Part shown: piece after piece, positions 1 through 64,000 of the stretch
Layout: each line of letters opens with the position of its first letter
Position numbering within the stretch: position 1 is the stretch's first letter
From: Pseudomonadota bacterium
GTDB lineage: Bacteria; Pseudomonadota; Gammaproteobacteria; Steroidobacterales; JBCBZW01
NCBI GenBank assembly: GCA_039193195.1
Contig: JBCCWS010000001.1
Location: 195,338 to 259,337, forward strand
Reading direction: 5' to 3'
Length of the DNA stretch: 64,000 nt
The notes under the pieces: model-generated
Databases searched by the model: none
Seen by the model: the letters and a program-made list of their open reading frames with translations, nothing else
Told to the model about the DNA's origin: nothing
Program-made: the position numbers and the translations under genes

Positions 1-449
1 TTTTCACCGAGCGCTTCGACGCGGCTCACGAGCAGCTGCGAGTGTTCGGCCGCGAAGAGTGGACCTCACCGGTGGCGAGCGGATCCGGTGCCCCGCGCGA
101 CATGGTGATCTGTCCATGCAGCATGGCCACCGTAGGGGTGATCGCCGCGGGCGCGGGGCGTGAGCTCATCGAGCGCGCGGCCGATGTGGTGATTAAGGAG
201 CGGGGGCGGTTGATCGTGGTGCCCCGGGAGACCCCCTTCTCTGTGATCCACCTGGAGAACCTCCTGCGCTTGGCGCAGCTCGGCGTGACGATCTTGCCGC
301 CGAGTCCAGGCTTCTACCACGCGCCGACGACGATGGACGATCTCATCGATTTCGTCGTCGCGCGGATCCTCGATCAGCTCGACGTGCCGCAGGGGCTCAT
401 GCCGCGTTGGGGCTGGGACTCGCACGCGAACAGCGGTGGGGCCACCTAG
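1..449 (+). CDS. ubiX: Flavin prenyltransferase UbiX (partial, 3' end)
   Basis: This is the C-terminal part of UbiX; the 5' end lies outside the window and the reading frame is open from base 3. UbiX attaches a dimethylallyl group to FMN, making the prenylated-FMN cofactor that UbiD-type decarboxylases need in ubiquinone synthesis. Visible family signatures are the [12 protein letters not shown] stretch, the basic [17 protein letters not shown] segment that binds phosphate, and the LPPSPGFYH segment close to the C-terminus. About 149 residues are seen of a usual 190-210. The stop is at 447-449, and hemL converges on it 21 bases away. The sequence begins mid-gene, so nothing can be said about its promoter. 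Confidence 0.93.
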
Positions 450-470
450 TCGCGGACGGATTCGATCCTT

Positions 471-1775
471 CTACGCGGCGATGCGCGCCAGCACCCGGTC
501 GGCAGCGGCGATCGTCTGATCGATGATCTCATCCGTGTGTGCGATCGAGATGAAGCCGGCTTCGTAGGCTGAGGGCGCCAGGTAGACACCCTCTGCCAGC
601 ATGCCGGCGAAGAACTGGTTAAAGCGTTCTAGGTCACAGCCTTGCACGTGTTCGAAGGTGGTCACGGGATTCTGGTCCGTGAAGAAGAACCCGAACATGC
701 CGCCTACGACGTGTCGGCTCATGGGAATGCCGTGGCGCTTGGCCGCGTGGACCATGCCAGCGGTGAGCCGGTCCGCGCGCTGCCCCAGCGTGTCGTGGAA
801 GCCGAGTGTCTGAAGGTGGCGCAGGGTAACGATACCCGCTGCCATCGCTAGTGGGCAGCCCGACAGCGTGCCAGCCTGATACACAGGACCAGTGGGGGAC
901 ACGTGCAGCATTACGTCACGACGCCCGCCGAAGGCCCCCACCGGGGTGCCGCCGCCGATGATCTTGCCGAGCGTGGTCAGATCCGGCGTCACCCCGTACA
1001 CGGCCTGCGCGCCGCCGAGAGCCACTCGGAACCCCGTCATCACCTCATCGAAGATCAGCAGGGCGCCGGAGGCGTCGCAGACCTCACGACAGGCCTCGAG
1101 AAAGCCCGGCACGGGCGGAATGCAGTTCATGTTGCCCGCGATCGGCTCGACGATGATGCACGCGATGCGATCGCCCATGTCAGCGAAGGTCTGACGGACT
1201 TGCTCCGCGTCGTTGTAGCGCAGCGTCACCGTGTGTTCGGCGAGCACGGCCGGTACGCCCGGCGAGGACGGCACGCCGAAGGTCAGGGCGCCGGAGCCCG
1301 CCTTGACCAGAAGGGAATCGCTATGGCCGTGGTAGCAGCCCTCGAACTTCACGATCGTGTCGCGACCGGTGAACCCGCGCGCAAGGCGAATGGCGCTCAT
1401 CGTCGCTTCCGTGCCCGAGCTGTTCATTCGAACAAGCTCAATCGAGGGGACAATCTCGCACACGAGCTTTGCCAGATCTGTCTCCCGCGTGGTCGGCGTG
1501 CCGAAATGCAGCCCGCTGGCAGCGGCTTCCTGAACGGCGCTAACGACCTCTGGGTGAGCGTGGCCAAGGATCATCGGGCCCCATGAACCGATGTAGTCGA
1601 TAAGCTGGCGTCCGCTCTCCGTATGCAGGTAGGGGCCCTCTGCGCGGCGCACGAACTCGGGCGTTCCGCCGACGGCGCCGAAGGCTCGGACCGGCGAGTT
1701 CACGCCGCCGGCGATGTAGTGTTTGGCTTCCTCGAAATGCTGTTCCATCGGTTCGATCTCTGTCTGGGGTCTCAT
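471..1775 (-). CDS. hemL: Glutamate-1-semialdehyde 2,1-aminomutase
   Basis: HemL is a PLP-dependent class III aminotransferase that converts glutamate-1-semialdehyde to 5-aminolevulinate, the tetrapyrrole precursor made by the C5 pathway. The protein has 434 residues, the usual family length. Landmarks are [10 protein letters not shown] near residue 23, the substrate and PLP region around [13 protein letters not shown] (118-130), the FDEVMTGFR motif (242-250) and the Schiff-base lysine K271 in [15 protein letters not shown]. Two starts are possible: the ATG at 1775 ([10 protein letters not shown]) or the ATG nine codons later ([11 protein letters not shown]). It follows thiD and thiE on the same strand, a common gammaproteobacterial order. 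Confidence 0.97.
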
Positions 1776-1816
1776 GGGAGCGATGACCTACGCGATTGCG
1801 CGGACCCACCGATCGC

Positions 1817-2437
1817 TCAAAACAGGGCTTGGTAGGCGCTCGCGGTCGCCTTCACGTCGGGGCACGAAAAAAGCCCGCTGATAACGGCGATAGCGTGCGC
1901 ACCGGCGTCTACTAGGGGGGCGCCGTTCTCCGGCGTAATGCCGCCGATCGCTACCACGGGCAAGGAGCTGCGGCCGACGGCTTCGCCGAGCAGGCCAACG
2001 CCGACGCGAACCGCGTCCGGCTTGGTCCGCGAGTGGAAGAAGGAGCCGAGTGCGACGTAGGAAGCGTCTGCGCGCTCAGCGCGCAGGACCCGATCCAGTT
2101 CGTCGTAGCAGCTCACGCCGATGATCGCATGGTTGCCGAGGAGCTGGCGGGCGTGGGAGACGCTCATGTCGCGTCGGCCTAGATGTACGCCGTCGGCGCC
2201 GCAGGCGAGGGCCAGCATCGGGTCGTCGTTGACGATGAAGCAGGCATTGAGTTCAGTGCACAGGCCGCGCAGCTGCACGGCGATCTCTCGATCTAAGGCA
2301 TCGACGCTGCTGGCCCGGTACTGCAGGGTGCGGGCACCGCCGTCTAGCGCCTCGCGCGCGAGGTCGACAAGCGTAGCCGAATCGGCGACGTCGTTCGGCG
2401 TGATGGCGTAGAGGCCACGGGGCAAGGACTGGTACAT
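1817..2437 (-). CDS. thiE: Thiamine-phosphate synthase
   Basis: ThiE condenses HMP diphosphate with thiazole phosphate to give thiamine monophosphate. The 206-residue TIM-barrel protein is normal in length. It shows YAITP (10-14), the metal-binding VNDD (69-72), GADGVHLGRRDM (80-91), the phosphate-binding GSFFHSRTK (131-139) and VVAIGGITPENG (161-172). It starts at an ATG only 4 bases after the thiD stop, so the two successive thiamine steps are surely cotranscribed. hemL follows 41 bases downstream on the same strand. Confidence 0.96.
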   Translation of the reverse strand: MYQSLPRGLYAITPNDVADSATLVDLAREALDGGARTLQYRASSVDALDREIAVQLRGLCTELNACFIVNDDPMLALACGADGVHLGRRDMSVSHARQLLGNHAIIGVSCYDELDRVLRAERADASYVALGSFFHSRTKPDAVRVGVGLLGEAVGRSSLPVVAIGGITPENGAPLVDAGAHAIAVISGLFSCPDVKATASAYQALF

Positions 2438-2441
2438 GGTG

Positions 2442-3257
2442 TCACTTTATCATCCGCCCGGGGATGAATTGGCCTCGGCCGGGGGCAATGGCCTGGGAGA
2501 GCGCGGAGGCGGTGTATCGCTGCGCTGCCTCCATCGCTGGGCCGAGTGCCTCGCCCTTCGCGAGTTCGCAGGCAAGCGCGGCCGCGAGGGTGCAGCCGGA
2601 GCCGTGGAAGCGGCCCGGTAGCCGCGGCCAGGTCCACTGCCGCGAGGTGCCGTCGGCGAGGGCGGCGTAGTTGCGAACTACGGGCTGATCCAAGTCTGCA
2701 GCCACATCGGCGCCGGTCACGAGCACAGCGCAGGCGCACTGCCTGGCCAAGGCTGCTGCTTGCGTCTGCGGGTCCGCGCCCTCATCAGAGTCGACCAGGC
2801 GGGCGAGTTCGAAACGGTTGGGCGTGGTGACGGTGGCCTCAGCCAGGATCTCCTCGCGCAAGACCTTCGCCAGAGGGTCGTCGGCGAGGCGACCACCGCC
2901 GCCCGCCTTGAGCACCGGGTCGACCACGGTCGGCACCGCGGACAGGCGCTCGCGAAGGCATCGAACCACGGCGAGTGCGACATCCTCGCTCGGCAGCAGG
3001 CCTATCTTGACTGCGGCCGGTGAGATGTCGTCCAGGAGCACGTGGAGCTGTTCCGTTACCTGAGCGGGTGGCACGGGATGGACGCTCACCACGTCGCGCG
3101 TGTCCTGGGCGGTGATCGAGGTGATCACCGGCAGCGGATGCAGGCCCAAGGCCGAGGCCGCCTGCAGGTCCGCGGCGATGCCGGCGCCGCCGCTCGGATC
3201 GTTGCCGGCGATCACCAGCAAAGGGAGCCGCGCGTTCGCTGGTCGCGCTTCGTTCAT
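2442..3257 (-). CDS. thiD: Hydroxymethylpyrimidine/phosphomethylpyrimidine kinase
   Basis: ThiD phosphorylates HMP and then HMP-P to HMP-PP, the substrate of ThiE. It is a ribokinase-fold enzyme of 271 residues. Motifs seen are GNDPSGGAGI (18-27), VVDPVLKAGGGG (111-122) and the anion-hole motif HGSGCTLAAALA near 218-229. The reading frame is open 51 codons further upstream, but that stretch has no family resemblance; the ATG at 3255-3257 (MNEARPANARLPLLVIAGND) places the conserved start correctly. It is divergent from the rubredoxin gene 96 bases away. I looked for a TPP riboswitch in that gap and saw no THI-box core. Confidence 0.95.
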   Translation of the reverse strand: MNEARPANARLPLLVIAGNDPSGGAGIAADLQAASALGLHPLPVITSITAQDTRDVVSVHPVPPAQVTEQLHVLLDDISPAAVKIGLLPSEDVALAVVRCLRERLSAVPTVVDPVLKAGGGGRLADDPLAKVLREEILAEATVTTPNRFELARLVDSDEGADPQTQAAALARQCACAVLVTGADVAADLDQPVVRNYAALADGTSRQWTWPRLPGRFHGSGCTLAAALACELAKGEALGPAMEAAQRYTASALSQAIAPGRGQFIPGRMIK

Positions 3258-3263
3258 CCGTGT

Positions 3264-3269
3264 GACAAT
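3264..3269 (+). promoter_or_regulatory. Candidate -10 element for rubredoxin
   Basis: GACAAT is followed by GCGCGCCC. The same 14 bases occur at the tkt promoter (9791-9804). No good -35 hexamer is visible 16-18 bases upstream. The implied leader to the rubredoxin ATG is about 80 bases. The call rests on the match to the better tkt promoter. Confidence 0.35.
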
Positions 3270-3353
3270 GCGCGCCCTCGGCGCTGCGAGGGGGTTCGCA
3301 GCGTGAGGCCACGCTCTTCTCGATGACTTTGAACAGGACTGGTAGCGCGATTC

Positions 3354-3518
3354 ATGAAGGCATATATGTGTGTGATCTGCGGGTTTGTCTACAAGGACGC
3401 CGAGGGCCATCCCGAGACGGGCATTACGCCGGGAACCAGTTGGGATGATGTCCCGCTGACCTGGCAGTGTCCTGATTGCGGTGCTACCAAGGAAGACTTC
3501 GAGATGATTGAGATTTGA
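3354..3518 (+). CDS. rubA: Rubredoxin
   Basis: This is a 54-residue mononuclear iron electron carrier. Iron is held by two CxxC-type pairs: C6-V-I-C9 and C39-P-D-C42, with the usual [10 protein letters not shown] after the first pair and [14 protein letters not shown] around the second. It is cytoplasmic and complete, starting at ATG 3354. It stands divergent from thiD; rubredoxin beside thiD/thiE/hemL is a recurrent arrangement in related genomes. Its redox partner is not in the window. The gene ends 52 bases before the convergent TraB/GumN gene. Confidence 0.95.
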
Positions 3519-3570
3519 TCGAGACCGCCGCGAGCGCGCTTCGTCGCCGCCCGTTGAGCGGTGGCGCCGC

Positions 3571-4482
3571 CTACCAGATCGGCTCGAGGGTCACATCGCT
3601 CTGCTGGCGTAGCAACTGCACCACGCTGTCCTCGCCGAGCAGATGCAGTGACCCGACCACCACCAACTCTACTGGCGGCGACTCTACCATGGCTAGGATG
3701 GGCGCCAGCCAGCGCGCATTGCGCTCTACCACGAGGGCGCGATAGAGCTGAGGCTGATCACTGAGCGAATCCAGTAGCTCTTCGCGCAGCACTTGCGTAT
3801 CAGCCCGGCGCCACGCGCTGATCGTGCGCTCGGTCACATCGCGCAGCTGGCCAAGCTCGGCCAGCGCTTCGCTGAGCATGATGCGCTGAGTTTGGCCCGG
3901 TAGGCTTTCGAACACTGCCAGCTGCTCGCTGATCGTCTCCAGCCCTGCCGTCTCTCGATCGTCTTTGGTGGCTCGCGCGCTCAGCTGCGCCTCCACTCCA
4001 AGGTCGCCACGAAAGCCGAGCTGCTGCAAGTTGAGGTTGATCAGTACGGTTGCCAGAAACCAGGGGTCGAAGCCGTTGACGGCTGTCGGGTCAATGCCCG
4101 CGTCGAGAAGTTGATCGCGAAGCTGCGGGTAGCCCTCGCCGAAGACGACGTCTAGGGTCCGTAGGGGCGCCGCTGCGCCAAACTCCTGCAGCTTGCGCTC
4201 GAGCGTGCCCGCGCCCGCGGATGCCACGTCTAGCTCCATGACCAAGGTGTCAGTGTTGGCGTACGCATCCAGGACTGGCGCCGGGAGGGGGAGGTCCTGC
4301 TCGCGCAACACGTGAATCGAACCTAGCAAGAGCAGGTGGTGCTCGCCGTCACTCACGCGCCATAGAAGTGCCTCGCGCGGTGGGGATGCGGCTGTGTCGG
4401 TGTCCGCGAAGGAGCTGAGCGAGAGCAGTAGGCTAGTTGCTACCGCTCCAAGCATTGCGCGTTTTCGTCGGCGTTGGGTCAT
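3571..4482 (-). CDS. TraB/GumN family protein, exported
   Basis: A 303-residue TraB/GumN (Tiki-like) domain protein. The first 26 or so residues look like a signal peptide (basic MTQRRRKR, hydrophobic LGAVATSLLLSLSSFA), so it is probably periplasmic or an envelope protein. The two family motifs are GSIHVLREQDLP (54-65) and VVVGSLHLLGEDSVV (274-288); in Tiki relatives these carry residues for metal-dependent peptidase activity, but the bacterial function is not established. Its ATG overlaps the cpdA stop (ATGA), which fixes the start and indicates translational coupling. Longer open frames upstream run antisense to nothing known and are ignored. Confidence 0.85.
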   Translation of the reverse strand: MTQRRRKRAMLGAVATSLLLSLSSFADTDTAASPPREALLWRVSDGEHHLLLLGSIHVLREQDLPLPAPVLDAYANTDTLVMELDVASAGAGTLERKLQEFGAAAPLRTLDVVFGEGYPQLRDQLLDAGIDPTAVNGFDPWFLATVLINLNLQQLGFRGDLGVEAQLSARATKDDRETAGLETISEQLAVFESLPGQTQRIMLSEALAELGQLRDVTERTISAWRRADTQVLREELLDSLSDQPQLYRALVVERNARWLAPILAMVESPPVELVVVGSLHLLGEDSVVQLLRQQSDVTLEPIW

Positions 4483-5261
4483 GCGGGGATGGCGCGCAGG
4501 CCTGTGTTGAAGGGTAGCCAGACTACCTCCGTCTCGATCTTTCCGTTCGTGTGTAGGCGCAGGTGGCGGTAGCCGGGCCCGCGTGAGTTGTCGGTGCCGA
4601 ATTCCGCTTTGCGCGGCGCGAACTGCACGCAGGTGGAAGGGGTGCAGAGCAAGTGGGCGCCGCCACGCTGACCGTCGTAGCGCTGGTGGGCATGGCCCCA
4701 CACGACAGCGCGCACGGATTCGGTTTGCTCGACCACCTGCAGGAGAGCGTGCGCATCCTCCAAGCCGATCGAGTCCATCCACGTGCTGCCTAAAGCGATA
4801 GGTGGGTGGTGCAGGGCCAGCAGCTGGTGTCGACCGCTGTCATCCGCCCGCGCCTGCTCTAGTAGCGCCAGCGAAGCCGCCGTGAGGCGACCACCGACCG
4901 CACCGGGTAGATGGCTATCCAACAGGTGAGCGCACCAATGCTCGCCGAGCCAGTGAACACCTTCGGTCACGAATGGGGCGCTAGAGAGCACCTCGCACAG
5001 GGTTTGCGGGTGATCGTGATTTCCGGGTATCGCCAGCACAGGACAGGGGGCGTCAGCAAACACCTCACGGATGTGTTCGTACGCCTCAGGGCTGCCATCG
5101 TCCGCGATGTCGCCGGTGAGCAACAGGGCGCCAGGCGTCGGGTGGCGCAGCAGCGCTCTTCGGTAGACGGCGTCCAGGCTGTCGCGCGTATCGATACCGC
5201 GCAGGCACTCGCCAGCCGTGCGGGTGATGTGCAGATCGGTGAACTGGAGCAGCTCGAACAT
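4479..5261 (-). CDS. cpdA: 3',5'-cyclic-AMP phosphodiesterase (CpdA-like)
   Basis: A calcineurin-like metallophosphoesterase with all five metal-site blocks: TDLH (8-11), GDIADDG (50-56), GNHD (80-83), HHPP (151-154) and GHAH (189-192). Size (260 residues) and motif wording match CpdA/Icc, which hydrolyses cAMP. The start is ambiguous. A GTG at 5312 overlaps the upstream gene's stop (GTGA) and adds 17 residues unlike the family; I chose the ATG at 5261 (MFELLQFTDLH) because CpdA proteins begin just before the TDLH block. Neither start has a clear Shine-Dalgarno sequence. It sits between the YdcF-like gene and the TraB gene in one minus-strand operon. Confidence 0.85.
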   Translation of the reverse strand: MFELLQFTDLHITRTAGECLRGIDTRDSLDAVYRRALLRHPTPGALLLTGDIADDGSPEAYEHIREVFADAPCPVLAIPGNHDHPQTLCEVLSSAPFVTEGVHWLGEHWCAHLLDSHLPGAVGGRLTAASLALLEQARADDSGRHQLLALHHPPIALGSTWMDSIGLEDAHALLQVVEQTESVRAVVWGHAHQRYDGQRGGAHLLCTPSTCVQFAPRKAEFGTDNSRGPGYRHLRLHTNGKIETEVVWLPFNTGLRAIPA

Positions 5262-5308
5262 GCTACGAGCATGGGTGTGGCGAGCGGAGCGGTCAAGCCG
5301 GCTCGGTC

Positions 5309-6118
5309 TCACTGTTTGCGGTCGTTCGTCGTCGAGGGTGCAGGCTTGGGAAACAGCTCACGGGTATCGCCGCGTAAGCGGTACCACAGCAGCCCCACCC
5401 ACTCGTGAGCTGCCCAGTCCAACTGCGTTAGCGATCGAGCAGCCTGCGGCAGGGTGAAACCATCGCTGCCCGTGCGAAAATCTGTGGGGAAGCCAGCCAC
5501 GGGCACCCCAACGGCGCGAAAGACCCCGATCGAGCGCGGCATATGGAAAGCGCTCGTCACCAGCCACCAATCGCAGCCTTTTGCCTCCGGGTTGGCCGCC
5601 ATTAGTCTCGCTACCTCGCGCGCCGCGCCTTGTGTGTTGGTCGAGCGGTCTTCGTAAACAATGTTGCGCTCGGGTAGGGCAGCTTGCAGGAATGACCGTG
5701 CCACCGTGCTCTGAGATGCGCCGTCGCGCCAGCTCCCTGCGCCGCTGTGGATCAGGGTCGCCTCCGGGAAGCGTCGTGCGAGCACTACGAAGGTCGTAAG
5801 CCGATCAGCGAAATCGTTTACGTGTGGTGTGCCGTGTTTCACGCTCAGGGAGACCTGCTCTGCGCCCGCTAGCACCACCAGGCCGCAGGGGGGTGGGGCG
5901 TCGATCGGCGGCGGGGGGAAGCGGCGCTCCAGCGGGCCGATCACCCAGTCGCTCACCGGCGTAAGGGCGCAGACGAGCATCAGGAGTAGGGCGCTCGCGC
6001 CCAGGCGCCGGCCCACGCGGCGCCAGCGAGGGCGCAGGCTGAGCATTGCGCCCAAGGTGAGGCCCCAGAGCATGAGGTGGCTGGGTTGTATCAACCACCA
6101 CAGATCGTAGCGAGTCAT
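5309..6118 (-). CDS. YdcF/ElyC-like DUF218 membrane protein
   Basis: A 269-residue protein with two N-terminal membrane segments (about 10-28 and 38-56), then a DUF218 domain starting at CGLVVLAGAEQ (78-88) and containing VTSAFHMPRSIGVFRAVG. Relatives such as ElyC and SanA act in envelope or peptidoglycan-precursor homeostasis; this specific role is inference. The ATG at 6118 (MTRYDLWWLIQPSHL) was chosen over an upstream GTG (6178), whose 20-residue extension precedes the membrane segment and lies inside a terminator-like hairpin. It is first in the ydcF-like, cpdA, TraB operon. Confidence 0.8.
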   Translation of the reverse strand: MTRYDLWWLIQPSHLMLWGLTLGAMLSLRPRWRRVGRRLGASALLLMLVCALTPVSDWVIGPLERRFPPPPIDAPPPCGLVVLAGAEQVSLSVKHGTPHVNDFADRLTTFVVLARRFPEATLIHSGAGSWRDGASQSTVARSFLQAALPERNIVYEDRSTNTQGAAREVARLMAANPEAKGCDWWLVTSAFHMPRSIGVFRAVGVPVAGFPTDFRTGSDGFTLPQAARSLTQLDWAAHEWVGLLWYRLRGDTRELFPKPAPSTTNDRKQ

Positions 6119-6155
6119 TGGCTTTCGAAATGTTGGGTAGAACGCACCAAACGGC

Positions 6156-6188
6156 GAGGGCCGGAATGCGTCGCGCACCCCGGCCCTC
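6156..6188 (-). terminator. Hairpin downstream of ahcY
   Basis: Perfect 9-bp inverted repeat GAGGGCCGG/CCGGCCCTC with a 15-base loop, placed 36 bases after the ahcY stop and before the next minus-strand gene. There is no strong U-tract, so it may be a weak intrinsic terminator or a 3'-end stabilising hairpin. Confidence 0.5.
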
Positions 6189-6224
6189 GTTCGTCGATCG
6201 GCAGCCGCGCGGGGCGGTCGGCGA

Positions 6225-7640
<1,416 letters not shown>

Positions 7641-7732
7641 GTTGATCTCCGTATTTCGTGTCGTTGTGGTGGCAGCCAAGCGAAGGGGCCTGCGCTGCCC
7701 GTTGTTCGTTGCTCAGGGACGGATCGTTTCGC

Positions 7733-8896
7733 TTAGCCGATGGCGGCGCGCAGGGCGTCGGCCTTGTCGGTCTGCTCCCAGCTGAACTGGGGCTCTTCGC
7801 GGCCGAAGTGGCCGTAGCTCGCCGTTGCCTGGTAGATCGGACGGACCAGGTCGAGGGAGGTGCGGATGCCGTAGGGGGTGAGGTCGAAGTGCTCGCGGAT
7901 TAGCTGCGTGAGCTTCTCGTCCGCCACCTTGCCGGTGCCGAAGGTGTCGACGGTGATCGAGGTGGGCTCAGCCACGCCGATCGCGTAGGACACCTGAATC
8001 TCGCAGCGATCGGCGAGGCCCGCGGCAACCACGTTCTTGGCCACGTAGCGGCAGGCGTAGGCGGCGGAGCGGTCCACCTTCGAAGGATCCTTACCGGAGA
8101 AGGCGCCGCCGCCATGGCGGGCCATGCCGCCGTAGGTGTCGACGATGATCTTGCGCCCGGTGAGGCCGCAGTCGCCTACGGGCCCGCCGATCACGAAGCG
8201 GCCGGTCGGGTTGATGTGGATGTGCTCCGATGGGCAGCCCGCCAGCCACTCGGCAGGCAACACGGGCTTTAGGATCTCCTCCATCACCGCCTCGCGCAGC
8301 TGTTCGGTGGAGACTTCCTCGGCGTGCTGGGTAGAGAGCACGACGGCGTCGAGGCCAACGGGTTTGTCATCCTCGTAACGCAGGGTGACCTGGCTCTTCG
8401 CGTCCGGGCGCAGCCAGGGCAGGGTGCCGTTCTTGCGCACTTCTGCCTGGCGCTTCACCAGGCGGTGGGAGTAGGTGATCGCCGCGGGCATGAGCACGTC
8501 GGTCTCGTTGGTGGCGTAGCCAAACATGAGGCCTTGGTCGCCGGCCCCCTGAGCCTTGTCTTCCTCGCGGTCGACGCCCTGCGCGATGTCCACGGACTGC
8601 TTGCCGATGGCGTTGATCACCGCGCACGTGGCGCCGTCGAAACCCATATCCGAGTGGGAATAACCGATGTCCAGAATCGTCCTGCGGACCAGGTCTTCCA
8701 AGTCGATCCAGGCGTTGGTGGAGATCTCACCGGCCACGATGGCCATACCGGTCTTCACCATGGTCTCGCATGCCACACGGGCCCGGGAGTCTTCCGCCAG
8801 GATGGCATCCAGCACGGCATCAGAGATCTGGTCCGCGATCTTGTCCGGATGGCCTTCCGACACCGACTCGGAAGTGAAAAGGTACGATTTGCTCAT
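7733..8896 (-). CDS. metK: S-adenosylmethionine synthetase
   Basis: Makes SAM from methionine and ATP, releasing phosphate and diphosphate. It has 387 residues, the family's usual length. Signatures are GHPDK (15-19), [12 protein letters not shown] (117-128) and the glycine-rich GGGAFSGKD (262-270). The ATG at 8896 ([17 protein letters not shown]) is the conserved start. A canonical TATAAT lies at 9049-9044, giving a leader of about 140 bases with three hairpins. It is followed by ahcY. Confidence 0.98.
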
Positions 8897-9040
8897 AATT
8901 GTTCTGTCCCCGTGGGTAAACGAGACGCTCGGGCACCCTCTGGGGGGTGCTTCCTAAGGTGGTGGGCCGGGTTGGAACTGGCCCCTGAAACAGCTTCTGG
9001 AATCAGCTGGATAGGCGGCTTTGCGGCTGCGCAGCGAGCG
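8897..9040 (-). promoter_or_regulatory. Structured 5' leader of metK-ahcY
   Basis: Between the TATAAT and the metK ATG lie three short hairpins: CAGCT/AGCTG (8991-9009), GGGCC/GGCCC (8964-8984) and GCACCC/GGGTGC (8933-8950). The last is centred about 45 bases before the ATG. The layout fits an attenuator or ligand-sensing leader, but it matches no SAM or SAH riboswitch core that I recognise. Confidence 0.4.
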
Positions 9041-9043
9041 CGG

Positions 9044-9072
9044 ATTATACAGCAACTCCGCCGCAGTGCCGA
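9044..9072 (-). promoter_or_regulatory. metK promoter
   Basis: Perfect -10 TATAAT (9049-9044, minus strand) with a 17-base spacer to TCGGCA (9072-9067), four of six matches to TTGACA. The sequence after the -10 is GC-rich (CCGCGCTC), a discriminator type associated with ppGpp-sensitive promoters. Confidence 0.65.
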
Positions 9073-9170
9073 AAAGCCGTCACGCGCCGTCGCATTCTTC
9101 GCCGCGCCCAAGCGCAGGGCGATGCTAGAATTCGACGTCGCCAACATCGCCGTACCGCTAGAGGGGTAGC

Positions 9171-9728
9171 ATGCCCGCCTTGGAATCGCCCGTCTGCGAT
9201 TTCGATTCACCTATTCCAGATTTCTGCCTGCCAGACCCAGCCGGCGCGCTATTTCGGCGCGACGACTGTACCGGTACGCGCGGTCTGTTGGTTATGTTCC
9301 TGTGCAATCACTGCCCCTTCGTGCAGGCAGTCTTGCCGCGCCTGCTGGAGCAGACCAGGGCCCTCGCCGCCCTGGGTGTCGGCACCGTCGCCATCATGCC
9401 CAATGACTTTCGCGCTTACCCCGAAGATGCCCCGACAAAGATGCGGGCCCTGGCCGAGACCATGGATTTCCCCTTCCCCTATCTGGTGGATGAGGGCGGC
9501 GAGGTAGCGAGACGCTTCGGCGCGCTCTGCACGCCCGACTTTTTCGGCTACAACGCCGCCGGACTGCTGCAGTATCGGGGCCGCCTGGACGGCGCACGCA
9601 TGCAGCCGGTCACGCCGGACACGCGCCCGGAGCTTCTCGAGGCCATGAGCGCCGTCGCCAGCACTGGGAGCGGCCCCGTTGAGCAATTCCCCAGCATCGG
9701 CTGTTCCATCAAGTGGGCTACCGCGTAG
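9171..9728 (+). CDS. Thioredoxin-fold (AhpC/TSA-like) protein with CNHC motif
   Basis: A 185-residue redoxin of the family that carries the sequence FLCNHCPFVQAV. The CxxC pair is C45 and C48, and the domain runs from about residue 15 to 160. Proteins with this CNHCPF signature are annotated as thioredoxin-family or peroxiredoxin-like; substrate and partner are unknown. There is no signal peptide, so it is cytoplasmic. It has its own ATG at 9171 and is divergent from metK. The short C-terminal VEQFPSIGCSIKW segment is also typical of the family. Confidence 0.85.
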   Translation: MPALESPVCDFDSPIPDFCLPDPAGALFRRDDCTGTRGLLVMFLCNHCPFVQAVLPRLLEQTRALAALGVGTVAIMPNDFRAYPEDAPTKMRALAETMDFPFPYLVDEGGEVARRFGALCTPDFFGYNAAGLLQYRGRLDGARMQPVTPDTRPELLEAMSAVASTGSGPVEQFPSIGCSIKWATA

Positions 9729-9767
9729 GTGCGCGCGCGCGGTCCTAGCCGTGAGACGTCACTTTGG

Positions 9768-9796
9768 TTGATGGCGCTCCGGGTGCGCGAGACAAT
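9768..9796 (+). promoter_or_regulatory. tkt promoter
   Basis: TTGATG (9768-9773), a 17-base spacer and GACAAT (9791-9796), followed by GCGCGCCC. This is a good sigma-70 promoter for the tkt-gap-pgk-pyk operon with a GC-rich discriminator. The leader to the tkt ATG is about 55 bases. Confidence 0.6.
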
Positions 9797-9858
9797 GCGC
9801 GCCCACCCGATGGATAACCCCGATCGTCCGACGACTAGATCCCCCTAGAGGTTCATGC

Positions 9859-11865
9859 ATGCCCACCCGTAGAGACTTAGCCAACGCGCTGCGCGCCCTC
9901 GCCATGGATGCTGTGGAGCAGGCACGTTCGGGGCATCCGGGCATGCCCATGGGCATGGCGGACATGGCCGAGGTGTTGTGGAACGACTGGCTAGTGCACA
10001 ATCCCGCCAATCCCCGCTGGGACAACCGCGACCGCTTCGTGGTCTCCAACGGCCACGGCTCCATGCTGGTTTACGCACTGCTGCACCTCTCGGGCTACGA
10101 CCTGCCGCTAGCGGAACTGCGCAACTTCCGCCAGCTCGGGTCGCGCACCCCGGGGCATCCCGAGTACGGCATCACACCTGGCGTGGAGACCACTACGGGG
10201 CCTCTGGGGCAGGGCATCGCCAACGCTGTCGGCATGGCCCTCGCCGAACAGGTGCTAGCGGCGCGCTTCAACCGCCCGGGCTTCCCGATCGTCGATCATC
10301 ACACGTACGTGTTGCTCGGCGATGGCTGTCTCATGGAAGGTATTTCCCACGAGGCGTGTTCCCTAGCCGGCACCTTAGGTCTGGGCAAGCTGATCGCCCT
10401 CTACGACGACAACGGCATCTCCATCGACGGCGATGTGCGCGGCTGGTTCACGGACGACACGGAGCAGCGCTTTCTGTCTTACGGTTGGCATGTGATCGAC
10501 GACATCGACGGCCACGACCCGGACGCCGTCGCCCGCGCGCTCGAAGTTGCGCGATCCATCGAAGACAAGCCCACGCTGATCATGTGCCGCACGGTGATTG
10601 GCTACGGATCCCCGGCGAAGGAAGGCACTGGCGACTGTCACGGTGCCCCGCTCGGCGCCGAAGAAGTGCAGGCTGCGCGTGAACGCCTAGGCTGGGAGCA
10701 CGGACCCTTCGAGATACCGCAGGACATCCGCAGCGCTTGGGATGCGCGCACCCGCGGCGCCGAACGCGAGGCGGCTTGGCAGCAGCTGTTCGATGAGTAT
10801 CGGGAGAAGTTCCCGGAGGAGTCGCGCGAGTACCTTCGTCGCATGGCGGGCGAGCTGCCGGCGGACTGGGAGATAAAGGCGGCCGACGCAATCGCCGTTA
10901 GCGCAGACAAGGCCAAGGACATGGCCAGTCGAAAGGCCTCTCAGCTCGCCCTGGAGGCGTTCGGTCCTTTACTACCGGAATTGCTAGGCGGCTCGGCGGA
11001 CTTGGCGGGCTCGAACAACACGATTTGGTCCGGCTCGAAGGCGATCGGCGCCCGCGAGGTGGACGGCAACTACCTGCACTACGGGGTGCGCGAGTTTGCG
11101 ATGACGGCGCTGGCCAGCGGGCTCGCGCTGCACGGCGGATTCATCCCGTACTCGGCCACCTTCCTGGTGTTCTCCGACTACGCGCGCAACGCCGTGCGCA
11201 TGGCGGCCCTCATGGGCCTGCGCAACATCCTCGTCTACACCCACGACAGCATCGGCGTGGGTGAGGACGGCCCCACCCACCAACCCGTGGAGCACGCTGC
11301 CTCCCTGCGCCTGATCCCGAACCTGTCCCTGTGGCGCCCCTGCGATGCGGTGGAGTCCATGGTGGCGTGGGCGGTGGCGATCGAGCGCCGCGAGGGGCCC
11401 ACGGCGCTGGTATTTACGCGCCAGGGCCTGCCCCATCAGCCGCGTACGCCGGACCAGCTACAGGCGATTCGACGTGGCGGCTACACATTGGTCGATCCCG
11501 AGGGCCTGCCGGAGATCGTTCTGCTGGCGACCGGCAGCGAAGTCAGCCTAGCTGTCGATGCGGCCAAGCGCCTTGCGGACAACGGCCGCGCCGTACGCGT
11601 CGTGTCCATGCCGTGCACGGACCTGTTCGACGCGCAGAGCGAGGATTATCGCCACAGCGTGCTGCCCCCTGCGGTCACCGCGCGGGTGGCCATCGAGGCG
11701 GGCAAGACCGACCTGTGGTGGCGCTACGTGGGCATTGCGGGCGATGTGATCGGTCTCGATCGTTACGGTGAGTCCGCCCCTGGTAAGGCCGTTTTCGAAC
11801 ACTTTGGATTTTCTGCCGAGGCCGTCGCTGACCGGGTTGAGAGCCTGCTCGGCGCCGCCTCGTAA
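9859..11865 (+). CDS. tkt: Transketolase
   Basis: TPP enzyme that moves two-carbon ketol units between sugar phosphates in the pentose phosphate pathway. 668 residues, the full family length. It shows [12 protein letters not shown] (25-36), the TPP/Mg motif from GDGCLMEG to DDN (154-184), the pyrimidine-domain [18 protein letters not shown] stretch, and a C-terminal domain ending near SLLGAAS. It is the first gene of a glycolytic operon; gap begins 15 bases downstream after an AGGAGG. Confidence 0.97.
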
Positions 11866-11880
11866 CTTCAGGAGGGAGTC

Positions 11881-12891
11881 ATGGCGATCAACATCGCGAT
11901 CAATGGATATGGACGTATCGGCCGCATGGTGCTGCGGGCCTGCTACGAGGCCGGACGCAACAAGGACATTCGCATCGTCGCGATCAACGACCTGGGCGAC
12001 TCCGAGACCAACGCCCACCTCACCCGCTTCGACACGGCCCACGGCCGCTTCAGCTCGCAGGTGATGGTGGAAGGTAACGACATGGTCGTGGATGGCGATC
12101 GCATCCGCGTGCTCGCCGAGCGCGACCCCGCGAAGCTGCCCTGGGGCGAGCTCGACGTGGACGTGGTGCTTGAGTGCACGGGCCTGTTCGCCTCGCGCAC
12201 CAAGGCTGCGCCTCACCTGGAAGCTGGCGCCAAGAAAGTGTTGATCTCCGCGCCCGCGGGTAAGGATGTGGACGCCACAGTCGTTTACGGCGTCAATCAC
12301 GACGTGCTCCGTGCTGAGCAAAAGGTGGTTTCGAACGCTTCCTGCACGACTAACTGTCTGGCCCCGATGGTCAAGCCCCTGCACGATGCAATCGGCCTCG
12401 AAACGGGCCTCATGACCACCGTGCATGCCTACACCAACGATCAGGTGCTGACGGACGTCTTCCACAAGGACCTGCGCCGCGCGCGCTCGGCAACCCACTC
12501 GATGATCCCCACCAAGACCGGCGCCGCCGCTGCCGTGGGCTTGGTGCTGCCGGAGCTCGACGGTCGCCTAGACGGCTACGCCATCCGCGTGCCCACGATC
12601 AATGTCTCCCTGGTAGACCTCACCTTTACCGCCGCGCGCGACACTTCCGTTGACGAAGTCAACAGTGCCCTAAAAGCTGCTGCCGAAGGTCCGCTTAAGG
12701 GCATCCTGGCCTACAACGAGGCCCCACTGGTGTCCGTGGACTTCAACCACGACGCCCACTCCTCCACCGTCGATGGTTCCCTGACCAAGGTGTCCGGTCG
12801 CCTGGTCAAGGTAAACTCCTGGTACGACAACGAGTGGGGCTTCTCCAACCGTATGCTCGACACCATGCAAGCCATGATGAGTGCTAAGTGA
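11881..12891 (+). CDS. gap: Glyceraldehyde-3-phosphate dehydrogenase, type I
   Basis: Oxidises glyceraldehyde-3-phosphate to 1,3-bisphosphoglycerate. 336 residues. It shows the Rossmann motif NGYGRIGR (8-15), catalytic C155 in [12 protein letters not shown] and the partner H182. AIND (34-37) carries the aspartate typical of NAD-preferring enzymes. HAYTNDQ and [10 protein letters not shown] favour GAPDH over erythrose-4-phosphate dehydrogenase, although some N-terminal wording resembles Epd. AGGAGG lies just upstream of the ATG. It sits between tkt and pgk. Confidence 0.96.
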
Positions 12892-12913
12892 CCTCGCTGA
12901 CCAACGATCGCTC

Positions 12914-14086
12914 ATGAGCATCTTGCGGATGGCGGACGTGGACCTCGCGGAGAAGCGCGTGCTGATCCGCGAAGATCTCAACGTACCCGTGCGCGGCGGC
13001 GGGGTGGTGAGCGATGCGCGTATCCGCGCTGCCCTGCCCACCCTGCAACTTGCCCTGGAGCACGCCGCCGCGGTGATCGTGGTGTCCCACCGCGGACGTC
13101 CGGAGGCAGGTCAGCCCGATCCTGAGCTCTCGATGGAGCCGGTCGCGCGACACCTGGCAGGTTTGCTAGGTCGCGAGGTGCGCTTCGAGGCGCAGTGGAT
13201 CGACGGCGTCGAGGTGGCGCCTGGCGAGATCGTGCTCTGTGACAACGTGCGCTTTCTGGTCGGCGAGAAGACCAACGACCCGGCCCTCGCCAAGCGCCTC
13301 GCCTCCCTCTGCGACGTCTATGTCATGGACGCTTTCGGCACGGCCCACCGCGCCCACGCGAGCACGGCGGGTGTGGCTGAGCACGCGCCTGTGGCGTGCG
13401 CGGGGCCGCTGCTGATGGGCGAGCTGGATGCCTTGGCGCGGGCGCTCGATCATCCCCTGCGGCCGATGCTGGCGATCGTGGGCGGCAGCAAAGTGTCCAC
13501 CAAGCTAACGCTGCTCGAGTCCCTGCTCGATCGGGTGGATCAGCTGATCGTGGGCGGCGGCATCGCCAACACCTTCATTGCCGCTGCCGGCCATGCGGTC
13601 GGCAAGTCCTTGTACGAACCTGACCTGCTCGATACGGCGCGCGCGCTGGTGCAGCGCGCGGAGGCCGAGGGACGCAGTATTCCCCTGCCCACCGACGTGG
13701 TGGTGGCTGCAGAGTTTGCAGACGATGCCAGCCCGAGGATTTGTGCCGTCGACGACGTGCATCAGGACGAGATGATCCTCGACGTGGGCCCCGAGACCGC
13801 GCAAGCATTTGCACGCGTCGCCTTGGCGGCAGGTACCATCGTCTGGAACGGCCCCGTGGGCGTGTTCGAGTTCGACCGCTTCGGCGAAGGCACGCGCGCC
13901 CTGGCCACCGCCGTGGCCAAGAGTTCGGCCTTTTCCATCGCCGGCGGCGGCGACACGGTGGCCGCCGCGGAGAAGTATGGTGTGCTCGAGCGCCTCTCCT
14001 ACGTCTCGACCGGCGGCGGTGCGTTCCTCGAGTTCCTCGAGGGGCGTGAGCTGCCCGGCGTCAAAGTACTGCAGCGGAGCGAATAA
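12914..14086 (+). CDS. pgk: Phosphoglycerate kinase
   Basis: Transfers phosphate from 1,3-bisphosphoglycerate to ADP. 390 residues. It has the conserved REDLNVP (19-25), [44 protein letters not shown] and the nucleotide-binding [13 protein letters not shown]. The ATG at 12914 ([11 protein letters not shown]) fits the family start; an in-frame codon at 12881 would overlap gap and is rejected. It lies in the tkt-gap-pgk-pyk operon, with the pyk start 3 bases after its stop. Confidence 0.97.
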
Positions 14087-14089
14087 GCT

Positions 14090-15571
14090 GTGATCGACCC
14101 TATCCAGGCGCCGGCCCGCCGCCGGCGCACCAAGATCGTTGCGACCTTGGGGCCCGCGTCCTCCACGCCGGAGTCCCTGCGCAAGCTGATCGAGGCGGGC
14201 GCCGACGTCTTCCGCGTGAACTTCTCCCACGGCACCGCCGAGCAGCAGGGTGCCTTGGTAGAGGCCGCGCGCCAAGCCGCCCGCGAGGCCAACCGCGAGG
14301 TGGCAATCCTCGGCGATCTGCAGGGACCTAAGATCCGTATTGACAAGTTCCGCGACGGCCCGGTACTACTCGAGCAAGGCGCGCGCTTTACCCTCGATGT
14401 GGGCCTCGACGCCAACGCCGGCACCGTCAACTCCGTGGGCGTGACCTACAAGCAGCTGCCGGGCGATGTGCGCCCCGGCGACGTGCTGCTGCTGGCGGAC
14501 GGCCAGATCGTCCTCGACGTGGAAGCCGTGGAGCGCGAGCGCATCATCTGTCGCGTGGCCACGGGCGGTGAGCTCTCGGACAATAAGGGCATCAACCGGC
14601 AGGGCGGCGGCCTGTCCGCCGAGGCCCTCACGCAGAAAGACCTCGACGACATCAAGACCGCAGCCAAGTTGGAGATGGACTACCTAGCCGTGTCCTTCCC
14701 GCGTGAGGGTGCGGACATGGATTACGCCCGGGGCCTGCTAGAGGAGGCCGGCGGTAAGGCCCTGATGGTCGCCAAGGTGGAGCGCGCTGAGGCCATCACC
14801 AATCTGCGCGAGATCGTCGGAGCGAGCGACGTGATCATGATCGCCCGCGGTGACCTCGGCGTGGAGATCGGCTTCGCCGAGCTGCCGGCGCTGCAGAAGG
14901 AGATCATCAAGACCGCGCGCGAGATGCACAAGGTCACGATCACCGCCACGCAGATGATGGAGTCGATGATCTCCAACCCCATCCCGACCCGCGCGGAAGT
15001 CTCCGACGTGGCTAACGCGGTGATTGATGGCACTGACGCGGTGATGCTGAGTGCCGAGAGCGCTGTCGGCCGCTACCCCACGGAAGCCGTGGCTGCAATG
15101 GCCAAGGCCTGCCAGAGCGCCGAGCGCGTGCGCACCACGATGGTGTCTGGCCACCGCCTCGACGCCAAGTTCGCCTACGTCGACGAGGCCATCGCCATGG
15201 CCACCATGTACGTGGCCAACCACCTCGACGTGGCGGCCATCGTCGCGCTTACCGAGTCCGGCTCCACGGCGCGCTGGCTGTCGCGCATCAGCTCCGGCAT
15301 TCCGATCTTCGCCTTCACTCGCCACGAGCGCACGCGTCGGCGGGTGAAGATTTACCGCGGCGTCTACCCGGTGGCCTTCGACATCACGCACACGAGCGCC
15401 GCCGAGTCGAATCGCGCTGTCGCCGAGACCTTGCTGAGTCACGGCATCGTGAAGGAAGGCGATCACATCATCCTCACGGGCGGTGACTTCTCCGGCGTCT
15501 CCGGCTGCACCAACAACCTTCGCATCGTGAAGGTGTCGAGCGGCGACCTGCAGCCGACGGGCAAGATCTGA
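14090..15571 (+). CDS. pyk: Pyruvate kinase
   Basis: Converts phosphoenolpyruvate and ADP to pyruvate and ATP. 493 residues with a GTG start. Signatures: TKIVATLGPAS (14-24), NFSHG (44-48), the catalytic lysine and metal ligand in VAKVERAEA (227-235), MIARGDLGVEIG (250-261) and ITATQMMESM. The C-terminal allosteric domain is complete. Its TGA stop shares one base with the ATG of the downstream MoxR gene (TGATG), so a glycolytic gene is tightly joined to an AAA ATPase. Confidence 0.97.
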   Translation: MIDPIQAPARRRRTKIVATLGPASSTPESLRKLIEAGADVFRVNFSHGTAEQQGALVEAARQAAREANREVAILGDLQGPKIRIDKFRDGPVLLEQGARFTLDVGLDANAGTVNSVGVTYKQLPGDVRPGDVLLLADGQIVLDVEAVERERIICRVATGGELSDNKGINRQGGGLSAEALTQKDLDDIKTAAKLEMDYLAVSFPREGADMDYARGLLEEAGGKALMVAKVERAEAITNLREIVGASDVIMIARGDLGVEIGFAELPALQKEIIKTAREMHKVTITATQMMESMISNPIPTRAEVSDVANAVIDGTDAVMLSAESAVGRYPTEAVAAMAKACQSAERVRTTMVSGHRLDAKFAYVDEAIAMATMYVANHLDVAAIVALTESGSTARWLSRISSGIPIFAFTRHERTRRRVKIYRGVYPVAFDITHTSAAESNRAVAETLLSHGIVKEGDHIILTGGDFSGVSGCTNNLRIVKVSSGDLQPTGKI

Positions 15572-16425
15572 TGAGCGAGGGGCGCTTCGAGGGCAGCCAG
15601 CGCTACGTGGCCACGGAGGACCTCGCCCTCGCCGTCAACGCCGCGCTCACGCTGGAGCGTCCCCTGCTGCTGAAGGGCGAGCCCGGCACGGGCAAGACCC
15701 AGCTCGCCCAAGAGGTGGCGGCCTCCCTCGGCGCGCCGCTGATCGAATGGCACATCAAGTCCACCACCCGCGCCGTGCAGGGCTTGTACGAGTACGACGC
15801 CGTCGCCCGCCTGCGCGACTCCCAGCTCGGCGACCCACGGGTCGAGGACATCGCCAACTACATCAACCGCGGCAAGCTCTGGCAGGCCTTCGACGCCGAT
15901 CAGCGCCCGGTGCTACTGATCGACGAGATCGACAAGGCTGACATCGAGTTTCCCAACGATCTCCTGCAGGAGCTCGACCGCATGGAGTTCTTCGTCTACG
16001 AGACGCGGGAGCTCGTGAAGGCCAAGCAGCGCCCGGTGATCATCATCACCAGCAACAACGAAAAGGAGCTGCCCGACGCCTTCCTGCGCCGCTGCTTCTT
16101 CCACTACATTCGCTTCCCGGAGCAGGAGACGATGAAGCAGATCGTCGAGGTGCATCACCCGGCGCTCAAGCCCGAGCTGCTGCGCGCCGCGTTGGAGGCC
16201 TTCTTCGACCTGCGCGACGTGCCCGGCTTGCGTAAGAAGCCTTCCACCAGCGAGCTGCTCGATTGGATCAAGCTGCTCGTCGCCGAAGATATCCCGCCCG
16301 AGGTGCTGCGTAGCGAAGACAAGCGTAAGGCGCTGCCGCCGCTGTACGGCGCGCTGCTGAAGAACGAGCAGGATCTGCACCTGTTCGAGCAGCTGGTCTT
16401 CCTTGACCGCCGCCGCGGCGGTTAG
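15571..16425 (+). CDS. MoxR-family AAA+ ATPase
   Basis: A 284-residue AAA+ ATPase of the MoxR group, with Walker A GEPGTGKT (36-43), Walker B VLLIDEID (114-121), sensor-1 region VIIITSNNEKELPDAF and the helical lid. MoxR proteins typically work with a VWA-domain partner as chaperones that mature or activate target enzymes, often by metal insertion. The next gene encodes such a partner. Its start codon overlaps the pyk stop by one base. The target is not evident; pyruvate kinase itself or a distant enzyme are both possible. Confidence 0.9.
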   Translation: MSEGRFEGSQRYVATEDLALAVNAALTLERPLLLKGEPGTGKTQLAQEVAASLGAPLIEWHIKSTTRAVQGLYEYDAVARLRDSQLGDPRVEDIANYINRGKLWQAFDADQRPVLLIDEIDKADIEFPNDLLQELDRMEFFVYETRELVKAKQRPVIIITSNNEKELPDAFLRRCFFHYIRFPEQETMKQIVEVHHPALKPELLRAALEAFFDLRDVPGLRKKPSTSELLDWIKLLVAEDIPPEVLRSEDKRKALPPLYGALLKNEQDLHLFEQLVFLDRRRGG

Positions 16426-16446
16426 TCCTGAACGCGCTGGCGCGCC

Positions 16447-17664
16447 GTGCTCGTCGACTTCCTCTTCCACCTGCGCCGCAGTGGCCTGAAGGTCACCACC
16501 ACCGAGTTCCTCACGCTGCTCGAAGTGATGAAGGCGCACCTGCCCGAGTTCAGTATCGAGCGCTTTCACGGCCTCGCGCGCACCTGCCTGATCAAGGACG
16601 AGTCCCTCTACGATCGCTTCGATCGCGCCTTCTCCGCGTACCTCGCGGGCGTCGAGGTGACCTTCGAAGGCTGGGGCGAGTCTCTCCCCGAGGATTGGTT
16701 GCGCCAGCAGGCAGAGCTATACCTGAGCGATGAGGATCGCGAGCAGCTGGCCAAGAACGCTAAGAGTTGGGAGGAGTTGCTCGATACGCTGCGCCAGCGC
16801 CTCGAAGAGCAGGACGACCGCCACGAGGGCGGCTCGAAGTGGGTCGGCACCGCGGGGACATCGCCCTACGGTGCGTACGGCGATCACCCCGAAGGCATTC
16901 GCATCGGCCAGCGTGAGGGGCGGCGGCGCAGCGCCGTGAAGGTGTGGGATCAGCGGGAGTTCCGTGACCTCGACGGATCACGGGAGCTGGGCACGCGCAA
17001 CTTCAAGATCGCCTTGCGCCGTCTGCGTCGCTTCGCCCGGGAGGGCGCAGCGACGGAGCTGGACCTGGACGCCACGATTCGCGACACGGCGCGCGACGGT
17101 GGCCTGCTCAACGTGCGCGAGCGGCCCGAACGACGCAACGTGGTGAAGCTGCTGCTGTTCCTCGACGTGGGCGGGTCAATGGATCCCTTCGCTCGCGTGT
17201 GTGAGGAGCTGTTCTCGGCGGCGCGAGCGGAGTTCGGGCAGCTCGAGTATTTCTACTTTCACAACTGTGTGTATGAGCGGGTGTGGCGGCAGAACCGGCG
17301 GCGCCAGTCGCTGAGCACGCCCTTGGCTGAGGTGCTGCGGACCTATCGCTCGGACTACCGCGTACTGTTCGTGGGCGATGCGGCGATGAGCCCCTACGAG
17401 CTCACGCATATCGGCGGCAGCGTGGAGCACTGGAACGAGGCGCCGGGGGCCGCGTACCTCGAGCAGATGGCGGAGCACTTTCCGCGGGTGGCGTGGTTGA
17501 ACCCGCTGCCGCGGGAGGAGTGGGGCTACACGCAGTCGGTGCAGATCGTGTCGCGGTTGCTGGGGGCGCGGATGTTTCCACTGACCCTGGATGGGTTGGA
17601 TGGAGCGGTCCGGTGTTTGCGTGGGGCCGGGGGGCCGCGGCGGCCGGATCCTGCCCATAGCTAA
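16447..17664 (+). CDS. VWA domain-containing CoxE-like protein
   Basis: A 405-residue protein with a helical N-terminal domain (VDFLFHLRRSGLKVTTTEF at 3-21) and a C-terminal von Willebrand A domain. The MIDAS-like motif is DVGGSMDPF (240-248), DxGxS instead of DxSxS, as usual in the CoxE family. The GTG start lies 21 bases after the MoxR stop. CoxE/MoxR pairs in CO dehydrogenase operons help metal-centre assembly; there is no such enzyme here, so the client is unknown. A glycine/charged linker at about 128-175 separates the halves. Confidence 0.85.
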   Translation: MLVDFLFHLRRSGLKVTTTEFLTLLEVMKAHLPEFSIERFHGLARTCLIKDESLYDRFDRAFSAYLAGVEVTFEGWGESLPEDWLRQQAELYLSDEDREQLAKNAKSWEELLDTLRQRLEEQDDRHEGGSKWVGTAGTSPYGAYGDHPEGIRIGQREGRRRSAVKVWDQREFRDLDGSRELGTRNFKIALRRLRRFAREGAATELDLDATIRDTARDGGLLNVRERPERRNVVKLLLFLDVGGSMDPFARVCEELFSAARAEFGQLEYFYFHNCVYERVWRQNRRRQSLSTPLAEVLRTYRSDYRVLFVGDAAMSPYELTHIGGSVEHWNEAPGAAYLEQMAEHFPRVAWLNPLPREEWGYTQSVQIVSRLLGARMFPLTLDGLDGAVRCLRGAGGPRRPDPAHS

Positions 17665-17746
17665 CGCCTGTGTATCCCTGTTCATCGTGACCGCGTGCAG
17701 GTTGTTGACCGGACCGTCATTGGGCGTCTTCAGGTATCCAATCCGG

Positions 17747-17765
17747 TTGACATTCAGGTTTAAAC
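17747..17765 (+). promoter_or_regulatory. Promoter-proximal motif upstream of fic
   Basis: TTGACA (17747-17752) followed by the 8-bp palindrome GTTTAAAC (17758-17765), 17 bases before the fic ATG. No convincing -10 follows at 17 bases. The palindrome could be an operator, since the Fic protein has its own winged-helix domain. This is weak evidence. Confidence 0.25.
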
Positions 17766-17781
17766 GGGTCTTTGTTCGGGT

Positions 17782-18831
17782 ATGCTTCGCGTCGAGACCC
17801 TCCAAGTCACCCAGCCCATCCTCGCGCTGCTGTCTGAACTCGACGAGTTCAAAGGGGCCTGGCGGGCCTTCGGTACCCTCGCGCCTGAGCGGTTAGCCAT
17901 GCTCCGGCAGGTGGCCACGATTGAGAGTATTGGCTCCTCCACGCGAATTGAGGGCAGTACGCTCTCGGACAGTGAAGTGGAACAGCTGCTGGGGCGACTG
18001 GACATCCAGGCATTCTCCAGCCGCCATGAGCAGGAGGTGGTGGGCTATGCGCAGGTGATGGAAACGGTGTTCTCGTCTTGGCAGCACATCCCCATCACGG
18101 AGAACTACCTCAAGCAGTTGCACCGAGATCTCTTGCGCCACTCCACCAAGGACGCCCACCATCGCGGCGAGTACAAAACCCAACGTAACGAGGTCGGCAC
18201 CTTCGATGCCGCGGGCCAGATGGTGGGCGTGGTTTTCGAGACCGCTAGTCCCTTCGACACGCCGCAGCGCATGGCCGAACTCGCCGCGTGGTTCAACCAA
18301 GCGCGTGAGCAAGCCACGCTTCACCCTCTGCTCGCGATCGGTGTGTTCGTGGTGGTGTTTCTCGAGATTCACCCGTTGCAGGATGGCAACGGTCGCCTAA
18401 GCCGCGTGTTGACTACGCTGTTGCTGCTGCAGGCCGGTTACGTGTACGTGCCCTACGCTTCCCTGGAGGCGGTGATTGAGCAGAACAAGGAGCAGTACTA
18501 CCTCGCCTTGCGACGGACGCAGCAGACGATCCGCGCCGAGACACCGGACTGGCAGCCATGGCTGGCGTTCTTTCTGCGCTCGCTGCAACAGCACAAGCAC
18601 AGGCTAGAGAGGAAGATCGCGAGTGAGCAGCGCGCGCTGAACGAGCTGACGCCGCTCGCCGTGGTGGCGCTAGAGTACGCACGTGCGCACGGGCGGGTGA
18701 CGAACAGGGATGTGGTGCGCGAGGCGCAGGCGAGCCCGAATACGGTGAAAAGTACACTGAGTGCGCTGGTTCGCAAGGGATTGCTCGTGCGTCATGGAGG
18801 TGGGCGTTCTACGTGGTACGGTCTGCCGTGA
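17782..18831 (+). CDS. Fic family protein, class II, with C-terminal winged helix
   Basis: A 349-residue Fic protein, probably an AMP transferase (or deAMPylase) that modifies target proteins. The core motif is HPLQDGNGRLSR (197-208), with leucine where many have phenylalanine. An N-terminal auto-inhibitory motif STRIEG (53-58) matches the S/TxxxEG/N pattern of class II Fic enzymes, so activity is likely held in check by the glutamate. The C-terminus (about 285-349) reads as a winged helix (TNRDVVREAQASPNTVKSTL), suggesting DNA binding or autoregulation. It stands alone, with no antitoxin-like small gene beside it. Confidence 0.88.
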   Translation: MLRVETLQVTQPILALLSELDEFKGAWRAFGTLAPERLAMLRQVATIESIGSSTRIEGSTLSDSEVEQLLGRLDIQAFSSRHEQEVVGYAQVMETVFSSWQHIPITENYLKQLHRDLLRHSTKDAHHRGEYKTQRNEVGTFDAAGQMVGVVFETASPFDTPQRMAELAAWFNQAREQATLHPLLAIGVFVVVFLEIHPLQDGNGRLSRVLTTLLLLQAGYVYVPYASLEAVIEQNKEQYYLALRRTQQTIRAETPDWQPWLAFFLRSLQQHKHRLERKIASEQRALNELTPLAVVALEYARAHGRVTNRDVVREAQASPNTVKSTLSALVRKGLLVRHGGGRSTWYGLP

Positions 18832-19119
18832 AGGGTCCTCTTGCGAAGACTCGCGTCCAAGAAGCACCTTCCAATGATAGGTACTGGCCCGTCGGCGCCA
18901 TAGGACTCCGGGGCAGTCTCGTCATGAGGGACCGACAAAAGGTACGGAAAGTCACAGCGTAGGGGCGCCAACGCGGGGCGGGCGCGACAACGGAGGAAGC
19001 CCGTAGTTGGGGAATGCGGTGTTGGTCGCGGATGTGGCGCGCAAGCCGCCGCCAATCAAGGGCGGTAAGTCGCGTGCGAGCCACTGCCTTGGGCGAGCCT
19101 CTCTTAGACCCGCACGAAA
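18832..19119. other. Intergenic region between fic and bcp
   Basis: 288 bases between two convergent genes. A minus-strand open frame (18809-19084) crosses it, but it has no recognisable domain and no ribosome binding site. I see no RNA gene, repeat or clear terminator. Confidence 0.5.
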
Positions 19120-19653
19120 TCAGTTAGCCGCCATCAACGCCGACAAATCCGTCAACACTTCTTCCGAATGGTTGTCCGGATTCACCCGCGCATAGTGCCG
19201 CGCGATCTCCCCCTCCGGATCGATCAAGAACGTCTGGCGCTTCGCCATCTTCACCGGCCCAAAGCTGCGCAATACGCCGTACGCCTTCGCCATTTCCGCG
19301 TCCGGATCGGACAGCAGCGTGAACGGCAGCGAGTACTTCTGCGCGAACTCCTGGTGGGAGTCCACATCGTCCAGGCTCACGCCCACGATCTTCACGCCCA
19401 TCTTCTTGAACTTGAAGATGTCGTCGCGGAAGGCGCAGGCCTCGGTGGTGCAGCCGGGGGTACCGTCCTTGGGGTAGAAGTAGAGGGCGACCCATTGGCC
19501 GGCGAAGCTCTCGAGCTCGTGCCATTCGCCGTGTTGATCCTGCAGGCGGAAGTTGGGGGCGGGCTCGCCGGCCTCCACCGCGAAGGCGTTGGCAGTGGCC
19601 AGGGCGAAGAGGGTGACGCCGAGCGCCAGTCGATTCAGCGTTGCAAACTTCAT
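19120..19653 (-). CDS. Exported peroxiredoxin (PrxQ/Bcp type)
   Basis: A 177-residue thiol peroxidase of the BCP/PrxQ group. The peroxidatic cysteine is C68 and the resolving cysteine C73 in PKDGTPGCTTEACAF (61-75), the intrasubunit disulphide arrangement of this class. Unlike typical cytoplasmic Bcp, residues 1-25 form a clear Sec signal peptide (MKFATLNRLALGVTLFALAT, cleavage after NAFA), so it should act in the periplasm. AAGGA lies 7 bases before the ATG. It is divergent from the patatin gene. Confidence 0.92.
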   Translation of the reverse strand: MKFATLNRLALGVTLFALATANAFAVEAGEPAPNFRLQDQHGEWHELESFAGQWVALYFYPKDGTPGCTTEACAFRDDIFKFKKMGVKIVGVSLDDVDSHQEFAQKYSLPFTLLSDPDAEMAKAYGVLRSFGPVKMAKRQTFLIDPEGEIARHYARVNPDNHSEEVLTDLSALMAAN

Positions 19654-19819
19654 GTCGTATCCTTTTCAGGTCGATCCGCGGGCATCGTGGCGGTCGATGT
19701 TGGCGGTTTCAACACAGGGTCGCGGTCAAGTTTCGTTGCGCAGCGGCGCGGTGATTCAGTCGCGGCGGTCGCTTTTCTCCGTATGCGCGATGCATAAGTT
19801 GCGATAATCAGGAGCGGTT

Positions 19820-21046
19820 TTGGGTCACGGGCACCTGCCACCAGCGCAGCAGGCCGACGCCACGGCGTTGGCGACCCCCTATTCGGCGGGCGGCGGCGGC
19901 ACGGCTCTGGTGCTCCCGGGCGGCGGCGCGCGCGGGGCCTACCAGGCGGGCGTGTTGCGCGGGGTCGCTGAGATCCTCGATGCCAAGCGCTGCCCCTTCC
20001 CCATCATCACCGGCACCTCGGCCGGCGCCATTAATGCCGTGTCCCTAGCCTGCTCGGCCCTGGATTTTCGCCACGGCGTGGCCCGCCTGAGCGGGGTGTG
20101 GCGCCATTTTACCGTAGATAAGGTGTTCCGCTGCGATTGGACCGGGGCGGCTGGCAATCTGGCCCGCTGGGGCTGGTCCCTCGCCCGCGGCGGCCTCGGC
20201 AACGTGCCGGTCTCGCTCCTCGACAACACTCCCCTGCGCGAGCTGCTCGAAACGCATTTGCGCATGGCCCGCATCCAGCACGCGATCGGGGTGGGGGCGC
20301 TGCGCGCGGTGGCCGTGTCGGCGGCGGGCTTTCGCTGCGGGCGGACCGTGGCGTTCTACGAGTCGGACGACAGCGTGAAGCCCTGGAAACGTGCGCGTCG
20401 CGAAGGTCGGCCCTGCCACATGAGCCTGGACCATCTGATGGGTGCGGTGGGCATCCCCTTCGTCTTCCCCGCAGTTCGCATGCAGAACGACTTCTTCGGC
20501 GACGGCGCTGTGCGTGAGTCGGCGCCCTTGAGCCCTGCGATCCACCTGGGAGCGGATCGCCTGCTGGTGGTCGCCGTGCGCGATCCCTCCCTCGGCGCCG
20601 TGCCCGAGCTGGCGCGACCCTCCCTGGGCGAGATGGTGGGATACCTCCTCGATGCGGTGTTCGAGGACGGTCTCTACAACGATCTCGAGCAGCTGACGCG
20701 CCTGAACAACATGCTGGGCGAGGCCCCGCAGGGCGAGCGGCGGCGCAATCAGTTCCGCCGCGTGCCGGCCTACGTGATCTCCCCTAGTCGCGACATTAAC
20801 GCGATCGCCGCCCGCCACGCGCATCGCTTCCCCGGCGCGTCGAAGATGATGTTGGGGGCCTTGGGCGGTGGCGAGGCGCTGGCGAGCTTCCTGCTCTTCG
20901 ACGGTCAGTACTGCCGCGAGATCATGCGCTTGGGCTACCGCGATTGCCTGGCCCAGCGCGATGCCCTGAAGCGGTTCTTGGACGCGGGCAGCGATACCGA
21001 GGCCGAGACCTTGCACGCAGCGAAGCACCTGCCGGTCAACTCTTGA
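19820..21046 (+). CDS. Patatin-like phospholipase
   Basis: A 408-residue patatin-domain lipid acyl hydrolase. It has the oxyanion-hole motif GGGARG (34-39), nucleophile S67 in GTSAG (65-69) and the dyad aspartate D228 in FFGDGAVRES. No signal peptide is visible, so it is probably cytoplasmic or membrane-associated; substrate unknown. The start is TTG with AGGAG 5 bases upstream; no ATG fits before the GGGARG block. The C-terminal third (VPAYVISPSRDINAIA) is conserved in a bacterial subfamily. It converges with mgtE 14 bases away. Confidence 0.9.
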   Translation: MGHGHLPPAQQADATALATPYSAGGGGTALVLPGGGARGAYQAGVLRGVAEILDAKRCPFPIITGTSAGAINAVSLACSALDFRHGVARLSGVWRHFTVDKVFRCDWTGAAGNLARWGWSLARGGLGNVPVSLLDNTPLRELLETHLRMARIQHAIGVGALRAVAVSAAGFRCGRTVAFYESDDSVKPWKRARREGRPCHMSLDHLMGAVGIPFVFPAVRMQNDFFGDGAVRESAPLSPAIHLGADRLLVVAVRDPSLGAVPELARPSLGEMVGYLLDAVFEDGLYNDLEQLTRLNNMLGEAPQGERRRNQFRRVPAYVISPSRDINAIAARHAHRFPGASKMMLGALGGGEALASFLLFDGQYCREIMRLGYRDCLAQRDALKRFLDAGSDTEAETLHAAKHLPVNS

Positions 21047-21060
21047 GGTGCCCCTGGGCG

Positions 21061-22413
21061 TCAGACCAAGAACAGCGCGCCTAGGCCGAGGAAGGCGAGG
21101 AAACCGACCACGTCGGTCACCGTGGTGAGCACGACGCTGCCCGCGAGCGCGGGATCCACCCCGAGACGCCGCAGGACCAGGGGGATGGCGACGCCGGCGA
21201 TGGCGGCGCAGATGCAGTTGAGCAAGATCGCAGCGGCGATCACGGCGCCGAGCTCTGCCGAACGAAACCATAAGGCGGAGACGGCGGCGACCACGAGAGC
21301 CCAGCCGATCCCGTTTAGCGCGCCCACGGCCAGCTCCTGGCGCAGCACCAGCCGCGCATTGCTGCGCTCGATCTGCCCCAGGGCGATGGCGCGGATTACC
21401 AGGGTCAGGGTCTGGCTGCCGGCGATACCCCCCATGCTCGCCACCACCGGCATCAGCACGGCGAGGGCGACGACCTGGCCGATCGTCTCGTCGAACATGC
21501 CCACGACCCCGGCCGCGAGGAAGGCCGTGGCGAGGTTCGCCCCCAACCACACGGCCCGGCGGCGGGCGCTCACGCCGACGGGGGCGAAGAGATCTTCGTC
21601 CTCGTCGAGGCCGGCCATGCTCATCATGTTGTGCTCGGCCTGCTCGCTGATCACGTCGACCACATCGTCGATGGTGATGCGGCCGACGAGGTGACCGTCG
21701 TCGTCGACCACGGCGGCGGAGACCAGGTCGCGGTCGGCGAACAGGCGCGCCACGTCCTGCGCCGTGTCGTTGAGGTTGATGGCGCTCTCGCCGGTTTCCA
21801 TCACCTCGCCCACGCGGACCTCATCGTCGTTCACCAGCAGGGCGGTGACGTGCAGCGTGCCGAGGTAGTTGCCGTAGCGGTTGACCACGAACAGGCGGTC
21901 CGTGTCGTTGGGGATGTCGCCGCGCATGCGCAGGTAGCGGCGGACCACGTCGACGGTCACGTTGGCGCGCACGGTCACCGTGTCCGTGTTCATCAGGCCG
22001 CCGGCCGTGTCCTCGGGCAGGGAGAGCACCTGATCGAGGCGTTCGCGGTCCTGCGCGCCCATGGACTGCAGCAGGCGCTGGGTGACCGCTTCTGGGAGGT
22101 CGCCGATGATGTCGGCGAGGTCGTCGAGCTCGAGGGCGTCGGCGGCTTCGACCAGCTCCTCGGTCTCGGTGATGCCGATCAGGCCGGAGCGCACCTCGTC
22201 GCCGAGGTGCACGAGCACCTCACCTTCCTCATCGCTGCCCATCGTGCGCCAGAGGATCTGACGCTCCGTGAGGGGCAGGGATTCGATGAGATTGGCGATC
22301 TCCGCCGGCGACATGGAGAGCAGGGCGCGGTGCAGGGACTCGAGGCGGCCGGCCTCGATGGCTTCACGCAGCGACTGCAGCTTGCTCGGCTTGTTCTCGA
22401 GCGTTGTCGACAT
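21061..22413 (-). CDS. mgtE: Magnesium transporter MgtE
   Basis: Mg2+ channel/transporter of the inner membrane. 450 residues: an N-terminal superhelical MgtE_N domain (about 10-130), two CBS domains (about 135-255; the acidic VDDDGHLVGRITIDDVVDVI lies in the second) that sense Mg2+, then five membrane helices (about 285-450) including the pore signature MPVVASMGGIAGSQTLTLVIRAIA. The start is ATG 22413. I saw no Mg-sensing leader structure upstream, which fits regulation by the CBS domains. Confidence 0.95.
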   Translation of the reverse strand: MSTTLENKPSKLQSLREAIEAGRLESLHRALLSMSPAEIANLIESLPLTERQILWRTMGSDEEGEVLVHLGDEVRSGLIGITETEELVEAADALELDDLADIIGDLPEAVTQRLLQSMGAQDRERLDQVLSLPEDTAGGLMNTDTVTVRANVTVDVVRRYLRMRGDIPNDTDRLFVVNRYGNYLGTLHVTALLVNDDEVRVGEVMETGESAINLNDTAQDVARLFADRDLVSAAVVDDDGHLVGRITIDDVVDVISEQAEHNMMSMAGLDEDEDLFAPVGVSARRRAVWLGANLATAFLAAGVVGMFDETIGQVVALAVLMPVVASMGGIAGSQTLTLVIRAIALGQIERSNARLVLRQELAVGALNGIGWALVVAAVSALWFRSAELGAVIAAAILLNCICAAIAGVAIPLVLRRLGVDPALAGSVVLTTVTDVVGFLAFLGLGALFLV

Positions 22414-22551
22414 GCGTGCACCCCCGGGCCCTGCGAGCCACCGCGCGGTAGAGGCGATGGCGAGATCGTCGGCACGGAAGTGTATCGGCGCGGCGGGGCA
22501 GATGCTACGCGCCGAATTCGCGATCGGCAGAGCTCAAATGGGCACGCGGGG

Positions 22552-23463
22552 TTATGCGATGACGTCCAGGCGTCGTTGGCCGGCTGCGGTGATCGCCGCG
22601 ACCGCTGGGTGGCCAATGCGACGCTCGGGCAGGATGGCGAAGTAGCGCTCCACCACAGAGCCGCCGGTGCGGCCGATCTCCTGCACGCCGTAGCTGTCGC
22701 ACACGCGGGAGGCGATGACCGCCGGCGCCACGAAGACGCCGATCCCCTCCTGACCAAAGGCCTTTAGCAAGCCGCTGTCGTCGATCTCAGCAGCGATCAG
22801 TGGGCGCACGCCTCGTTCTGTGCACCACACCTCCAGGCGCGTGCGCAGGGAGTTGCGCACGGCAGGCATCAGGAATGGGGCGCCGTCGAGGCAGGCGGGA
22901 AACTCAGGTCCTAAACGCTCGGCGAGATCCGGGCGCGCGAAGAAGGCCACGTCGCTCTGGCCGAGGGGATGGCTCTTAGCGCGCACGTCAAGGTCGCTCG
23001 GCAGGGATCGATCGGACAGTACGATGTCGAGGCGGTGCACGGAGAGATCTGCGAGCAGCTCTTCCAGCGTGTCCTCGTGCGTGACCACCCGAACCGGTTC
23101 CTCGAGCGCGAGCGCGGGTGCCACGATTTCGCAGGCGATCAGCTTAGCGATCGAGTTGACGATGCCCACGGCCACCGAGCTTGGCGAGCGCGGCTTCGCC
23201 CCATGGCGCAGGATCTGTGTGAGCTCCTGCCCTACGGTGAAGATCTCGTCGGCGAACTGGGCGACGAGACGCCCCGTGTCCGTCAGCACCAGCGAGCGAC
23301 CGTCGCGCTGGAACAGGGCCGCGCCGATGCTCTCCTCGAGCCGTTTGATTTGGCCGCTGATGGTCTGTGGCGTGAGGTTCAGCACTTCCGCGGCCCGGCT
23401 GACCGATCCCTCGCGCTGCACGGTCCAGAAGTAGAGCAGGTAGGTGTAATTGATGTGACGCAC
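22552..23463 (-). CDS. LysR-family regulator, NhaR-like
   Basis: 303 residues. The winged-helix DNA-binding domain is at about 3-62: YLLYFWTVQREGSVSRAAEV then LTPQTISGQIKRLEESIG, wording typical of NhaR, the Na+/H+-responsive LysR regulator. An effector-binding domain follows (about 90-290). No nhaA or other antiporter is adjacent, so its target is unknown. I prefer the GTG at 23463 (reading MRHINYTYLLYFW), the family start; a TTG three codons upstream is the alternative. It is divergent from the PepSY-like gene 192 bases away and transcribed toward mgtE. Confidence 0.88.
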   Translation of the reverse strand: MRHINYTYLLYFWTVQREGSVSRAAEVLNLTPQTISGQIKRLEESIGAALFQRDGRSLVLTDTGRLVAQFADEIFTVGQELTQILRHGAKPRSPSSVAVGIVNSIAKLIACEIVAPALALEEPVRVVTHEDTLEELLADLSVHRLDIVLSDRSLPSDLDVRAKSHPLGQSDVAFFARPDLAERLGPEFPACLDGAPFLMPAVRNSLRTRLEVWCTERGVRPLIAAEIDDSGLLKAFGQEGIGVFVAPAVIASRVCDSYGVQEIGRTGGSVVERYFAILPERRIGHPAVAAITAAGQRRLDVIA

Positions 23464-23655
23464 GGCATTCAAATCGCCGATGCACGGTACGTGGAACCGG
23501 CTGGCCTATGTAGGGAGTTACTTCGAGGGCCTCGAACCACGCCTACGGAAACATCTGCTGTTTCCCATGGAGGCACCCACGTACCTTGCGCTTGCGAAAA
23601 ATCTGAGAACACCGCTCCGGGCGAGGCAACGCCCACCATCATCGAAGGTGCTGAC

Positions 23656-24141
23656 ATGGAGAATCAAGTCATACCGTTCGCGCTCGACAGTGATCCGCTG
23701 CTCGCGCTCGCCCCCGAGGTCATTCTCTCGGAAACCCTGGAGAGTCTGATCGCGAGCGCCGAGACCACCTTTGGTGGCGAGGCGTGCGAGGCCTTCCACG
23801 ACGGTCAGCTGGTCGAGGTGGAGGTGGTGTGTGATGCGAAGATCGTCGAAGCGGTGTACGACGCGAACTCGTGCGAACTGCTCGACGCCCATGTGCAGCC
23901 GGTTGGGCGACGCGGCAAACGCGTCGTGCGCGCTCTCGATCGGGCGGTGCTCACCCTCGTCGATGCGATGGATGTGGCAAAGGGGGCAGTCGGCCCCGGT
24001 GAGAGCCTAGAGGCCGGCCTGCGTACCACGGGGTCCGATGGCGGACGTCGCTTCGAGGTCATCTTGCGCACGAGCGAGGGCGTTTACGAGATTCAGGTCG
24101 ACTCGGCCAGCGGCCGTCTGGTGCGCGTCGTCCCGCGCTGA
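23656..24141 (+). CDS. Small protein with PepSY-like C-terminal domain
   Basis: 161 residues, starting at ATG 23656 after a long open frame that runs antisense to the LysR gene. The C-terminus (FEVILRTSEGVYEIQVDSASGRLVRV, about 134-159) has the two-strand plus helix-cap pattern of PepSY domains. Residues around 50-80 (VEVEVVCDAKIVEAVYDANS) look like a degenerate first copy. PepSY proteins are normally exported, yet there is no signal peptide or membrane segment here. Three cysteines are all in the first half. Function unknown; it precedes a B12-binding protein gene by 31 bases and may be cotranscribed. Confidence 0.7.
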   Translation: MENQVIPFALDSDPLLALAPEVILSETLESLIASAETTFGGEACEAFHDGQLVEVEVVCDAKIVEAVYDANSCELLDAHVQPVGRRGKRVVRALDRAVLTLVDAMDVAKGAVGPGESLEAGLRTTGSDGGRRFEVILRTSEGVYEIQVDSASGRLVRVVPR

Positions 24142-24172
24142 TCGAGGGCCGATAACGCAGGAAAACCGATAG

Positions 24173-25018
24173 GTGGAGGACGACCCCGACTTTCGCCTGG
24201 CCCGAGATGCCTACGCGCGCACCCTCGCCATCGGCGGCGCTCAGCGCGAACGCTTACCCACCGCCGCTTTGGAGGCCCTCGCGGGCGATGTGGTCTCCCT
24301 GCTCGCGAGCCGCTTGCGCGACGCGCCACCCGAGGGAGACGCCCCGGGCACCCCTTCCCCAGCGGCCTTTGACGCTTTCGTACGCGCCCTGTTGGACTCC
24401 GATGCACACCGCGCGGCGGACCACATCGATGGCGCCCGCGCGATGGGCGCCGGCGTGGAGGCAATCTACCTAGGGTACCTGGCCCGTGCGGCGCGACACC
24501 TCGGTGCCCTATGGGATCGCGATCGCATCGACTTCGTACAGGTCACCGTGGCCATCGGGTGCCTCTACGCCATCATGCGCAGCCTGCGCCAAAGCCTGCC
24601 CGCCGTGCGCCACCAGGACCCGTGGCGCCACGCCCTGTTCATCACCATGCCTGGGGATGATCATCGTCTGGGCGCGGCAATCGCCGCAGATCTCTTTCGC
24701 GCCCAGGGGTGGGACATTCAGTTGGAAGGACCAGCGGATCGCGCAGCTGCCGTGACGATACTGATGGGCAGCGATCACAGCGTGGTGGGGATATCGGCAA
24801 GCCGCAATGCGCAGTTGAGCGAATTGATTCGCTTGGTGAGCGCCCTGCGCATCTGCCGCCCTGAGGCGTTCATTGTGGTGAGCGGCCATATCGTGGAGGA
24901 GATGCAGGATCTCCAGGAGCTGGTCGATGCGGATGCCGTGGTGGGCAGCGCGCCGAGCGCCATCGAGCGGCTAGAAGAGCTCATCGCGAATCAGCGCCGA
25001 ACGGCCCGCGGGCGCTAG
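24173..25018 (+). CDS. Cobalamin-binding-domain protein, AerR/PpaA-like
   Basis: 281 residues with a GTG start. A helical domain (about 65-145; LGALWDRDRIDFVQVTVAIG at 110-129) is followed by a Rossmann B12-binding domain with the base-off motif DxHxxG, seen as DDHRLG (162-167); H164 would be the lower cobalt ligand. The wording of the helical part resembles the AerR/PpaA regulators of purple bacteria, which use B12 to sense light and antagonise a repressor. No photosynthesis genes or PpsR-like repressor are in the window. It has no methyltransferase or mutase domain, so a sensor role is more likely than an enzyme. Confidence 0.8.
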   Translation: MEDDPDFRLARDAYARTLAIGGAQRERLPTAALEALAGDVVSLLASRLRDAPPEGDAPGTPSPAAFDAFVRALLDSDAHRAADHIDGARAMGAGVEAIYLGYLARAARHLGALWDRDRIDFVQVTVAIGCLYAIMRSLRQSLPAVRHQDPWRHALFITMPGDDHRLGAAIAADLFRAQGWDIQLEGPADRAAAVTILMGSDHSVVGISASRNAQLSELIRLVSALRICRPEAFIVVSGHIVEEMQDLQELVDADAVVGSAPSAIERLEELIANQRRTARGR

Positions 25019-25141
25019 ACCCCAATCGAGCGTGTCTGCGTCGGGTGTCTCGCCGCGAGGCAAGGCACGATGGGGCTGCGCTCGCTAGACAGCTTCTGCA
25101 CGAGCTGGCTAAATCCCGGCGGATAAGCCAAGGACCTGCCG

Positions 25142-26269
25142 ATGAGTTCGCCGACCCCCTTGGACGCTGGCGCTGCAGGCGACAGCGCCGCCATGGCTGC
25201 GACGTCAACCGCCATCGCTGCACCTGCCCGAGCGTTCCGATTTAGCGGTAGGGCCCGGGAGTTTTTCGGCATCTGGGCCGTCAACCTTCTGCTCACGGTG
25301 GCAACCCTGGGTCTCTACTCGGCGTGGGCGAAGGTGCGCACGCGCCGCTACTTCTATCGCCACACCGCCTTTGCCGGTGAGCGCTTTGACTACCATGCTA
25401 AGCCCACTGCGATTTTGCTAGGGCGTTTGGTCGCATCCGCGCTCGCTGCCCTCTACCTCATGGTGGCTTGGCTGGCGCCGGGCTGGGAACTGATCCCCGC
25501 GGCGGGCACCTTCCTTGCCACGCCCTGGTTGCTGACCATGGGGGCTCGCTTCAACGCGCGCAACTCTTCCTATCGCAATGTGCGCTTTTCCTTCAGCGGT
25601 CGACTGAAGCCTGCCTATGCGGCCTTCGTGGGCTGGCCGATCCTGGGCTTGCTCACGCTGGGGTTGATGATGCCCATCTCCCTGCATCGCCAAGCGCGCT
25701 GGAAGCTAGATAACCACCGCTTCGGCAGCTTGCCCTTTCGCTTCGACACCGCCACCGCGCCCTATTTCGGTCTGTATTGGAAGGCCATCGGCCTCACGCT
25801 GCTTGGGGGGTTCACGATTCTGGCGATCATCGTCGGTGCCGTCGCCTTGGGTGCCGCCAGGGTCACCGTGGAAGGGGGGCAAGCGACGGTTGCGCAGACG
25901 AGCGCAGTGTTGCCGGCCTACGCGGCGCTGATCCTCGGCTACACCCTTGCTGGTGCTTACTTCGTGACACGCTCCATGAAGATCGGGCTTGGCACTAGCA
26001 CCCTCGGGGGCCATCCTTTCGTGGTGACGATGCGAGCGCGCGATGTCATGTGGCTCTACGCCACCAACAACATAGCGATACTATTGACCTTCGGTCTCGC
26101 CTTGCCATGGGCCAAGGTGCGCACGGCTCGCTATCAGCTGCAACACATCGCCCTTTGTATCGATGAGTGGACGATTCAACGGGTCGTTGCTAAGCGCTCG
26201 GCAGATGCCTCTGCGATTGGTCAGGAGGTGGCGGAGGCCTTCGACGTCGACGTCGACTTCGGGATCTGA
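25142..26269 (+). CDS. YjgN-like DUF898 integral membrane protein
   Basis: 375 residues. After a low-complexity Ala/Thr/Ser N-terminus (1-30) come two DUF898 repeats: the recurring motif is G-x(11-16)-G-L-x(2)-(A/P)-W-A-K-V-R-T-x-R-Y, seen as LGLYSAWAKVRTRRYF (55-70) and GLALPWAKVRTARYQL. About eight hydrophobic helices. Function unknown for the family. It is 5 bases upstream of an M48 peptidase gene; DUF898-M48 neighbours are common, suggesting a shared membrane-quality or envelope function. Confidence 0.85.
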   Translation: MSSPTPLDAGAAGDSAAMAATSTAIAAPARAFRFSGRAREFFGIWAVNLLLTVATLGLYSAWAKVRTRRYFYRHTAFAGERFDYHAKPTAILLGRLVASALAALYLMVAWLAPGWELIPAAGTFLATPWLLTMGARFNARNSSYRNVRFSFSGRLKPAYAAFVGWPILGLLTLGLMMPISLHRQARWKLDNHRFGSLPFRFDTATAPYFGLYWKAIGLTLLGGFTILAIIVGAVALGAARVTVEGGQATVAQTSAVLPAYAALILGYTLAGAYFVTRSMKIGLGTSTLGGHPFVVTMRARDVMWLYATNNIAILLTFGLALPWAKVRTARYQLQHIALCIDEWTIQRVVAKRSADASAIGQEVAEAFDVDVDFGI

Positions 26270-26274
26270 CACGC

Positions 26275-27318
26275 ATGATCGAGTTCACCGCTCGCTACTT
26301 CGCCGGCGACCGTCCTCGGGCTGAGGACGTGGTCGTGCGTGTCGATGAGAAGCGCAAGCAGTTGACGATCACCGGCACGTGCTTCATCCAGTCATTTCCC
26401 CTCGAGAGGCTGCGGATGGAGAGCCGTCTGGGCGATACGCCGCGCATCCTCGAGTTGCCCGCGGGTGGTCGTCTGGAGTCCTCTGATCATCGGGTCCTTT
26501 CGCAGTTGGAAGATACGTTGGGTGATCGCGGCGGCTGGCTGCATGCACTGGAGTCGCAGCGCGGTCCTGTGATCTTGTCCTTGGCGAGCGTGATGCTGAT
26601 GCTGGCCGGCGTTATCTGGCAGGGCCTGCCCGCTCTGGCGTGGGCCGCATCGGAGCTGATCCCACCTTCCTACGACCAACAGATTGGCCGTGCAGCCCTG
26701 ACGTTTTTGGATCGCGAGTGGCTCTCGCCTAGTGCGCTGCCCGAGGAGGAGACGGCCCGCATCCGTGGGCTCTTCGACGAGGTGGTGGCGTACTCGGGGC
26801 AGTCGCGCTCCATGGGACTGCTATTTCGTGCCGGACACCCCGCGCACGAGCAGGAGGGCATCGGTGCTAACGCCCTGGCCTTGCCCTCCGGCATCGTGGT
26901 GATCACAGATGAGCTGGTCACCTTGGCGGTGTCGGAAGATGAGCTCGTCGGCGTCTTGGCGCACGAGGTGGGTCACGTGGTCCATCGCCACAGCCTGCGG
27001 CGGGTCATCCAGAGCGCCGGCATCACCGTGCTTGTGTGGGTGCTCACTGGCGATGCTGCCGGCATGAACGTGCTTGTGGAGAGCGCGCCTGCGGTGCTCG
27101 CCAATGCGGCGTACTCACGCCGTTTTGAGGCTGCTGCAGATGATTTCGCCAGTGCCTACCTGCGCACGACCGGACGCGATCCCCGTGCATTGGGTACCTT
27201 GTTACTGCGACTTGAAGCGCTCACGGGCGGGGCCGGCACGGGCTACCTCGCCACCCATCCGCCGGCTGCGCGGAGGGCGGAGCGATCCTTGGAGCTTGCC
27301 CCGCGCGAAGCGCCCTGA
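26275..27318 (+). CDS. M48-family membrane metallopeptidase
   Basis: 347 residues with a zinc-protease site HEVGH (230-234) and the third ligand E285 in RRFEAAADDFA (282-292). The N-terminal region (1-90) is soluble and all-beta-like; a membrane segment at about 98-127 follows, so the peptidase domain (about 135-340) is probably periplasmic. The ALPSGIVVITDELV stretch before the HExxH is typical of M48. It is paired with the DUF898 gene and follows it by 5 bases; the partner could be its substrate or anchor. Confidence 0.9.
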   Translation: MIEFTARYFAGDRPRAEDVVVRVDEKRKQLTITGTCFIQSFPLERLRMESRLGDTPRILELPAGGRLESSDHRVLSQLEDTLGDRGGWLHALESQRGPVILSLASVMLMLAGVIWQGLPALAWAASELIPPSYDQQIGRAALTFLDREWLSPSALPEEETARIRGLFDEVVAYSGQSRSMGLLFRAGHPAHEQEGIGANALALPSGIVVITDELVTLAVSEDELVGVLAHEVGHVVHRHSLRRVIQSAGITVLVWVLTGDAAGMNVLVESAPAVLANAAYSRRFEAAADDFASAYLRTTGRDPRALGTLLLRLEALTGGAGTGYLATHPPAARRAERSLELAPREAP

Positions 27319-27369
27319 GCCTCATGTGCTCGTCGCACCGGGTGGGCCCCTACACGCTAAGCTGGTGCC

Positions 27370-28401
27370 ATGGCTAGCGATGTGCTCGACCAACTCGCCC
27401 TGATCGCGATTGGTACCACTTGGTTCAGTGCCCTGGTGCTATCCCTCGGCCACTTGTCATCCGAGCTGTACGCGGAGCGACCTTGGGCGAGGCGCTTCGG
27501 GCTTGCGCTGCTGCTCAACCTAAGCGTGCTGCAAGGGATGCACTACTGGGCGTTGGTCGGCGAGCTGCACGTCTGGTCATCCTCGCTCTACATCGCCAGC
27601 ATCTTTTGCACGGGCGCCCTGTTCTTCTTCTTCTGCCGCGCCGTGCTGCGCTTCGAGCAACCCCTCCCCCGGTGGGCGTGGGCCGCCCTGATGCCGCCTC
27701 TGATCGGGGCCGTCGCACCGGGCCAGATCATGTTCTTCGTCGCCTTCGTGATCGGCGCTGGGTACTTTCTGGCGATCGGGGCCCAGCTATTCGTGCTTCG
27801 CAGCCAACGGCGACGCTTCGCCGCGGAACTCACCGCGCTGGTCGCCCTATTCATCATCTCTGGGATGACCCTGCTGTTGGGGCTGCTGCTGCCGTGGATC
27901 GAAGAGCATGTGTACGTGTCTGTATTCGCCATTCTCAATGGCCTGAGCTTCGTGCCAGCCTTGCTGTTGGCGGTGCGCTACCCGGACCTTCTCAATCGCG
28001 CCGAAGAGGCGTTGGTGCTGGCCGAGGCCAACTCGACCCTGCGCAAGGTGGACGTGGCCAGCAAGCGACGCGAACTCGATCGCCTGATGGGCGAGGAGCA
28101 CTTGTATCGAGACGAGACGCTGAACCTGGCGGCCTTGGCGGATCAACTGCAGCTCTCCTCGCACCAGACCTCCGAGCTCCTCAACCAACACGTAGGCATG
28201 GGCTTTGCGCGCTACCTGCGCAAGCACCGGGTGGCCGATGCCTGCCAGGCCTTGCTTGCGCAGCCACGTGAGTCCGTGCTGTCGATCGGTCTCAACGCCG
28301 GCTTTTCCTCCCAGTCAACCTTCTATACCGCCTTTAAGCAGGAGACCGGTCTCTCCCCCGGTCAGTACCGAAAGACCCCCCAGGACTCACCCACAGGTTG
28401 A
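27370..28401 (+). CDS. Membrane-embedded AraC-type transcriptional regulator
   Basis: 343 residues. The first 205 residues contain about six or seven membrane helices (for example ALFFFFCRAVL and LTALVALFIISGMTLLLGLL), followed by a charged linker and an AraC/XylS DNA-binding domain (about 245-338; ending GFSSQSTFYTAFKQETGLSP). Regulators anchored like this can sense a membrane or external signal and act directly on DNA. The start is ATG 27370. It is followed by an AT-rich promoter-like spot and then the membrane SRPBCC and desaturase genes, its likely targets. Confidence 0.87.
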   Translation: MASDVLDQLALIAIGTTWFSALVLSLGHLSSELYAERPWARRFGLALLLNLSVLQGMHYWALVGELHVWSSSLYIASIFCTGALFFFFCRAVLRFEQPLPRWAWAALMPPLIGAVAPGQIMFFVAFVIGAGYFLAIGAQLFVLRSQRRRFAAELTALVALFIISGMTLLLGLLLPWIEEHVYVSVFAILNGLSFVPALLLAVRYPDLLNRAEEALVLAEANSTLRKVDVASKRRELDRLMGEEHLYRDETLNLAALADQLQLSSHQTSELLNQHVGMGFARYLRKHRVADACQALLAQPRESVLSIGLNAGFSSQSTFYTAFKQETGLSPGQYRKTPQDSPTG

Positions 28402-28418
28402 GTATCCAGACTTCCCTC

Positions 28419-28470
28419 TTATATTCCTGGAAGTTCCTTAATTATTGTTTTAAAAAGATATTTAGGAAGA
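28419..28470 (+). promoter_or_regulatory. AT-rich promoter-like island
   Basis: A stretch rich in A/T (TTATATTCCT, then TTAATTATTGTTTTAAAAAG, then ATATTTAGG) inside otherwise GC-rich DNA, between the AraC-type gene and the membrane SRPBCC gene. TTCCTT and GATATT, 17 bases apart, are possible -35/-10 hexamers. A small hairpin GATGC/GCATC follows at 28469-28483. This is a likely promoter and regulator binding site. Confidence 0.45.
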
Positions 28471-28555
28471 TGCATCTCGCATCGCAAGGTCGGAAGACCC
28501 GAGCTGCAGGCACCGGTTGGAATGCGCCCTGGCTTGCCATTACCGGGTCCTCAGC

Positions 28556-29530
28556 GTGGAATCCTCAAACGACGATAGGGGGCGTGCGAGCGCCCCCACA
28601 CCCAGTGCGCGCCTCGCGCGCCTGCGCCATCCAACGGCTACCGCCGTGCTTGTACTCACCATTCTCAGCGCCGGGCTGATCATATTGCTCTGGCGAATCC
28701 GTATCGGCGATAGCGCGATGCTGTACGTCGGCGTGCCCTACGTGATCGCAGTTGCCTTGTTGGTGTTCGCCCGCAACCCGCGGACCCACGGCCTCAAGGC
28801 GACCTACGGTTGGCTAGTGCGCACGTCCCTCTGGATCTTGTTCTCCACTGCCTTAGTCTTGCAGGAAGGGTTCATCTGCGTGCTCTTCTTCATCCCCATT
28901 TACCTGCTCGTCATCACCGCTGCATACGGACTCATCCGCTGGGTGTCGAGCGTGCGTTCCCGCGAGCGCCGCCTGCGCGCATGCTTGCTGCCGTCGCTAC
29001 TGCTTCTGAGTGCTCTCGAAGGCGTGACGCCAGTGCTCACGGTGCCCACCCACGCCGTCGTGGCGGCTACTAGGGTCGTGCGGGTGACGCCCGAAGAGAT
29101 TCGCACCAACCTTGCAAACCCGCCGTCGATCGATACCAGTGCGAACCTGGTGCTGGCGCTGTTCCCGATGCCCTACGCGGTGGAGACGGGCGATCTGAGC
29201 GTTGGGGCGATCCATCGCGCGCACTATCGCTACCACCGCTGGTTCTTCACCAACACGCACGAGGGCACGACCACCCTGCGCATCGCCGAGTCGACACCCA
29301 CGCGCCTCGCGGCGCAGGTGATCTGGGACAGCAGCTACCTAGCCAAGTATCTGGCGGTGCATGAGGTGGTCCTCGAGATGGTGCCCCGTGCTGACGGGCG
29401 CACGGCCGTGACGATCGCCGTGGACTTCGATCGCAAGCTGAGCCCGGCCTGGTACTTCAGTCCTCTCGAGGCCTACGCCGTGCGCCGGATGGCGAACCAC
29501 CTGATTCAAGAGGTGCTGGCCGATGGCTAG
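28556..29530 (+). CDS. Membrane protein with SRPBCC-like C-terminal domain
   Basis: About 324 residues. Five hydrophobic helices occupy roughly residues 25-170 (for example VLVLTILSAGLIILLW and VLFFIPIYLLVITAAYGLI). The rest (about 180-324) is soluble and patterned like an SRPBCC/START-type cavity fold: VVRVTPEEIRTNLA at its start, FPMPYAVETGDLSVGAIHR, a strand-rich middle, and a long final helix (FSPLEAYAVRRMANHLIQEV). SRPBCC domains bind lipids or other hydrophobic ligands. Start uncertain: GTG 28556 or TTG 28517. It overlaps the desaturase start by 8 bases, so the two are coupled. Fold assignment is by pattern only. Confidence 0.65.
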   Translation: MESSNDDRGRASAPTPSARLARLRHPTATAVLVLTILSAGLIILLWRIRIGDSAMLYVGVPYVIAVALLVFARNPRTHGLKATYGWLVRTSLWILFSTALVLQEGFICVLFFIPIYLLVITAAYGLIRWVSSVRSRERRLRACLLPSLLLLSALEGVTPVLTVPTHAVVAATRVVRVTPEEIRTNLANPPSIDTSANLVLALFPMPYAVETGDLSVGAIHRAHYRYHRWFFTNTHEGTTTLRIAESTPTRLAAQVIWDSSYLAKYLAVHEVVLEMVPRADGRTAVTIAVDFDRKLSPAWYFSPLEAYAVRRMANHLIQEVLADG

Positions 29531-30479
29531 GGGGAGAATGCACGGCTCGGGTGCGAATGCGCGTGATGCCAGGGTGAAATGGGCACTGGGTCAGTCTCTG
29601 TGGGTCACCGCGATGGTGCTACTCGCTCTGGTCGGCGGCTACCTTACGATCAGTGCGAGCGCGCTGTTGGTGTTCCTGCTCACGACGGCGCTCACCCTGT
29701 GCTTTGGGCACTCTCTCGGCATGCATCGCCTGCTCATCCATCGTAGCTATGAGACTCATCAAGTCACCGAGTACCTGCTCGTTTGGTTGGGCACGCTCGT
29801 GGGCCTAGCAGGACCAAGAGGACTACTCTACACGCACGACCTGCGCGACTGGGCCCAGCGCCAGGGCAGGTGCCACGATTTCTTTGCGCATCGAAGAGGG
29901 ATGCTCCAGGACGCTTGGTGGCAGCTGCACTGCAGGGTCGAGCTCGATCGGCCGCCGATCTTCCGCCTGGAGCGGCGCATCCACGAGGATCCGATCTATC
30001 GGTGGCTGGAGCGCACCTGGATGGCTCAGCAGCTGAGCCCCGCGCTCCTGCTCTATCTGGGTGGAGGCCTGCCCTGGGTGATCTGGGGCGTATGCGTGAG
30101 GGTGAGCGTGTCGATGATCGGGCATTGGTGGGTGGGTTACTTCGCCCACAACGACGGCCATCGACCTCGCCACCTTGCCGGCGCGGCCGTACAGGGGACC
30201 AACCTGGCGAGGTGGTGTGGGCTAATTACGATGGGTGAGAGTTGGCACAACAATCATCACGCGTTTCCCGAGTCCGCGCGGATCGGGCTCGAGCCCACAG
30301 AGTGGGATCCGGGATGGTGGTGCCTGCGCTTGATGCGCGCGTGCGGCCTGGCGTGGTCCTTGCGCGAGTTCTCCCCCGGCGACCCGGTCAGTCCGCGTTC
30401 AGCACGGCCAGCAGGTGCTGTGATTCCTCGGGGCAATCGCACTCTGCGATCGCCTGCGCCTGGGCGCGCACCTGGGTAA
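29523..30479 (+). CDS. Fatty acid (acyl-CoA/acyl-lipid) desaturase
   Basis: 318 residues, membrane-bound di-iron desaturase. Box 1 is HSLGMHR (63-69) and box 3 is ESWHNNHH (239-246). The usual HRxHH second box is replaced by THDLRDWAQRQGRCHDF (104-120), with H105 and H118 in place of clustered histidines; FFAHRRG (120-126) follows. I believe this is a recognised sub-type, but it is unlike the standard delta-9 enzymes. Several membrane helices flank the boxes. The last 30 or so residues are read antisense to the end of ptsI: the genes overlap tail-to-tail by 92 bases. Confidence 0.85.
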   Translation: MARGRMHGSGANARDARVKWALGQSLWVTAMVLLALVGGYLTISASALLVFLLTTALTLCFGHSLGMHRLLIHRSYETHQVTEYLLVWLGTLVGLAGPRGLLYTHDLRDWAQRQGRCHDFFAHRRGMLQDAWWQLHCRVELDRPPIFRLERRIHEDPIYRWLERTWMAQQLSPALLLYLGGGLPWVIWGVCVRVSVSMIGHWWVGYFAHNDGHRPRHLAGAAVQGTNLARWCGLITMGESWHNNHHAFPESARIGLEPTEWDPGWWCLRLMRACGLAWSLREFSPGDPVSPRSARPAGAVIPRGNRTLRSPAPGRAPG

Positions 30480-32139
30480 CGTTGGTCTCCGCCACGATGC
30501 ACTTCACCTCCGGGATCGCGGTTGGGCTCATGCTGAAGTGTGTGAGCCCAAGGCCCAGCAGCAAGCGGGTGAAGCGCGGGTCTCCAGCCATCTCGCCGCA
30601 CAGGGCGACGGGTGTGCCCACGGCGGCACCCGCGGCCAAGGTGTCACGGATGAGGCGCAGCACCGCGGGGTGGGCGGGTTCGTAGAGGGACTGTACGGCA
30701 TCGTCATCACGGTCGATTGCCAACGTGTACTGAATGAGATCGTTAGTGCCGATGGAGAGGAAGGCGGCTTCGCGGGCGAGGGTGCGAGCGCACATGGCCG
30801 CTGCGGGAACCTCGATCATGACGCCGACGGGGACGTCCTGCTCGTGGGTCACGCCCTCCCGGTCTAAGGCCTCGCGACAGTCGTCGATGAAGGCCAGGGC
30901 CGCGCGCAACTCGGCAGGGGTGGCGATCATCGGCAGCAGGATGCGCAGCGGGCCATGGCGGGCCGCACGAAGGAGCGCGCGAATCTGGGGCGCGAACAGC
31001 TCCGGGTGCTGAAGGCACAGGCGTATGGCACGCAAGCCCAGGGCCGGCTGGCTGGTTCGGGGAAGGTGCTTGGACAGGGAGCGCAGCTGGGGGCCGGCGC
31101 AGGCATCGAGCGTGCGGATGGTCACCGTGCTGCCGCCCATGCCTTGGACCAGCAGGCGGTAGCTGTTGTAGTGCTCCTCTTCGCTGGGCAGGTCGTCGCG
31201 GTTGGCGTAGAGAAACTCTGTACGGTAAAGGCCGACGCCGTCGACCTGGAGGCGCCGAGAGGCAGTGAGATCCCCCGGGCCGCGCACGTTGGACATGATC
31301 TCCACGGCGATCCGATCGCGCGTGGCCACGGGGCCAGCGAGGGCCGGCGCGCTCTGCAGGGAGCGTTTACGCCGCTGCTCCAGCTGCTGGCGCTCGCGGT
31401 AGGTGACGAGCGCGTGGGGGTCGGGATCGGTGATCACTAGACCGGAAGCGCCGTCTACGATGACTAGCTGATCAGGCTGTAGCGTACAGGTCGCATCGGC
31501 GAGGCCGGCCACGTAGGGCAGGCCCAAGCTACGCGCCACGATCGTGGTGTGCGATAGCTGGCCTCCGCGTTCGGAGATGAGGCCTGTTAAGGTGCCACTT
31601 CGCGGTAGCAACAGGTCCGTGGGCGCCGGATCCGCGCACACCAACACGTAGGCAGCCAGGTCGCCGGTCTCCTGTGCAGGAGAGGCATCGGCGCCCGTGT
31701 CGCGTTGGGTACTGAGCATCGTCAGAACCTTGCCGAACAGGCTTTCAAGGTCGTCCCGGCGAGCGGCAAGGTAAGGGTCGTCGATCTGCTCTAGGGCGTC
31801 CAACACCTCCTCTTCGTGGGTGAGGAGCGCCTCCTCGGCGGTGCACTGACGCGCGCCGATGAGCGAACGGATCGGCTCGGCGAAGGCCTCATCTTCCAAG
31901 ATATGGCGATGGCCGTCGACGATGGCTCGCACTTCCAGGGGCCAAGCGCGCGCGTGCTGATCGGCCGCCTGGAAGCTAGCCACCACCTGGCGGATGGCGT
32001 GATCGAGGCGGTCGCGTTCTTGCGCCGGCGCGAGGGCCGCGCCGAAGTTGGCGGTGCGCGCCGCTAGGGCGCTCTCGAGGCGTACGCGGGCGATCACGAT
32101 ACCGCTGGAGACGCCGGTGCCGAGGACGGTGACACTCAT
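30388..32139 (-). CDS. ptsI: Phosphoenolpyruvate-protein phosphotransferase (EI)
   Basis: Enzyme I of the PTS: takes phosphate from PEP onto H197 (GGQLSHTTIVARS, 192-204) and passes it to HPr. 583 residues with the N-terminal HPr-binding domain, swivelling phosphohistidine domain and C-terminal PEP-binding barrel (VALCGEMAGDPRF carries the catalytic cysteine). There is no N-terminal GAF domain, so it is PtsI-like rather than PtsP. The ATG at 32139 overlaps the HPr stop (ATGA). No sugar permease is nearby; with ptsN, rapZ and rpoN it forms a regulatory PTS. Confidence 0.93.
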   Translation of the reverse strand: MSVTVLGTGVSSGIVIARVRLESALAARTANFGAALAPAQERDRLDHAIRQVVASFQAADQHARAWPLEVRAIVDGHRHILEDEAFAEPIRSLIGARQCTAEEALLTHEEEVLDALEQIDDPYLAARRDDLESLFGKVLTMLSTQRDTGADASPAQETGDLAAYVLVCADPAPTDLLLPRSGTLTGLISERGGQLSHTTIVARSLGLPYVAGLADATCTLQPDQLVIVDGASGLVITDPDPHALVTYRERQQLEQRRKRSLQSAPALAGPVATRDRIAVEIMSNVRGPGDLTASRRLQVDGVGLYRTEFLYANRDDLPSEEEHYNSYRLLVQGMGGSTVTIRTLDACAGPQLRSLSKHLPRTSQPALGLRAIRLCLQHPELFAPQIRALLRAARHGPLRILLPMIATPAELRAALAFIDDCREALDREGVTHEQDVPVGVMIEVPAAAMCARTLAREAAFLSIGTNDLIQYTLAIDRDDDAVQSLYEPAHPAVLRLIRDTLAAGAAVGTPVALCGEMAGDPRFTRLLLGLGLTHFSMSPTAIPEVKCIVAETNVTQVRAQAQAIAECDCPEESQHLLAVLNAD

Positions 32140-32420
32140 TCGTGAGAGCCCACTTGCGTGGTGCGCAGGATCTGGCAAATGCGCTCCACCGTCGGCTGGC
32201 AGGGCTGCTCACCTTCGGCGGTGATCTCGATTTCCGCGCCCTGGGTCGCCGCTAGCATCATCAGGCTTAGGACGCTGGTGGCGCTGGCGCTGCGCCCCAT
32301 GTAGTGCAGCGTGATCGTGCTGCCTTCGGCGTCTCGCGCGGCCTCGGCGATGGCGCTAGAGGGGCGCATGTGCAACCCGCGGGGATCACTGACGACCACA
32401 CTGCGTACGACGACGGCCAT
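32136..32420 (-). CDS. ptsH: HPr-family phosphocarrier protein
   Basis: 94-residue phosphocarrier. The phosphorylated histidine is H17 in RGLHMRPS (14-21). The region SASATSVLSLMML (44-56) is the second HPr signature, with S49 in the position of the regulatory serine of other HPr proteins. It relays phosphate from EI to EIIA-Ntr (PtsN). The gene is upstream of and overlaps ptsI, and follows rapZ by 72 bases. NPr (ptsO) is an alternative name in organisms with a pure nitrogen-related PTS. Confidence 0.93.
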   Translation of the reverse strand: MAVVVRSVVVSDPRGLHMRPSSAIAEAARDAEGSTITLHYMGRSASATSVLSLMMLAATQGAEIEITAEGEQPCQPTVERICQILRTTQVGSHE

Positions 32421-32492
32421 GTTCCTCCCCTGCGAGCGGTGACAGCCCTACCTCGGTCACTCTATGGTTGCTGGAGTGCGAGGCGCGTGTCG

Positions 32493-33356
32493 TCAGCCGG
32501 GAAGCTCCCGGTGCTGGGTCAGTACATTGGTATACCGATCGCTGAAATGCTGCGCAAGTCTGTTGGCCATGTAGACCGAGCGATGCTGCCCGCCCGTACA
32601 GCCGATCGCCACCGTCAGGTAGCTGCGGTTGGTCTTCTCAAAATCGCCTATCCACTGGGCGAGGAAGCCGCGCACATCGTCGAACATCTTGTTCACTGAG
32701 GGCTGCTCGTTGAGAAACTCACGCACCGGATCATCAAGGCCCGTCTGTGGGCGCAGGTCTGGGTGCCAGTGCGGGTTGGGCAGGGAGCGTACGTCGAATA
32801 CGAAGTCCGCATCGCTCGGCACGCCGTTGCGGTAGGCGAAGGACTGGAACAGCAAGGATAGGCGCGTGCTGGCGCGTTGGTCGATGCGCTCGCGCACGAG
32901 CTCGCGAAGCTGATGTACGTTGGTGTGGGTGGTGTCGATGATGAGATCGGCGATGCTGCTGATGGGCAGCATCAAGCGGTGTTCGCGCGCCAGCGCGTCG
33001 CGCAGGCCATGGCCGTCGCTGGTGAGCGGGTGGCGACGGCGCGTCTCGCTGTAGCGCTTTATAAGCGCCTCTTCATCAGCGGACAGGTAGATCACATCGC
33101 AGTCGATGCCGCGGTCGCGGATTCGTGCGACCACCTCGGGAATCGCGGCGATGTCTTGAGGCGGGTTGCGCGCGTCGATGCCAACGGCGCAGCGCTCGAA
33201 GATACCGTGCGTGAGATAGCCGTGGGCATGTTCGACGAAGCCCGCGAGCAAGGCCACGGGCAAGTTATCGACGCAGTAGTACCCCAAGTCCTCCAGCATG
33301 TGCAGGGTGATCGACTTTCCTGCGCCGGAGAGGCCGCTCACGATGATGATGCGCAT
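32493..33356 (-). CDS. rapZ: RNase adapter RapZ
   Basis: 287-residue RapZ (YvcJ/YhbJ) with Walker A GLSGAGKS (8-15), N-terminal nucleotide-binding domain, and C-terminal ligand domain with TVAIGCTGGQHRSVYMA. In E. coli RapZ senses glucosamine-6-phosphate and guides RNase E to the GlmZ small RNA; whether GlmZ exists here cannot be seen. It lies between ptsN and the HPr gene, 9 bases after ptsN, in the conserved rpoN-hpf-ptsN-rapZ order. Confidence 0.95.
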   Translation of the reverse strand: MRIIIVSGLSGAGKSITLHMLEDLGYYCVDNLPVALLAGFVEHAHGYLTHGIFERCAVGIDARNPPQDIAAIPEVVARIRDRGIDCDVIYLSADEEALIKRYSETRRRHPLTSDGHGLRDALAREHRLMLPISSIADLIIDTTHTNVHQLRELVRERIDQRASTRLSLLFQSFAYRNGVPSDADFVFDVRSLPNPHWHPDLRPQTGLDDPVREFLNEQPSVNKMFDDVRGFLAQWIGDFEKTNRSYLTVAIGCTGGQHRSVYMANRLAQHFSDRYTNVLTQHRELPG

Positions 33357-33365
33357 GGGCGGTGC

Positions 33366-33857
33366 TCAGCTCTCGTCCTCTGCAGCCACCGCGGGCGAGT
33401 CGCCATCGGCGTCTAGGAACAGCTGGTGCAGAGCGCTCGATGAGGGGCTGGCGAGGATGTCGTCGAGAAATCCGGGGCGCAGGAGGGTGCGCGCTACATG
33501 GGCGAGGTTGCCGAGGTGACCGTCCGTGGCATCGCGCGGCACTAGCAAGCCGAACACAATGCGCACGGGCTGCTCGTCCGGCGCGTCGTAGGGGATCGAC
33601 TCGCGCAGCTTGAGCACGGCGGCGACCGTGCCGTCGAGCTCGTCTGCCCTGCCGTGCGGCAGAGCGACGCCCTGACCCAGGCCAGTGGCGCCGAGGCGCT
33701 CACGCTGGATCAGGGCATCGAAGATGACGCTCGAGCCGATGCCGTGGTCGGCGTTGGCGAGCAACTCGCTCAGTATCTCGAAGGCGTGCTTTTGGCCCCG
33801 CGCTTCGACGTTGCACAGCACCCGCGCCGGTGCCAGAAGTTCAGCGAATCGACTCAC
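33366..33857 (-). CDS. ptsN: PTS EIIA-Ntr (nitrogen regulatory IIA)
   Basis: EIIA-Ntr, the last phosphate acceptor of the regulatory PTS; phosphorylated H68 in GQGVALPHGR (61-70). It modulates K+ and stress responses in other proteobacteria. I use the GTG at 33857 (reading MSRFAELLAPARVL), which matches the family N-terminus and gives 163 residues. An ATG at 33923 would add a Ser/Pro-rich 22-residue extension overlapping hpf by 41 bases. Neither start has a strong ribosome binding site. Confidence 0.92.
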   Translation of the reverse strand: MSRFAELLAPARVLCNVEARGQKHAFEILSELLANADHGIGSSVIFDALIQRERLGATGLGQGVALPHGRADELDGTVAAVLKLRESIPYDAPDEQPVRIVFGLLVPRDATDGHLGNLAHVARTLLRPGFLDDILASPSSSALHQLFLDADGDSPAVAAEDES

Positions 33858-33882
33858 GGGTGGGCAGCTTGCCTTGCTATCG

Positions 33883-34209
33883 CTATTGTTGGGCGAGGCG
33901 CTGTCTGTGGGCTTCCTTGGCATGGTGGTCCGTCAACTTTTCCTTGTGCCGCAGCACTTGGCGATCGAGCTTGTCGATCAATAGGTCGATCGCCGCATAC
34001 ATTTGTTCTTCTTCGCTCTCCGCGTGGACCTGTCCACCGCCCAAATTCAAGGTTGCCTCTGCACGGTGCCGGTTCTTCTCTACGGTCAGGGTGACCTGAA
34101 CGTCGACGATGTGGTCGAAGTGCCGCTCGAGCTTCGTCAGCTTTGAGTTGACGTGGTCGCGAAGGGCATCGGTGATATCCACGTGATGACCGGTCATTTT
34201 CACTTGCAT
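33883..34209 (-). CDS. hpf: Ribosome hibernation promoting factor
   Basis: 108-residue short-form Hpf/YfiA. It binds the 30S subunit and promotes hibernating ribosomes in stationary phase. The sequence begins MQVKMTGHHVDITDALRDHV and shows the conserved KLERHFDHIVDVQV and the acidic HAESEEEQMYAAIDLL stretch. The start at ATG 34209 has AGGAG 7 bases upstream. It lies in the standard position between rpoN and ptsN; in related species transcription from rpoN continues into it. Confidence 0.95.
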   Translation of the reverse strand: MQVKMTGHHVDITDALRDHVNSKLTKLERHFDHIVDVQVTLTVEKNRHRAEATLNLGGGQVHAESEEEQMYAAIDLLIDKLDRQVLRHKEKLTDHHAKEAHRQRLAQQ

Positions 34210-34259
34210 GAGGCGTCTCCTTGGCAAGATTTCCGCCATGCTTCGACATGACGAGCACC

Positions 34260-35750
34260 TTACAACTGTCGAAGGTGCAGTTTCTTCCGTTCGCTGGAGG
34301 AGGGGATTGACATGGCCTCGCGGTACTTCGCAACCGTTCGTCGGGCCACGTCGATGCCGTCATCCACCAACGTTTGGGCGATTTTGTTGTCGCTAAGCGG
34401 TTTCTCCGGGTTTTCGTTGGCGATCATCTTGCGAATCATGGCGCGGATGGCGGTGGAGGAGTGCTCGGCGCCCTCCTTGCCGACGTGGCTAGAGAAGAAG
34501 TGTCTGAACTCGAAGACACCTCGCGGCGTGTGCATGTATTTGTTGGTGGTGACCCTCGAAATGGTCGACTCGTGCATGTCCAGCGCCTCAGCCACGTCTC
34601 GCAACACCATTGGACGCATGGCGAAGTCGCCTTGTTCCAGAAACTTGTGCTGGCGTTCGACGATACACGTCGCCACGCGCAGCAGCGTGTCGTTGCGGAT
34701 CTCTAACGAGCGTACCAGCCATCGCGCTTCCTGTAACTGGGCCTTCAGGGCCGTGTGGTCACTGCCGCGCCCCAGCATGCTGGCATAGGTCTGGTTTACT
34801 TGGACTTTTGGTAGGGAGCCGGGATTGACTTCCACTACCCAGCGCTCGCCAAGCTTGCGAACGTAGACGTCCGGCACGACATAGTCCGACCGCTCTGGCT
34901 GCACTGCAGCGCCAGGTCGCGGCTGCAGGGAGCGAATCAGGGCGACGGCGAGTGCCAGCTCCTCATCGCTCGTCCCGAGCTTGCGGCGCAGGGCGGAGAG
35001 CTGCTGATTTCCCAGGGTTTCAAGGTCGTGCTCGACGATGCGAAGAGCCAGCTCGCGCCCCGGCGTATCGCTGGCGATCGACATGAGCTGAATGGTGAGG
35101 GACTCGGCTAAGTCGCGCGCACCGACCCCTGTCGGGTCCATGCGCTGTATGACGTGGAGGACCACCTCCAGCGCCTTCTCGTCGATCGGCGCTTCGCCCT
35201 CGGGCAGGTCGCGGTCGACGGCCTGAGCGATCACCTCCAGAGACTCACCGATGTAACCGTCATCGTCGATCGCATCGACGATCGCCTCGCCCAGCTTGCG
35301 CTCGCGGGGCGTGAGGTCTTCGAGATTGAGCTGCCAGAGCAGGTGTTCGGTGAGCGAGCCGCCCTCCGGGTCGGCGAACTCCATCGAGCGCCCATCGTCC
35401 TGCCAACTCTGCCCGCTGCCTTCCCCAGGAGTGCCCGTGAAGGCCGGCTCCATCCAGTTCTCATCGTCCGGCGCCTCGTTCACTACCACCGGTTCATCAC
35501 CGGACGCGGCGCTCGTATCGGCCTCGCGTGGGGTCTCCTCGGCGCTGCTGTCACTGCCGTTCTCAGCGCTGCTCGTCGCCCCGGTGGCGTGCTCTTCCAC
35601 CTGTTCCAGCATCAGGTTGCTCTCTAGCGCCTCCTGCAACTGTGACTGCAGTTCGGCCACCGGTAGCTGCAGGAGGCGAATGGCCTGCTGCAACTGCGGC
35701 GTCATGGTCAGCTGCTGACCAATGCGGAGAGAAATCGAGGGCTTCAGCAT
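34260..35750 (-). CDS. rpoN: RNA polymerase sigma-54 factor
   Basis: 496-residue sigma-54, which recognises -24/-12 promoters and needs activator ATPases. Region I is Gln/Leu-rich (LTMTPQLQQAIRLLQLPVAE, about 14-33), region II is acidic (about 50-125), then the core-binding domain, the HTH (LRDVAEALDMHESTISRVT) and the RpoN box ARRTVAKYRE (about 469-478) near the C-terminus. Length and order are normal. It lies downstream of lptB, as in most Gammaproteobacteria. Confidence 0.97.
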   Translation of the reverse strand: MLKPSISLRIGQQLTMTPQLQQAIRLLQLPVAELQSQLQEALESNLMLEQVEEHATGATSSAENGSDSSAEETPREADTSAASGDEPVVVNEAPDDENWMEPAFTGTPGEGSGQSWQDDGRSMEFADPEGGSLTEHLLWQLNLEDLTPRERKLGEAIVDAIDDDGYIGESLEVIAQAVDRDLPEGEAPIDEKALEVVLHVIQRMDPTGVGARDLAESLTIQLMSIASDTPGRELALRIVEHDLETLGNQQLSALRRKLGTSDEELALAVALIRSLQPRPGAAVQPERSDYVVPDVYVRKLGERWVVEVNPGSLPKVQVNQTYASMLGRGSDHTALKAQLQEARWLVRSLEIRNDTLLRVATCIVERQHKFLEQGDFAMRPMVLRDVAEALDMHESTISRVTTNKYMHTPRGVFEFRHFFSSHVGKEGAEHSSTAIRAMIRKMIANENPEKPLSDNKIAQTLVDDGIDVARRTVAKYREAMSIPSSSERKKLHLRQL

Positions 35751-35822
35751 GCGGAAACGGGAGGGACCTGCGGTGGCGAGAACACGTGGCGATGGCGCGG
35801 CGCGCGCCCCGCGGATCTGGCC

Positions 35823-36548
35823 CTACAGCCGGAAGTCGTCGCCGAGGTAAACCTGACGCACTTCTCGGTTGTCGAGCACCGTCTCGGGCGTGCCGGATGC
35901 GATAACCGTGCCAGCATTGAGTATATAGGCCCGCTGACAGATGCCCAGTGTTTCCCTCACATTGTGATCAGTGATCAGAACGCCGATCTCACGATCGGTA
36001 AGTTGTTGAATTATGCGTTGAATATCCAGCACGGAGATTGGGTCGACGCCGGCGAAGGGCTCATCGAGGAGGACGAAGCGCGGATTCGCCGCCAGGGCGC
36101 GCGCGATCTCAACCCGGCGCCGTTCGCCACCGGAAAGGGAGACGCCGAGACCGGTGCGGATATGCGAGATGTGCAATTCCTCGAGCAAGCTCTCCAGAGT
36201 TTCGCGACGGGCCTCAAGACTCAACTCCGCCCGGAGCTCGAGGGCGGCCATGATGTTGTCCTCCACGCTCAGGCGACGGAAGACGGAGGCCTCCTGCGGC
36301 AGGTAGCCGAGGCCGAGCTGAGCGCGTCGGTGAATCGGCAGGCGCGTTACGTCCTGCTCGTCGATCACGATGCGCCCGGCGTCGCAGGCGACCAGTCCCA
36401 CCATCATGTAGAAGGCAGTAGTTTTGCCGGCACCGTTTGGGCCAAGCAGGCCGACCACCTCGCCGCTGCTGACCTCCAGGCTAACCCCCTTCACCACCTG
36501 ACGGGATCGATAGCGCTTGTGCAGGTCTGTTGCTACTAGGCTGCTCAT
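35823..36548 (-). CDS. lptB: LPS export ABC transporter ATP-binding protein
   Basis: 241-residue ATPase of the LptB2FG complex that extracts lipopolysaccharide from the inner membrane. Walker A GPNGAGKT (36-43), ABC signature LSGGERRR, Walker [13 protein letters not shown] and H-loop [10 protein letters not shown] are present. The ATG at 36548 overlaps the lptA stop (ATGA); the open frame continues 59 codons upstream but that is lptA in another frame. LptF and LptG are not in this window. Confidence 0.97.
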
Positions 36549-37288
36549 GAGGTGCCAGCACCCTCCGCGCTGCAGTCTGGCGTGTCTGTCGCGCTGGAAC
36601 CAGGGGTGATCAGGATTTTGACGCGACCGTCCTCGCCCCGCCCGCCATCGGCCAGCACTTGCTCTGCCTCGATGTCGTAGACGATCACCTCGCTGGTGAT
36701 CTCGTTGCCGTCCTCGCACAGCCATGCGTCGCCGGTGAGGCGAACAGATTCGTTCCCTAAGTCGTAGTCGACGCGCTGCGCTCGGCCTCTGGCGAAGCGT
36801 CCAGCCACCTTGGCGCTCTCGCGGCGAAAGGTCACGGGGCCTCCGGTCAGTTCGGCGGTCTGTAGCTTGTTGTCGCGGAAGGTGAGAACGGCCTCTTTGG
36901 CCTCGATCAGGGCGCCGTCGCTAGTCAGTTGGACATCACCGGAGAAGGACCAATCGCTGCTCTCGAAGCTAAGGCCCGTGCCGACGGCGCGGCTAGCGCG
37001 CACGCTAAGCGTGTCCTGGGTGATGATGATGTCAGTGAAGATCAGCTCGTCGGTGCGTCGGTCGATGCGCGCATCGGCCGCATCCACCAGAATGGCGGGC
37101 TCTGCTTGCGTGTCTGATGCGCTCGTCTGCTCCTCTTTGAGGGGGCCTTGCTGCGCATCGATGGCGGATTCTTGCGCGTGTACCACGGCAACCCAGGACG
37201 CCGCTGTGAGCGCCATGATGGAGAAGAAATGAGCAGCGGCGAAGCGCGCACGGCGGTTGGCTCGCGGCCAGACTCGCGACGGGGTCAA
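36545..37288 (-). CDS. lptA: LPS transport periplasmic protein LptA
   Basis: 247 residues. LptA forms the periplasmic bridge that carries LPS from LptC to LptD. The OstA-type beta-jellyroll is at about 60-220. The start is TTG at 37288, overlapping the lptC TGA (TTGA), with AGGAG 7 bases upstream; it yields a proper signal peptide with an Arg-rich start and [18 protein letters not shown] before the cleavage site. An internal ATG would give a peptide with no basic residues. It has a longer acidic tail than E. coli LptA. Confidence 0.9.
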
Positions 37289-37857
37289 GGCAGGTCTCCT
37301 GAATCGACGGCCGCCACAAAGCGGCCACGTACATCCGTTTCTAACTCGAACCACTGGGCGGCGAGATCGGCGGTCATCCCACGCGCGGTGATAACGCCTC
37401 GTGTGCTCACTACCCGCACGTCTGATCGGGTGATCGCCTGTCGCTCGTTCACCATCACCGTGAGACTGTCCGTGTAGAGGGCGAGCGGTGCACCGTCGCG
37501 GTCCGTGCCCTCGATACGCACCTCGCCGCTGAGCTCGAGGAACTTCCAGTCAGCGCTGATGTGACCGCGATTTGCACGCAATCGCCAGGGTACCTCCTGC
37601 ACGTCCGCGTAGGTGACGTCGACCCCTTCGAGGGAGACACGCGATAGTGCAGGTTCCTGCTCCGCGCGCTGGGCGCTGATCTCGAAAAGGGCATCGCCAT
37701 TATCGGCGAGGCCGCGCAGGGTGCCGTCTACCACATAGTAGCCAGCCTCCTTAGGTGCATTCGGCTGTGCCCGCTGATCGGGCTGGCGCAGGACGAAGTG
37801 ACTGGCCAGCGCCAAGAGAGCGAGGGTGGCGATGATGAGGGTCTGTCGAATCGTCAT
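37285..37857 (-). CDS. lptC: LPS export system protein LptC
   Basis: 190-residue single-pass inner membrane protein; a helix at about 5-23 (TLIIATLALLALASHFVL) anchors a periplasmic jellyroll (about 40-185) that receives LPS from LptB2FG and hands it to LptA. The sequence matches the family weakly, as is usual for LptC, but the position between kdsC and lptA confirms it. ATG at 37857, 11 bases after the kdsC stop. Confidence 0.93.
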   Translation of the reverse strand: MTIRQTLIIATLALLALASHFVLRQPDQRAQPNAPKEAGYYVVDGTLRGLADNGDALFEISAQRAEQEPALSRVSLEGVDVTYADVQEVPWRLRANRGHISADWKFLELSGEVRIEGTDRDGAPLALYTDSLTVMVNERQAITRSDVRVVSTRGVITARGMTADLAAQWFELETDVRGRFVAAVDSGDLP

Positions 37858-37868
37858 AGCAGGTGAGC

Positions 37869-38375
37869 TCAGTCGACCGCGCGTGCCGAAAGCACCGCGT
37901 CGGCCACTTCGCGTACGGCGCCGCGTCCGCCGCCCTTCGCGGTCACCCAGTGGGCCGCTGCGCGGACCTCCTCCACCGCGTCGGCCACGGCGATCGCAAG
38001 GCCCGCGCGCGCGAACATATCGAGGTCAGGTAGGTCATCACCCACCGCCGCGCAGGCGGCTTCGGGCAAACCAAGGGCATTGGCTACGTCGGTAAAGACC
38101 GGCCCCTTGTCCCCGACGCCGAGGTGGATCGGCTCCACGCCGAGCGCGCCCATTCGTGAAGCGACTGCCGGCGAGGATCGCCCGGAGATGATCGCCACGC
38201 GTACACCGCCCTGGAGCAGGCGCTGCACGCCAAGGCCGTCCTTTGCATCGAAGCGTTTGGATTCGCGACCATCGTCACTTAGGTAGAGGCCGCCGTCGGT
38301 GAATACGCCATCGACATCGAACACCACCGCGGCGACGGTGCGCATCTGTGCGCGCAGTGGTTCTGGAATCTGCAT
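37869..38375 (-). CDS. kdsC: 3-deoxy-D-manno-octulosonate-8-phosphate phosphatase
   Basis: 168-residue HAD phosphatase that dephosphorylates Kdo-8-P, the third step of Kdo synthesis. The catalytic motif is DVDGVFTDG (20-28), then SGRSSPAV and GDDLPDLDMF. Short, capless C0-type HAD, acting as a tetramer in relatives. The ATG at 38375 (MQIPEPLRAQM) starts 4 bases after the kdsD stop; a GTG 7 codons upstream would overlap kdsD. Confidence 0.95.
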   Translation of the reverse strand: MQIPEPLRAQMRTVAAVVFDVDGVFTDGGLYLSDDGRESKRFDAKDGLGVQRLLQGGVRVAIISGRSSPAVASRMGALGVEPIHLGVGDKGPVFTDVANALGLPEAACAAVGDDLPDLDMFARAGLAIAVADAVEEVRAAAHWVTAKGGGRGAVREVADAVLSARAVD

Positions 38376-38379
38376 AGGC

Positions 38380-39369
38380 TCAGACGACTCCCGCACGCAT
38401 CAGATCGTGAATACTCACTACTCCGACCAGTTGACCCGCGCCATCGTTCACCAGCAGCGCGGTGATCCGGTGGCGTTGCATCAGCAACACCGCTTCGCTG
38501 GCGAGCATGTCCTCGATGACGTGCTTGGGGGCTGTGGTCATGACTTCATCGATCGCAGTGGCGTGGGGGTCCACGCGCTTGTCCAAGGCGCGGCGGAGGT
38601 CACCGTCGGTGAACACCCCTAGCAGCGCTTCCTGAGCGTCAAGCACCGTGGTCATGCCGAGGCCCTTCTCGGTCATGACCAGCAGGGCATCGCCTAGCGC
38701 CGTGCCCGTGCGCACGCGCGGGATCGCTTGCCCCGTGTGCATGATATCCCCTACGCGCAGCAGCAGCCGCCGCCCGAGCGTGCCCGCAGGATGGGTGCGA
38801 GCGAAGTCTTCGCTGGTAAATCCACGCGCTTCGAGCAGCGTAACCGCGAGGGCATCACCCATCGCGAGGGTAGCCGTGGTGCTTGCGGTCGGGGCGAGGT
38901 TGAGGGGGCACGCTTCCTCCGCCACGCTCACATCGAGCACAGCGTCGCTGTGCTTGGCGAGGGTGCTGGCGGGCTTGCCCGTCATCACGATCGTGGGCAC
39001 GCCCATGCGTTTGAACAGGGGAAGCAGCCCCAGAATCTCGCCAGTCTCGCCGGAGTTGGACAACATGATGACAACGTCATCGGGCGTCACCATACCGAGG
39101 TCGCCGTGCTGCGCTTCGGCCGGGTGCACGAAGAAGGCCGGACTCCCCGTACTGGCTAAGGTGGCGGCGATCTTGCGCGCGATGTGGCCGGATTTGCCCA
39201 TGCCGATCACGATCAGCCGTCCCTTACAGGCAAGGCAAAGGCGGCAGGCGCAAACGAATTGGGCGCCGACTCCCTGGATCAACGAACAGACCGCATCGGC
39301 CTCGATCTTCAGCACCTGGCGTGCCAGCTGAAGGATTTGCTCGTCCTGAGGTTCGTTCGAGGCGTTCAT
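38380..39369 (-). CDS. kdsD: Arabinose-5-phosphate isomerase
   Basis: Converts ribulose-5-phosphate to arabinose-5-phosphate, the first committed step to Kdo. 329 residues: a SIS domain (about 35-180; GMGKSGHIARKIAATLASTG and the AEAQHGDLGMV active-site region) and two CBS domains (about 205-325). Residues 40-48 contain four cysteines, CACRLCLAC; E. coli KdsD has only two in this segment. It is followed directly by kdsC, then the Lpt genes. Confidence 0.95.
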   Translation of the reverse strand: MNASNEPQDEQILQLARQVLKIEADAVCSLIQGVGAQFVCACRLCLACKGRLIVIGMGKSGHIARKIAATLASTGSPAFFVHPAEAQHGDLGMVTPDDVVIMLSNSGETGEILGLLPLFKRMGVPTIVMTGKPASTLAKHSDAVLDVSVAEEACPLNLAPTASTTATLAMGDALAVTLLEARGFTSEDFARTHPAGTLGRRLLLRVGDIMHTGQAIPRVRTGTALGDALLVMTEKGLGMTTVLDAQEALLGVFTDGDLRRALDKRVDPHATAIDEVMTTAPKHVIEDMLASEAVLLMQRHRITALLVNDGAGQLVGVVSIHDLMRAGVV

Positions 39370-39371
39370 GG

Positions 39372-40349
39372 CTAGAGCGCTGAGCGGTAAACCATGTAGT
39401 GGTAGCTAGCGAACGCCGTTAGCAACATGGCGCCCTCGATTCGGTTGATACGCCCCGGGCCTCCGCGCAGATCGTAGGACATGGCAAACAACGCTAAGGT
39501 GAGTACTACCATCGACGGGAAATGGAAGGCGAGTATCGTGGGGTCGAGGTCGATCGGACCGATCGCGCTGGCGATACCGAGCACCGCTAGCAGGTTGAAC
39601 ATGTTGGAGCCCATGATGTTCCCAAGCACGAGGTCGTGCTCGCGCTTGCGGGCTCCGGCCACGCTGACGGCCAGCTCCGGCAGGCTAGTGCCGATCGCCA
39701 CCACGGTGACGCCGATCACCGTGTCGCTGACGCCGATCGCTTCCGCGAGTCCGCTGCCGCCCCACACCAGTGCCTGGGCCCCGGTCAGCAGCACCAGCAG
39801 GCCGACAGCGGTCCAGGCCATGGAGGCGTTCAGGGAGAGGTCGCTGCGGATTTCGGCGTCGTAGTCGGCGAGCAGGTTGTCTTCAGGCGTGTGCGACAGG
39901 CCTAGGTGCACCATCCACCCGAGGAGAGCGGCGAGGCCGGTCAGCATGATCGCCCCGTCCAGTCGACTCAGCTCGCCGTTTAGCAGCAGGCCGAGGGTCG
40001 CCAGGGTGATTAGGAGCAGGATCGGGATTTCTTGGCGCACGGTCTGCGAAGATACCGCGAGCGGCGCTACCAGCGCCGTAGCGCCGAGCACGAGGGCGAT
40101 GTTGGCGATGTTCGAGCCGATCGCGTTGCCGACGGCGAGGCCGGCATTGCCCTGCAGTGATGCCATGGCCCCAACCAGCACCTCGGGGGCAGACGTGCCG
40201 AAGCCCACGATCGTCAGCCCGATCAGCATGGTGGACACGCCCAGATTGCGAGCGAAGGCGGCGGCGCCGAGCACGAAGCGGTCCGCCCCCCAGATCAGGG
40301 TGACGAACCCTGTGATCACGGCCGCGAAGTAGATCAGGATGGCTTGCAA
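39372..40349 (-). CDS. yrbG: Calcium/sodium antiporter (YrbG-like CaCA family)
   Basis: 325 residues, about ten membrane helices in two inverted repeats. The ion-site motifs are GFGTSAPEVLVG with GNAIGSNIANIALVLG in repeat 1 and AIGTSLPELAVSV with GNIMGSNMFNLLAVLG in repeat 2. The open frame extends far upstream, antisense to ibaG; I take the TTG at 40349 (MQAILIYFAAVITGF), which starts at the first helix and has GAGAG upstream. Its place before kdsD is as in E. coli. Confidence 0.9.
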   Translation of the reverse strand: MQAILIYFAAVITGFVTLIWGADRFVLGAAAFARNLGVSTMLIGLTIVGFGTSAPEVLVGAMASLQGNAGLAVGNAIGSNIANIALVLGATALVAPLAVSSQTVRQEIPILLLITLATLGLLLNGELSRLDGAIMLTGLAALLGWMVHLGLSHTPEDNLLADYDAEIRSDLSLNASMAWTAVGLLVLLTGAQALVWGGSGLAEAIGVSDTVIGVTVVAIGTSLPELAVSVAGARKREHDLVLGNIMGSNMFNLLAVLGIASAIGPIDLDPTILAFHFPSMVVLTLALFAMSYDLRGGPGRINRIEGAMLLTAFASYHYMVYRSAL

Positions 40350-40485
40350 ACGGTGCTCTCGTTGCGAATGAAGTGCGCGGCGCGCCCCTGCGCGGCGCCA
40401 GCCTGGCAAGCGCGCAATGCTAGCATTCCCACGGAGAAACGCGGAACGCCGCTTCCGGCACCGCTCCACCTGCCGAGGAAAGACC

Positions 40486-40734
40486 GTGCATAAGGATGAA
40501 ATTAAAAGACTTATCGAGACTGGCATGGAGGCCGAAGAGGTGATCGTGCAGGGCGATGATGGCGCGCACTTTGAGGCCCTCGTGGTCGCCGATGCGTTCG
40601 CCGGAAAGCGCACCCTCCAGCGGCACAAGATCGTCTACGGCACCTTGGGCGAGCGCATGGGGAGGGAAATCCATGCCCTCTCCCTGAAGACCCTTACCCG
40701 TGAGGAGTTGGAGCAGCAGCAAGGGGATGCCTGA
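40486..40734 (+). CDS. ibaG: BolA-family protein IbaG
   Basis: 82-residue BolA-like protein (YrbA/IbaG), likely involved with monothiol glutaredoxin in iron-sulphur cluster handling and acid tolerance. The core VQGDDGAHFEALVVADAFAG and HKIVYGTLGERM followed by IHALSLKTLT match the class. The GTG start is preceded by GAGGAAAG at a good distance. It lies 47 bases before murA on the same strand, as in E. coli. Confidence 0.9.
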   Translation: MHKDEIKRLIETGMEAEEVIVQGDDGAHFEALVVADAFAGKRTLQRHKIVYGTLGERMGREIHALSLKTLTREELEQQQGDA

Positions 40735-40748
40735 GGTGGCACGGATGA

Positions 40749-42047
<1,299 letters not shown>

Positions 42048-42050
<3 letters not shown>

Positions 42051-42063
42051 GGCTGGCGCCTCA
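42048..42063. terminator. Possible bidirectional hairpin between murA and degS-like gene
   Basis: TGAGGC/GCCTCA inverted repeat with a TGGC loop, overlapping the murA stop and lying just before the convergent gene's end. It is short and has no U-tract, so the call is weak. Confidence 0.3.
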
Positions 42064-42077
42064 CGGCGGCGAGCGCA

Positions 42078-43184
42078 CTAGCTGCCTCGGGGGCGTTCCT
42101 TTACGCGGGCCTGCACTTCTAGCGCCACGCCCTGGCGCTCCACCTGGACGCGGACGAGACTGCCCGGCGTGAGCCGTGCCACGTGGCCGAGGGCTTCGCG
42201 CGGCGTGAGGACCGGGCGATCGTCCATTGCGAGCACCACGTCTCCCGCGCGCAAGCCGGCGCGCGAGGCGGGCCCATGAGGCATCACGCTCGATAGGTAG
42301 ATGCCCTCCTGTCCCACGTCGAGCCCCAGCTCTTGCTCCTGCCCGGGTTGGATAGGCGAGACGTGGACGCCGAGCCAGCCGCGAATCACCCGCCCGTGCT
42401 CGAGCAGCTCGCGCATCACCCCGCGGGCGAGATCGATCGGGATGGCGAAGCCAATGCCTTCCGAATCGAACCCTGTGCCGGCGGTGAACATGGCGGTGTT
42501 GACGCCGACGAGATCGCCCGCCACGTTGACTAAGGCGCCGCCAGAGTTGCCGGGGTTGATCGGTGCGTCGGTCTGCACGAAGTTCTCGAACAGGCTGAGC
42601 CCCAGCTGGCTGCGCCCGGTCGCGCTCACGATGCCCTGAGTCACTGTCTGGCCGATGCCGAAGGGATTTCCGATGGCCAGCACCACATCGCCAGTTCGCA
42701 GCCTTGAGGAGCGGCCGAGGCTGATCACCGGCACTGGACGTAGGTCGATCCGCAGCAGCGCGAGATCCGTGTCAGGGTCAGTGCCAAGCACCGTGGCGAT
42801 AGTCACTCGACCGTCGGTAAGTGCCACTTTCACGGACGCGTTGCCGCGCACCAGGTGCTCGTTAGTAAGCACGTGGCCCTCGTCACTCACGATCACGCCC
42901 GACCCTAGGCTGCTCGAACTAGGCGTGACCGCTACGTCGAAGGCGGTCGTCGACTCCGGATCACCAATGCCCGTGTACACGTTGACCACCGCAGGGGCGG
43001 AACGCTCGACCGCGTCCGCGTAGGAGGCGGGTGCCGGGGCGGCGTAGATTTGGGAGCCGGTGGGTGCTAGCAAATCCGGTCGCATGGCGACGATGACAAA
43101 AGCTGCCGCTAGCCCAGCCACCACCGACTGGGGGATGAAGGCGAGCATGCTGGCCCAACGTCGACGGCGATCGGGGTCGGTCAT
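42078..43184 (-). CDS. DegS/AlgW-type trypsin-like serine protease with one PDZ domain
   Basis: 368 residues. One membrane anchor (about 18-37), a periplasmic protease domain with the triad H110 (TNEHL), D140 (DTDLALL) and S214 (NPGNSGGAL), and a single PDZ domain (about 260-360). A single PDZ and an uncleaved anchor mark the DegS/AlgW type, which in relatives cleaves the anti-sigma factor RseA/MucA in the envelope stress response. The ATG at 43184 was chosen over a TTG three codons upstream. Neighbouring petA starts on the other strand. Confidence 0.9.
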   Translation of the reverse strand: MTDPDRRRRWASMLAFIPQSVVAGLAAAFVIVAMRPDLLAPTGSQIYAAPAPASYADAVERSAPAVVNVYTGIGDPESTTAFDVAVTPSSSSLGSGVIVSDEGHVLTNEHLVRGNASVKVALTDGRVTIATVLGTDPDTDLALLRIDLRPVPVISLGRSSRLRTGDVVLAIGNPFGIGQTVTQGIVSATGRSQLGLSLFENFVQTDAPINPGNSGGALVNVAGDLVGVNTAMFTAGTGFDSEGIGFAIPIDLARGVMRELLEHGRVIRGWLGVHVSPIQPGQEQELGLDVGQEGIYLSSVMPHGPASRAGLRAGDVVLAMDDRPVLTPREALGHVARLTPGSLVRVQVERQGVALEVQARVKERPRGS

Positions 43185-43433
43185 GGGATCCAAGTCTACT
43201 GCAGCCCGGTCCGGTTGATCCTGTCATCGAAGTCTCAAGTTTCGACGCCATAGAAATCCGCCACTTGGTTGACTCCAAACGGCCCTATTCGCCGAAATCG
43301 GCACCGCAGCGCGAGCGATTCCATCAGCGCTGGTAATCGCGACTCTGGGTCCTCCTGATGGTAGGCACCTCGATAAGCGTGAGCCAGCTCCGGAATCGCC
43401 GTCTGGGCCGCACCCAACGGTGTGAGCAGTGTG
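43185..43433. other. Intergenic region upstream of the pet promoter
   Basis: About 250 bases between the DegS-like gene and the pet promoter. It holds a minus-strand open frame (43235-43417, TTG start, about 60 residues) that I do not recognise and that has no ribosome binding site. It must also contain the DegS-like gene's promoter; no clear hexamers are seen. Confidence 0.4.
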
Positions 43434-43439
43434 TATAAT
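43434..43439 (+). promoter_or_regulatory. petABC promoter -10 element
   Basis: Perfect TATAAT followed by a GC-rich discriminator (CCCGCCGC). No good -35 is visible at 16-18 bases, so an activator may be needed. It implies a leader of about 225 bases before petA. Confidence 0.55.
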
Positions 43440-43445
43440 CCCGCC

Positions 43446-43671
43446 GCTCAGCACCGGGACAGGCGGTCCCAACCACGGACTTTCTTTGGCTCGCGTCGAT
43501 GCGAGCTCAGAAGGCAAGGCGCTGCGTCGATCGTGAACGAGGGCCCGGCGTTCTTCGGCTCGCGATCTTGTAGTCCGGGATGGTCGACACCGCCACCGCG
43601 GTACCCACCCGACGGCCAACATGATCACTTGTTCCTAGCGTCTAGCGGGACAGTGCGGGAGTGAATCAATC
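43446..43671 (+). promoter_or_regulatory. Long structured leader of the pet operon
   Basis: Contains the hairpin GGGAC/GTCCC (43456-43470), the hairpin GCTCGC/GCGAGC (43489-43506), and a second copy of the left arm: TTCTTTGGCTCGCG (43482-43495) and TTCTTCGGCTCGCG (43551-43564) differ by one base. The second copy could also pair with GCGAGC (43501-43506), so two exclusive structures are possible. No known RNA family is recognised. Confidence 0.4.
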
Positions 43672-44268
43672 ATGAGTAACGGAGGCCTGAACCTCGATCG
43701 TCGCCAGTTTTTGACTCTGGCAACGACCGTGGCAGGAGGTGCGGGCGCGGCCGCAGTCGCAGTGCCCTTCATCGCCTCATTCAATCCTAGTACCCGTGCC
43801 CAGGGTCTGGGTGCACCGGTGGAGGTCGATATCGCTCGTCTCGAAGAAGGCGAGATGCTGACGATCGAGTGGCGGGGCAAGCCCGTGTACGTGGTCAAGC
43901 GCCCCGCGGCGCTGCTCGAGTCCTTGGACCAGGTCGAGTCACGCTTGAAGGATCCGGAGTCGATCAAGCCTCAGCAGCCCGAGTACGCCGCCAACAAGTA
44001 CCGCTCCATCAAGCCGGAGATACTGGTGCTCGTCGGCGTGTGCACGCACCTCGGCTGCGCCCCCCTGTTCCGCCCTGAGGTAGCACCCGCAGACCTTGGC
44101 TCCGACTGGCCGGGCGGCTTCTTCTGCCCCTGCCACGGCTCGAAGTTCGATCTCTCCGGACGCGTTTACGCCGGTGTGCCAGCTCAGGACAACCTGGCCG
44201 TGCCGCCGTACCGCTTTGAGAGCGACTCGGTTCTGACGATCGGTGAAGACCAGGAGGCCGCCGCATGA
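43672..44268 (+). CDS. petA: Ubiquinol-cytochrome c reductase iron-sulphur subunit (Rieske)
   Basis: 198 residues. The N-terminus (DRRQFLTLATT, then a hydrophobic stretch to about 35) is a twin-arginine-like membrane anchor. The [2Fe-2S] ligands are in CTHLGC (124-129) and CPCHGS (152-157), with the disulphide cysteines C129 and C154. It carries electrons from quinol at the Qo site to cytochrome c1. Start ATG 43672; its stop overlaps the petB ATG. Confidence 0.97.
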   Translation: MSNGGLNLDRRQFLTLATTVAGGAGAAAVAVPFIASFNPSTRAQGLGAPVEVDIARLEEGEMLTIEWRGKPVYVVKRPAALLESLDQVESRLKDPESIKPQQPEYAANKYRSIKPEILVLVGVCTHLGCAPLFRPEVAPADLGSDWPGGFFCPCHGSKFDLSGRVYAGVPAQDNLAVPPYRFESDSVLTIGEDQEAAA

Positions 44269-45533
44269 GCGCTCAACAGCCCACCGCCTCTGGCTCGAAC
44301 GGTAGCGGTCCCCTCGGCGCTGCCATCGGCTGGATCGATGCCCGTATCCCCATCACGAGTGTGTGGCGCAACCACCTGTCCGAGTACTACGCGCCGAAGA
44401 ATTTCAACTTCTGGTACTACTTCGGATCGCTCGCCCTAGTAGTGCTTGTCATCCAGCTGGTCAGCGGTATCTTCCTGACCATGAACTACAAGCCCGATGC
44501 CGCTTCCGCTTTCGCATCGGTCGAGTACATCATGCGCGACGTGCCGGGCGGCTGGTTTATCCGCTACCTGCATAGCACCGGCGCCTCGGCGTTCTTCATT
44601 GTCGTGTACTTGCACATGTTCCGCGGCATGATCTACGGCTCCTACCGCAAGCCGCGCGAACTGATCTGGCTGCTCGGCATGCTGATCTACCTCGCCCTCA
44701 TGGCCGAGGCCTTCATGGGCTATCTCCTGCCCTGGGGTCAGATGTCCTACTGGGGTGCGCAGGTGATCGTCTCGCTGTTCGGCGCCATCCCGTTCATCGG
44801 TGAGGCGCTCGCGGAATGGTTGCGAGGGGACTACTACATCTCCGATGCCACCTTGAACCGTTTCTTCTCACTGCACGTCATCGCCATTCCCCTGGCGCTC
44901 GTGGGCTTGGTGTACCTGCACATCATCGCTCTGCACGAGGTGGGGTCGAACAACCCCGATGGCGTTGACATCAAGAAGCACAAGGATGAGAGCGGCAAGC
45001 CCCTCGATGGCATCCCCTTCCACCCTTACTACACGGTAAAGGATCTGGTGGGGCTTACCGTGTTCGCCGCGATCTTTGCTGCCGTGGTGTTCTTCGCACC
45101 GGAGGCGAACGGCCTGTTCCTCGAGCATGCCAACTTCGAACCTGCAAACCCGCTGAAGACGCCGGAACACATCGCGCCGGTGTGGTATTTCACCCCCTTC
45201 TACTCGATCCTGCGGGCCGTGCCAGATAAGTTCCTGGGCGTGGTGGCGATGGGGGCGGCTGTGTTCATGCTGTTTCTGCTGCCCTGGCTCGATCGTAGCC
45301 CGGTGCGCTCCATCCGCTACAAGGGCACGCTCGGCAAGGCCGCTATCGCCGCATTCGTGGTCGCATTCATCGGCCTGGGGTATCTCGGCCTGAAGCCGCC
45401 GACCCCCACGTACACGCTGCTAGCGCGTCTGTTCTCGGTGATCTACTTCGGTTTCTTCATCCTGATGCCGTGGTTCTCCGCGCGCGATGAGACGAAGCCG
45501 GTACCGGAGCGGGTGACCTATCATGCGCACTGA
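44265..45533 (+). CDS. petB: Ubiquinol-cytochrome c reductase cytochrome b
   Basis: 422 residues with eight or nine membrane helices; the core subunit with low- and high-potential haems and both quinone sites. Haem-ligand histidines lie in YLHSTGASAFFIVVYLHMF and FFSLHVIAIPLALVGLVYLH. The Qo-loop motif reads PVWYFTPFYSILR, with PVWY rather than PEWY, which occurs in many beta/gammaproteobacteria. ATGA overlap with petA and 11-base overlap with petC. Confidence 0.97.
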   Translation: MSAQQPTASGSNGSGPLGAAIGWIDARIPITSVWRNHLSEYYAPKNFNFWYYFGSLALVVLVIQLVSGIFLTMNYKPDAASAFASVEYIMRDVPGGWFIRYLHSTGASAFFIVVYLHMFRGMIYGSYRKPRELIWLLGMLIYLALMAEAFMGYLLPWGQMSYWGAQVIVSLFGAIPFIGEALAEWLRGDYYISDATLNRFFSLHVIAIPLALVGLVYLHIIALHEVGSNNPDGVDIKKHKDESGKPLDGIPFHPYYTVKDLVGLTVFAAIFAAVVFFAPEANGLFLEHANFEPANPLKTPEHIAPVWYFTPFYSILRAVPDKFLGVVAMGAAVFMLFLLPWLDRSPVRSIRYKGTLGKAAIAAFVVAFIGLGYLGLKPPTPTYTLLARLFSVIYFGFFILMPWFSARDETKPVPERVTYHAH

Positions 45534-46281
45534 CGTGTTCCGCCCTACGGTCGCTTCGCTCGCCTTCGCCGCGCTGCTCATCGGCGGCGGCGCTGCCGCG
45601 TCCGAGGGCCCGGCCATCAGCCTGAAGTCTCATGTGGACCTGGGCGATGTGCCCTCCCTGCAGCGCGGCGCGAAGTACTTCGCCAACTACTGCCTCGGCT
45701 GCCACTCGCTGGAATACGCTCGCTACCAGACCATCGCCGATGATCTGAAGATGAGCCAAGAGCAGCTGCAGGACATCATGTTCACCACTGATAAGCCCTT
45801 CGACGAGGTCAAGGTGAGCATGCCGGCGGACCAGTCCAAGGACTGGTTTGGTGTTGCGCCGCCGAATCTGAGCCTGATCGCGCGTTCCAAGGGTTCGGAT
45901 TATATTTACGGCTATCTCATGACGTTCTACATTGACGAGTCTCGGCCGTGGGGGGTGAACAACCTGCTGCTGCCTGGGTCGGCGATGCCGCACGTGCTGT
46001 GGGAGCTTCAGGGATTCCAGCGCGCCCACTTCCGTGAGGAAACGGACGCCAAGGGGAACGTACGGGAGGTGTTCGATCACTTCGAGCAGATCACCGAGGG
46101 CTCGATGACGCCCAAGGAGTATGCGGAAGCCTCGAACGACATCACTAACTTCCTCACCTACGTGGCGGAGCCCGCCCGCCTAAAGCGTGGCGGAATCGGT
46201 ATCGGCGTCATGGCCTTTTTGGCCTTCTTCTTCGTGCTTGCCCTGGCACTGAAGAAGGAGTATTGGAAAGACATCACGTAA
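45523..46281 (+). CDS. petC: Cytochrome c1
   Basis: 252 residues. Signal peptide (about 1-26), haem c site CLGCH (57-61), axial methionine M155 in GSAMPHVLWELQG, and a C-terminal membrane anchor (about 222-243) ending in KKEYWKDIT. It accepts electrons from the Rieske protein and passes them to soluble cytochrome c. Last gene of the three-gene bc1 operon; a strong hairpin follows before sspA. Confidence 0.97.
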   Translation: MRTDVFRPTVASLAFAALLIGGGAAASEGPAISLKSHVDLGDVPSLQRGAKYFANYCLGCHSLEYARYQTIADDLKMSQEQLQDIMFTTDKPFDEVKVSMPADQSKDWFGVAPPNLSLIARSKGSDYIYGYLMTFYIDESRPWGVNNLLLPGSAMPHVLWELQGFQRAHFREETDAKGNVREVFDHFEQITEGSMTPKEYAEASNDITNFLTYVAEPARLKRGGIGIGVMAFLAFFFVLALALKKEYWKDIT

Positions 46282-46309
46282 AGGCGATCAGGAAGGTCGC
46301 CTCACTCAA

Positions 46310-46336
46310 GCGCGTCGGGGCAGCTCCCCGACGCGC
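46310..46336 (+). terminator. Hairpin between petC and sspA
   Basis: Perfect 11-bp stem GCGCGTCGGGG/CCCCGACGCGC with a 5-base loop, 28 bases after petC and 15 before sspA. No U-tract follows, so it may be a partial terminator or a 3'-end protecting structure that reduces read-through into sspAB. Confidence 0.55.
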
Positions 46337-46351
46337 CGGGAACTTCAGCTT

Positions 46352-46957
46352 ATGATGACACTCTTCTCGCGGCCCACGGACCCGCAAAGCCATCGCGCGC
46401 GATTGGTACTGCAGGAGAAGAATATCAACGTCGAAATCGTCGACGTGGTGGGCCCGGATCTGCCGGAAGATCTGATCGATCTAAACCCGTACAACAGCGT
46501 ACCGACCTTGGTAGATCGCGATCTCGTCCTCTACGACGCACGAGTGATTGTCGACTACCTGGACGAGCGCTTTCCGCATCCACCGCTGATGCCGGTAGAT
46601 CCCGTTGCCCGAGCGCAGTTTCGTCTGGCCCTGTTTCGTATCGAGCGCGACTGGTACAGCCTGGTCGATGAGATCGAGAACGCGAGCGACAAGAAGGGCA
46701 GCACCGCTGCCCGCAAGATGCTGCGCGAGAGTTTAGTCTCGAGCGCGGAGGTCTTCGGCGCACGGCCGTTTTTCCTTAGCGAGGAATTCTCCCTCGTCGA
46801 CTGTAGCATCGCTCCCATTCTCTGGCGCTTGAGCCACTACGAGGTGGAGCTGCCGGATGACGCTGCCGAGATTATCGAGAAGTACGCGGAGCGTGTTTTC
46901 GCCCGCCCGTCCTTCCGTCGCTCCCTGTCTGAGCACGAGCAGGAAATGCGGATGTGA
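46352..46957 (+). CDS. sspA: Stringent starvation protein A
   Basis: 201-residue glutathione-S-transferase-fold protein that binds RNA polymerase rather than acting as an enzyme. Thioredoxin-like N-domain (TLFSRPTDPQSHRARLVL; NPYNSVPTLVDRDLVLYDAR) and helical C-domain (EFSLVDCSIAPILWRL). Its stop overlaps the sspB GTG (GTGA). The bc1 operon followed by sspAB is a conserved gammaproteobacterial arrangement. Confidence 0.95.
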   Translation: MMTLFSRPTDPQSHRARLVLQEKNINVEIVDVVGPDLPEDLIDLNPYNSVPTLVDRDLVLYDARVIVDYLDERFPHPPLMPVDPVARAQFRLALFRIERDWYSLVDEIENASDKKGSTAARKMLRESLVSSAEVFGARPFFLSEEFSLVDCSIAPILWRLSHYEVELPDDAAEIIEKYAERVFARPSFRRSLSEHEQEMRM

Positions 46958-47391
46958 CTGGGTCGTCGGAAGGAGCTCTAACCTCCCGACGCCCCTACCT
47001 CTTGCGTGCCATGCGCGAGTGGATGCTCGATAACGGCCTCACGCCTCACATCGTGGTCGATGCTCGGCTCGCAGGCGTGCAGGTGCCCGACGGCTTCGTT
47101 CGTGACGGTCGCATCATCCTCAACGTCTCGGATAGCGCCACCGAAGGCCTGTACCTGGGGAACGACCGGGTGGAGTTCTCGGCTCGATTCTCGGGGACGC
47201 CCCGTCAGGTCTCCATCCCGGTAGCCGCCGTGCTCGGAATCTATGCTCGTGAGACCGAGCAGGGCATGGTTTTCAGCGCAGAACCCGACCTTGCCAACGA
47301 GTCCGGTCCCCTGCCTGAGGATGACCCCCCGGACGGCACCGATCCGGGCCGAGGTGAACGTCGCGGCAGCCATCTGAAGGTCGTGAAGTAG
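46954..47391 (+). CDS. sspB: ClpXP protease specificity-enhancing factor SspB
   Basis: 145-residue adaptor that tethers ssrA-tagged proteins to ClpXP. Substrate-binding domain at about 12-115 (RPYLLRAMREWMLDNGLTPH; VSIPVAAVLGIYARE), a flexible acidic/Pro-rich linker, and the terminal ClpX-docking tail SHLKVVK. GTG start overlapping sspA. It is convergent with yraN, 6 bases apart. Confidence 0.95.
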   Translation: MTGSSEGALTSRRPYLLRAMREWMLDNGLTPHIVVDARLAGVQVPDGFVRDGRIILNVSDSATEGLYLGNDRVEFSARFSGTPRQVSIPVAAVLGIYARETEQGMVFSAEPDLANESGPLPEDDPPDGTDPGRGERRGSHLKVVK

Positions 47392-47397
47392 TCGCCT

Positions 47398-47784
47398 TCA
47401 CCACGCGTCGGCGCGAAACGCGTCTCGCACCCAACGCGCCTGGGGCTCGTCCAGTGCCCCCGACAGGCCGATCACATCGAACCGTGCATTCTCGAAATGG
47501 AGCTGCGGGTGTTTGGCGAGATAGTGCCGGGCGGTGGTCACGACCTTGCGACGCTTGGTCGCATTCACTGTTTCTTCGGGCGCGGTGATCAGCGATCTTG
47601 CCCGGTACCGCACTTCCACGAACACCAATGTGTCCTGCCCCTCGCGCATGATCAGATCGATCTCGCCGCCGCGCCAGCGGTAGTTTCGGTCTATGGGCTG
47701 CAACCCGTGGGTGATGAGGTAGCGTTCCGCCCACGCTTCGCTCAGCGCCCCCACCTCGGGGGAGGTGCTCGAGCCTTTGCTCAT
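47398..47784 (-). CDS. yraN: YraN family endonuclease-like protein (UPF0102)
   Basis: 128-residue protein with the restriction-endonuclease-like core GGEIDLIMREGQDTLVFVEV (39-58), which holds the D and E-x-(V) residues of a PD-(D/E)xK-like nuclease. Biological role not established. It lies 12 bases after lpoA on the same strand, the order seen in E. coli. Confidence 0.92.
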   Translation of the reverse strand: MSKGSSTSPEVGALSEAWAERYLITHGLQPIDRNYRWRGGEIDLIMREGQDTLVFVEVRYRARSLITAPEETVNATKRRKVVTTARHYLAKHPQLHFENARFDVIGLSGALDEPQARWVRDAFRADAW

Positions 47785-47796
47785 CGGGCCGAGTGG

Positions 47797-49821
47797 CTAG
47801 CGGCGCTCGGAGAGCGCCGAGAGGGGTGTATATCCTAGCCCTGCGGGTGCGACCACCTCGACCAGCTCATCATCGCGTAACTGCAAGATGGCCAGCTCAC
47901 GGGCGATGCGCCCTTGCGGATCTGCGCGCAGGTTGCCGGTCAAGCCTTCCAGCAAGACCTCGTTGCCGACCACCCCACTCCAAATGGCCGGGATCAGACC
48001 GAACGCATCCACGCCGAAAGCGTAGAGACGAGCACGGCTCACCCCGTCCGGCGCGTAGCGCTCTAGCGCATCCCAGCGCGGATCATTCGCGTGCCTGGCC
48101 GTGGCCAGCCAGGGGATGTCGGCAAAGTACACCTCATTGAGTTCTTGGTTCGCCTCGGGGTCAGGATCTAGTGCCGCGGAGGTCATGTACAAGGGCAGGT
48201 CGGCAGCGTAGTGAAAGCGGAGCTGGGGGCGAATGAGCTTTGCTTTGGCAGCGGAGGCTGCGACGAAGAGCGCGTCGACATCGTCGCGCCGCCGAGGCTC
48301 GAACTCCACTCGCTCACCGAGGATTCTCCTTAGGTCGTCGTACCTACGTTCGCTGCTGTCGAGCCGCAGGGCGCGGCGAATGGGGGCGGAGAAATCCACC
48401 GCCGAATTTGCGTAGTAGCCGTAGTCGACAAGGGCCGGTGCGCCAGGGACGAAGCCGCTCGCGGTAACCGTATCCTGCGCGGCGTCCGGCAACCGATCGG
48501 GCGCCGCTGGCTCCGGTGCCGCCACCGCCAGGGCGTTGACCGTCAGGGCATCGCGTACGCTAGCCAGCAGGCGCTCGCCCCAGTTGCTGTTGGGGATTAA
48601 TGCGATGAGATTCAGGTGGCCCTCGCGCGTCGCGCGCAGCGCCGCCTGGCGCGCTTCATCTTCGGGCGCTAGGGCGTAGCGGTAGAAGTCGCTCCCCGGC
48701 AGCATTGTGAGCTCGCCTGGGTCGTTGAGGGTGATCGTCGGGACGCGGCGTTGGACTTGGCTGAGGGCGAGAACCTCGTCCTTGCGCAGGGGGCCTACCA
48801 CTAACTCAGCGCCCTCTGCGAGCGCGCGCGAGTAAGCTTCCACTGCGCCAGCGGCAGCCGTGTCGTACACGGATACCTGGATTGCTCGAGACTCATGGCC
48901 TCCCTCCAGTACGGCACCGATGAAACCGTCTCGAATCGCTTGCGCTGGGCGGGCGAGGTTGCCGGACAGGGGCAGGAGCAGGGCGACCCGTTCTGGGAAC
49001 TGGGTGGCCGAGCGGTACTGCGCGAGCAGCGACGGTACTACCTGCGCATTGGCAGGATGCCCCGGGTACCGCGCGCGCCACTCGATGATGTCTCCACGCA
49101 GGCGGCCGGGGCTCGTGTCAAGCCTCTGCGCCAGGCGAGCGAGGCCTAGCCAGCCGTCGACTACAGGGTCACCGCTATCAGAGCTAGGGAGGGTGAACTC
49201 GCCCTCCACTAAGGAGCGCCACAGGAGGCGGTGGTTGTCGAGGACTTGCGTGTCCGAACTCAACCAGAGTTCGCGTTCGGCAAGCGCCCTGACCGCCGCT
49301 CGCGGGTCGCCGACCACGAAGTGGGCGCGCCCTGTTTGCTCGAGAATGAGCGGCGTCAGCACCTCGGGATAGGGTCGTGCGATCCCGCTCAGCCATTGGA
49401 GCGCGATCGACGGTTGGCGTTGCGTGAGTGCCCGGGAGGCACCGATTAGTCGCGTCGCCGGATCGCCGACGTCGCTGAGGGGGCTCTGACGTTGGTCGGC
49501 GAGGCCGGCGGCACGCGCGGTGTTGCCGGCGAAGATCCACTCCCTTGCAGCATCTAGTAGAAGCGCATCGCGCAACTCCCCGCTAGTACCGGTGATCGCC
49601 GCTTCTAGTGTCTGCGCCGCCGCCGCGTGCTGCCCGTTGGCAGCTAAGGTAAGGGCTTGCTCGCGCGCCTGCGCGATGTTGGTGCCACCGCCAGTGCTCT
49701 GGCAGCCAGCCAACAGGGTCGAGGCGATGATGGCCGCCACCGCGGCGATGACTCGCCAGGGGCTCACGGCGACGGTCGCCGGCGTCGGGCCAAGTGCGCC
49801 GAGGAGACGTGTGTTGCTCAT
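47797..49821 (-). CDS. lpoA: Penicillin-binding protein activator LpoA
   Basis: 674-residue outer-membrane lipoprotein that activates the peptidoglycan synthase PBP1A. Signal peptide with lipobox LLAG-C40; an N-terminal TPR-like domain (about 45-280) and a C-terminal periplasmic-binding-protein-like LppC domain (from VALLLPLSGNLARPAQAIRDG to about 660). ATG at 49821 chosen because it gives a proper lipoprotein signal; the open frame is 36 codons longer. Divergent from rsmI, as in E. coli. Confidence 0.93.
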   Translation of the reverse strand: MSNTRLLGALGPTPATVAVSPWRVIAAVAAIIASTLLAGCQSTGGGTNIAQAREQALTLAANGQHAAAAQTLEAAITGTSGELRDALLLDAAREWIFAGNTARAAGLADQRQSPLSDVGDPATRLIGASRALTQRQPSIALQWLSGIARPYPEVLTPLILEQTGRAHFVVGDPRAAVRALAERELWLSSDTQVLDNHRLLWRSLVEGEFTLPSSDSGDPVVDGWLGLARLAQRLDTSPGRLRGDIIEWRARYPGHPANAQVVPSLLAQYRSATQFPERVALLLPLSGNLARPAQAIRDGFIGAVLEGGHESRAIQVSVYDTAAAGAVEAYSRALAEGAELVVGPLRKDEVLALSQVQRRVPTITLNDPGELTMLPGSDFYRYALAPEDEARQAALRATREGHLNLIALIPNSNWGERLLASVRDALTVNALAVAAPEPAAPDRLPDAAQDTVTASGFVPGAPALVDYGYYANSAVDFSAPIRRALRLDSSERRYDDLRRILGERVEFEPRRRDDVDALFVAASAAKAKLIRPQLRFHYAADLPLYMTSAALDPDPEANQELNEVYFADIPWLATARHANDPRWDALERYAPDGVSRARLYAFGVDAFGLIPAIWSGVVGNEVLLEGLTGNLRADPQGRIARELAILQLRDDELVEVVAPAGLGYTPLSALSERR

Positions 49822-49952
49822 GGCTGCGAGGGTGACGGCTGGGGGCGGCGCATGCAACCGACGTTCCGCCACAACGGCGCTAGATACGCGACTTGCGCAG
49901 AGTCTCCACAACGCCCTTGGCAAGACCACTGCGCGCCTGCGACAGTAAGTGG

Positions 49953-50831
49953 ATGACCGATCTCGGGGCCGAGCAGAGAAGCGGTCGCGGTGTGCTCCAC
50001 GTCATCGCGACGCCGATCGGAAATCTGGATGACACGGCGCCTCGCGCCCGCGAGCTCCTGGCGGCCGCAGACTTCGTGGCCGCTGAAGACACGCGTCACA
50101 GCGGACGCCTGCTGCGACGTTTCGGCATCACCACGCCCCTGCTATCCCTGCACGAGCACAACGAGGCCGAGCGGGCGCCGCAGCTGATCGCCCGCCTGCG
50201 CGAGGGCGAGCGCGGTGCGCTGGTGAGCGACGCGGGTACGCCGCTGATCGCTGACCCTGGCTATCGTCTCTTGCGCTTGGCGCGTGAGGCCGGCATCGCC
50301 GTCTCGCCCGTTCCCGGGCCCTGCGCGGCGATCGCCGCCCTCAGCGTCGCCGGGTTGCCCAGCGACAGATTCGCCTTCGAGGGCTTCTTGCCGCCGAAGC
50401 AGGTCGCTCGTCGGCGTCGCCTAGAGGCGCTGGCCGAGGAACCGCGGTCGATGATCTTCTACGAGTCACCGCGACGGGTGGCAGCCACCCTGGAAGATAT
50501 GGGCGCTGTGATGGGGACGCACCGGGAGGCGACCTGCGCCCGTGAGCTCACCAAGCTGCACGAGACGGTGGCCCACGGCACCTTGGCGCAGTTGCACGCC
50601 CACGCCGTGGAAGACGAGCGCTGGCGCATGGGGGAGTTCGTGCTCGTGGTGGGCGGGGCGCCCCCTGAGGCAGGCGATGAACAAGCCGGACACGAGGCAC
50701 GGCGGGTGCTCAGTTTGCTGCTAGAGGATGGCATCTCGCCCAAACAGTCTGCAGCGTTAGCCGCCAAGATCACCCGAGGCTCGCGCAACCGCCTCTACCG
50801 ACTCGCTTTGGAGCTCCACCGGGGCGGGTGA
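49953..50831 (+). CDS. rsmI: 16S rRNA (cytidine-1402 2'-O) methyltransferase
   Basis: 292-residue SAM-dependent tetrapyrrole-methylase-fold enzyme that methylates the ribose of C1402 in 16S rRNA. Motifs: VIATPIGNLDDTAPRA (18-33), AAEDTRHS, VSDAGTPLIADPGY, and PGPCAAIAALSVAGLPSDRF. ATG 49953; the frame is open 20 codons upstream but these precede the family start. RNase P RNA follows 39 bases downstream. Confidence 0.95.
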   Translation: MTDLGAEQRSGRGVLHVIATPIGNLDDTAPRARELLAAADFVAAEDTRHSGRLLRRFGITTPLLSLHEHNEAERAPQLIARLREGERGALVSDAGTPLIADPGYRLLRLAREAGIAVSPVPGPCAAIAALSVAGLPSDRFAFEGFLPPKQVARRRRLEALAEEPRSMIFYESPRRVAATLEDMGAVMGTHREATCARELTKLHETVAHGTLAQLHAHAVEDERWRMGEFVLVVGGAPPEAGDEQAGHEARRVLSLLLEDGISPKQSAALAAKITRGSRNRLYRLALELHRGG

Positions 50832-50833
50832 GC

Positions 50834-50848
50834 GCGGCGCAGCGCCGC
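50834..50848 (+). terminator. Hairpin between rsmI and rnpB
   Basis: GCGGCG/CGCCGC inverted repeat with a 3-base loop immediately after the rsmI stop. It may end rsmI transcripts before the rnpB promoter; no U-tract, so moderate at best. Confidence 0.35.
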
Positions 50849-50857
50849 CCGTTGGGC

Positions 50858-50863
50858 CATAAT
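50858..50863 (+). promoter_or_regulatory. rnpB promoter -10 element
   Basis: CATAAT seven bases before the first nucleotide of the RNase P RNA, followed by a GC-rich discriminator (CGCCCGC). No clear -35. Confidence 0.45.
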
Positions 50864-50869
50864 CGCCCG

Positions 50870-51236
50870 CGGGAGTCGGCCAGGCAGTCGCTGTTCGCTA
50901 TGGCGAATGGAGGAAAGTCCGGGCTCCACAGGGCAGGGTGCCAGGTAACGCCTGGGGGGCGCGAGCCCACGGAAAGTGCCACAGAAAAGATACCGCCGCC
51001 TCCCGCGAGGGTTGGCGGTAAGGGTGAAATGGTGCGGTAAGAGCGCACCGCGCGGGTGGTAACACGCGTGGCAGGGTAAACCCCACCCGGAGCAAGACCA
51101 TGTAGGGGAGCGTGCCGAGCAATCGGCGGCGTGCGGCCCGCACGTGACTCCCGGGTAGGTCGCTCGAGGTTGGCGGTGACGCCAGCCCAAGATGAATGGC
51201 TGTCCCCGACAGAACCCGGCTTATCGGCCGACTCCC
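50870..51236 (+). ncRNA. rnpB: RNase P RNA, class A
   Basis: Catalytic RNA that removes 5' leaders from tRNA precursors. It begins GGGAGTCGGCCAGGCAGTCG, contains the universal GAGGAAAGTCCGGGCTCC and the CACAGAAAA segment, and closes with ACAGAACCCGGCTTA followed by CGGCCGACTCCC, which pairs with the 5' end to form P1. Length about 367 bases, bacterial type A. Ends are judged from the P1 pairing. It lies between rsmI and the mra cluster, a typical gammaproteobacterial location. Confidence 0.97.
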
Positions 51237-51248
51237 CCTCCTAGTGTG

Positions 51249-51266
51249 ACGTTCCGCAAGGAACGT
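51249..51266 (+). terminator. Hairpin after rnpB
   Basis: ACGTTCC/GGAACGT, a 7-bp perfect stem with a GCAA tetraloop, 13 bases after the RNase P RNA. The stable GNRA loop and position suggest a terminator or 3'-processing signal; the following TTTA is short. Confidence 0.45.
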
Positions 51267-51574
51267 GGCCTTTACGCGCGTCTCGGTTCGCCAGCGGTGT
51301 TGTGCCTCCTTCCACAGAGCCCGCCACTGAACGCCGTCGCGCCTACCCCGAGGACCAAGGCGCCGTGCGCCGAAGGCCACGTGACTTCCGGAACGCCCCA
51401 CCAGCCGCTCGTCGCTTTGCGCAACGGTCGTCGCCATTCGTCGGACGGTCTCTGCTCATGTGGTTTAGAAGCTACCGCGTGCAACTGACTGATTTAGTGT
51501 TGCGTTGCCTCCCGAATTAGTCTCCGATAGTAACGATAAGTCCCTGTCCTGACAGGGATAATTCTCCTCATTTC
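51267..51574. other. Intergenic region rnpB to mra promoter
   Basis: About 300 bases. I see no gene. The only clear structure is a near-palindrome CCCTGTC-CT-GACAGGG (51542-51557), 18 bases before the -35 of the mra promoter, then an AT-richer stretch. Confidence 0.5.
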
Positions 51575-51603
51575 TTGACACCCCGCAGGGTGGGCCACAT
51601 AGT
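51575..51603 (+). promoter_or_regulatory. mraZ (dcw cluster) promoter
   Basis: Perfect -35 TTGACA (51575-51580), a 17-base spacer and -10 CATAGT (51598-51603). It drives the division/cell-wall cluster, whose genes follow without another obvious promoter. The MraZ binding repeats begin 8 bases downstream. Confidence 0.8.
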
Positions 51604-51610
51604 GCGCGCG

Positions 51611-51635
51611 TGGAGATTTGTGGGCTGAAGTGGGC
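51611..51635 (+). promoter_or_regulatory. MraZ-binding repeats
   Basis: Three TGGRN-type repeats spaced exactly 10 bases: TGGAG (51611), TGGGC (51621) and TGGGC (51631), separated by 5-base spacers. This matches the MraZ operator layout, so MraZ likely represses its own operon from just downstream of the -10. Confidence 0.75.
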
Positions 51636-51658
51636 TGAATGCCCCAGCGTGAGGCACA

Positions 51659-52111
51659 TTGTTCAGGGGATCCAACCGACTGACCCTCGATGCGAAGGGG
51701 CGGATCGCGGTGCCGTCGAAGTACCGCGAGCGCCTGCATGAGCAGTGCGAGGGGCAGCTGGTGCTCACCGTGGACCGCGACAATTGCCTCCTGATGTACC
51801 CGATGCCCACCTGGGAGGTGATCGAGCAGCGCCTCGCATCGCTGCCGAGCCTGGACCGCCAGGCGCGGCGCCTGCAGCGCCTGATGATCGGTCATGCGAC
51901 CGAGATGGAATTGGATGGTCACGGTCGGATTCGCCTGCCGGCGGAGCTGCGCGAGTTCGCGGGTCTCGATCGGGCGGTGATGCTGATCGGGCAGGGCAAC
52001 AAGTTCGAGCTGTGGGACGCCGATCGGTGGGTCGACCGGCGCGAGAGCTGGCTGGATGAGGAGCGCGAGCAGGCGGCGATGCCTGCCGAGCTCAGCACGC
52101 TGTCTTTCTGA
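51659..52111 (+). CDS. mraZ: Transcriptional regulator MraZ
   Basis: 150 residues, two SpoVT/AbrB-like DNA-binding halves: FRGSNRLTLDAKGRIAVPSK (2-21) and EMELDGHGRIRLPAELRE. It binds repeats upstream of its own gene and tunes the dcw operon. The start is TTG (MFRGSNRL), the family's first residue, after GAGG. First gene of the cluster; rsmH follows in 5 bases. Confidence 0.95.
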   Translation: MFRGSNRLTLDAKGRIAVPSKYRERLHEQCEGQLVLTVDRDNCLLMYPMPTWEVIEQRLASLPSLDRQARRLQRLMIGHATEMELDGHGRIRLPAELREFAGLDRAVMLIGQGNKFELWDADRWVDRRESWLDEEREQAAMPAELSTLSF

Positions 52112-52116
52112 CGGAG

Positions 52117-53085
52117 ATGGCCGACGCCTACGGCGCTCATCAACCGGTGCTCCTCGAGCCGGCGTGTGCCGCGTTGCTGAGCGCCGAGGCCGGCGTCGAC
52201 GGGGTGTACGTGGATGGGACCTTCGGGCGAGGTGGGCACGCTGGCGCACTGCTGGCCCGCCTGTCGTCGAAGGGAAAGTTGATTGCTATCGATCGCGACG
52301 AGCAAGCGATCGCGGCAGGCAGGGAGCGCTACGGGAACGATGAGCGGTTGACGCTGGTGCACGCTAGCTTCAGCCAGATGACGCAAGTGGTGAACGATGT
52401 GGGCTACGCACAGGTGGACGGAGTGCTGATGGATTTGGGGGTGTCCTCGCCGCAGCTCGACCAGGCCGCCCGTGGGTTCAGCTTCATGCACGACGGTCCC
52501 CTGGATATGCGCATGGACACCAGCGCCGGTGCCACGGCGGCGCAGTGGCTCGCCGAGGTAACCGAGCAAGGGTTGGCGCGAGTGCTGCGCGACTACGGCG
52601 AGGAGCCGCAGGCGCGACGTCTGGCTCGCGTGCTTTGCGAGGCGCGCGAACGGGCCCCGATCGAGACCACCGCTCAGCTCGCCGCGCTGATCTCGACCAC
52701 GCTCGGGCGCAGGGATCCGAAGCGCCATCCGGCGACGCGCGCCTTTCAGGCCCTGCGCATACAGGTCAACGGGGAGCTCGATGAGCTGCGCTGCGCCCTC
52801 GCTCAATGCGAGGCCTTGTTGGCCGACGGTGCAGTGATGGCTGTCATCAGCTTTCATTCCCTCGAGGATCGCATGGTCAAGCAGTTTATTCGTGATCGTT
52901 CTCGGGTGGATCCAAAGCTAGCGCGCCTGCCGGTCGTGCCCGAGCACGCGCAGCCGCGCCTAACGCGCTTGGGGGCTGCGGTCCGCGCCGACGGGGCCGA
53001 AGTGACGGCGAACCCGCGCTCGCGCAGCGCGGTGCTGCGGTGTGCGCGACGCCTGCCTCGACGCCGGGGTCAACACCGTGGGTGA
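52117..53085 (+). CDS. rsmH: 16S rRNA (cytosine-1402 N4) methyltransferase
   Basis: 322 residues, SAM-dependent MraW family. Motifs: HQPVLLEPA (8-16), SAM-binding VDGTFGRGGHAGALL (32-46), LMDLGVSSPQLD, and SFHSLEDRMVKQF near the C-terminus. Modifies the same nucleotide, C1402, as RsmI encoded 1.3 kb upstream. ATG 52117. Confidence 0.96.
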   Translation: MADAYGAHQPVLLEPACAALLSAEAGVDGVYVDGTFGRGGHAGALLARLSSKGKLIAIDRDEQAIAAGRERYGNDERLTLVHASFSQMTQVVNDVGYAQVDGVLMDLGVSSPQLDQAARGFSFMHDGPLDMRMDTSAGATAAQWLAEVTEQGLARVLRDYGEEPQARRLARVLCEARERAPIETTAQLAALISTTLGRRDPKRHPATRAFQALRIQVNGELDELRCALAQCEALLADGAVMAVISFHSLEDRMVKQFIRDRSRVDPKLARLPVVPEHAQPRLTRLGAAVRADGAEVTANPRSRSAVLRCARRLPRRRGQHRG

Positions 53086-53110
53086 GCAGGGCAAGGGAAA
53101 GGACGTTGCG

Positions 53111-53419
53111 GTGTCCACCTTGGTCACGGCTGGCTCCGGCCGGCGCTGGTGGCGTGTCGCGATGGCGCTCGCCTGGATGGCTGTGCTCGCCTCTGCGTTC
53201 TCTATGGTTTGGGCGCGCCACGAGGCGCGCCAGCAGTTCCAGGAGCTGCAGGCACTGAAACGTGATCGTGACGAGCTGAACATCGAATGGAACCAGCTGC
53301 GCCTGGAGCTCGGTGCCCTTGCGGCCCACTGGCGCGTAGAGCGTCTGGCGCGCGAGCAGCTGTCGATGCGCGAGCCCGAGGCCGGCGAGATGCGCTGGGT
53401 GGACGACGATGAAGACTAG
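53111..53419 (+). CDS. ftsL: Cell division protein FtsL
   Basis: About 102 residues: short cytoplasmic tail, one membrane helix (VAMALAWMAVLASAFSMVW) and a periplasmic coiled coil (ARQQFQELQALKRDRDELNI and onward). Forms the FtsQLB complex that activates FtsWI. The start is uncertain: I use GTG 53111 with AAAGGA upstream; GTG 53078 or 53042 would overlap rsmH. It overlaps ftsI by 11 bases. Confidence 0.85.
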   Translation: MSTLVTAGSGRRWWRVAMALAWMAVLASAFSMVWARHEARQQFQELQALKRDRDELNIEWNQLRLELGALAAHWRVERLAREQLSMREPEAGEMRWVDDDED

Positions 53420-55160
53420 CAAGAAGCAGGAGAGATTGCGCCGCGAGCGAGCGAATCTTCGAGTTCGTTGGCTTATGGGTTTATTCGTTGCGGCGCTGGT
53501 CGGACTGCTTGGTCGCGCCGTGCAGCTGCAGCTGTTGGATCGAGACTTTCTGGTTAACCAGGGTGAGGTTCGCCACGTTCGCACGGAGACGCTCTCGGCC
53601 CATCGTGGCGCTGTCACCGACCGCAACGGAGAGCTGCTCGCGATGAGCACTCCGGTGGACTCGATTTGGGTAGACCCCTCCACGCTCAAGGGTCACCCCG
53701 AGGCCATCGTCGAGGTTGCGGCGAAGCTCCAGTCCAGCCCCGACTGGCTCCTGCGCCAAGTCTCGCGCAACGCCCAGCGCCAGTTCCTGTGGGTTCGACG
53801 CCACCAGTCTCCATCCGAGGCGGCCGCGGTGTTGGGGATCGGTGCCCCTGGGGTGCATTCGCGGCGCGAGTATCGACGCTTCTACCCGGCGGGCGAGGTC
53901 ACTAGCCACGTACTCGGGTTTACCAACCTCGACGACGAGGGCCTGGAGGGTCTCGAGCTTGCCTTCGATCACTGGTTGGCAGGCACGCCGGGTAAGAAGC
54001 GCGTGTTGCGCGACAGCCATGGGCGAAGCGTCGAGGATGTGGAGAGCGTTCGGCCGGCACAGCCCGGACGCACCTTGGTGACGAGCCTAGATCTGCGCCT
54101 GCAGTACGTTGCCTATCGCGCGCTCAAGGCGGCGGTGCAAGAGCACCGGGCAGCCTCAGGCTCCGTGGTCATCCTCGACGTGGCCAGTGGCGAAGTGCTC
54201 GCGATGGTCAATCAGCCTAGCTACAACCCGAACGCGCGCAAGAAGTCCCCGGGCGCCTCCTTCCGCAATCGGGCGGTCACGGATATTTTCGAGCCGGGCT
54301 CGGTCTACAAGACCATGATCATGGCGGCTGCCCTGGAGGGTGGCCGATGGGGTCCGGACTCGATCGTCGATACATCGCCGGGACAGCTCGAGGTAGGCGG
54401 CAAGGTGATCAAGGACAGTCGTAACCTCGGCCCGATCTCCGCTACGACCGTGCTGGTGCGCTCGAGCAACGTGGGTATCGTGCGCATCGCTCAATCGTTG
54501 GAAAAGCACGAGCTTTGGCGCGTGTTGAACAGGCTGGGTTTCGGAGAGCTGACTATGAGTGGCTTTCCGGGGGAGTCCGCGGGCCTGTTGCGAGACCACC
54601 GCAACTGGCGCGATCTGGAGCAAGCCACCCTAAGCTACGGCTACGGTCTGTCCGTGACGCCTTTGCAGCTGGCGCGCGCTTACGCCGTGATCGGCAACCA
54701 GGGTGTGATGACACCCATCAGCCTGCTGCGCCAGGATGCGCCGCCAGAGGGGCGCCAGGTGTTGTCGCCTGCCACGGCGAAGGCGCTGCTCAGCATGCTG
54801 GAGGAGGTGGTTCAGCCTACGGGAACCGGTCGCCGGGCGACAGTCCCTGGCTACCGCATTGCCGGCAAGACCGGCACGGCGCGCAAGACGGCTAGCGGCG
54901 GCTACGCCACCGATCGCTACGTCTCCGTGTTCGCCGGCATCGCCCCCGTCTCTGCCCCGCAGCTGGCGGTGGTGGTAATGGTGGACGACCCTCGTGCCGG
55001 TCGCTACTACGGTGGTGAGGTGGCAGCGCCGGTATTCTCCGAGATCGTGTCGGATGCGATGCGACTGCTAGCCGTGCCCCTCGACGATCCCACGATGGTG
55101 GCGCGAGCGGCTCCCCTGGCGGACGCGCCAGGCGAGCAGCGCGTGGAGGTGGTGCCGTGA
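53409..55160 (+). CDS. ftsI: Peptidoglycan transpeptidase FtsI (PBP3)
   Basis: 583 residues. N-terminal membrane helix (about 19-40), pedestal domain, and transpeptidase domain with the active-site motif S298-V-Y-K301 (EPGSVYKTM), S352-S-N354, and KTGT in RIAGKTGTARK. It cross-links septal peptidoglycan together with FtsW. ATG 53409 inside the end of ftsL. Its stop overlaps the murE GTG. Confidence 0.97.
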   Translation: MKTSKKQERLRRERANLRVRWLMGLFVAALVGLLGRAVQLQLLDRDFLVNQGEVRHVRTETLSAHRGAVTDRNGELLAMSTPVDSIWVDPSTLKGHPEAIVEVAAKLQSSPDWLLRQVSRNAQRQFLWVRRHQSPSEAAAVLGIGAPGVHSRREYRRFYPAGEVTSHVLGFTNLDDEGLEGLELAFDHWLAGTPGKKRVLRDSHGRSVEDVESVRPAQPGRTLVTSLDLRLQYVAYRALKAAVQEHRAASGSVVILDVASGEVLAMVNQPSYNPNARKKSPGASFRNRAVTDIFEPGSVYKTMIMAAALEGGRWGPDSIVDTSPGQLEVGGKVIKDSRNLGPISATTVLVRSSNVGIVRIAQSLEKHELWRVLNRLGFGELTMSGFPGESAGLLRDHRNWRDLEQATLSYGYGLSVTPLQLARAYAVIGNQGVMTPISLLRQDAPPEGRQVLSPATAKALLSMLEEVVQPTGTGRRATVPGYRIAGKTGTARKTASGGYATDRYVSVFAGIAPVSAPQLAVVVMVDDPRAGRYYGGEVAAPVFSEIVSDAMRLLAVPLDDPTMVARAAPLADAPGEQRVEVVP

Positions 55161-56683
55161 ACGGTTCCTGCGCCGCGACCGCCGCACAACCGCGAGTGAG
55201 TGATCTGCTGGCCCTCGCGGTTGATCCGCAGGCGAATGTTCATGTTAGTGCAGTCGCCCTCGACAGTCGTGAAGTGCGCGAGGGTGCGTTGTTTCTCGCG
55301 TGTCGCGGGGTGTCTGGCGTGCATGGCCTCGACTACCTCGAACAGGCGCTTGCGAACGGTGCAGCGGCAGTGGCCTTTGAGCCCGATGGGGCCTCGCTGC
55401 CGGCGTCGAGCGCCGTGCCGGCGATCTGTGTTCCAGGGCTGCGCTCGCGGCTGGGGCAGATCGCCGACCGCTTCTACGCGCAGCCCTCGGCGGCGATACG
55501 CGTGGTCGGCGTGACCGGCACCAACGGTAAGTCGACGGTCGCATGGTGGCTCGCCAACGCCGCTGAGTACCTCGCCATGCCGACCGCCTTCCTCGGCACC
55601 TTAGGGGCGGGGCGGCCGCCGCAGCTCGAGGCGGGTGCGCTAACCACGCCGGACGTCTTGGCAGTGCATCAGTTCCTGGCCGCAGCTCGAGAGGAGTCGG
55701 CAGATCTCGACGGCGTTGCCATGGAAGTGTCCTCGCACGCGTTGGACCAGGGGCGGGTGGACGGCGTGCGCTTCGACGGCGCGATCTTTACCAACCTGTC
55801 GCGCGATCATCTGGACTACCACCCGGACATGCAGGCTTACGCTGCAGCCAAGGAGCGTCTGTTCGTCGAGCATCGGCCGCGTTTGGCGGTGGTCAATGTG
55901 GATGATGAGGTGGGTCGCCGCTTCGCCGCCCGCGCCGACGCTCTTGCCGAGGTGCTTTGGACCGTTGGTACCCAGGCGCCACCTGAAGAATCGCCGCCCG
56001 CGCGCCATCTGCAAATCGCCGCTGTAGAGCAGAGCTCGCAAAGCCTGCGGATATGTTTAGGTGGTCACTTAGCGGGTGCGGAGCTGACCCTATCGGCGAT
56101 CGGGCGCTTCAATGCCTACAACGCGCTACAAGTGCTAGCAGTGCTGTTAGATCGGGGTGTCGATTTCGACGCGGCGGCGGCGGCCCTGGCGCGGTGCCCG
56201 CCGCCGCCGGGCCGCATGCAGCAGGTGGGCGGTGGCGCTCGTGAGCCCCTGGTTGTGGTCGACTACGCGCACACGCCCGACTCCTTGCGCGAGTCTCTGG
56301 CCACCTTACGCGAGGCGACAAGAGGGCAGCTGATCTGTGTCTTCGGTTGCGGTGGTGATCGCGATCGCGGCAAGCGGCCGCTGATGGCGCAGGCAGCCGA
56401 GGGCGGTGCAGATCGCGTGTTCGTCACCGATGACAATCCGCGCACGGAAGACCCGGCTCAGATCGTCGACGACATTCTGGCTGGGTTGCAGCGCCCGAGC
56501 GAGGTGATCGTGGCGCACGATCGGCGCGCAGCGATTCGCCAAGCCGTCGCTGTAGCGGTGGCTGGCGACGTCGTCCTCGTGGCCGGAAAGGGGCACGAGG
56601 ATTACCAGATCCGTGGCACCAAGCGCAGTCGTTTCAGCGATGCGGACGAGGCCCTCGCTGCGCTGGGGGAGGGACGCCGGTGA
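55157..56683 (+). CDS. murE: UDP-MurNAc-tripeptide ligase MurE (meso-DAP adding)
   Basis: 508 residues. ATP loop GTNGKST (121-127), central-domain SSHALDQGRVDGVRFD, and the DNPR motif in TDDNPRTEDP that reads meso-diaminopimelate, so the cell wall is of the DAP type. GTG start overlapping the ftsI stop (GTGA). Cytoplasmic, third amino-acid addition step. Confidence 0.97.
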   Translation: MNGSCAATAAQPRVSDLLALAVDPQANVHVSAVALDSREVREGALFLACRGVSGVHGLDYLEQALANGAAAVAFEPDGASLPASSAVPAICVPGLRSRLGQIADRFYAQPSAAIRVVGVTGTNGKSTVAWWLANAAEYLAMPTAFLGTLGAGRPPQLEAGALTTPDVLAVHQFLAAAREESADLDGVAMEVSSHALDQGRVDGVRFDGAIFTNLSRDHLDYHPDMQAYAAAKERLFVEHRPRLAVVNVDDEVGRRFAARADALAEVLWTVGTQAPPEESPPARHLQIAAVEQSSQSLRICLGGHLAGAELTLSAIGRFNAYNALQVLAVLLDRGVDFDAAAAALARCPPPPGRMQQVGGGAREPLVVVDYAHTPDSLRESLATLREATRGQLICVFGCGGDRDRGKRPLMAQAAEGGADRVFVTDDNPRTEDPAQIVDDILAGLQRPSEVIVAHDRRAAIRQAVAVAVAGDVVLVAGKGHEDYQIRGTKRSRFSDADEALAALGEGRR

Positions 56684-58062
56684 TCAACGGCGCGCTTAGC
56701 GAGTTTGCCGCCGCCATGGCGGCGGAAGTCTACGGTGGTGACACGCGCTTTCAGGGCTTGTCGACCGATACGAGAAAAGTGCAGGCCGGACAGCTTTTCG
56801 TCGCCCTACGCGGTCCGCGCTTCGATGGGCACCAATTCGTTGGTGCCGCGGTGGCCGGTGGCGCTGCGGCGGTGGTCGTGGAGCAGCCGATCACCGACCT
56901 TGGCGTGCCCCAGCTGATCGTGAGCGACGCCTATCAGGCGCTCGGCACCTTCACCCGCTTTTGGCGCCAGAAGCTGGGGACGCCCCTGGTGGCGGTCACT
57001 GGCAGTAATGGCAAGACCACGGTCAAGAACATGCTGGCGGCTATCCTTCGCCTGGACTACGACGTGATGGCAACGGACGGCAATTTCAACAACGAGGTCG
57101 GCGTGCCGTTGACCTTGGCTCGCCTCTCGTCCGAGCACCAGCAGGCGGTGGTCGAGGTCGGCTGCAGTCGCCGCGGCGACATCGCCTATCTGGCCAGTTT
57201 GGTGCGCCCGGACGTGGCGATCGTGACCAATGCGGCGGCGGCGCACCTGGAGGGTCTTGGAGATGTCGCCGGCGTCGCGCGCGAGAAGGGCGCATTGTAT
57301 GAAGGGCTCTCAGAGCGTGGCTGGGCCGTGCTCAATGTGGACGATGAACAGAGCGAGTACTGGCGGCGAGTGATTCGCGAACGCCGCGTGGTCAGCTTCG
57401 GTTTCAGCGACCAGGCGGATGTGCGGGTGGTGGACTATCGTGAGTTAGAGCAAGGCGCTGGCTGCGCCTTCCAGCTGGCGAGTGCCCACGGGCAGATCGA
57501 GATCGAACTGCCGCTTGGAGGGCGCCACAACGCGATGAATGCGGCCGCCGCCGCCGCTGCGGCCCTGATATGTGGGTCGACCGCTGAGGCGCTTGGCCCG
57601 GGCCTCGCGGCGGTGGTGCCCGAGGCGGGGCGCCAGCAGCTGCGCGCCTTCGCCAACGATGTTTGCGTGATCGATGATTCCTACAATGCCAACCCCGCGT
57701 CCCTCGCCGCAGCAATCGACTACGCGGCCACCCTGCCTGGGCGTACGTGGTTGGCAGTCGGCGGCATGGGCGAGCTCGGAGAAGGGGCTGCGCAAGCTCA
57801 CCATGAGGCAGGCGAGCACGCAGTGGCGGCAGGCGTTGAGCGGATCTTTGCGGTGGGGGAACTGACCCAGCCGTTGGTCGAAGGCGCTCGGGCCGCAGGG
57901 CTCGACAGCGCGGATCACTTTGTGCAGCACGTGCAGGCTCTCGCTGCGATCATCGAGCAACTCGAGTCCGGCGTTACCTTGCTCGTGAAGGGTTCGCGCA
58001 GCGCGGCCATGGAGCGCGTAGCGAGGGGGGTGATGGCCCATCTACAGCGAGGGGTTGAGTAA
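56680..58062 (+). CDS. murF: UDP-MurNAc-tripeptide D-Ala-D-Ala ligase MurF
   Basis: 460 residues; adds D-Ala-D-Ala to complete the pentapeptide. ATP loop TGSNGKTT (107-114), GNFNNEVGVPLTLA, and DDSYNANPASLAAAID near 325-340. Two usually conserved spots differ: VVEVGCSRRGDI where most have VEMGAS..GEI, and TNAAAAHLEG where most have TNI..AHLE. GTG start overlapping murE. Confidence 0.95.
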   Translation: MINGALSEFAAAMAAEVYGGDTRFQGLSTDTRKVQAGQLFVALRGPRFDGHQFVGAAVAGGAAAVVVEQPITDLGVPQLIVSDAYQALGTFTRFWRQKLGTPLVAVTGSNGKTTVKNMLAAILRLDYDVMATDGNFNNEVGVPLTLARLSSEHQQAVVEVGCSRRGDIAYLASLVRPDVAIVTNAAAAHLEGLGDVAGVAREKGALYEGLSERGWAVLNVDDEQSEYWRRVIRERRVVSFGFSDQADVRVVDYRELEQGAGCAFQLASAHGQIEIELPLGGRHNAMNAAAAAAAALICGSTAEALGPGLAAVVPEAGRQQLRAFANDVCVIDDSYNANPASLAAAIDYAATLPGRTWLAVGGMGELGEGAAQAHHEAGEHAVAAGVERIFAVGELTQPLVEGARAAGLDSADHFVQHVQALAAIIEQLESGVTLLVKGSRSAAMERVARGVMAHLQRGVE

Positions 58063-59148
58063 GTGCTGCTGTTGCTCACCGAACAACTTCGAGAGCTGTA
58101 CTCAGGCTTCAACGTCTTCAGCTACCTCACCCTGCGGGCGATCCTGGCGGCGATCACTGCGCTCGCCGTTTCCCTGTTGGTTGGGCCCGCGATGATCCGT
58201 CGCTTATCTTTCCACCAGATTGGCCAGCCGATTCGAGAGAGTGGCCCCAGCACGCATTTCGACAAGGCGGGCACGCCTACGATGGGGGGCACTTTGATCC
58301 TCGTCGCAACGTTGCTCACCACCTTGCTGTGGGCCGATCCGCGCAACCGCTTCGTCTGGGTGGTCGTGGGTGTCACGGTGGCCTTCGGGGTGATCGGATT
58401 CGTCGATGACTATCGCAAGCTGGTACTGCGAGATAGCGCCGGTCTGGCGGCCCGTTGGAAGTACCTGTGGCAGTCTGTGTTCGCGCTGGTGGCGGCGTTT
58501 GCGCTGTTCTTCACAGCGCAGGAGCCGGCCGTCGAGCACGCCCTGCTAATCCCCTATCTCAAGGATATCTATCTGCCCTTGGGCGGGCTGTACATCGTGC
58601 TGGCGTACTTCGTCATCGTCGGTACCAGCAATGCGGTAAACCTCACCGACGGCCTCGACGGCTTGGCCATCATGCCGGCCGTGATGGTGGCCGGTGCCCT
58701 TGGCGTATTCGCCTATGTCACCGGGAACTTTAACTTCTCTGAGTACCTCGGCATACCCTTCGTTCGCGGCGTCGGCGAGCTCTTCGTGTTCTGCGCAGCC
58801 TTGAGCGGCGCGGGCCTTGGGTTCCTGTGGTTCAACACATACCCCGCGCAGGTTTTCATGGGGGACGTCGGCGCGTTGGCGATCGGGGCCGCGCTCGGTG
58901 CGGTGGCCGTCATGGTTCGCCAAGAGCTCATCTTGGTGATTATGGGCGGGGTTTTCGTGATGGAGGCGGTCTCCGTGATCCTCCAGGTGAGCTCCTTCCG
59001 ACTTACGGGCAAGAGAATCTTCCGGATGGCGCCCATCCATCATCACTTCGAGCTGAAGGGTTGGGCAGAGCCGAAGGTTATCGTTCGCTTTTGGATCATC
59101 AACGTCGTGCTGGTGTTGGTGGGTCTGGCGAGCTTGAAGATTCGCTGA
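58063..59148 (+). CDS. mraY: Phospho-N-acetylmuramoyl-pentapeptide transferase
   Basis: 361 residues, about ten membrane helices. Makes lipid I from undecaprenyl phosphate. Catalytic-loop signatures: [23 protein letters not shown] (aspartate pair), [13 protein letters not shown], and [18 protein letters not shown] start directly after the murF TAA. Confidence 0.97.
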
Positions 59149-60542
59149 TGATGGGAGTGGCAGAGGAGCGCATGGTGCAGCCGCCTGGTACACAAGCTGA
59201 TCGCACCCACGTCCTGGTGCTAGGCCTAGGCGTGACCGGCGTGTCTTGCGTGCGCCATCTGCTTGAGGCGGGTCAGCAGGTAACGGCGATGGACAGTCGT
59301 CGGGAGCCGCCTGGGCGGGCGCAGGTGCAGGCCCTTGAACGGGAGAGCGCGCCCGGCGAGCTGACCGTCGTTCTTGGAGCCTTTGATCAACGTTACCTGC
59401 AGGATGTCGATCAGCTGGTGGTCTCGCCAGGAATTGCCCTCGCGGAGTCCATCGTGCAGGGCGCGATCGCCAGGGGCATAGAGGTGGTCGGTGACATCGA
59501 GCTGTTCGCACGAGCGGCGGGCAGGCGCGAGCTGGTGGCGATCACCGGCACTAACGGCAAGAGCACCACCACGATGCTAGTGGACGAAATGCTTCGCGGC
59601 AGCGGTCGCAGCAGCGTGGCAGCTGGCAACATCGGCCTGCCGGCGCTGGAGGTGTTAAAGGCACCGGAAGGCCGAACAGTCGTGCTGGAACTGTCCAGCT
59701 TTCAGCTCGAGCGAACGCGTTCCCTAACGCCACGAGTCGCTGCGTTGCTGAATGTGAGTGAGGATCACCTTGACCAGCACCTGAGCTTCACGGACTACGC
59801 GGCTGCGAAGGCGCGCGTGTTCCGTGGGGCTGATGTGGCGGTAGTCAACGCCGATACGGGCCAGCTCGGCGGCGTGTTGCCTCCCTCCGACTTGACCCGC
59901 CTGACCTTTAGTGTCGATGTGCCGACGGCCGACTTCGGCGTTATCGAGTGCGCCGGTCGCCGGTGGCTTGCGCGTGGTGGTACGCCCCTGCTGCAGGTCG
60001 ATGACATGCGCCTGGTGGGGCGCCACAACCTGGCCAACGCCCTAGCAGCCCTGGCGTGTGTTGAGGCGTTGCTTGGAGAACTACCGGCCGGTGCCCTAGA
60101 AGCGCTCGCCGGCTACGCGGGACTGCCCCATCGTATGCAGCACGTGCGCGATCGCGCCGGCGTGCGTTGGATTGACGACTCAAAGGCGACCAACCCTGGT
60201 GCCACGATCGCTGCCGTAGCGGGGCTGGATGCGCCGCTGGTGCTGATCGCGGGTGGCCTGGGCAAGGGGGCGGACTTCGCGCCTTTGGCGATCGCCTTGC
60301 GAGCGCGCGCGCGGGCAGTCGTGGTGATCGGCCAAGATGCCCCTCGCCTGAGCGCAGCGCTGGCGGAAGATGTAGATGTACACGAGGCGCAGGGCCTAGC
60401 GGACGCGGTGCGCAAGGCAGATTCGCTCGCCGAGGTCGGCGATGTCGTACTGCTGTCGCCGGCGTGTGCCAGCCAGGACATGTTTCGCAACTACCAGCAT
60501 CGCGGTGAGGTGTTTACCCGCTGTGTGGAGGCCCTCGAATGA
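59148..60542 (+). CDS. murD: UDP-MurNAc-L-alanine:D-glutamate ligase MurD
   Basis: 464 residues. Uracil-binding N-domain (HVLVLGLGVTGVSCVRHLL), ATP loop GTNGKST (134-140), and DDSKATNPGATIAAV in the C-domain. The ATG at 59148 shares a base with the mraY stop (TGATG); a second ATG follows immediately. The open frame extends further back through mraY in another frame and is ignored. Confidence 0.95.
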   Translation: MMGVAEERMVQPPGTQADRTHVLVLGLGVTGVSCVRHLLEAGQQVTAMDSRREPPGRAQVQALERESAPGELTVVLGAFDQRYLQDVDQLVVSPGIALAESIVQGAIARGIEVVGDIELFARAAGRRELVAITGTNGKSTTTMLVDEMLRGSGRSSVAAGNIGLPALEVLKAPEGRTVVLELSSFQLERTRSLTPRVAALLNVSEDHLDQHLSFTDYAAAKARVFRGADVAVVNADTGQLGGVLPPSDLTRLTFSVDVPTADFGVIECAGRRWLARGGTPLLQVDDMRLVGRHNLANALAALACVEALLGELPAGALEALAGYAGLPHRMQHVRDRAGVRWIDDSKATNPGATIAAVAGLDAPLVLIAGGLGKGADFAPLAIALRARARAVVVIGQDAPRLSAALAEDVDVHEAQGLADAVRKADSLAEVGDVVLLSPACASQDMFRNYQHRGEVFTRCVEALE

Positions 60543-61711
60543 GCCGCGTCATCACTCAGCAACATCATCAGTCACAGCTGATGGTGCTCGATCCGACCCT
60601 GCTCGCCGCCACCGCGGCCTTGCTGTTGATCGGGCTTACCATCGTGGCGAGCGCCTCCGTAGCACTCTCAGAGGAGCAGCGCGGGTGGCCCGCCTACTTC
60701 CTGATGCGCCAGTCTGCTTACGTGGTGATGGGCTTGGCACTGGCAGCCGTCGCATTTCGCGTGCCTACACAGCTGTGGCAACGCTTCGGCTTTCTGCTGG
60801 CGCTGGCGGCGCTCGGTTTACTCGTGGCGGTGTTGCTCGAAGGCGTCGGCACATCGGTAAACGGCAGCTCACGCTGGATCGACTTTGGGCCCGCACGCAT
60901 GCAAGTGTCCGAGCCTGCCCGGCTGGCTTTGTTGATGTATCTCGCCGGCTATGCGGTGCGCCATCGAGACGCGCTAGAGGCCAACATGGCGGCCTTCATT
61001 CGACCTCTGCTCGTCGTGTGTCTGGCCTGCGCGTTGCTCTTGATGGAGCCAGACTTCGGGGCGGCCAGCGTGCTGTTGGCGAGCAGCCTCGGGCTGCTGT
61101 TCGTGAGCGGCGTCTGCCTGCGCAACTTCTCCGTGGTGGCCGTGGTGGCCACCGGCGTGCTGGCTGCGCTCGCTGTCTCCTCGCCCTATCGTCTGCGCCG
61201 CATCATCTCTTACCTCAATCCATGGGATGATCCCTACGACTCCGACTTTCAGCTAATACAATCGCTGATCGCCGTGGGTCGCGGGGAGTGGTTCGGCGTG
61301 GGCCTTGGTAACGGCGTGCAGAAGCTGTTCTACCTGCCCGAGGCCCACACGGACTTCGTCTTCGCCGTACTTGCCGAGGAGTTAGGTTTGGCGGGGGTGG
61401 CAGTCACCTTGACCCTGTACGGCGCACTGATCGTTCGAGGGTTGGAAATCGGACGCCGCGCTGCGCAGAAGAACCTCGACTACCAGGCCATGTTGGCGAG
61501 CGGGATCACCATCTGGCTTGGGCTGCAGTGCGTGATCAACGTGGGCGTAACCCTCGGCGTCTTGCCGACTAAGGGGCTGACCTTGCCGCTGCTCAGCTAC
61601 GGCGGCAGTAGCTTGCTCATGACGATGATTGCTCTGGGCATCCTGCAGCGCGTGCACCACGAGACTAGCCTTACCAAGGTGTCGTCGAAGAAGGGCGGTG
61701 GCCGCTCATGA
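60539..61711 (+). CDS. ftsW: Septal peptidoglycan polymerase FtsW
   Basis: 390 residues, about ten membrane helices, SEDS family glycosyltransferase that polymerises lipid II with FtsI. Motifs: GSSRWIDFGPARMQVSEPAR, MEPDFGAASVL (with the catalytic aspartate), YRLRRIISYLNPWDDP and LPLLSYGGSSLL. ATGA overlap with murD and murG. Confidence 0.96.
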   Translation: MSRVITQQHHQSQLMVLDPTLLAATAALLLIGLTIVASASVALSEEQRGWPAYFLMRQSAYVVMGLALAAVAFRVPTQLWQRFGFLLALAALGLLVAVLLEGVGTSVNGSSRWIDFGPARMQVSEPARLALLMYLAGYAVRHRDALEANMAAFIRPLLVVCLACALLLMEPDFGAASVLLASSLGLLFVSGVCLRNFSVVAVVATGVLAALAVSSPYRLRRIISYLNPWDDPYDSDFQLIQSLIAVGRGEWFGVGLGNGVQKLFYLPEAHTDFVFAVLAEELGLAGVAVTLTLYGALIVRGLEIGRRAAQKNLDYQAMLASGITIWLGLQCVINVGVTLGVLPTKGLTLPLLSYGGSSLLMTMIALGILQRVHHETSLTKVSSKKGGGRS

Positions 61712-62838
61712 CCGACCTCACCCACCGTGATGGCGGCAGCACGAGCGGACGTCGCGTGATGATCATGGCCGGCGGCACGGGTGGACACGTCTACCCGGCC
61801 CTCGCTGTCGCCAAGTGGTTGCGCGAGCGCCGCCACGAGGTGGTGTGGTTGGGGACGCGGGCGGGGATCGAGGCTCGCGTGGTGCCCGCTGCCGGGTTCC
61901 CTGTGGAGTGGGTCAACGTCAGCGGACTGCGCGGCAAGTCACTGACCACCTGGCTAACCGCCCCCGTGCGATTGGTGCGCGCCTTGATAGAGGCGTGGTC
62001 CGCCGTTCGCCGACAGCGTCCGCACGTGATGCTCGGCATGGGAGGGTTCGTGACCGGGCCCGGGGGCATGGCAGCGTGGCTATCCCGCGTGCCCCTGCTG
62101 GTGCACGAGCAGAACGCCATCGCCGGCTTGAGCAATCGCCTGCTGGCCCATTTGGCATCGAAGGCCTTCGAGGCCTTCCCGGGGAGCTTTAAACCCGCCC
62201 ACGCCGCGCAACTTCTGGGCAATCCGGTGCGAGAGGATATCGAAGCGCTAGCGCCACCCGCAGCGCGTTTCGCCGGGCGCACCTTGCCGCGGCGCCTGCT
62301 TGTGCTCGGCGGCAGCCTGGGCGCTCGCACGCTCAATCTGATGGTTCCGGCTGCGCTCGGCCTGCTGGCGCCGGAGCAACGCCCCGATGTGCGCCATCAG
62401 AGCGGGCCGCGCGGTCTGGAGCAAACGCAAGCGGCTTATGCGGCGCACGGCGTCGAAGGCGAAGTGACACCCTTCATCGAAGACATGGCGCAGGCTTACG
62501 CCTGGGCAGATCTGGTCCTGTGCCGCGCCGGCGCCCTGACTATCGCTGAGGTCACGGCAACTGGCCTTGCCGCGATCCTAGTGCCGTACCCCTTCGCCGT
62601 CGACGATCACCAGGCGCACAATGGGCGCGCCATGGTCGATGCGGGCGCTGCCCTCATGGTGCGCGACGATGCGGTTGATGGGCCTTCTCTGGCCCAGCTC
62701 CTAGGGGAGTTGTTGGCAGACTCCTCGCGCTTGGAGCAGATGGCTGAACGCTCACGCGCGCTGGCTTACCGCGGCGCGACGCGGGCGCTGGCGATGGCTT
62801 GCCTCGATGCCGCCGAGTCGGGCGGGGTGGCCGCATGA
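61708..62838 (+). CDS. murG: UDP-GlcNAc:lipid I N-acetylglucosaminyltransferase MurG
   Basis: 376 residues, GT-B peripheral membrane glycosyltransferase making lipid [16 protein letters not shown] (22-35), [30 protein letters not shown], and the donor-site SGPRG and [17 protein letters not shown]. Overlaps ftsW and murC by 4 bases each. Confidence 0.97.
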
Positions 62839-64000
62839 ACGCTGATCGCATGCGCCGCATCGAGCGCATTCACTTTGTGGGCCTCGGCGGTGCCGGTATG
62901 AGTGGGATTGCCGAAGTGCTGCTCAACCTCGGGTATCAGGTGCAGGGCAGCGACCTGCGCGAGAGTGCCAATACGCAGCGCTTGCGCGCCTTGGGGGCTA
63001 CCGTACAGATCGGTGAGCACCAGGCCCAGCACGTGCGTGATGCGGACGTGGTAGTGGTGTCGAGCGCCGTGAGCACCGAGAACGTTGAGGTGATGGCGGC
63101 GCAGGCGGCGCGTGTGCCCGTGGTGCCGCGGGCCGAGATGCTCGCCGAGCTCATGCGTTTCCGTCACGGCATCGCCGTCGCGGGTACTCACGGCAAGACC
63201 ACGACCACGAGCTTGATCGCCAGCGTGCTCGCCGAGGGAGAGCTCGACCCCACCTTTGTCATCGGTGGTCGTCTGAACAGCTCCGGGACCCACGCGCGCC
63301 TCGGCGGCGGTCGCTATCTGGTGGCGGAAGCGGACGAGAGCGACGGGTCGTTCCTCATGTTGCAGCCGATGGTCAGCGTCATTACCAACATCGATAATGA
63401 CCACCTCGATACCTACGGTGGCGACATGTCGCGCGTACACCGCGCCTTTCGCGACTTCGCTCACAACTTACCCTTCTACGGCCTCGTAGTGGCTTGCGCC
63501 GATGACCCCGGTGTGCGCGCGTTGCTTGGCGATCTAAATCGACCCATGCTCACCTATGGGATCCATAAGGAAGCTGATCTGCGCGCCAGCGACGTACAGG
63601 CCGACGGCATGATGAGCCGCTTTCGAGCGCACAGCGGCGCAGGCGATGCGTCCTTCGAAGTCGCCCTCCCGGGACTGCACAACGTGCGCAACGCCCTGGC
63701 AGCAATCGCCGTGGGACGCGAGTTGGGTTGTAACGACGAGGCGATTCGCCGTGCCCTAGGCAGCTTCGCGGGCATCGGTCGGCGTTTCCAGCGGCGCGGC
63801 GAGGTGCGCACGCAGGCTGGGCGGGTGGAATTGGTCGACGACTATGGACATCACCCCACGGAGGTGGAGGCGACCCTGCAGGCGGCGCGCTCGGTATTCC
63901 CTGGACGCCGCCTCGTGGCTTGTTTCCAGCCCCATCGCTACACGCGCACGCGCGATCTAATGGATGACTTTGCGCGAGTACTGTCATCCACCGACGTGCT
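62835..64000 (+). CDS. murC: UDP-MurNAc:L-alanine ligase MurC (partial, 5' end)
   Basis: The first 388 codons; the window ends inside the gene. Adds L-Ala to UDP-MurNAc. [16 protein letters not shown] (14-29), ATP loop GTHGKTTTT (117-125), [11 protein letters not shown], and [18 protein letters not shown] near the end. Usual length 460-490, so 70-100 residues are missing. ATG overlaps the murG stop (ATGA). Confidence 0.96.

Follow-up and report, generated by a model that had tools for sequence, protein, structure and literature searches.

A conserved gene pair for a membrane-anchored SRPBCC protein and a desaturase-fold protein with an altered second histidine box, occurring with a few kinds of regulator in Alpha- and Gammaproteobacteria

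According to passages of two papers, the di-iron centre of membrane lipid desaturases is held by eight conserved histidines (PMC8960569, PMC9825965); passages of the second place the desaturase active site on the cytoplasmic side, name His120, His125 and His269 among the ligand histidines of SCD1, and mention a two-component switch by which Bacillus subtilis couples a desaturase to the state of its membrane. For PEDS1/TMEM189, CarF and plant FAD4 (pfam10520), the corresponding passage of PMC8960569 reports eight conserved histidines that are "somewhat differently arranged" with respect to the classical motif. The locus described here, located in a 64 kb stretch of DNA (the window), encodes a membrane-anchored AraC-type regulator (ARA), a membrane protein with a C-terminal SRPBCC domain (MID) and a protein of the desaturase fold (DES). 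No description of a set composed of MID, DES and a regulator was found among the matches listed in the open-access literature (titles and openings of abstracts, subscription papers lying largely outside this scope).

All features described below are on the plus strand unless stated otherwise. The ARA ORF (27370-28401) encodes 343 aa, the MID ORF (28517-29530) 337 aa when read from a TTG codon at 28517, and the DES ORF (29523-30479) 318 aa. For MID, a GTG codon at 28556 is taken as the likelier start, and the resulting protein of 324 aa (28556..29530) was used here. These coordinates agree with the initial annotation of three consecutive plus-strand genes, including the overlap of 8 bases between the 3′ end of MID and the start of DES; the 3′ end of DES in turn shares 92 bases with a convergent ptsI-like ORF (named by eye), which occupies 30388-32178 of the minus strand. 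Compared with a single same-genus genome (G001), the dN/dS values (NG86) are approximately 0.11 for ARA, 0.20 for MID and 0.18 for residues 1-121 of DES, as for real genes, which ARA, MID and DES are. A B12-binding protein is encoded upstream in the window.

The only Pfam family listed for DES is FA_desaturase, with a score (29.4 bits) just under the cut-off (29.7). The predicted DES model has the SCD1-type fold, with Z scores of 20.4-21.0 across 4ymk, 4zyo and 6wf2 (for SCD1 4ymk, Z 21.0 over 275 residues at 3.7 A), and this clear match bears out the earlier assignment of DES as a desaturase. Comparison of 46 DES sequences with 25 other desaturases revealed a first histidine box (29709..29741) extended to H63-x4-H68-x4-H73 in 46/46 DES. 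While H68 and H73 form the usual HxxxxH, the position of H63 is occupied by V, I or T in 25/25 comparison desaturases. The third box, HNNHH (30246..30260), is canonical, with H242, H245 and H246 present in 46/46 DES. The second box is altered: HRxHH occurs in 25/25 comparison desaturases, whereas HxxHH is found at that place in 0/46 DES. Where it would stand, all 46 carry H[DE]xRDW..C with an invariant C117, which in the window reads H105-D-L-R-D-W-A-Q-R-Q-x-x-C117-H118-x4-H123 (29835..29891). The two alignments of this region disagree, as gapless MAFFT sets HRxHH on HDxRD and hhalign sets it on QxxCH; in both, at least two of the three second-box histidines are lost in DES. A further histidine, H201 (30123..30125), is present in 46/46 DES and in 0/25 comparison desaturases, and at least eight histidines are kept in 46/46 DES.

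DES is thus similar to SCD1 and the bacterial FA_desaturase enzymes in its predicted fold and in the first and third histidine boxes, and differs from them in the missing HRxHH, in H[DE]xRDW..C and in the invariant H63, H201 and C117. As in PEDS1/TMEM189, CarF and FAD4, at least eight histidines are kept, but their arrangement is another one than in those proteins, which belong to a different Pfam family and are set apart from DES by family assignment rather than by alignment. The initial annotation had called DES a di-iron desaturase; the fold and boxes one and three agree with this, but the altered second box had been overlooked and, with at least two of its three histidines gone, activity cannot be assumed. 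The DES subfamily, detected at E up to 1e-40 in 18/398 genomes from the phylum of the window, offers a natural test of dispensable ligands, having lost at least two conserved histidines and gained others.

For MID, an AlphaFold2 model (mean pLDDT 84.1) shows two parts. Residues 26-152 (28631..29011) form five helices, supported by the model, by the topology analysis given below and by an alignment of 15 sequences, and carry an invariant EGF.C motif. Residues 163-324 (29042..29527) are predicted to form a helix-grip domain, in which a long C-terminal helix lies on a curved sheet and which matches 4xrt with Z 14.3 over 140 residues at 2.6 A (VIA-align). The five-helix protein with an SRPBCC/START-like domain proposed at the outset is therefore well matched by the model and by the similarity to 4xrt, the structure prediction for the soluble part giving a helix-grip fold over residues 163-324. 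The fold is the same as that of SRPBCC/Polyketide_cyc2/Bet v1-like proteins, but in MID the domain is fused to five membrane helices and is suggested to be periplasmic. The window's MID gave no Pfam or NCBIfam match over the cut-off and no PDB sequence match; the remote MIDs at loci L119 and L087 score 27.4 and 27.0 bits, respectively, the Polyketide_cyc2 cut-off being 27.4. The pocket of the SRPBCC domain may bind a hydrophobic ligand.

The orientation of MID was considered from the mean number of lysines and arginines (K+R) in 15 MIDs, which is 3.7 at the N-terminus, 0.4, 1.4, 0.0 and 3.5 in loops 1 to 4, respectively, and 0.9 after helix five. The first hairpin shows a weaker contrast than loop 4, since helices 1 and 3 as cut contain 1.6 K+R each, some at the loop-1 end. 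Together with the five helices, this pattern suggests, by the charge rule alone as applied to these 15 homologues, that the C-terminal SRPBCC domain lies outside and faces the periplasm. The initial annotation had the SRPBCC protein presenting the acyl substrate to the desaturase. Such a delivery subunit, with a cytoplasmic SRPBCC domain that presents or senses the substrate of DES, would fit both the SRPBCC fold and the close, frequently overlapping arrangement of the two genes, which suit a direct physical partner; the charge pattern and the five helices, however, place the domain away from the DES site, desaturase sites being cytoplasmic according to a passage of PMC9825965. The claim is weakened accordingly, and we regard a delivery subunit as improbable.

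MID and DES form a conserved pair. Among 22 distinct MID loci from Alpha- and Gammaproteobacteria, gathered by the MID query alone in a search that was then widened, 19 have DES within one gene of MID (one truncated), so the gene-neighbourhood search found the two adjacent in distant bacteria. Cultured carriers of the pair include Leucothrix pacifica JCM 18388 and Hirschia maritima DSM 19733. The order is MID then DES in 15 pairs, 13 of which overlap or are separated by at most 2 bases, and DES then MID in the other 4. Within 369 genomes of the window's class, a strong MID match occurs in 7, DES in 10 and the two side by side in 5. Two remote relatives of MID are also found next to DES: one, recorded as an "SRPBCC family protein", follows DES on a Novosphingobium plasmid, and the other, in genome G609, overlaps DES and scores 27.4 bits against Polyketide_cyc2, equal to the cut-off of 27.4. 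With the window protein as query, no MID match was obtained on plasmids at E 1e-5.

Placed on the DES tree, the presence of MID needs 9 changes, 8 of them forced by well-supported branches. MID was therefore rejected as a marker of one DES clade, and the pairing is old or repeated. MID and DES distances are correlated (Mantel r 0.36 for 17 pairs, 6/9999 permutations as high; uncorrected for species descent). On the other hand, 26/46 DES sequences have no adjoining MID and, at 3/22 MID loci, DES is missing from the stretch read, so neither gene requires the other at the same locus.

It is rather unlikely that DES is an ordinary additional fatty acid desaturase that adjusts membrane fluidity, and that MID is an unrelated membrane protein travelling along. 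Database records do call members of the DES subfamily "acyl-CoA desaturase", and the SCD1 fold is clear (Z 21.0, 275 residues, 3.7 A); against this stand the second box, altered in 46/46 DES, and the pairing with MID across two classes and with remote MIDs at L087 and L119, which fits hitch-hiking poorly.

Fusions of a membrane part with an AraC domain occur as such in many genomes. In ARA, six to seven hydrophobic stretches (hydropathy) precede an AraC-type DNA-binding domain, which was recognised by HTH_18 (residues 256-335; 73.6 bits, cut-off 33.6) and HTH_AraC (50.8 bits) of Pfam; the predicted fusion of membrane helices to an AraC domain was thus correct. ARA is similar to the AraC/XylS regulators in this domain and differs from them in its membrane-embedded N-terminal part. 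Homologues of the ARA membrane domain precede MID/DES at L078, L059, L060 and L066, and DES at L081, and a membrane-AraC regulator heads 5/19 MID-DES loci (5/22 distinct MID loci); in one further genome it adjoins DES at a locus without MID. Six of the 10 genomes with the ARA membrane domain fall among the 10 with the DES subfamily. At other loci, ArsR- or GbsR-type regulators occupy the same position, and 9/19 MID-DES loci (L057, L061, L063, L065, L068, L070, L073, L076 and L079) showed none of the three kinds, several of these stretches being short or ended by a contig end. The linkage of the regulator to the pair, assumed in the initial annotation, does recur, but ARA proved to be one of three kinds, and of the three genes expected to be kept together it is MID and DES (19/22) that are, ARA heading just 5/22 MID loci. 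Elsewhere, genes of the ARA type have as neighbours MID/DES, or genes for SDR, DUF2269 or DUF4166 proteins. The window's own genome gave no match to DUF4166 and none to DUF2269; as the control genomes gave no DUF2269 match either, this second negative does not establish absence.

The possible promoter region between ARA and MID (28402..28555) includes the 60-base segment with the highest AT content in the window, which falls in 28412-28478; this AT-rich run is not conserved in the aligned same-genus genome. An AT-rich, promoter-like spot had been noted here. Its AT-richness holds, as the maximum of the window, but the promoter-like match (TTGAGT-16-TATATT) is not beyond chance, with 1 found against 0.5 expected in 27200-30700. 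The 8-mer GGARGWYC occurs at two sites in this intergenic stretch and at like places in G001; it was rejected as an operator, having 17 occurrences on both strands of the window and being absent on the strand read at L059, L060, L066 and L081. No operator motif was clearly above shuffled sequences in nine ARA-headed stretches, as the best 8-, 9- and 10-mers were present in 6, 4 and 4 of them, respectively, while 30 shuffles gave maxima of 7, 5 and 4.

At this locus in G001, DES has a net loss of approximately 450 bases from about residue 121 on, the third histidine box included, while the MID and regulator reading frames stay open beside it; a second, intact DES is located elsewhere in that genome. 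The broken local copy counts against reading the locus as a lipid-modifying unit. MID might instead be a sensor of the membrane state that serves the regulator and not the enzyme, its pocket detecting either a lipid or some foreign hydrophobic compound, with the signal passing to ARA, ArsR or GbsR. The open MID behind the regulator in G001 would suit this role, as would L074 and L075, which contain MID and an ArsR or GbsR gene and have no DES. We nevertheless give this explanation little weight, since MID mostly adjoins DES irrespective of the regulator type, and since at 9/19 MID-DES loci the stretch read contains no regulator of these kinds, several of the stretches being short or truncated at the end of a contig.

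The reading of the locus that we put forward, at about even chances, is that of a lipid-modifying unit under regulation, with a partner protein that binds lipid on the periplasmic side. DES would be a di-metal enzyme in the membrane that has the desaturase fold and rearranged histidine ligands, and it would act from the cytoplasmic face to oxidise an acyl chain or a different lipid tail. MID, its partner, would be anchored in the inner membrane by the five helices, and its periplasmic SRPBCC pocket may take up a hydrophobic ligand (the likeliest being the modified lipid or a precursor), which it would pass on or retain at the outer leaflet. ARA, encoded in front of the MID/DES pair, would turn it on in response to the state of the membrane. 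The lipid theme proposed for the locus at the start is supported in this form. In the proposed role only, a membrane-embedded sensor before a desaturase, the locus is like the Bacillus subtilis two-component switch (DesK/DesR); it differs in that ARA is a one-component regulator, and in that no kinase or response regulator domain was found in the three proteins (Pfam).

More tentatively, and with the odds against it in our judgement, DES may represent a class of its own among membrane di-metal lipid oxidases, with H63 and H201, perhaps together with an aspartate or cysteine, taking the place of two box-2 histidines. MID would then represent a family of inner-membrane proteins with a periplasmic SRPBCC domain that serves an enzyme of this class, either transferring the product away from the inner membrane or retaining it at the outer leaflet. 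A recurring partner with the fold of a lipid pocket, perhaps placed on the opposite side of the membrane, would link the making of lipids with their moving or sensing. The varied regulators (membrane AraC, ArsR and GbsR type) and the DUF4166, DUF2269 and SDR neighbours provide several entry points in cultured bacteria. Further genes of possible lipid metabolism beside the pair or its members also speak for the lipid-modifying unit: a PlsC-like acyltransferase gene (by eye) after DES at L060, and genes for PEMT-type methyltransferases (Pfam) after MID at L074 and L075.

Three consecutive plus-strand genes were borne out by ORF reading as initially annotated: ARA (27370-28401), a membrane-anchored AraC-type regulator; MID (28517 or 28556-29530), a five-helix membrane protein with an SRPBCC domain; and DES (29523-30479), a protein of the stearoyl-CoA desaturase fold, whose start lies inside the end of MID with the annotated overlap of 8 bases. 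Downstream, a convergent gene, named by eye as ptsI-like, overlaps DES by 92 bases with its 3' end; the upstream neighbors identified with Pfam encode a B12-binding protein, a DUF898 protein and an M48 peptidase. The B12-binding protein (24173-25018), three genes upstream of ARA, matches B12-binding (47.1 bits), B12-binding_2 (32.2 bits) and, weakly, AppA_SCHIC, gave no DNA-binding match in Pfam and is possibly a light or redox sensor. The AT-rich spot ahead of MID is real by the base composition of the window; it is not kept in the aligned locus of a same-genus genome (G001), and a motif search of the intergenic stretches found no operator.

In comparison with this one genome, ARA, MID and DES are each under purifying selection. 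ARA and MID are open in G001, but its DES at this locus (L078, 4629-5075, contig C125) is broken. It is shorter by about 450 bases net (503 bases of the window are unmatched, vs. 49 in G001), the missing part beginning near residue 121, taking in box 3 and reaching the ptsI tail. A second, intact DES is located on a different contig (C53, locus L080).

The desaturase fold, the SRPBCC fold and the AraC domain are each already known; among the titles and abstract openings listed from an open-access library, we found no description of their combination in ARA, MID and DES or of the altered histidine box of DES. This box, absent from the initial annotation, is the most telling feature of the system. 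The DES model (mean pLDDT 81.9) resembles SCD1 (Z 21.0, 275 residues, 3.7 Å), and in the alignment of 46 subfamily members from 44 loci H68, H73, H242, H245 and H246 are kept in all, and H209 in 45. At the second box, HRxHH is present in 25/25 comparison desaturases (lower-scoring matches of the DES search with locus sequence in the set), whereas HxxHH is found there in 0/46 DES and H[DE].RD[WY]..C in 46/46, an invariance stemming in part from selection, since the 46 were collected with subfamily profiles; one DES (L081) has HxxHH elsewhere, at 232. Judged from sequence, the contrast defines a subfamily. In a gapless register, H105 falls on the first box-2 histidine and R108-D109 on the histidine pair, with 32 residues from H73 to H105, the same distance as between boxes 1 and 2 of SCD1. 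The hhalign register is shifted by nine residues and places Q114, C117 and H118 (proline in 7/46) at these positions. The alignment is not certain, and in both registers two or more ligands are lost. H63 and H201 are invariant and new to the subfamily (46/46 vs. 0/25), C117 is likewise present in 46/46, and H123 occurs in 44/46 but also in 6/25 comparison desaturases. A different arrangement of eight histidines has a precedent in PEDS1/FAD4 (PMC8960569). The box is altered again (RDWHQRQxxCPPHPSH) in a DES branch of group f236 genomes (L119 and L121-L125), H118 being replaced by proline and a new histidine appearing at 111, each in 7/46; at two of these loci (L124 and L125, genomes G588 and G612) the subfamily is present as a tandem pair of diverged genes, preceded by an ArsR gene.

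For MID, neither Pfam nor NCBIfam gave a match over cut-off, and a sequence search of the PDB was likewise negative. Its AlphaFold2 model (14 relatives in the alignment; mean pLDDT 84.1) has predicted membrane helices at 26-47, 54-71, 80-102, 106-132 and 136-152, beyond which come one strand and further helices, then six strands, and last a long helix (298-322). Foldseek and VIA-align assigned residues 163-324 of the model to the helix-grip fold, with Z 14.3 (140 residues, 2.6 Å) for the cyclase StfQ and about 13 for PYL receptors, PR-10 proteins and bacterial members; on the model, the likeness is one of fold only and says nothing of the ligand. Conserved residues cluster in EGF.C, an EG ending helix five, YHRWF.TNTHEG and L.PAWYF.P. 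Mean K+R counts (n = 15) are 3.7 at the N-terminus, 0.4, 1.4, 0.0 and 3.5 in loops 1-4, and 0.9 after helix five, a distribution which, under the positive-inside rule, suggests that the N-terminus is inside and that the SRPBCC domain lies outside. As cut, helices 1 and 3 carry 1.6 K+R each, partly at the loop-1 end, and the first hairpin is therefore less clear than loop 4. The lipid-remodeling module initially proposed holds in outline. Its mechanism, in which the regulator senses the membrane and controls desaturation while the SRPBCC protein presents or senses the acyl substrate, probably needs to be changed, because the soluble domain and the DES active site more likely lie on opposite sides of the membrane.

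Searches made without reference to DES found MID in 5/59 related genomes, in 9/369 genomes of the class (seven strong matches) and at 14 loci of a public genome collection. Counting each locus once (L071 and L077, identical to L059 and L070, and weak partial matches in G407 and G222 were excluded) left 22 strong loci, in 19 of which, including L078 though its DES is truncated, DES is at most one gene away. MID precedes DES in 15 (the window, L057, L059-L062, L065-L068, L070, L072, L076, L078 and L079) and follows it in four (L058, L063, L069 and L073), with an ArsR gene in between in two Thiotrichaceae (L058 and L069). DES was not in the stretch examined at three loci (Sulfitobacter algicola L064, L074 of G254 and L075 of G356). 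Two remote MIDs, on a Novosphingobium plasmid (L087) and in G609 (L119), directly adjoin DES. MID is absent beside 26/46 DES, and the strong-MID label changes nine times on the DES tree, at least eight of the changes being forced by well-supported branches; one close pair of genomes (tips 0.04 each) differs, L073 having MID and L082 lacking it. Over 17 adjacent pairs, MID and DES distances show a correlation of r 0.36, uncorrected for species descent; 6 of 9999 permutations gave a value as high.

Beside DES or the pair, 45 loci (the 44 and L078) have an ArsR-type gene in 16 cases (profile built from L074, L116, L117 and L120; 'metalloregulator ArsR/SmtB family' in the records of L087 and L090), ARA in six, a GbsR/MarR-type gene in one and none of these in 22. 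For the 19 MID-DES loci the numbers are ARA 5, ArsR 4, GbsR 1 and none 9. The DES-less MID of L074 neighbors an ArsR gene, DCC1-like and PEMT genes, and that of L075 a GbsR-type gene, DCC1-like, SDR, DUF2269, DUF4166 and PEMT genes. The pair therefore occurs with several kinds of regulator, themselves also found beside other membrane genes. In both L074 and L075 the PEMT-type membrane methyltransferase gene lies 3' of MID, and its product may be an alternative partner enzyme.

ARA combines a C-terminal AraC DNA-binding domain (Pfam) with a membrane part of about 210 residues that has six to seven hydrophobic stretches by hydropathy and no Pfam match. This membrane domain recurs in homologs ahead of MID/DES (L078, L059, L060 and L066) and ahead of DES alone (L081 of G200). 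It is present in 10/339 genomes of the class (E up to 1e-6), beside (i) MID and/or DES in three (G000, G007 and G200), (ii) genes for an epimerase-like SDR and a DUF4166 protein in four (G300, G235, G131 and G274), with DUF2269 added in the last three, and (iii) none of these in three (G059, G312 and G360). Six of the ten (G000, G007, G059, G200, G300 and G312) recur in the set of 10 genomes in which DES was found, the draws of 339 and 369 genomes not necessarily being the same set. Pfam confirmed SDR in L139, L140 and L142, DUF4166 in L139 and L142, and DUF2269 in L142 and L143; the other neighbors rest on small profiles built here. An ARA-family regulator heads the SDR and DUF4166 genes at L139, L140, L142 and L143, of which L140, L142 and L143 also contain DUF2269. 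The same set also accompanies MID in L075, and DUF4166 is found with MID in L067.
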